9,890 nucleotides of DNA from Lachnospiraceae bacterium (lineage in GTDB: Bacteria > Bacillota_A > Clostridia > Lachnospirales > Lachnospiraceae). The position numbers were made by a program, and so were the translations under genes. The notes beneath the pieces are model-generated. The model did not search any database and was not told the origin of the DNA. It saw only the letters and a list, made by a program, of their open reading frames with translations. This document shows, piece by piece, positions 1-9,890 of the stretch. How positions within the stretch are numbered: the stretch's first letter is position 1; each line of letters begins with the position of its first letter. The DNA lies in assembly GCA_017958245.1 (NCBI GenBank), contig JAGDDC010000368.1, positions 1 through 9,890 of the forward strand, written 5' to 3'.

Positions 1-247
1 CCGCTTTTTTGATATAGTTTGCGATACCCTGGGAAGCTCTTCCCACGGTGTAGTAGTTCATGCAGTTCGTGCCGAGATGTACCTTGCCGCGAAGCCCCGC
101 GGTGCCGAAGGTCATGTCGAGAAGGAAGCGTTCCTTCATCTCCTCCTCATCGTTTTTAAGTGCCACCAGCTCCTCATACATCGGGTCATCCTTTGCGACC
201 TTCTCAAGCCACTCCTCGTATTTTGCTCTGTAATCCGTCTTCTCCAT
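1..247 (-). CDS. pgm: Phospho-sugar mutase (phosphoglucomutase/phosphomannomutase family), N-terminal part
   Basis: The first 82 codons of an alpha-D-phosphohexomutase run off the left edge. The family interconverts hexose 1-phosphate and 6-phosphate in the cytoplasm, feeding glycogen, cell-wall and exopolysaccharide precursors. The visible part has a charged N-terminal helix region (residues 1-42), then the family signature FGTAGLRG (47-54) and a GTNxMN segment (59-64) followed by TVGRASQGIANYI. The catalytic phosphoserine loop lies beyond the window, so activity cannot be judged. The start was chosen as the ATG at 247 because AAGGGA lies six bases upstream. Residue 62 is Cys (codon TGC), where homologues I recall have Arg in GTNRMN. 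A competing out-of-frame ATG at 285 has a better ribosome binding site. The family is clear; the exact sugar specificity is not. Confidence 0.9.
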   Translation of the reverse strand, partial: MEKTDYRAKYEEWLEKVAKDDPMYEELVALKNDEEEMKERFLLDMTFGTAGLRGKVHLGTNCMNYYTVGRASQGIANYIKKA

Positions 248-305
248 ATCAGATCCCTTGGCGTCCGCGCCCTGGCGGGCGGCATCCGCCGTCTCCTTTC
301 ATTGT

Positions 306-311
306 ATTATA
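306..311 (-). promoter_or_regulatory. Candidate -10 element upstream of the phospho-sugar mutase gene
   Basis: The minus strand reads a perfect TATAAT here, about 58 bases before the ATG at 247. No good -35 lies 16-18 bases further upstream; the best match is GATACA at 330-335. The 5' leader would include a small GC hairpin (278-282 with 286-290). This is a plausible weak or activator-dependent promoter. Confidence 0.4.
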
Positions 312-400
312 TTGCGTTGTTCCCTTTTGTGTATCTTTACCCTAGGATATGATACCATGAAACCGCTTTCTCTTCAATCAATTTCGGGGTACACGCAAAA

Positions 401-426
401 CTGCCACCGTCCGAAAACGGTGGCAG
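401..426 (-). terminator. Rho-independent terminator of hpf
   Basis: A perfect 10-bp stem (CTGCCACCGT at 401-410 with its complement at 417-426) closes a 6-nt loop. It lies 40 bases past the hpf stop codon. On the minus strand it is followed by TTTT and then GC, so the T-tract is short, but the stem is strong and correctly placed. Confidence 0.8.
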
Positions 427-466
427 ATCCTTTTGATCATATATCATACTGAGCACGTTCTTATGT

Positions 467-994
467 CTAAAACTCGGGCTCTATAAGTCCGTATGTGCTT
501 CCCTTTCTCTTGTAGACCACGTTCACCTCGTCGGTCTCAGCGTTGCGGAACACGTAGAAGTTGTGTCCCAAAAGTTCCATCTGTACGCAGGCCTCCTCGG
601 GGTCCATGGGCTTCATGGCGAACCTCTTCGTCCTGATGATCTTGATCTCGTCCTCATCCGAGAAGTCGTCATCCACAAATGACTTGTTGAAGCTTCCAGC
701 GTTCTGTCTCGACTCTATCAGCTTGTTCTTGTACTTCTTGAGCTGTCTCTCTATGATCTCTTCCACCAGATCGATCGATACGTACATATCGCTGCTCACC
801 TGCTCTGCGCGAATGATGTTGCCCTTCACCGGGATCGTGACCTCGATCTTCTGTCTCTCCTTCTCCACACTGAGTGTCACGTGGATCTCGGTCTCGGGGG
901 TGAAATACCTCTCAAGTTTTCCGACCTTGTCGTAGATCGCGCTCTTGAGTCCCTCCGTAACATCGATGTTCTTTCCGGTAATGATATATCTCAT
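467..994 (-). CDS. hpf: Ribosome hibernation promoting factor, long form
   Basis: This cytoplasmic factor binds the 30S decoding region in stationary phase or stress and dimerises 70S ribosomes into inactive 100S particles. The 175-residue length matches the long form typical of Bacillota. Residues 1-95 form the S30AE/YfiA beta-alpha domain, starting MRYIITGKNIDVTEGLK. Residues 96-117 are an acidic linker, and 118-175 are the C-terminal dimerisation domain (IIRTKRFAMKPMDPEEA to STYGLIEPEF). The ATG at 994 is preceded by AGAAGGGG with an 8-nt spacing. The gene has its own promoter and terminator and appears monocistronic. In many relatives hpf lies near secA; here the upstream neighbour is an aminomutase and the downstream one a phospho-sugar mutase. 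Confidence 0.97.
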   Translation of the reverse strand: MRYIITGKNIDVTEGLKSAIYDKVGKLERYFTPETEIHVTLSVEKERQKIEVTIPVKGNIIRAEQVSSDMYVSIDLVEEIIERQLKKYKNKLIESRQNAGSFNKSFVDDDFSDEDEIKIIRTKRFAMKPMDPEEACVQMELLGHNFYVFRNAETDEVNVVYKRKGSTYGLIEPEF

Positions 995-1076
995 CCTATC
1001 AACCCCTTCTTATGTTGATTTTAAAGCACTTTGAGCGCTGTGATACGCTGTTTTCGCGCCCTCCGTACTTTCTGAA

Positions 1077-1105
1077 ATTATACCATAATTGTTGACTTTC
1101 GGCAA
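1077..1105 (-). promoter_or_regulatory. Sigma-A-type promoter of hpf
   Basis: Read on the minus strand: -35 TTGCCG (1105-1100), a 17-nt spacer, and -10 TATAAT (1082-1077) preceded by TGG, an extended -10. Transcription would start near 1070, giving a leader of about 75 nt before the hpf ATG. No stress-sigma consensus was recognised. Confidence 0.8.
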
Positions 1106-1225
1106 GCAATTTTTGCACAATGTTAGACAATTCTTTTTGCAAGTCCTTTCTCAAAATTCAACATTTTTATCATTTCATACAGAACATATTTTCATGCTTG
1201 ACAAGTTTTGACCTCTGACTACAAA

Positions 1226-1308
1226 AGTGGTTAAAAACTGTGGATAATGTTGATAACTTCGTGTATAACTTTCCGATGCCATAAAATCGGTCTTCCAAAT
1301 GTGGATAA
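1226..1308 (+). other. Cluster of DnaA boxes in the hpf-kamA spacer
   Basis: Two perfect DnaA boxes (TGTGGATAA, the complement of TTATCCACA) lie at 1239-1247 and 1300-1308. A one-mismatch box (TGTTGATAA) abuts the first at 1248-1256. Two-mismatch copies are at 1226-1234 (AGTGGTTAA) and 1260-1268 (CGTGTATAA). All five have the same orientation. The surrounding sequence is AT-rich, with a GC-rich patch to the right (1351-1374). In bacteria such clusters mark oriC or DnaA-titrating or regulatory loci. No dnaA or dnaN gene is in view, so which of these applies is open. Confidence 0.65.
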
Positions 1309-1479
1309 CTATTTATGTAGACGACGCCCCAAAAATTAACTTTCGTTTTACCGGGGGCCACCCCTTGAGACCCCTTTGTACAAAGTTTACAAACAGACCC
1401 CATGTCAAGACCGAATCCAAATTTTAAAATTTAAAAAACTCATTTCCGACTCAGTCTGTTTTTTTACAATTTAAAATAT
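1309..1479. other. Non-coding spacer between the DnaA boxes and the aminomutase gene
   Basis: No convincing gene is seen here. It contains a perfect 12-bp palindrome CTTTGTACAAAG (1374-1385), two AGACCCC copies (1368-1374 and 1395-1401), and a 14-bp AT palindrome (1419-1432). It then becomes A/T-tract rich up to the kamA stop. No strong terminator for the aminomutase gene is visible on the minus strand. The palindromes could be operators or AT-rich unwinding sequence; neither can be assigned. Confidence 0.4.
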
Positions 1480-2691
1480 TTAGACCGACCTGCTGCCGAG
1501 CGGAGCAAGGGTTCGGTTTAAGATCCCGGCCTCGTGTCTTTCGCGGTGCCGCACGCCCGTGCTCTCCAAATGACGGCTTCCCATGTGCACTGTCTCGAAG
1601 TCATCGTCAAGCCAGGTCTGGTCCTCACCGAGCTTCACCGCGACGATCCTTCCGAGGTTGCTGCGGTCCTTCGCCTGCTTGTACTGGAAGAGCATCCTGC
1701 CGTCTCCCGTCTCACCCAGTATCCTCATCTTCCCGGTCACATGCGACATGGCGTAATCGGCGGATTTGCCGAGCCCGTTCTGACACGCGAGAGCTTCACT
1801 CACGAGCCTGCTCCCCCTCGCTATGGGAACCTGGAACCTCGACCTCACTCCCTGCACCGGTCTGCACTGGAATATATAGTGCTGGACGATGCCAAGAGAG
1901 GAAACCTTCTTTAAAAGTGTCGTGAGGACGTCTTTGTCGTCGTTTATCCCCTTCATGAGCACGGTCTGGTTCTTGATCACCACACCTGCCCCCTGAAGCG
2001 CCTTCACGGCAGCCATCGATTCGGGCGTGATCTCCTTCGGATGATTAAAATGAGTCACGACATAGATCTGCTTCTTTTTGCTGTACTCCCCAAGCACCTT
2101 CACAAGCTCCGGATCCATGGTTATCCTCTGCGGGAAGGTCACGATCGTCCTCGTGCCGAACCTGATGAAGTCGAGCTGGTCGAGACCGGACAGTCTGTCA
2201 AGCCATCCTGCGATCGCCTCGGTAGAGAGCATAAAAGAGTCCCCGCCGCTCAAAAGAACGTTGGTCACCTCGGGGTGATCCTTTATATAACCGATGATGG
2301 CATCCTTGTCTACAGCCGTCTCGCCCGTCTCTTTCCCAACCAGCCTTCTTCTGAAGCAATGCCTGCAAAACATGGCGCATACAGGTGTAGTAAGGACCAT
2401 GACGGTCTCTCTGTACTTGTGCTGCATGCCCTGTAGCTTCGTGTTGCTGTGCTCTCCGCTGGTGTCGAGCACACCGTCCGTGAGTACGGTCCGCCCCGCG
2501 GGGATCGCCATCTTCCTGATGGGATCTTCGGGGTCGTCCGGGTCTATAAGCGACAGATAGTACCTCGTGACCGACATGGGAAACTGCTCTGTCTCGTCCC
2601 TGATCTCTTCGTACTCCTCATTTGTGAGCTTGAGAGGCTCTATGAGCTCCTCAGCAGTCGTTACGTTTTCCCTCAAAAGTTCTCTCCACAT
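1480..2691 (-). CDS. KamA-family radical SAM aminomutase, probably acting on an acidic amino acid
   Basis: This family moves an alpha-amino group to the beta carbon using a 4Fe-4S cluster, S-adenosylmethionine and PLP. Numbered from a GTG at 2730, the cluster motif CxxxCxxC is C118, C122 and C125, the SAM segment is SGGDSF (161-166), HFNHPKEIT starts at 227, and the probable PLP lysine is K334 in VTGK. Lysine 2,3-aminomutase anchors lysine with Asp in QCD and Asp in VVDAPGGGGK. Here these are R290 (QCRP) and a non-acidic residue (A327, in the stretch AMSHVTGK). Glutamate 2,3-aminomutase also replaces them, with Lys and Asn, so an acidic substrate such as glutamate is inferred. I prefer the ATG at 2691 (403 residues) because AAGGAGG lies five bases upstream; the GTG at 2730 has no such site. 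The gene sits directly behind a c-di-AMP riboswitch and terminator. Confidence 0.85.
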   Translation of the reverse strand: MWRELLRENVTTAEELIEPLKLTNEEYEEIRDETEQFPMSVTRYYLSLIDPDDPEDPIRKMAIPAGRTVLTDGVLDTSGEHSNTKLQGMQHKYRETVMVLTTPVCAMFCRHCFRRRLVGKETGETAVDKDAIIGYIKDHPEVTNVLLSGGDSFMLSTEAIAGWLDRLSGLDQLDFIRFGTRTIVTFPQRITMDPELVKVLGEYSKKKQIYVVTHFNHPKEITPESMAAVKALQGAGVVIKNQTVLMKGINDDKDVLTTLLKKVSSLGIVQHYIFQCRPVQGVRSRFQVPIARGSRLVSEALACQNGLGKSADYAMSHVTGKMRILGETGDGRMLFQYKQAKDRSNLGRIVAVKLGEDQTWLDDDFETVHMGSRHLESTGVRHRERHEAGILNRTLAPLGSRSV

Positions 2692-2704
2692 ACCTTCCTC
2701 CTTG

Positions 2705-2737
2705 TCATGATGAGCCTTGCCCTGCGCCACCGGTCAT
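2705..2737 (-). other. Possible 10-codon leader ORF ahead of the aminomutase gene
   Basis: On the minus strand an ATG at 2737, nine bases after AGGGG, opens a reading frame MTGGAGQGSS that stops at 2705, 13 bases before the preferred aminomutase ATG. A GC hairpin with GGAG in its loop (2754-2769, GCCGCC/GGCGGC) stands just upstream. It could couple translation to the main gene, but so short a frame can arise by chance. Confidence 0.2.
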
Positions 2738-2790
2738 CCGCGATATCCCCTCTGCCGCCCTCCGGCGGCGTGACGGCTGTTTTGATCGCA

Positions 2791-2821
2791 TAAAAAAACC
2801 TTCCTTAGTAAAAGGAAGGTT
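2791..2821 (-). terminator. Leader terminator (riboswitch expression platform)
   Basis: On the minus strand AACCTTCCTT (2821-2812) and AAGGAAGGTT (2806-2797) form a perfect 10-bp stem with a 5-nt loop. The stem runs into a tract of seven T. It lies about 80 nt after the riboswitch aptamer and about 100 nt before the aminomutase ATG, the position of an intrinsic terminator governed by the aptamer. The 5' arm can alternatively pair with GGGAAGGT just after the aptamer (2900-2893). Confidence 0.93.
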
Positions 2822-2900
2822 AAAGCAAACATCGCAAAAAACGAGAACAAAAACACACGGGAGCCAAAAAGCTTCCATGATGTCTCAAGATGACCTTCCC

Positions 2901-3005
2901 AACGCCTACGAGATTAGCTGACGGGTTCGGAGAGGGAAGTCTCCTATCGCTTTTGCGAATTCACCCCAAATGTGGTTCTCCCGCTGTCAAACGGCACTCG
3001 GCGTA
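2901..3005 (-). promoter_or_regulatory. c-di-AMP riboswitch (ydaO/yuaA leader)
   Basis: The minus-strand leader carries the conserved core of the ydaO-yuaA class. P1 is ACGCC (3004-3000) with GGCGT (2906-2902). Next come GGGAGAACC and GGGGTGAA (2967-2960), then a TCGC-AAAA-GCGA hairpin, then GATAGGAGA, whose GGAGA (2944-2940) pairs with TCTCC (2933-2929). The hallmark CCGAACCCGTCAGCTAA (2930-2914) and TCGTAGGCGT complete it. Aptamers of this class bind cyclic di-AMP and usually switch the downstream gene off when ligand is high, consistent with the terminator that follows. Known targets include cell-wall hydrolases and potassium and osmolyte transport or synthesis. The lysine riboswitch was considered because of the downstream KamA homologue, but the core sequence does not fit it. 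Confidence 0.93.
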
Positions 3006-3021
3006 TTTATACTGCCCTTAC

Positions 3022-3050
3022 ATCTTAACTTAAAAAGGGCTTTCTGTCAA
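3022..3050 (-). promoter_or_regulatory. Sigma-A promoter driving the riboswitch and aminomutase gene
   Basis: The minus strand shows a consensus -35 TTGACA (3050-3045), a 17-nt spacer, and -10 TAAGAT (3027-3022). Transcription would start near 3015, about ten bases before the riboswitch P1 stem. This is a strong basal promoter, as expected where control is exerted later by a riboswitch. Confidence 0.88.
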
Positions 3051-3052
3051 TA

Positions 3053-3069
3053 TTGTTAATAATTAACAA
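3053..3069. promoter_or_regulatory. 17-bp perfect palindrome, candidate operator (Rex-like half-sites)
   Basis: TTGTTAAT-A-ATTAACAA is a perfect inverted repeat three bases upstream of the aminomutase -35, in the divergent spacer with the small plus-strand gene. The half-sites TTGTTAA/TTAACAA match those of clostridial Rex, the NADH/NAD redox repressor, but they are separated by three bases instead of the usual four. A further TTAACAA half-site lies at 3105-3111, within an 8-4-8 AT-rich inverted repeat (3098-3117). The regulator is not identified. Confidence 0.45.
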
Positions 3070-3125
3070 ATGAGCGTCGGGATTTTACTGATTTTTAAAA
3101 ATATTTAACAATATTTTAAAAATAG

Positions 3126-3154
3126 TTGCAAAACAATAAGAATTATGCAATACT
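3126..3154 (+). promoter_or_regulatory. Candidate promoter of the small plus-strand gene
   Basis: TTGCAA (3126-3131), a 17-nt spacer and AATACT (3149-3154) give a 4/6 plus 4/6 match to sigma-A elements, about 55 nt before the ribosome binding site. It is the best candidate in an AT-rich region where chance matches are common. Confidence 0.35.
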
Positions 3155-3210
3155 GTAAGAGAGCTCGGTAAATCAAGTGCTCTTTATCTGCCATCCATAA
3201 GACAAAGGAG

Positions 3211-3255
3211 CCCGCATTTGCGGGAGTACAAAGTCCTTGCCTCACATGGCAAGGA
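3211..3255 (+). promoter_or_regulatory. Two hairpins over the start codon of the small gene
   Basis: CCCGCA (3211-3216) and TGCGGG (3219-3224) form a perfect inverted repeat whose centre holds the TTG start codon. Ten bases later TCCTTGCC (3234-3241) and GGCAAGGA (3248-3255) form an 8-bp stem with a 6-nt loop inside codons 6-13. The first stem would directly follow the AAAGGAG ribosome binding site. Control of initiation by RNA structure is an inference. Confidence 0.5.
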
Positions 3256-3577
3256 ACACTGTACTGTTTTATCAATGGGAAACCAGGTATACTCGCACGC
3301 CGGTTACTTGATCATCAAAGTGAGCAACAACGGCTTCGTCGTCCTCAACAAGAGGAAGGATTTCAAGAACGGGCACACACACATCAGAAGCTTTAAGACA
3401 GCGAAGTATCTCATCGATCTTGCAAGCAGAAAAACGCTGCCCCACCATCTCTCGCCCTATCTCCTCGTTTCGCTGATGCGCATCACCGAGGATGATATGT
3501 TCAAGAGGAAGGTGGAGCAGCTTTTGTTTGCCAAAAATGATCGCAAGCAGAAACCTGTACGCAGACAGACTGCTTGA
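3218..3577 (+). CDS. Small basic protein of unknown function
   Basis: I do not recognise a named family. The 119-residue product is basic, with a Lys/Arg-rich tail (NDRKQKPVRRQTA), and has no signal peptide or transmembrane segment. Residues 20-45 look like alternating beta-strand sequence (GYLIIKVSNNGFVVLNKRKDF). They are followed by GHTHIRSFKTAKYLIDLA and a helix-rich C-terminal half (LSPYLLVSLMRITEDDMFKRKVEQLLF). It is the only plus-strand gene in the window. TTG at 3218 is the likely start because AAAGGAG lies seven bases upstream; the first in-frame ATG (residue 20) lacks a comparable site. It diverges from the aminomutase gene across a shared regulatory spacer and converges on arcC with 19 bases between stops. 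A weak TTGAG/CTCAA hairpin (3574-3588) overlaps its stop. It is probably a real lineage-specific protein. Confidence 0.75.
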   Translation: MREYKVLASHGKEHCTVLSMGNQVYSHAGYLIIKVSNNGFVVLNKRKDFKNGHTHIRSFKTAKYLIDLASRKTLPHHLSPYLLVSLMRITEDDMFKRKVEQLLFAKNDRKQKPVRRQTA

Positions 3578-3596
3578 GGTTCGCTCAATAGACGGA

Positions 3597-4523
3597 CTAG
3601 CTGATAGTCGTACCCGTCTTTCCGTTTATTCCGTCCTTAGCCTTCTCAAGGAGCGTGATAAGGGCCTTCCTGCCCTTCTTTGAGGAAGCGAAATCGACAG
3701 CGGCAGTCACCTTGGGAAGCATCGATCCGGGTGCGAAATGCCCCTCACCCATATACTTCTTGGCCTCGTCAACTCTTATGTTGTCGAGGTCTTTTTGATC
3801 GGGCTTGCCAAAGTTTATGGCCACCTTCTCGACTGCGGTCAGGATGATGAGGTAATCTGCGTCAAGATCCTTTGCCATGACTGCGCTCGCGAAATCCTTG
3901 TCTATCACGGCTCCAACACCCTTCAAGTGGTTGCCCTCCCTGATGACGGGTATTCCGCCGCCTCCGCAGGCTATGACGATCTCGCCGTTCTCGACGAGCT
4001 TCCTTATAGCGCTGATCTCAACGATCTCAACAGGCTTGGGCGAAGCGACTACTCGCCTGAATCCGCGGCCTGCATCCTCCTTCACTATATAGCCGTTCTC
4101 CGCTGCGAACTTCTTTGCGGTCTCCTCGTCCATAAACTTTCCTATGGGCTTAGTGGGATTTAAGAAAGCGGGGTCCTCGGGGTCTACACGCACCTGAGTC
4201 ACCATAGACACAACGGGCTTCTCGATGTTTCTGTTCAACATCTCCTCGCGTATCGCGTTCTGAAGATCGTAACCTATGTACGCCTGGCTCATGGCAACGC
4301 ACACAGACAGGGGCGTCTCGGGAGTCTTCTCGTCGATCCTGCTGTACTCGTGCATCGCCTGGTTGATCATGCCGACCTGCGGTCCGTTTCCGTGGGAGAC
4401 AACGACCTCGTGTCCCTCCTCGATCAGGTCGACTATGGCCTTTGCAGTTGTCTTTACGGCAGCCATCTGCTCCTTCAAGTTGTTACCGAGGGCATTGCCG
4501 CCTAAAGCTATAACTATTCTCAT
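3597..4523 (-). CDS. arcC: Carbamate kinase
   Basis: This cytoplasmic enzyme transfers the phosphate of carbamoyl phosphate to ADP, giving ATP, CO2 and ammonia: the substrate-level phosphorylation step of arginine, agmatine, purine and other ureido-compound fermentations. The amino acid kinase fold is evident: ALGGNALG (6-13), VSHGNGPQVG (42-51), ACGGGGIPV (185-193), AVIDKDFASAVMA (205-217) and GHFAPGSMLPKV (261-272). The 308-residue length is normal. I chose the ATG at 4523 because GGAG lies six bases upstream; the ATG at 4535 has no ribosome binding site. It is the last gene of the operon, directly after the carbamoyltransferase, which fits use of the carbamoyl phosphate that enzyme would release. 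No arcA (arginine deiminase) is present, so this is not a standard arginine deiminase operon. Confidence 0.95.
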   Translation of the reverse strand: MRIVIALGGNALGNNLKEQMAAVKTTAKAIVDLIEEGHEVVVSHGNGPQVGMINQAMHEYSRIDEKTPETPLSVCVAMSQAYIGYDLQNAIREEMLNRNIEKPVVSMVTQVRVDPEDPAFLNPTKPIGKFMDEETAKKFAAENGYIVKEDAGRGFRRVVASPKPVEIVEISAIRKLVENGEIVIACGGGGIPVIREGNHLKGVGAVIDKDFASAVMAKDLDADYLIILTAVEKVAINFGKPDQKDLDNIRVDEAKKYMGEGHFAPGSMLPKVTAAVDFASSKKGRKALITLLEKAKDGINGKTGTTIS

Positions 4524-4546
4524 ATCCTTCTCCATTTCAGTTTAAC

Positions 4547-4580
4547 AGGGCTTAAGCCCGGTATCCCGTGCTTAAGCCCT
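4547..4580 (-). repeat. Intercistronic stem-loop between ygeW and arcC
   Basis: AGGGCTTAAGC (4547-4557) and GCTTAAGCCCT (4570-4580) form a perfect 11-bp stem. The 12-nt loop can add an inner CGG/CCG stem. On the minus strand no T-tract follows (GTTAAAC), so it is not a classical terminator. A role in mRNA processing, 3' protection of the upstream message, or partial attenuation before arcC is possible. Confidence 0.7.
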
Positions 4581-4601
4581 CATTTTTACAGTTTCATACG
4601 A

Positions 4602-5810
4602 TCACAGAAGCTTTCTCTGCGTTCCTCTCTTCTCAAGATCTGCAAGTGTCTTTGCGGGATCCTTGATCTTCTGAAGGAAGATCATAGCAGCTATAACATA
4701 AGGCTTGAAGCTTGCCTGCTTGTAGAGCGGTGTGCGGTAACGGTCGAATACGGATCCGTCAACCTCGCCCTCCGTGCAGCTCACACCCGAGATATCTGCG
4801 GGCAGGCAGTGCAGGTAGAGTGCCTTGCCGTCCTTTGTGAGCTTCATCATTTCCTCTGTGCAAGCCCAATCCTTGTGCTCTGCGTTCTGAGCGAGGAGTC
4901 TCTTCTCGAGCTCGTCGATGCCCGCTCTGTCGCCCTTTGCGTAGAGGTCTGTTCTCTCCTCCATAGCCTTGAAAGGAGCCCAGCTCTTGGGATATACGAT
5001 GTCGGCATCCTTGAAAGCGTCTGCCATATCGTTGGTCTTCCTGAAGGAACCGCCCGATGCTGCAGCGTTCTTCTTTGCGATCTCCTCGATCTCGGGCATG
5101 ATCTCATAGCCTTCCGGATGAGCGAGAATGATCTCGCAGCCCAGACGTGAGAACAGGCCGATAACACCCTGAGGTACCGAGAGCGGCTTGCCGTATGAAG
5201 GCGAGTAAGCCCATGTCATGGCGATCTTCTTGCCCTTGAGCTTGTCAGCGCCGCCGAACTCATGTATACAATGCAGGAGATCTGCCAGACACTGTGTGGG
5301 GTGGTCTATATCGCACTGGAGGTTCACGAGTGTAGGCCTCTGCTCGAGTATGCCGTCCTCGTTGCCCATGCGAACCGCCTCCGAAACAGCCTGCTGGTAG
5401 GTGTGGCCCTTGCCGATGTACATATCGTCGCGGATACCGATGACGTCAGCCATAAAGCTGATCATGTTCGCCGTCTCACGCACGGTCTCGCCGTGAGCGA
5501 TCTGGCTCTTGCCCTCGTCGAGATCCTGAACCTCGAGTCCGAGCAGGTTGCATGCAGATGCAAATGAGAACCTTGTACGGGTCGAGTTGTCGCGGAAGAG
5601 CGAGATCCCGAGGCCCGACTCAAAGATCTTGGTGGAGATGTTGTTCTCCCTGAGGTAACGGAGAGCGTCAGCCACCGTAAAGAGCGCCTCGATCTCGTCA
5701 TCCGTCTTGTCCCAGGTGAGGAAGAAATCGTTGTTGTACATCTCCTTGAAGTTGAGCTTGTTCAGCTTGTCGATGTACGCCTTGAGGTTCTTGTCCATAC
5801 AAACATCCAT
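4602..5810 (-). CDS. ygeW: Knotted carbamoyltransferase, YgeW family
   Basis: This is a transcarbamylase of the aspartate/ornithine carbamoyltransferase superfamily, in the YgeW branch. Its physiological substrate is not firmly settled; ureido derivatives of 2,3-diaminopropionate are favoured from gene context. The carbamoyl-phosphate loop FRDNSTRTR is at 72-80, DIDHPTQCLADLLH at 167-180, and HCLPADI at 334-340. An YPKSWAPF segment (273-280) and the 402-residue length, longer than ornithine carbamoyltransferase, fit YgeW; E. coli YgeW is about 396 residues. The ATG at 5810 has AAAGGA ten bases upstream. The gene follows ygeY by 79 bases and precedes arcC by 78. With carbamate kinase the pair probably runs in the phosphorolytic direction, cleaving a ureido compound to an amine and carbamoyl phosphate for ATP. 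No separate promoter is evident. Confidence 0.94.
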   Translation of the reverse strand: MDVCMDKNLKAYIDKLNKLNFKEMYNNDFFLTWDKTDDEIEALFTVADALRYLRENNISTKIFESGLGISLFRDNSTRTRFSFASACNLLGLEVQDLDEGKSQIAHGETVRETANMISFMADVIGIRDDMYIGKGHTYQQAVSEAVRMGNEDGILEQRPTLVNLQCDIDHPTQCLADLLHCIHEFGGADKLKGKKIAMTWAYSPSYGKPLSVPQGVIGLFSRLGCEIILAHPEGYEIMPEIEEIAKKNAAASGGSFRKTNDMADAFKDADIVYPKSWAPFKAMEERTDLYAKGDRAGIDELEKRLLAQNAEHKDWACTEEMMKLTKDGKALYLHCLPADISGVSCTEGEVDGSVFDRYRTPLYKQASFKPYVIAAMIFLQKIKDPAKTLADLEKRGTQRKLL

Positions 5811-5889
5811 ACTTTTGAAATCCTTTCTGTGTTAAATCATATCAGGGCGCTCAAAAAAGCAGCCTGTATCTTCAGTTCCAATCCCGTCT

Positions 5890-7215
5890 TCAGCCTTCCT
5901 GAACGTAGAGTGTGGGAAGTCCCGCATAAACTGCCGCACAGGTAACAAGATCCTGCTTCCATGTGTGCTCGTTCGGGAAATGAGCCTGCGACTCTGCGCC
6001 GGGTCCGAAACCGATACAAGGTATCCCGTTTCTTCCCATGATCGTAACGCCGTTGGTCGAGAAGGTCCATTTGTCGGTGAGCGGTCTGCTTCCGCGGATC
6101 TTCATGCACTCCTCGTTTCCGATCCTCTTGTCGCCGTAGCATCCCTTGTAGGAAGCCTCGAGAGCCTTCGTGATCTTGTGGTCCTTCGGGATGACCCATG
6201 TGGGGAAGTAGCACTCGATCTCATATACGAGACCTGTGTATGAAGGACGGTCGTAGTTGTACATCGAAACCTTCACTGAGTCGCCGTACTTCTTGACAGC
6301 GGGAAGCTGACGGATCTCTTCGAGGCAGCTCTCCCACGTCTCGACTGCGGTCATTCTTCTGTCGAGCGATACCGCACAGGAGTCTGCAACCGCGCAACGG
6401 CTGGGCGATGTAAAGAAGATCTGCGATACCGTAACGGTACCTCTTCCGAGGAAGTTTGCCTCCTCCCACTGCTCGGGGTTGTACTTCTTGTCGAGCATCT
6501 TGACAAGTCCCTTGATCTCCGTCGAGTCAGCAGCGTCGTTCTCGTTGAGTGCGCGAACGTCCTGAAGTATGTCAGCCATCTTGTAGATAGCGTTGTCACC
6601 GCGCTCGGGAGCCGAACCGTGGCAGGAAACGCCCGTCACGTCGATACGGATCTCCATACGTCCTCTGTGTCCTCTGTAGATGCCGCCGTCCGTAGGCTCT
6701 GTCGAAACCACGAACTCGGGGCGGATCTTGTCCTCACGGATGATGTACTGCCAGCAAAGTCCGTCGCAGTCCTCCTCCTGAACGGAGCCGACTACCATGA
6801 TCTTCACGTCATCGGGTATGAGGTTCATGTCCTTCATGATCTTTGCGCCATATACGGATGAAACTATACCGCCGAGCTGGTCGGAAGTTCCGCGTCCGCC
6901 GATCTCCTCCTCGGTCTCGTACCCCTCGTACGGATCGAAGTTCCAAAGATCGCGATATCCTATGCCTACCGTGTCGATGTGAGCGTCGAAAGCTATGATG
7001 CGGCTTCCCTTGCCCATATATCCGATCACGTTGCCCTGAGGGTCGACCGTCACTTCATCGAAGCCGACAGCCTCCATCTCCTTCTTGATCCTCTCAACAT
7101 GTCCCTTCTCATCAGAGCTCTCGCCCGGGATCTTTACAAGCTCGCGGAGGAATTTCGTCATTTCCTTCTCGTAACCCTTTGCCGCAGCCTTAATCTTCTC
7201 AAAATCCAGTGCCAT
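5890..7215 (-). CDS. ygeY: YgeY-type M20 family metallohydrolase
   Basis: This is a putative metal-dependent amidohydrolase of the M20/ArgE/DapE family, cytoplasmic, thought to hydrolyse an acyl- or carbamoyl-amine intermediate in the YgeX-YgeY-YgeW pathway. Likely metal ligands are H79 (DAHID), D112 (GGRGTSDQ), E148 (QEEDCDG), E173 (STEPTD) and H412 (AHFPNE); E147 is the probable general base. The stretches [28 protein letters not shown] and [17 protein letters not shown] closely match E. coli YgeY as I remember it. At 441 residues it is longer than the roughly 400 usual, with two apparent insertions, near 224-255 in the lid/dimerisation domain and near 358-380. AAGGAGG lies seven bases before the ATG at 7215. 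It is 54 bases after serA. The family is secure; the substrate is unproven. Confidence 0.93.
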
Positions 7216-7269
7216 AAATCATCCTCCTTTTGTTGTTTTGCCCATATCGCAAATGACCCGTGTGCGCCT

Positions 7270-8427
7270 TTACTTTATGACTCTCACGACTCCGCCTGCC
7301 GCCTCGAGCTTTGCTACCGCATCGTCCGTGCACTCGCGAACGTCAGCGAGCAGATAGCCCACCTTGCCGCGCTTGCCGTCGCAGATCGCGTTGATCACAA
7401 GTCCGAGTCCGTTGGCAACAGCCAGCATGTCGTTTGCCGCGTCGTATCTCACGCAGAGCCTTACGCCCTGCTTCTCGCCGAGTGTGACTCTCGGGTAGTT
7501 TACGGAGTTGACTATGTTTCCGTTCTCAATATAATCTCTTGCCTGCTTTACGGCCATGACAGCACAGTTGTCCTCAGCCTCCTCGGTCGAAGCGCCGAGG
7601 TGAGGTATAGCTATGACGCCTGCCATGCCCGCTGTCCTTGCGTTCGGGAAGTCGGTGATGTACTTTCTCACCTTGCCGTCCGCAAGAGCCTTCTCTATGT
7701 CGTCATCATTTACAAGGGCATCCCTTGCGAAGTTCATGATCACGACTCCGTCCTTCATGAGGGCGATCTTCTCTTTGTTGATCATGCCCTTGGTGTTCTT
7801 CTCGGGATCGGGATCGTCTATCAGGGGAGTGTGAACAGTAATGAAATCACTCACCTTGTAGACCTCATCCCTCGTCGCAAAGATCTCGATCGAAGGATCG
7901 AGAGCAGCCTTCGCTGCGTCCGAGAGGAAGGGATCGCATCCGCACACCGTCATGCCAAGCGACACAGCTGCGTTGGCGAGCGGTCCGCCGATAGCTCCGA
8001 GACCTATGACGCCGAGCTTCTTGCCCTTGATCTCGGTGCCTGCGAATTTGCTCTTGCCTTTCTCGACAAGCTTCGCGACCGTCTCGTCATCCTTGATCGT
8101 CTGTACCCAGCCTATGCCTCCCACGATATCGCGGCAGCACAGGAGCATGCCTGCTATGGCGAGCTCCTTCACGGCGTTTGCGTTGGCGCCGGGTGTGTTG
8201 AAGACTACGATGTTCTCGTCAGCGCATCTGTCGAGCGGTATGTTGTTGACACCCGCGCCTGCCCTGGCGATACATTTCAGGTTCTTTGAAAATGTGAGCT
8301 CATGCATCGCAGCGCTGCGCACAAGGGCGATATCCGCGCTGTCGAGGTCGTCGACTATCTCATAGCCTGCGCCGAGCTGTGCAAGACCAACCTTTGATAT
8401 GTTGTTTAAGCAATTGACTTTTGCCAT
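7270..8427 (-). CDS. serA: D-3-phosphoglycerate dehydrogenase
   Basis: Catalyses NAD-dependent oxidation of 3-phosphoglycerate to 3-phosphohydroxypyruvate, the first step of serine synthesis. The 2-hydroxyacid dehydrogenase fold shows RAGAGVNNI (55-63), NTPGANANAVKELA (77-90), the NAD loop GLGAIG (142-147), catalytic Arg in NFARDALVND (R235) and catalytic His in PHLGAST (H276). The region from about 320 to 385 resembles a C-terminal ACT domain, the usual serine-sensing element. The Glu normally found before the His (DVFxxEP) is not visible; the segment reads TDFPNARTAG, which I believe is typical of a clostridial clade. The ATG at 8427 has GGAGG five bases upstream; longer in-frame TTG starts are not supported. 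It follows serC, with which it makes phosphoserine. Confidence 0.93.
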   Translation of the reverse strand: MAKVNCLNNISKVGLAQLGAGYEIVDDLDSADIALVRSAAMHELTFSKNLKCIARAGAGVNNIPLDRCADENIVVFNTPGANANAVKELAIAGMLLCCRDIVGGIGWVQTIKDDETVAKLVEKGKSKFAGTEIKGKKLGVIGLGAIGGPLANAAVSLGMTVCGCDPFLSDAAKAALDPSIEIFATRDEVYKVSDFITVHTPLIDDPDPEKNTKGMINKEKIALMKDGVVIMNFARDALVNDDDIEKALADGKVRKYITDFPNARTAGMAGVIAIPHLGASTEEAEDNCAVMAVKQARDYIENGNIVNSVNYPRVTLGEKQGVRLCVRYDAANDMLAVANGLGLVINAICDGKRGKVGYLLADVRECTDDAVAKLEAAGGVVRVIK

Positions 8428-8457
8428 TTCAGCCTCCGAATCAAACTGTATGCTGTC

Positions 8458-8485
8458 CCCGCGGGGAAGCAAACTCCCCCGCGGG
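8458..8485 (-). repeat. Intercistronic GC-rich stem-loop between serC and serA
   Basis: CCCGCGGGG (8458-8466) and CCCCGCGGG (8477-8485) form a perfect 9-bp, all-GC stem with a 10-nt loop, beginning nine bases after the serC stop. No T-tract follows on the minus strand (ACAGCAT), so full termination is unlikely. It may stabilise the serC message or set the serC:serA ratio. Confidence 0.7.
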
Positions 8486-8493
8486 ATCAGGGA

Positions 8494-9582
8494 TCATCTT
8501 AAGTGTTCTGCCTCGTACTTCTTCAGGAAATCAACAAGCGCCTGTGCGCCCTCGATCGGCATAGCGTTGTATACCGAAGCGCGGAGACCGCCGACACTCT
8601 TGTGGCCCTTTAAGTTGTCGAAGCCCGCTTCCTTTGTGGCCGCAACGACTTCCGCATCGAGCTCCTTGCTCTCGGTCACGAAGGGTATGTTCATGAGCGA
8701 CCTGCAGCCCTTCTCGACAGTTCCGTTGAACATCTTGCTGCTGTCGAGGAAATCGGAGATGATGGCTGCCTTCTTCTTGTTGATCTCGTTCATCTTGTCG
8801 AGACCGCCGATGGTGTTTAAGAGATATTTGAACACCTTGCCGCACACGTAGATCGCCCAGCAGTTGGGTGTGTTGTACATGGATCCGTTGTTTGCGTGAG
8901 TGTCGTATCTCATGTATACAGGAGTCTTGGGATCGAGATCCTCGCGGATCAGATCCTCTCTGATAATGACGATGGCGAGGCCTGCGGGTCCGATGTTCTT
9001 CTGAACTCCGCCGTAGATCAGGCCGTAATCACTTACGTTGCAAGGCTTCGACAGGAACATGGACGACTGATCGGATACCAGGATCTTGCCCTTTGTGTTG
9101 GGAAGCTTCGGATAAGTCGTTCCGTGGATCGTCTCGTTCTCGCAGATATATACGTAGTCAGCGTCGTCGTCTATCGGAAGATCCGAGCAGTCCGGTATGT
9201 AACTGTAGTTCTTGTCCTCGCTGGTCGCGATGACGTTCACCTTGCCATACTTCTTTGCTTCCGCAGCAGCCTTCTTCGACCACGCGCCCGTCACGATGTA
9301 ATCGGCTACGCCGTTCTTCATGAGGTTCATCGGGATCATGGCAAACTGAAGCGTTGCGCCGCCCTGTATGAACAGGACCTTGTAGTTGTCGGGGATCCCC
9401 ATGAGCTTGCGGATGTCTGCCTCAGCCTCATCCACGATGGTCTGGAATACCTTCGAGCGGTGTGACATCTCCATGACGCTCATGCCGCTCCCCTTGTAGT
9501 CCAAGAGTTCTGCCTGGATCTCCTCAAGCACGGGCAAAGGCATTGTTGCCGGGCCTGCCGAAAAGTTAAATACTCTCGCCAT
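8494..9582 (-). CDS. serC: Phosphoserine aminotransferase
   Basis: This PLP enzyme converts 3-phosphohydroxypyruvate and glutamate to O-phosphoserine and 2-oxoglutarate, the second step of serine synthesis. The class V aminotransferase fold is clear: NFSAGPATMP at the N-terminus, GSGMSVMEMSHRS (31-43), IQGGATLQFAMIP (72-84), SDQSSMFLSKP (170-180), the PLP lysine K195 in GGVQKNIGPAG, and KGHKSVGGLRASVYNAMP near the C-terminus. The 362-residue length is standard. The ATG at 9582 has AGGAGG eight bases upstream; a TTG six bases earlier is too close to that site. It lies 46 bases after the threonine synthase-like gene. No phosphoserine phosphatase (serB) is in the window, so the last step to serine must be encoded elsewhere. 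Confidence 0.97.
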   Translation of the reverse strand: MARVFNFSAGPATMPLPVLEEIQAELLDYKGSGMSVMEMSHRSKVFQTIVDEAEADIRKLMGIPDNYKVLFIQGGATLQFAMIPMNLMKNGVADYIVTGAWSKKAAAEAKKYGKVNVIATSEDKNYSYIPDCSDLPIDDDADYVYICENETIHGTTYPKLPNTKGKILVSDQSSMFLSKPCNVSDYGLIYGGVQKNIGPAGLAIVIIREDLIREDLDPKTPVYMRYDTHANNGSMYNTPNCWAIYVCGKVFKYLLNTIGGLDKMNEINKKKAAIISDFLDSSKMFNGTVEKGCRSLMNIPFVTESKELDAEVVAATKEAGFDNLKGHKSVGGLRASVYNAMPIEGAQALVDFLKKYEAEHLR

Positions 9583-9628
9583 CTTCAAATCCTCCTATTA
9601 TGTGGTTTATGTTGATACTAAAAGAGCC

Positions 9629-9890
9629 TTATTCAAGCGGCTTGCCGATCTTCTTGAAAGCATCGATCAGAAGATCGAGCTTCGGTTCGAGCTTCATCGG
9701 CTCTCCCGCCGCCTTTATCGCGTTCGCCGTGTCCTTCAGTCCGTTGCCGGTCACAACGCTGACCACGGTCGATCCCTTCGGGATCAGTCCGGTCTCGCAG
9801 GCCTTCTTGAGTCCCGCAGATCCCGCCACTCCCGCGGGTTCGCCGAAGATCCCGTACGAGCCGAGAAGTTTCATGGCTTCAAGGATCTCC
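9629..9890 (-). CDS. thrC: Threonine synthase, C-terminal part
   Basis: The last 86 or so residues of a fold-type II PLP enzyme enter from the right edge. The segment GIFGEPAGVAGSAGL followed by VVSVVTGNGLKD is characteristic of the threonine synthase C-terminal region. Threonine synthase converts O-phosphohomoserine to threonine. The tail ends IDAFKKIGKPLE. The PLP lysine and substrate site are outside the window, so a related activity cannot be excluded, for example another beta-replacement or lyase enzyme of this fold. This matters because YgeX, the diaminopropionate ammonia-lyase that usually accompanies YgeY and YgeW, is also fold-type II. The visible sequence does not look like YgeX. 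It is the most upstream operon gene visible; the promoter lies beyond 9890. Confidence 0.85.
   Translation of the reverse strand, partial: EILEAMKLLGSYGIFGEPAGVAGSAGLKKACETGLIPKGSTVVSVVTGNGLKDTANAIKAAGEPMKLEPKLDLLIDAFKKIGKPLE

What the first reader, a model, noticed from the sequence alone, without database searches (positions are those of the whole stretch)
1480..3050. c-di-AMP riboswitch controls a KamA-type aminomutase: possible osmolyte switch
Seen: a complete promoter, ydaO-class aptamer and terminator directly ahead of a radical SAM aminomutase gene. Known: c-di-AMP controls potassium and osmolyte balance; beta-amino acids (beta-glutamate, N-acetyl-beta-lysine) are compatible solutes made through 2,3-aminomutases. 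Inferred: this cell turns on beta-amino acid synthesis when c-di-AMP falls, as under osmotic upshift. I do not know whether this pairing has been described.
Basis: partly seen in the sequence, partly recalled or inferred. Interest (0 to 1): 0.8.

Follow-up and report, generated by a model that had tools for sequence, protein, structure and literature searches.

The report
c-di-AMP riboswitch before an uncharacterised aminomutase
A bacterium, probably one of the Clostridia, carries an RNA switch for the osmotic-stress messenger c-di-AMP in front of a gene for an unstudied enzyme of the kind that turns ordinary amino acids into beta-amino acids, which suggests (but does not prove) that the cell makes a protective solute when the messenger falls.

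Summary
A complete c-di-AMP (RF00379) aptamer lies at 3013-2888 on the minus strand (94.3 bits, gathering 38), with promoter-like and terminator-like sites around it, ahead of a KamA-family radical SAM gene (1480-2691). The general pairing is published: c-di-AMP terminates transcription ahead of lysine 2,3-aminomutase in Dehalobacter (PMC9337991). The enzyme here fails the curated models for lysine and glutamate aminomutase and belongs to a separate clade (47 rows, SH-aLRT 100) with Arg where LAM has Asp293 and EAM-type has Lys. In 291 class-level genomes, 16 of 150 listed riboswitches lie within 800 bp upstream of a KamA-family gene, 0.017 expected: 14 EAM-type, one LAM, one this subfamily. 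But only 3 of 47 subfamily rows have the switch, and the EAM-type cases are about one origin. Best reading: an OFF switch, relieved when c-di-AMP falls, on an aminomutase for an acidic amino acid, most likely glutamate to beta-glutamate. Binding, substrate and osmotic response are untested.

The parts
3022..3050 (-). sigma-70-like promoter TTGACA-17-TAAGAT of the leader
   Evidence: 10 of 12 consensus matches; consensus match only
2888..3013 (-). c-di-AMP (ydaO/yuaA) riboswitch aptamer, RF00379
   Evidence: 94.3 bits, E 9.1e-22, full length; alignment
2797..2821 (-). terminator-like hairpin (expression platform), 10-pair stem plus T tract
   Evidence: (5' arm ACCTTCC complementary to the aptamer 3' end GGGAAGGT, but shuffled arms do as well in a third of cases)
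2697..2703 (-). probable ribosome binding site AAGGAGG, 5 nt before ATG 2691
   Evidence: read from the sequence printed
1480..2691 (-). KamA-family radical SAM protein, Arg-type subfamily (403 aa; the mechanical ORF begins at GTG 2730)

Best explanation
A transcriptional OFF riboswitch. With c-di-AMP high (no osmotic distress) the aptamer is stabilised and the 2821-2797 terminator ends transcription; when c-di-AMP falls, RNA polymerase reads through and the enzyme is made. The enzyme is a PLP-dependent radical SAM 2,3-aminomutase of a KamA subfamily that none of the specific NCBIfam models covers. Its invariant Arg277 (403-aa numbering) stands where lysine aminomutase has Asp293 and glutamate aminomutase Lys, so it probably grips the side-chain carboxylate of an acidic amino acid, most likely glutamate, giving beta-glutamate, a compatible solute, in one step. 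Shown by computation: aptamer, family, residue pattern, association statistics. Inferred: ligand binding, direction of control, substrate, osmolyte role.
Against: Only 3 of 47 subfamily rows carry the riboswitch (L009 has only 83 nt upstream), so the subfamily is not generally under c-di-AMP control; subfamily versus LAM is not significant (3/47 vs 1/98, p 0.10; class level p 0.16). The three carriers sit in one 6-row group with three non-carriers, and the 15 EAM-type carriers all lie in one 19-row clade, so each is about one origin. Riboswitch searches in the family of G005 (103 genomes) and the genus of G001 (64) found no further pair. The subfamily differs from LAM and EAM-type at other conserved sites (Lys and Thr at LAM R112 and R116), so its reaction may differ. 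In L005 an amidohydrolase gene follows 94 nt downstream on the same strand. A 77-aa ORF of unknown reality lies at 1170-1403 on the same strand in the window (no Pfam match). The aptamer-terminator complementarity is not better than shuffled arms for the window (p 0.33). No genome is held for the window.
Confidence: 0.5

Rival explanations
1. The gene is a lysine 2,3-aminomutase and the product, after acetylation, is N-acetyl-beta-lysine, as in the Dehalobacter case.
For: The only solved relative by sequence is LAM 2A5H, also the best fold match; c-di-AMP riboswitch ahead of ablA is published and seen in G955, and about 2 kb upstream of ablA, with dapB between, in G929.
Against: 231 bits to the AblA model against cut-off 525; Arg and Ser at the two LAM aspartates through the subfamily; no ablB seen in the window; of 25 subfamily genomes screened for other KamA genes, 10 had a second one and it was LAM-type in all 10, so lysine aminomutase is already present there.
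Confidence: 0.07
2. The riboswitch is real, but the enzyme acts on another substrate (another acidic or modified amino acid, or a wall or peptide building block), and its control by c-di-AMP concerns wall or metabolic homeostasis rather than a compatible solute.
For: Other c-di-AMP riboswitches in the order of G001 precede transporter, SPFH-like and sensor kinase ORFs (read by eye); the subfamily differs from LAM and EAM-type at several conserved sites and most members lack the switch.
Against: The same riboswitch class stands ahead of EAM-type and LAM genes, whose products are known solutes or precursors, and Arg at the side-chain position mirrors the Lys of EAM.
Confidence: 0.35
3. The riboswitch-gene adjacency is accidental or decayed: a switch brought in by rearrangement, not a functional unit.
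For: Patchy presence, 3 of 47.
Against: Complete aptamer, promoter-like site, terminator-like site and RBS in order; same order of aptamer and gene in two other genomes at 63-68% protein identity, each with no other RF00379 hit.
Confidence: 0.05

Closest known systems
c-di-AMP riboswitch, ydaO/yuaA class (RF00379)
   Same: Full-length match far above the gathering score; conserved core kept; followed by a terminator-like hairpin
   Different: Nothing structural; the controlled gene is a KamA subfamily for which four word searches of the held papers gave no report (listings, one paper read in part)
Tandem Na+/c-di-AMP riboswitch ahead of lysine 2,3-aminomutase, Dehalobacter sp. CF (PMC9337991)
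   Same: c-di-AMP aptamer plus terminator in front of a KamA-family gene; same proposed osmolyte logic
   Different: No second RNA family reached its gathering score in the window (I did not check that the Na+ class is in that library); enzyme is not LAM by score and residues
Glutamate 2,3-aminomutase (EAM, TIGR04368)
   Same: KamA family and cofactor motifs; basic residue at the side-chain position (Arg here, Lys in EAM); EAM-type genes often carry the same riboswitch, 14 of 33 at class level
   Different: 240 bits against cut-off 650, and the first 55 model positions not matched; separate clade; Ser instead of Asn at the second position
Lysine 2,3-aminomutase (LAM/AblA; PDB 2A5H)
   Different: Asp293 and Asp330 not kept; similarity to the family models ends at residues 311-338 of the 416-aa ORF

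Membership tests
c-di-AMP riboswitch RF00379 | Covariance-model score at or above gathering (38 bits) | tested here: met
   94.3 bits, full length
c-di-AMP riboswitch RF00379 | Binds c-di-AMP and changes termination | not testable with these tools
   Needs in-line probing or in vitro transcription
KamA family radical SAM protein (TIGR00238) | Subfamily model score above cut-off 199.2 | tested here: met
   237 bits; L001 and L005 relatives 233.3 and 234.5
KamA family radical SAM protein (TIGR00238) | CxxxCxxC cluster motif and PLP-binding Lys | tested here: met
   C105, C109, C112 and K321 (403-aa numbering) kept; the PLP role of this Lys in LAM is recalled
Lysine 2,3-aminomutase (TIGR03820) | Equivalog score above 525.4 | tested here: not met
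   231.1 bits
Lysine 2,3-aminomutase (TIGR03820) | Asp293 and Asp330 contacts to the lysine side chain (roles recalled) | tested here: not met
   Arg and Ser at the aligned positions
Glutamate 2,3-aminomutase (TIGR04368) | Equivalog score above 650 | tested here: not met
   240 bits. For scale, two riboswitch-bearing EAM-type genes score 624 and 631, just below, and two without the switch 659 and 702
Glutamate 2,3-aminomutase (TIGR04368) | Lys/Asn pair at the side-chain site (recalled) | tested here: not met
   Arg/Ser
Glutamate 2,3-aminomutase (TIGR04368) | Makes beta-glutamate | not testable with these tools
   Needs an enzyme assay
EpmB, arginine 2,3-aminomutase, AblA_like_2 | Equivalog scores above 369.3, 600, 396.25 | tested here: not met
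   197.7, 217.3, 197.8 bits

The most novel reading that the evidence does not exclude
The Arg-type KamA subfamily is a further, separately evolved 2,3-aminomutase for an acidic amino acid (glutamate to beta-glutamate), and c-di-AMP riboswitches have been attached at least three times to different KamA families (LAM, EAM-type, Arg-type), making beta-amino acid solutes a recurrent, direct target of c-di-AMP in Clostridia.
Probability: 0.4. Interest if true: 0.6.

Novelty: new variant of a known kind. Interest (0 to 1): 0.42.

Why it matters
c-di-AMP is known mainly for control of potassium and solute import (general knowledge). A recurrent link to beta-amino acid synthesis would show that it also controls solute production. 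It would also give a functional lead for a KamA subfamily that NCBIfam names only at subfamily level, and a simple, testable enzyme assignment.

Tried and rejected
Lysine aminomutase with an ablAB-type operon for the window: rejected on score, residues and absence of ablB in the window. EAM membership: rejected by score and residue pair. Idea that the subfamily as a whole is under c-di-AMP control: rejected, 3 of 47 rows. Mutual exclusion of this subfamily and EAM: of 25 subfamily genomes screened had a second KamA gene, all LAM-type, but the expected overlap with EAM is small, so no claim is made; the subfamily genomes were searched at E 1e-100 only and do not count here. Further pairs: family of G005 (103 genomes, 8 hits) and genus of G001 (64 genomes, 2 hits), none of the 8 new loci beside a KamA gene. 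Antiterminator pairing between aptamer end and terminator arm: present in the window but not better than shuffled arms (p 0.33; L001 0.01; L005 0.13), and my simple scan found no terminator in 6 of the 19 leaders examined. Structure: one model, no ligand; a fold match shows fold, not substrate. Papers: the search for c-di-AMP, riboswitch and aminomutase returned one paper, PMC9337991 (also 16 and 52); one search returned 13, of which I saw the listing of 12; the original c-di-AMP riboswitch and ydaO survey papers are not held, so their gene lists were not checked.

How the counts were made. The EAM class began as H-P-K and was widened to H-[P/A]-K with Asn after I saw the first sort. Rows dropped before the tree: duplicates of one gene, L016-L018, and rows under 300 aa. 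At class level 94 of 97 KamA hits were classified; two fragments were not fetched and L221 was too short. The model R1 was built from sequences that include the window, L001, L005 and several EAM leaders, so those match by construction, and its structure is RNAalifold's, not Rfam's; L001-L018 were also scanned with Rfam itself. The riboswitch list was capped at 150 rows. Searches used stricter filters that can lose weak matches. Distances run to the start of the profile match, not to the start codon.

Full report
Observation. One Rfam family reaches its gathering score in the window: RF00379, the c-di-AMP (ydaO/yuaA) riboswitch, at 3013-2888 on the minus strand, 94.3 bits, E 9.1e-22, full length. 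A TTGACA-17-TAAGAT promoter-like site lies just upstream (3050-3022) and a 10-pair terminator-like hairpin with a T tract just downstream (2821-2797); the scan finds about twice as many such sites as shuffles, so each alone would be weak, but their order around the aptamer is what a transcriptional riboswitch needs. The next gene on that strand is the radical SAM ORF 1480-2730. The database copy and relatives start at the internal ATG, 2691, preceded by AAGGAGG (sequence), so the protein is 403 aa.

Association. In 13 draft genomes holding close relatives of the gene, RF00379 occurs in two, once each, and both times directly upstream of the gene. In two orders (246 and 248 genomes) RF00379 passes the cut-off in 7 and 1 genomes, once each; 3 of these 8 riboswitches precede a KamA-family gene: G001 and G005 (this subfamily) and G063 (EAM-type). 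In 291 genomes drawn from the class of G001 (whose record is titled Blautia sp.), 83 hold a riboswitch over the cut-off; of the 150 hits that the output listed, 16 lie within 800 bp upstream of a KamA gene on the same strand, against 0.017 expected by position. I classified 94 of the 97 class-level KamA hits (two fragments not fetched, one short row dropped): EAM-type 14 of 33 with the riboswitch, LAM 1 of 56, this subfamily 1 of 5; EAM-type versus LAM p 1.2e-6. All 15 EAM-type genes with a switch (14 class-level and G063) lie in one 19-row clade, so this is roughly one origin and the p value overstates the independent evidence. Two of them score 624 and 631 on the EAM model, just under its cut-off of 650; two EAM-type genes without the switch score 659 and 702. 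LAM with a switch (G955) is followed by ablB, and in G929 a switch stands about 2 kb upstream of ablA, which lies in a dapB-ablA-ablB run.

Limits. Within the subfamily the switch is rare: 3 of 47 rows, all three in one 6-row group of the tree with three non-carriers. Further scans of 103 genomes (family of G005) and 64 (genus of G001) gave no new pair. Subfamily versus LAM is not significant (p 0.10 and 0.16). So the case for a solute role of this enzyme rests on three things together: the same riboswitch class on three KamA families, the basic residue at the side-chain site, and a gene with no close same-strand partner of known family in the window or in L001, as expected of a one-step product; in L005 an amidohydrolase gene follows 94 nt downstream, and a 77-aa ORF of unknown reality lies at 1170-1403 in the window.

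Mechanism. c-di-AMP bound: aptamer stable, terminator forms, no enzyme. c-di-AMP low: read-through. The 3' end of the aptamer (GGGAAGGT) can pair with the terminator 5' arm (ACCTTCC), the usual design of an antiterminator, but shuffled arms do as well in a third of cases. The direction is supported by in vitro transcription of the Dehalobacter leader, where c-di-AMP cut read-through to below 5% ahead of a lysine aminomutase gene (PMC9337991, section 9 read; further passages).

Known or new. The pairing of a c-di-AMP riboswitch with a KamA-type gene is published for LAM in Dehalobacter sp. CF as part of a tandem switch; the same paper names eam among Na+ riboswitch targets (passage). Searches for c-di-AMP or ydaO with aminomutase or beta-glutamate returned only that paper, but the older surveys of this riboswitch are not held. 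New here, as far as those searches reach: the link to EAM-type genes at survey scale and to the Arg-type subfamily. Hence 'new variant of a known kind'.

Noticed in passing
window 3597-9588 (-): On one strand: SerC, a phosphoglycerate dehydrogenase-like protein (below the curated cut-offs), YgeY-family selenium-linked hydrolase, knotted carbamoyltransferase YgeW and carbamate kinase.
   Followed up: no
window 3218-3577 (+): A 119-aa ORF divergent from the riboswitch promoter, no Pfam or NCBIfam match.
   Followed up: no
window 1480-1590 (-): The KamA protein carries a C-terminal extension of roughly 35 residues that most of the 12 relatives aligned lack; the model has low pLDDT there.
   Followed up: no
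L174 2311-6464 (-): c-di-AMP riboswitch upstream of a dapB-ablA-ablB run in an unnamed class-level genome; the stretch between switch and dapB was not resolved.
   Followed up: partly
L235, L238, L241: In the family of G005 other c-di-AMP riboswitches lie next to ORFs that look DapB-like by eye; not tested with a family model.
   Followed up: no
L010, L013: Subfamily genes without the riboswitch have a tRNA gene just upstream.
   Followed up: no
L081, L082, L083, L084, L085: Other c-di-AMP riboswitches in the order of G001 precede SPFH-like, transporter and sensor kinase ORFs (read by eye, not tested with a family model).
   Followed up: no
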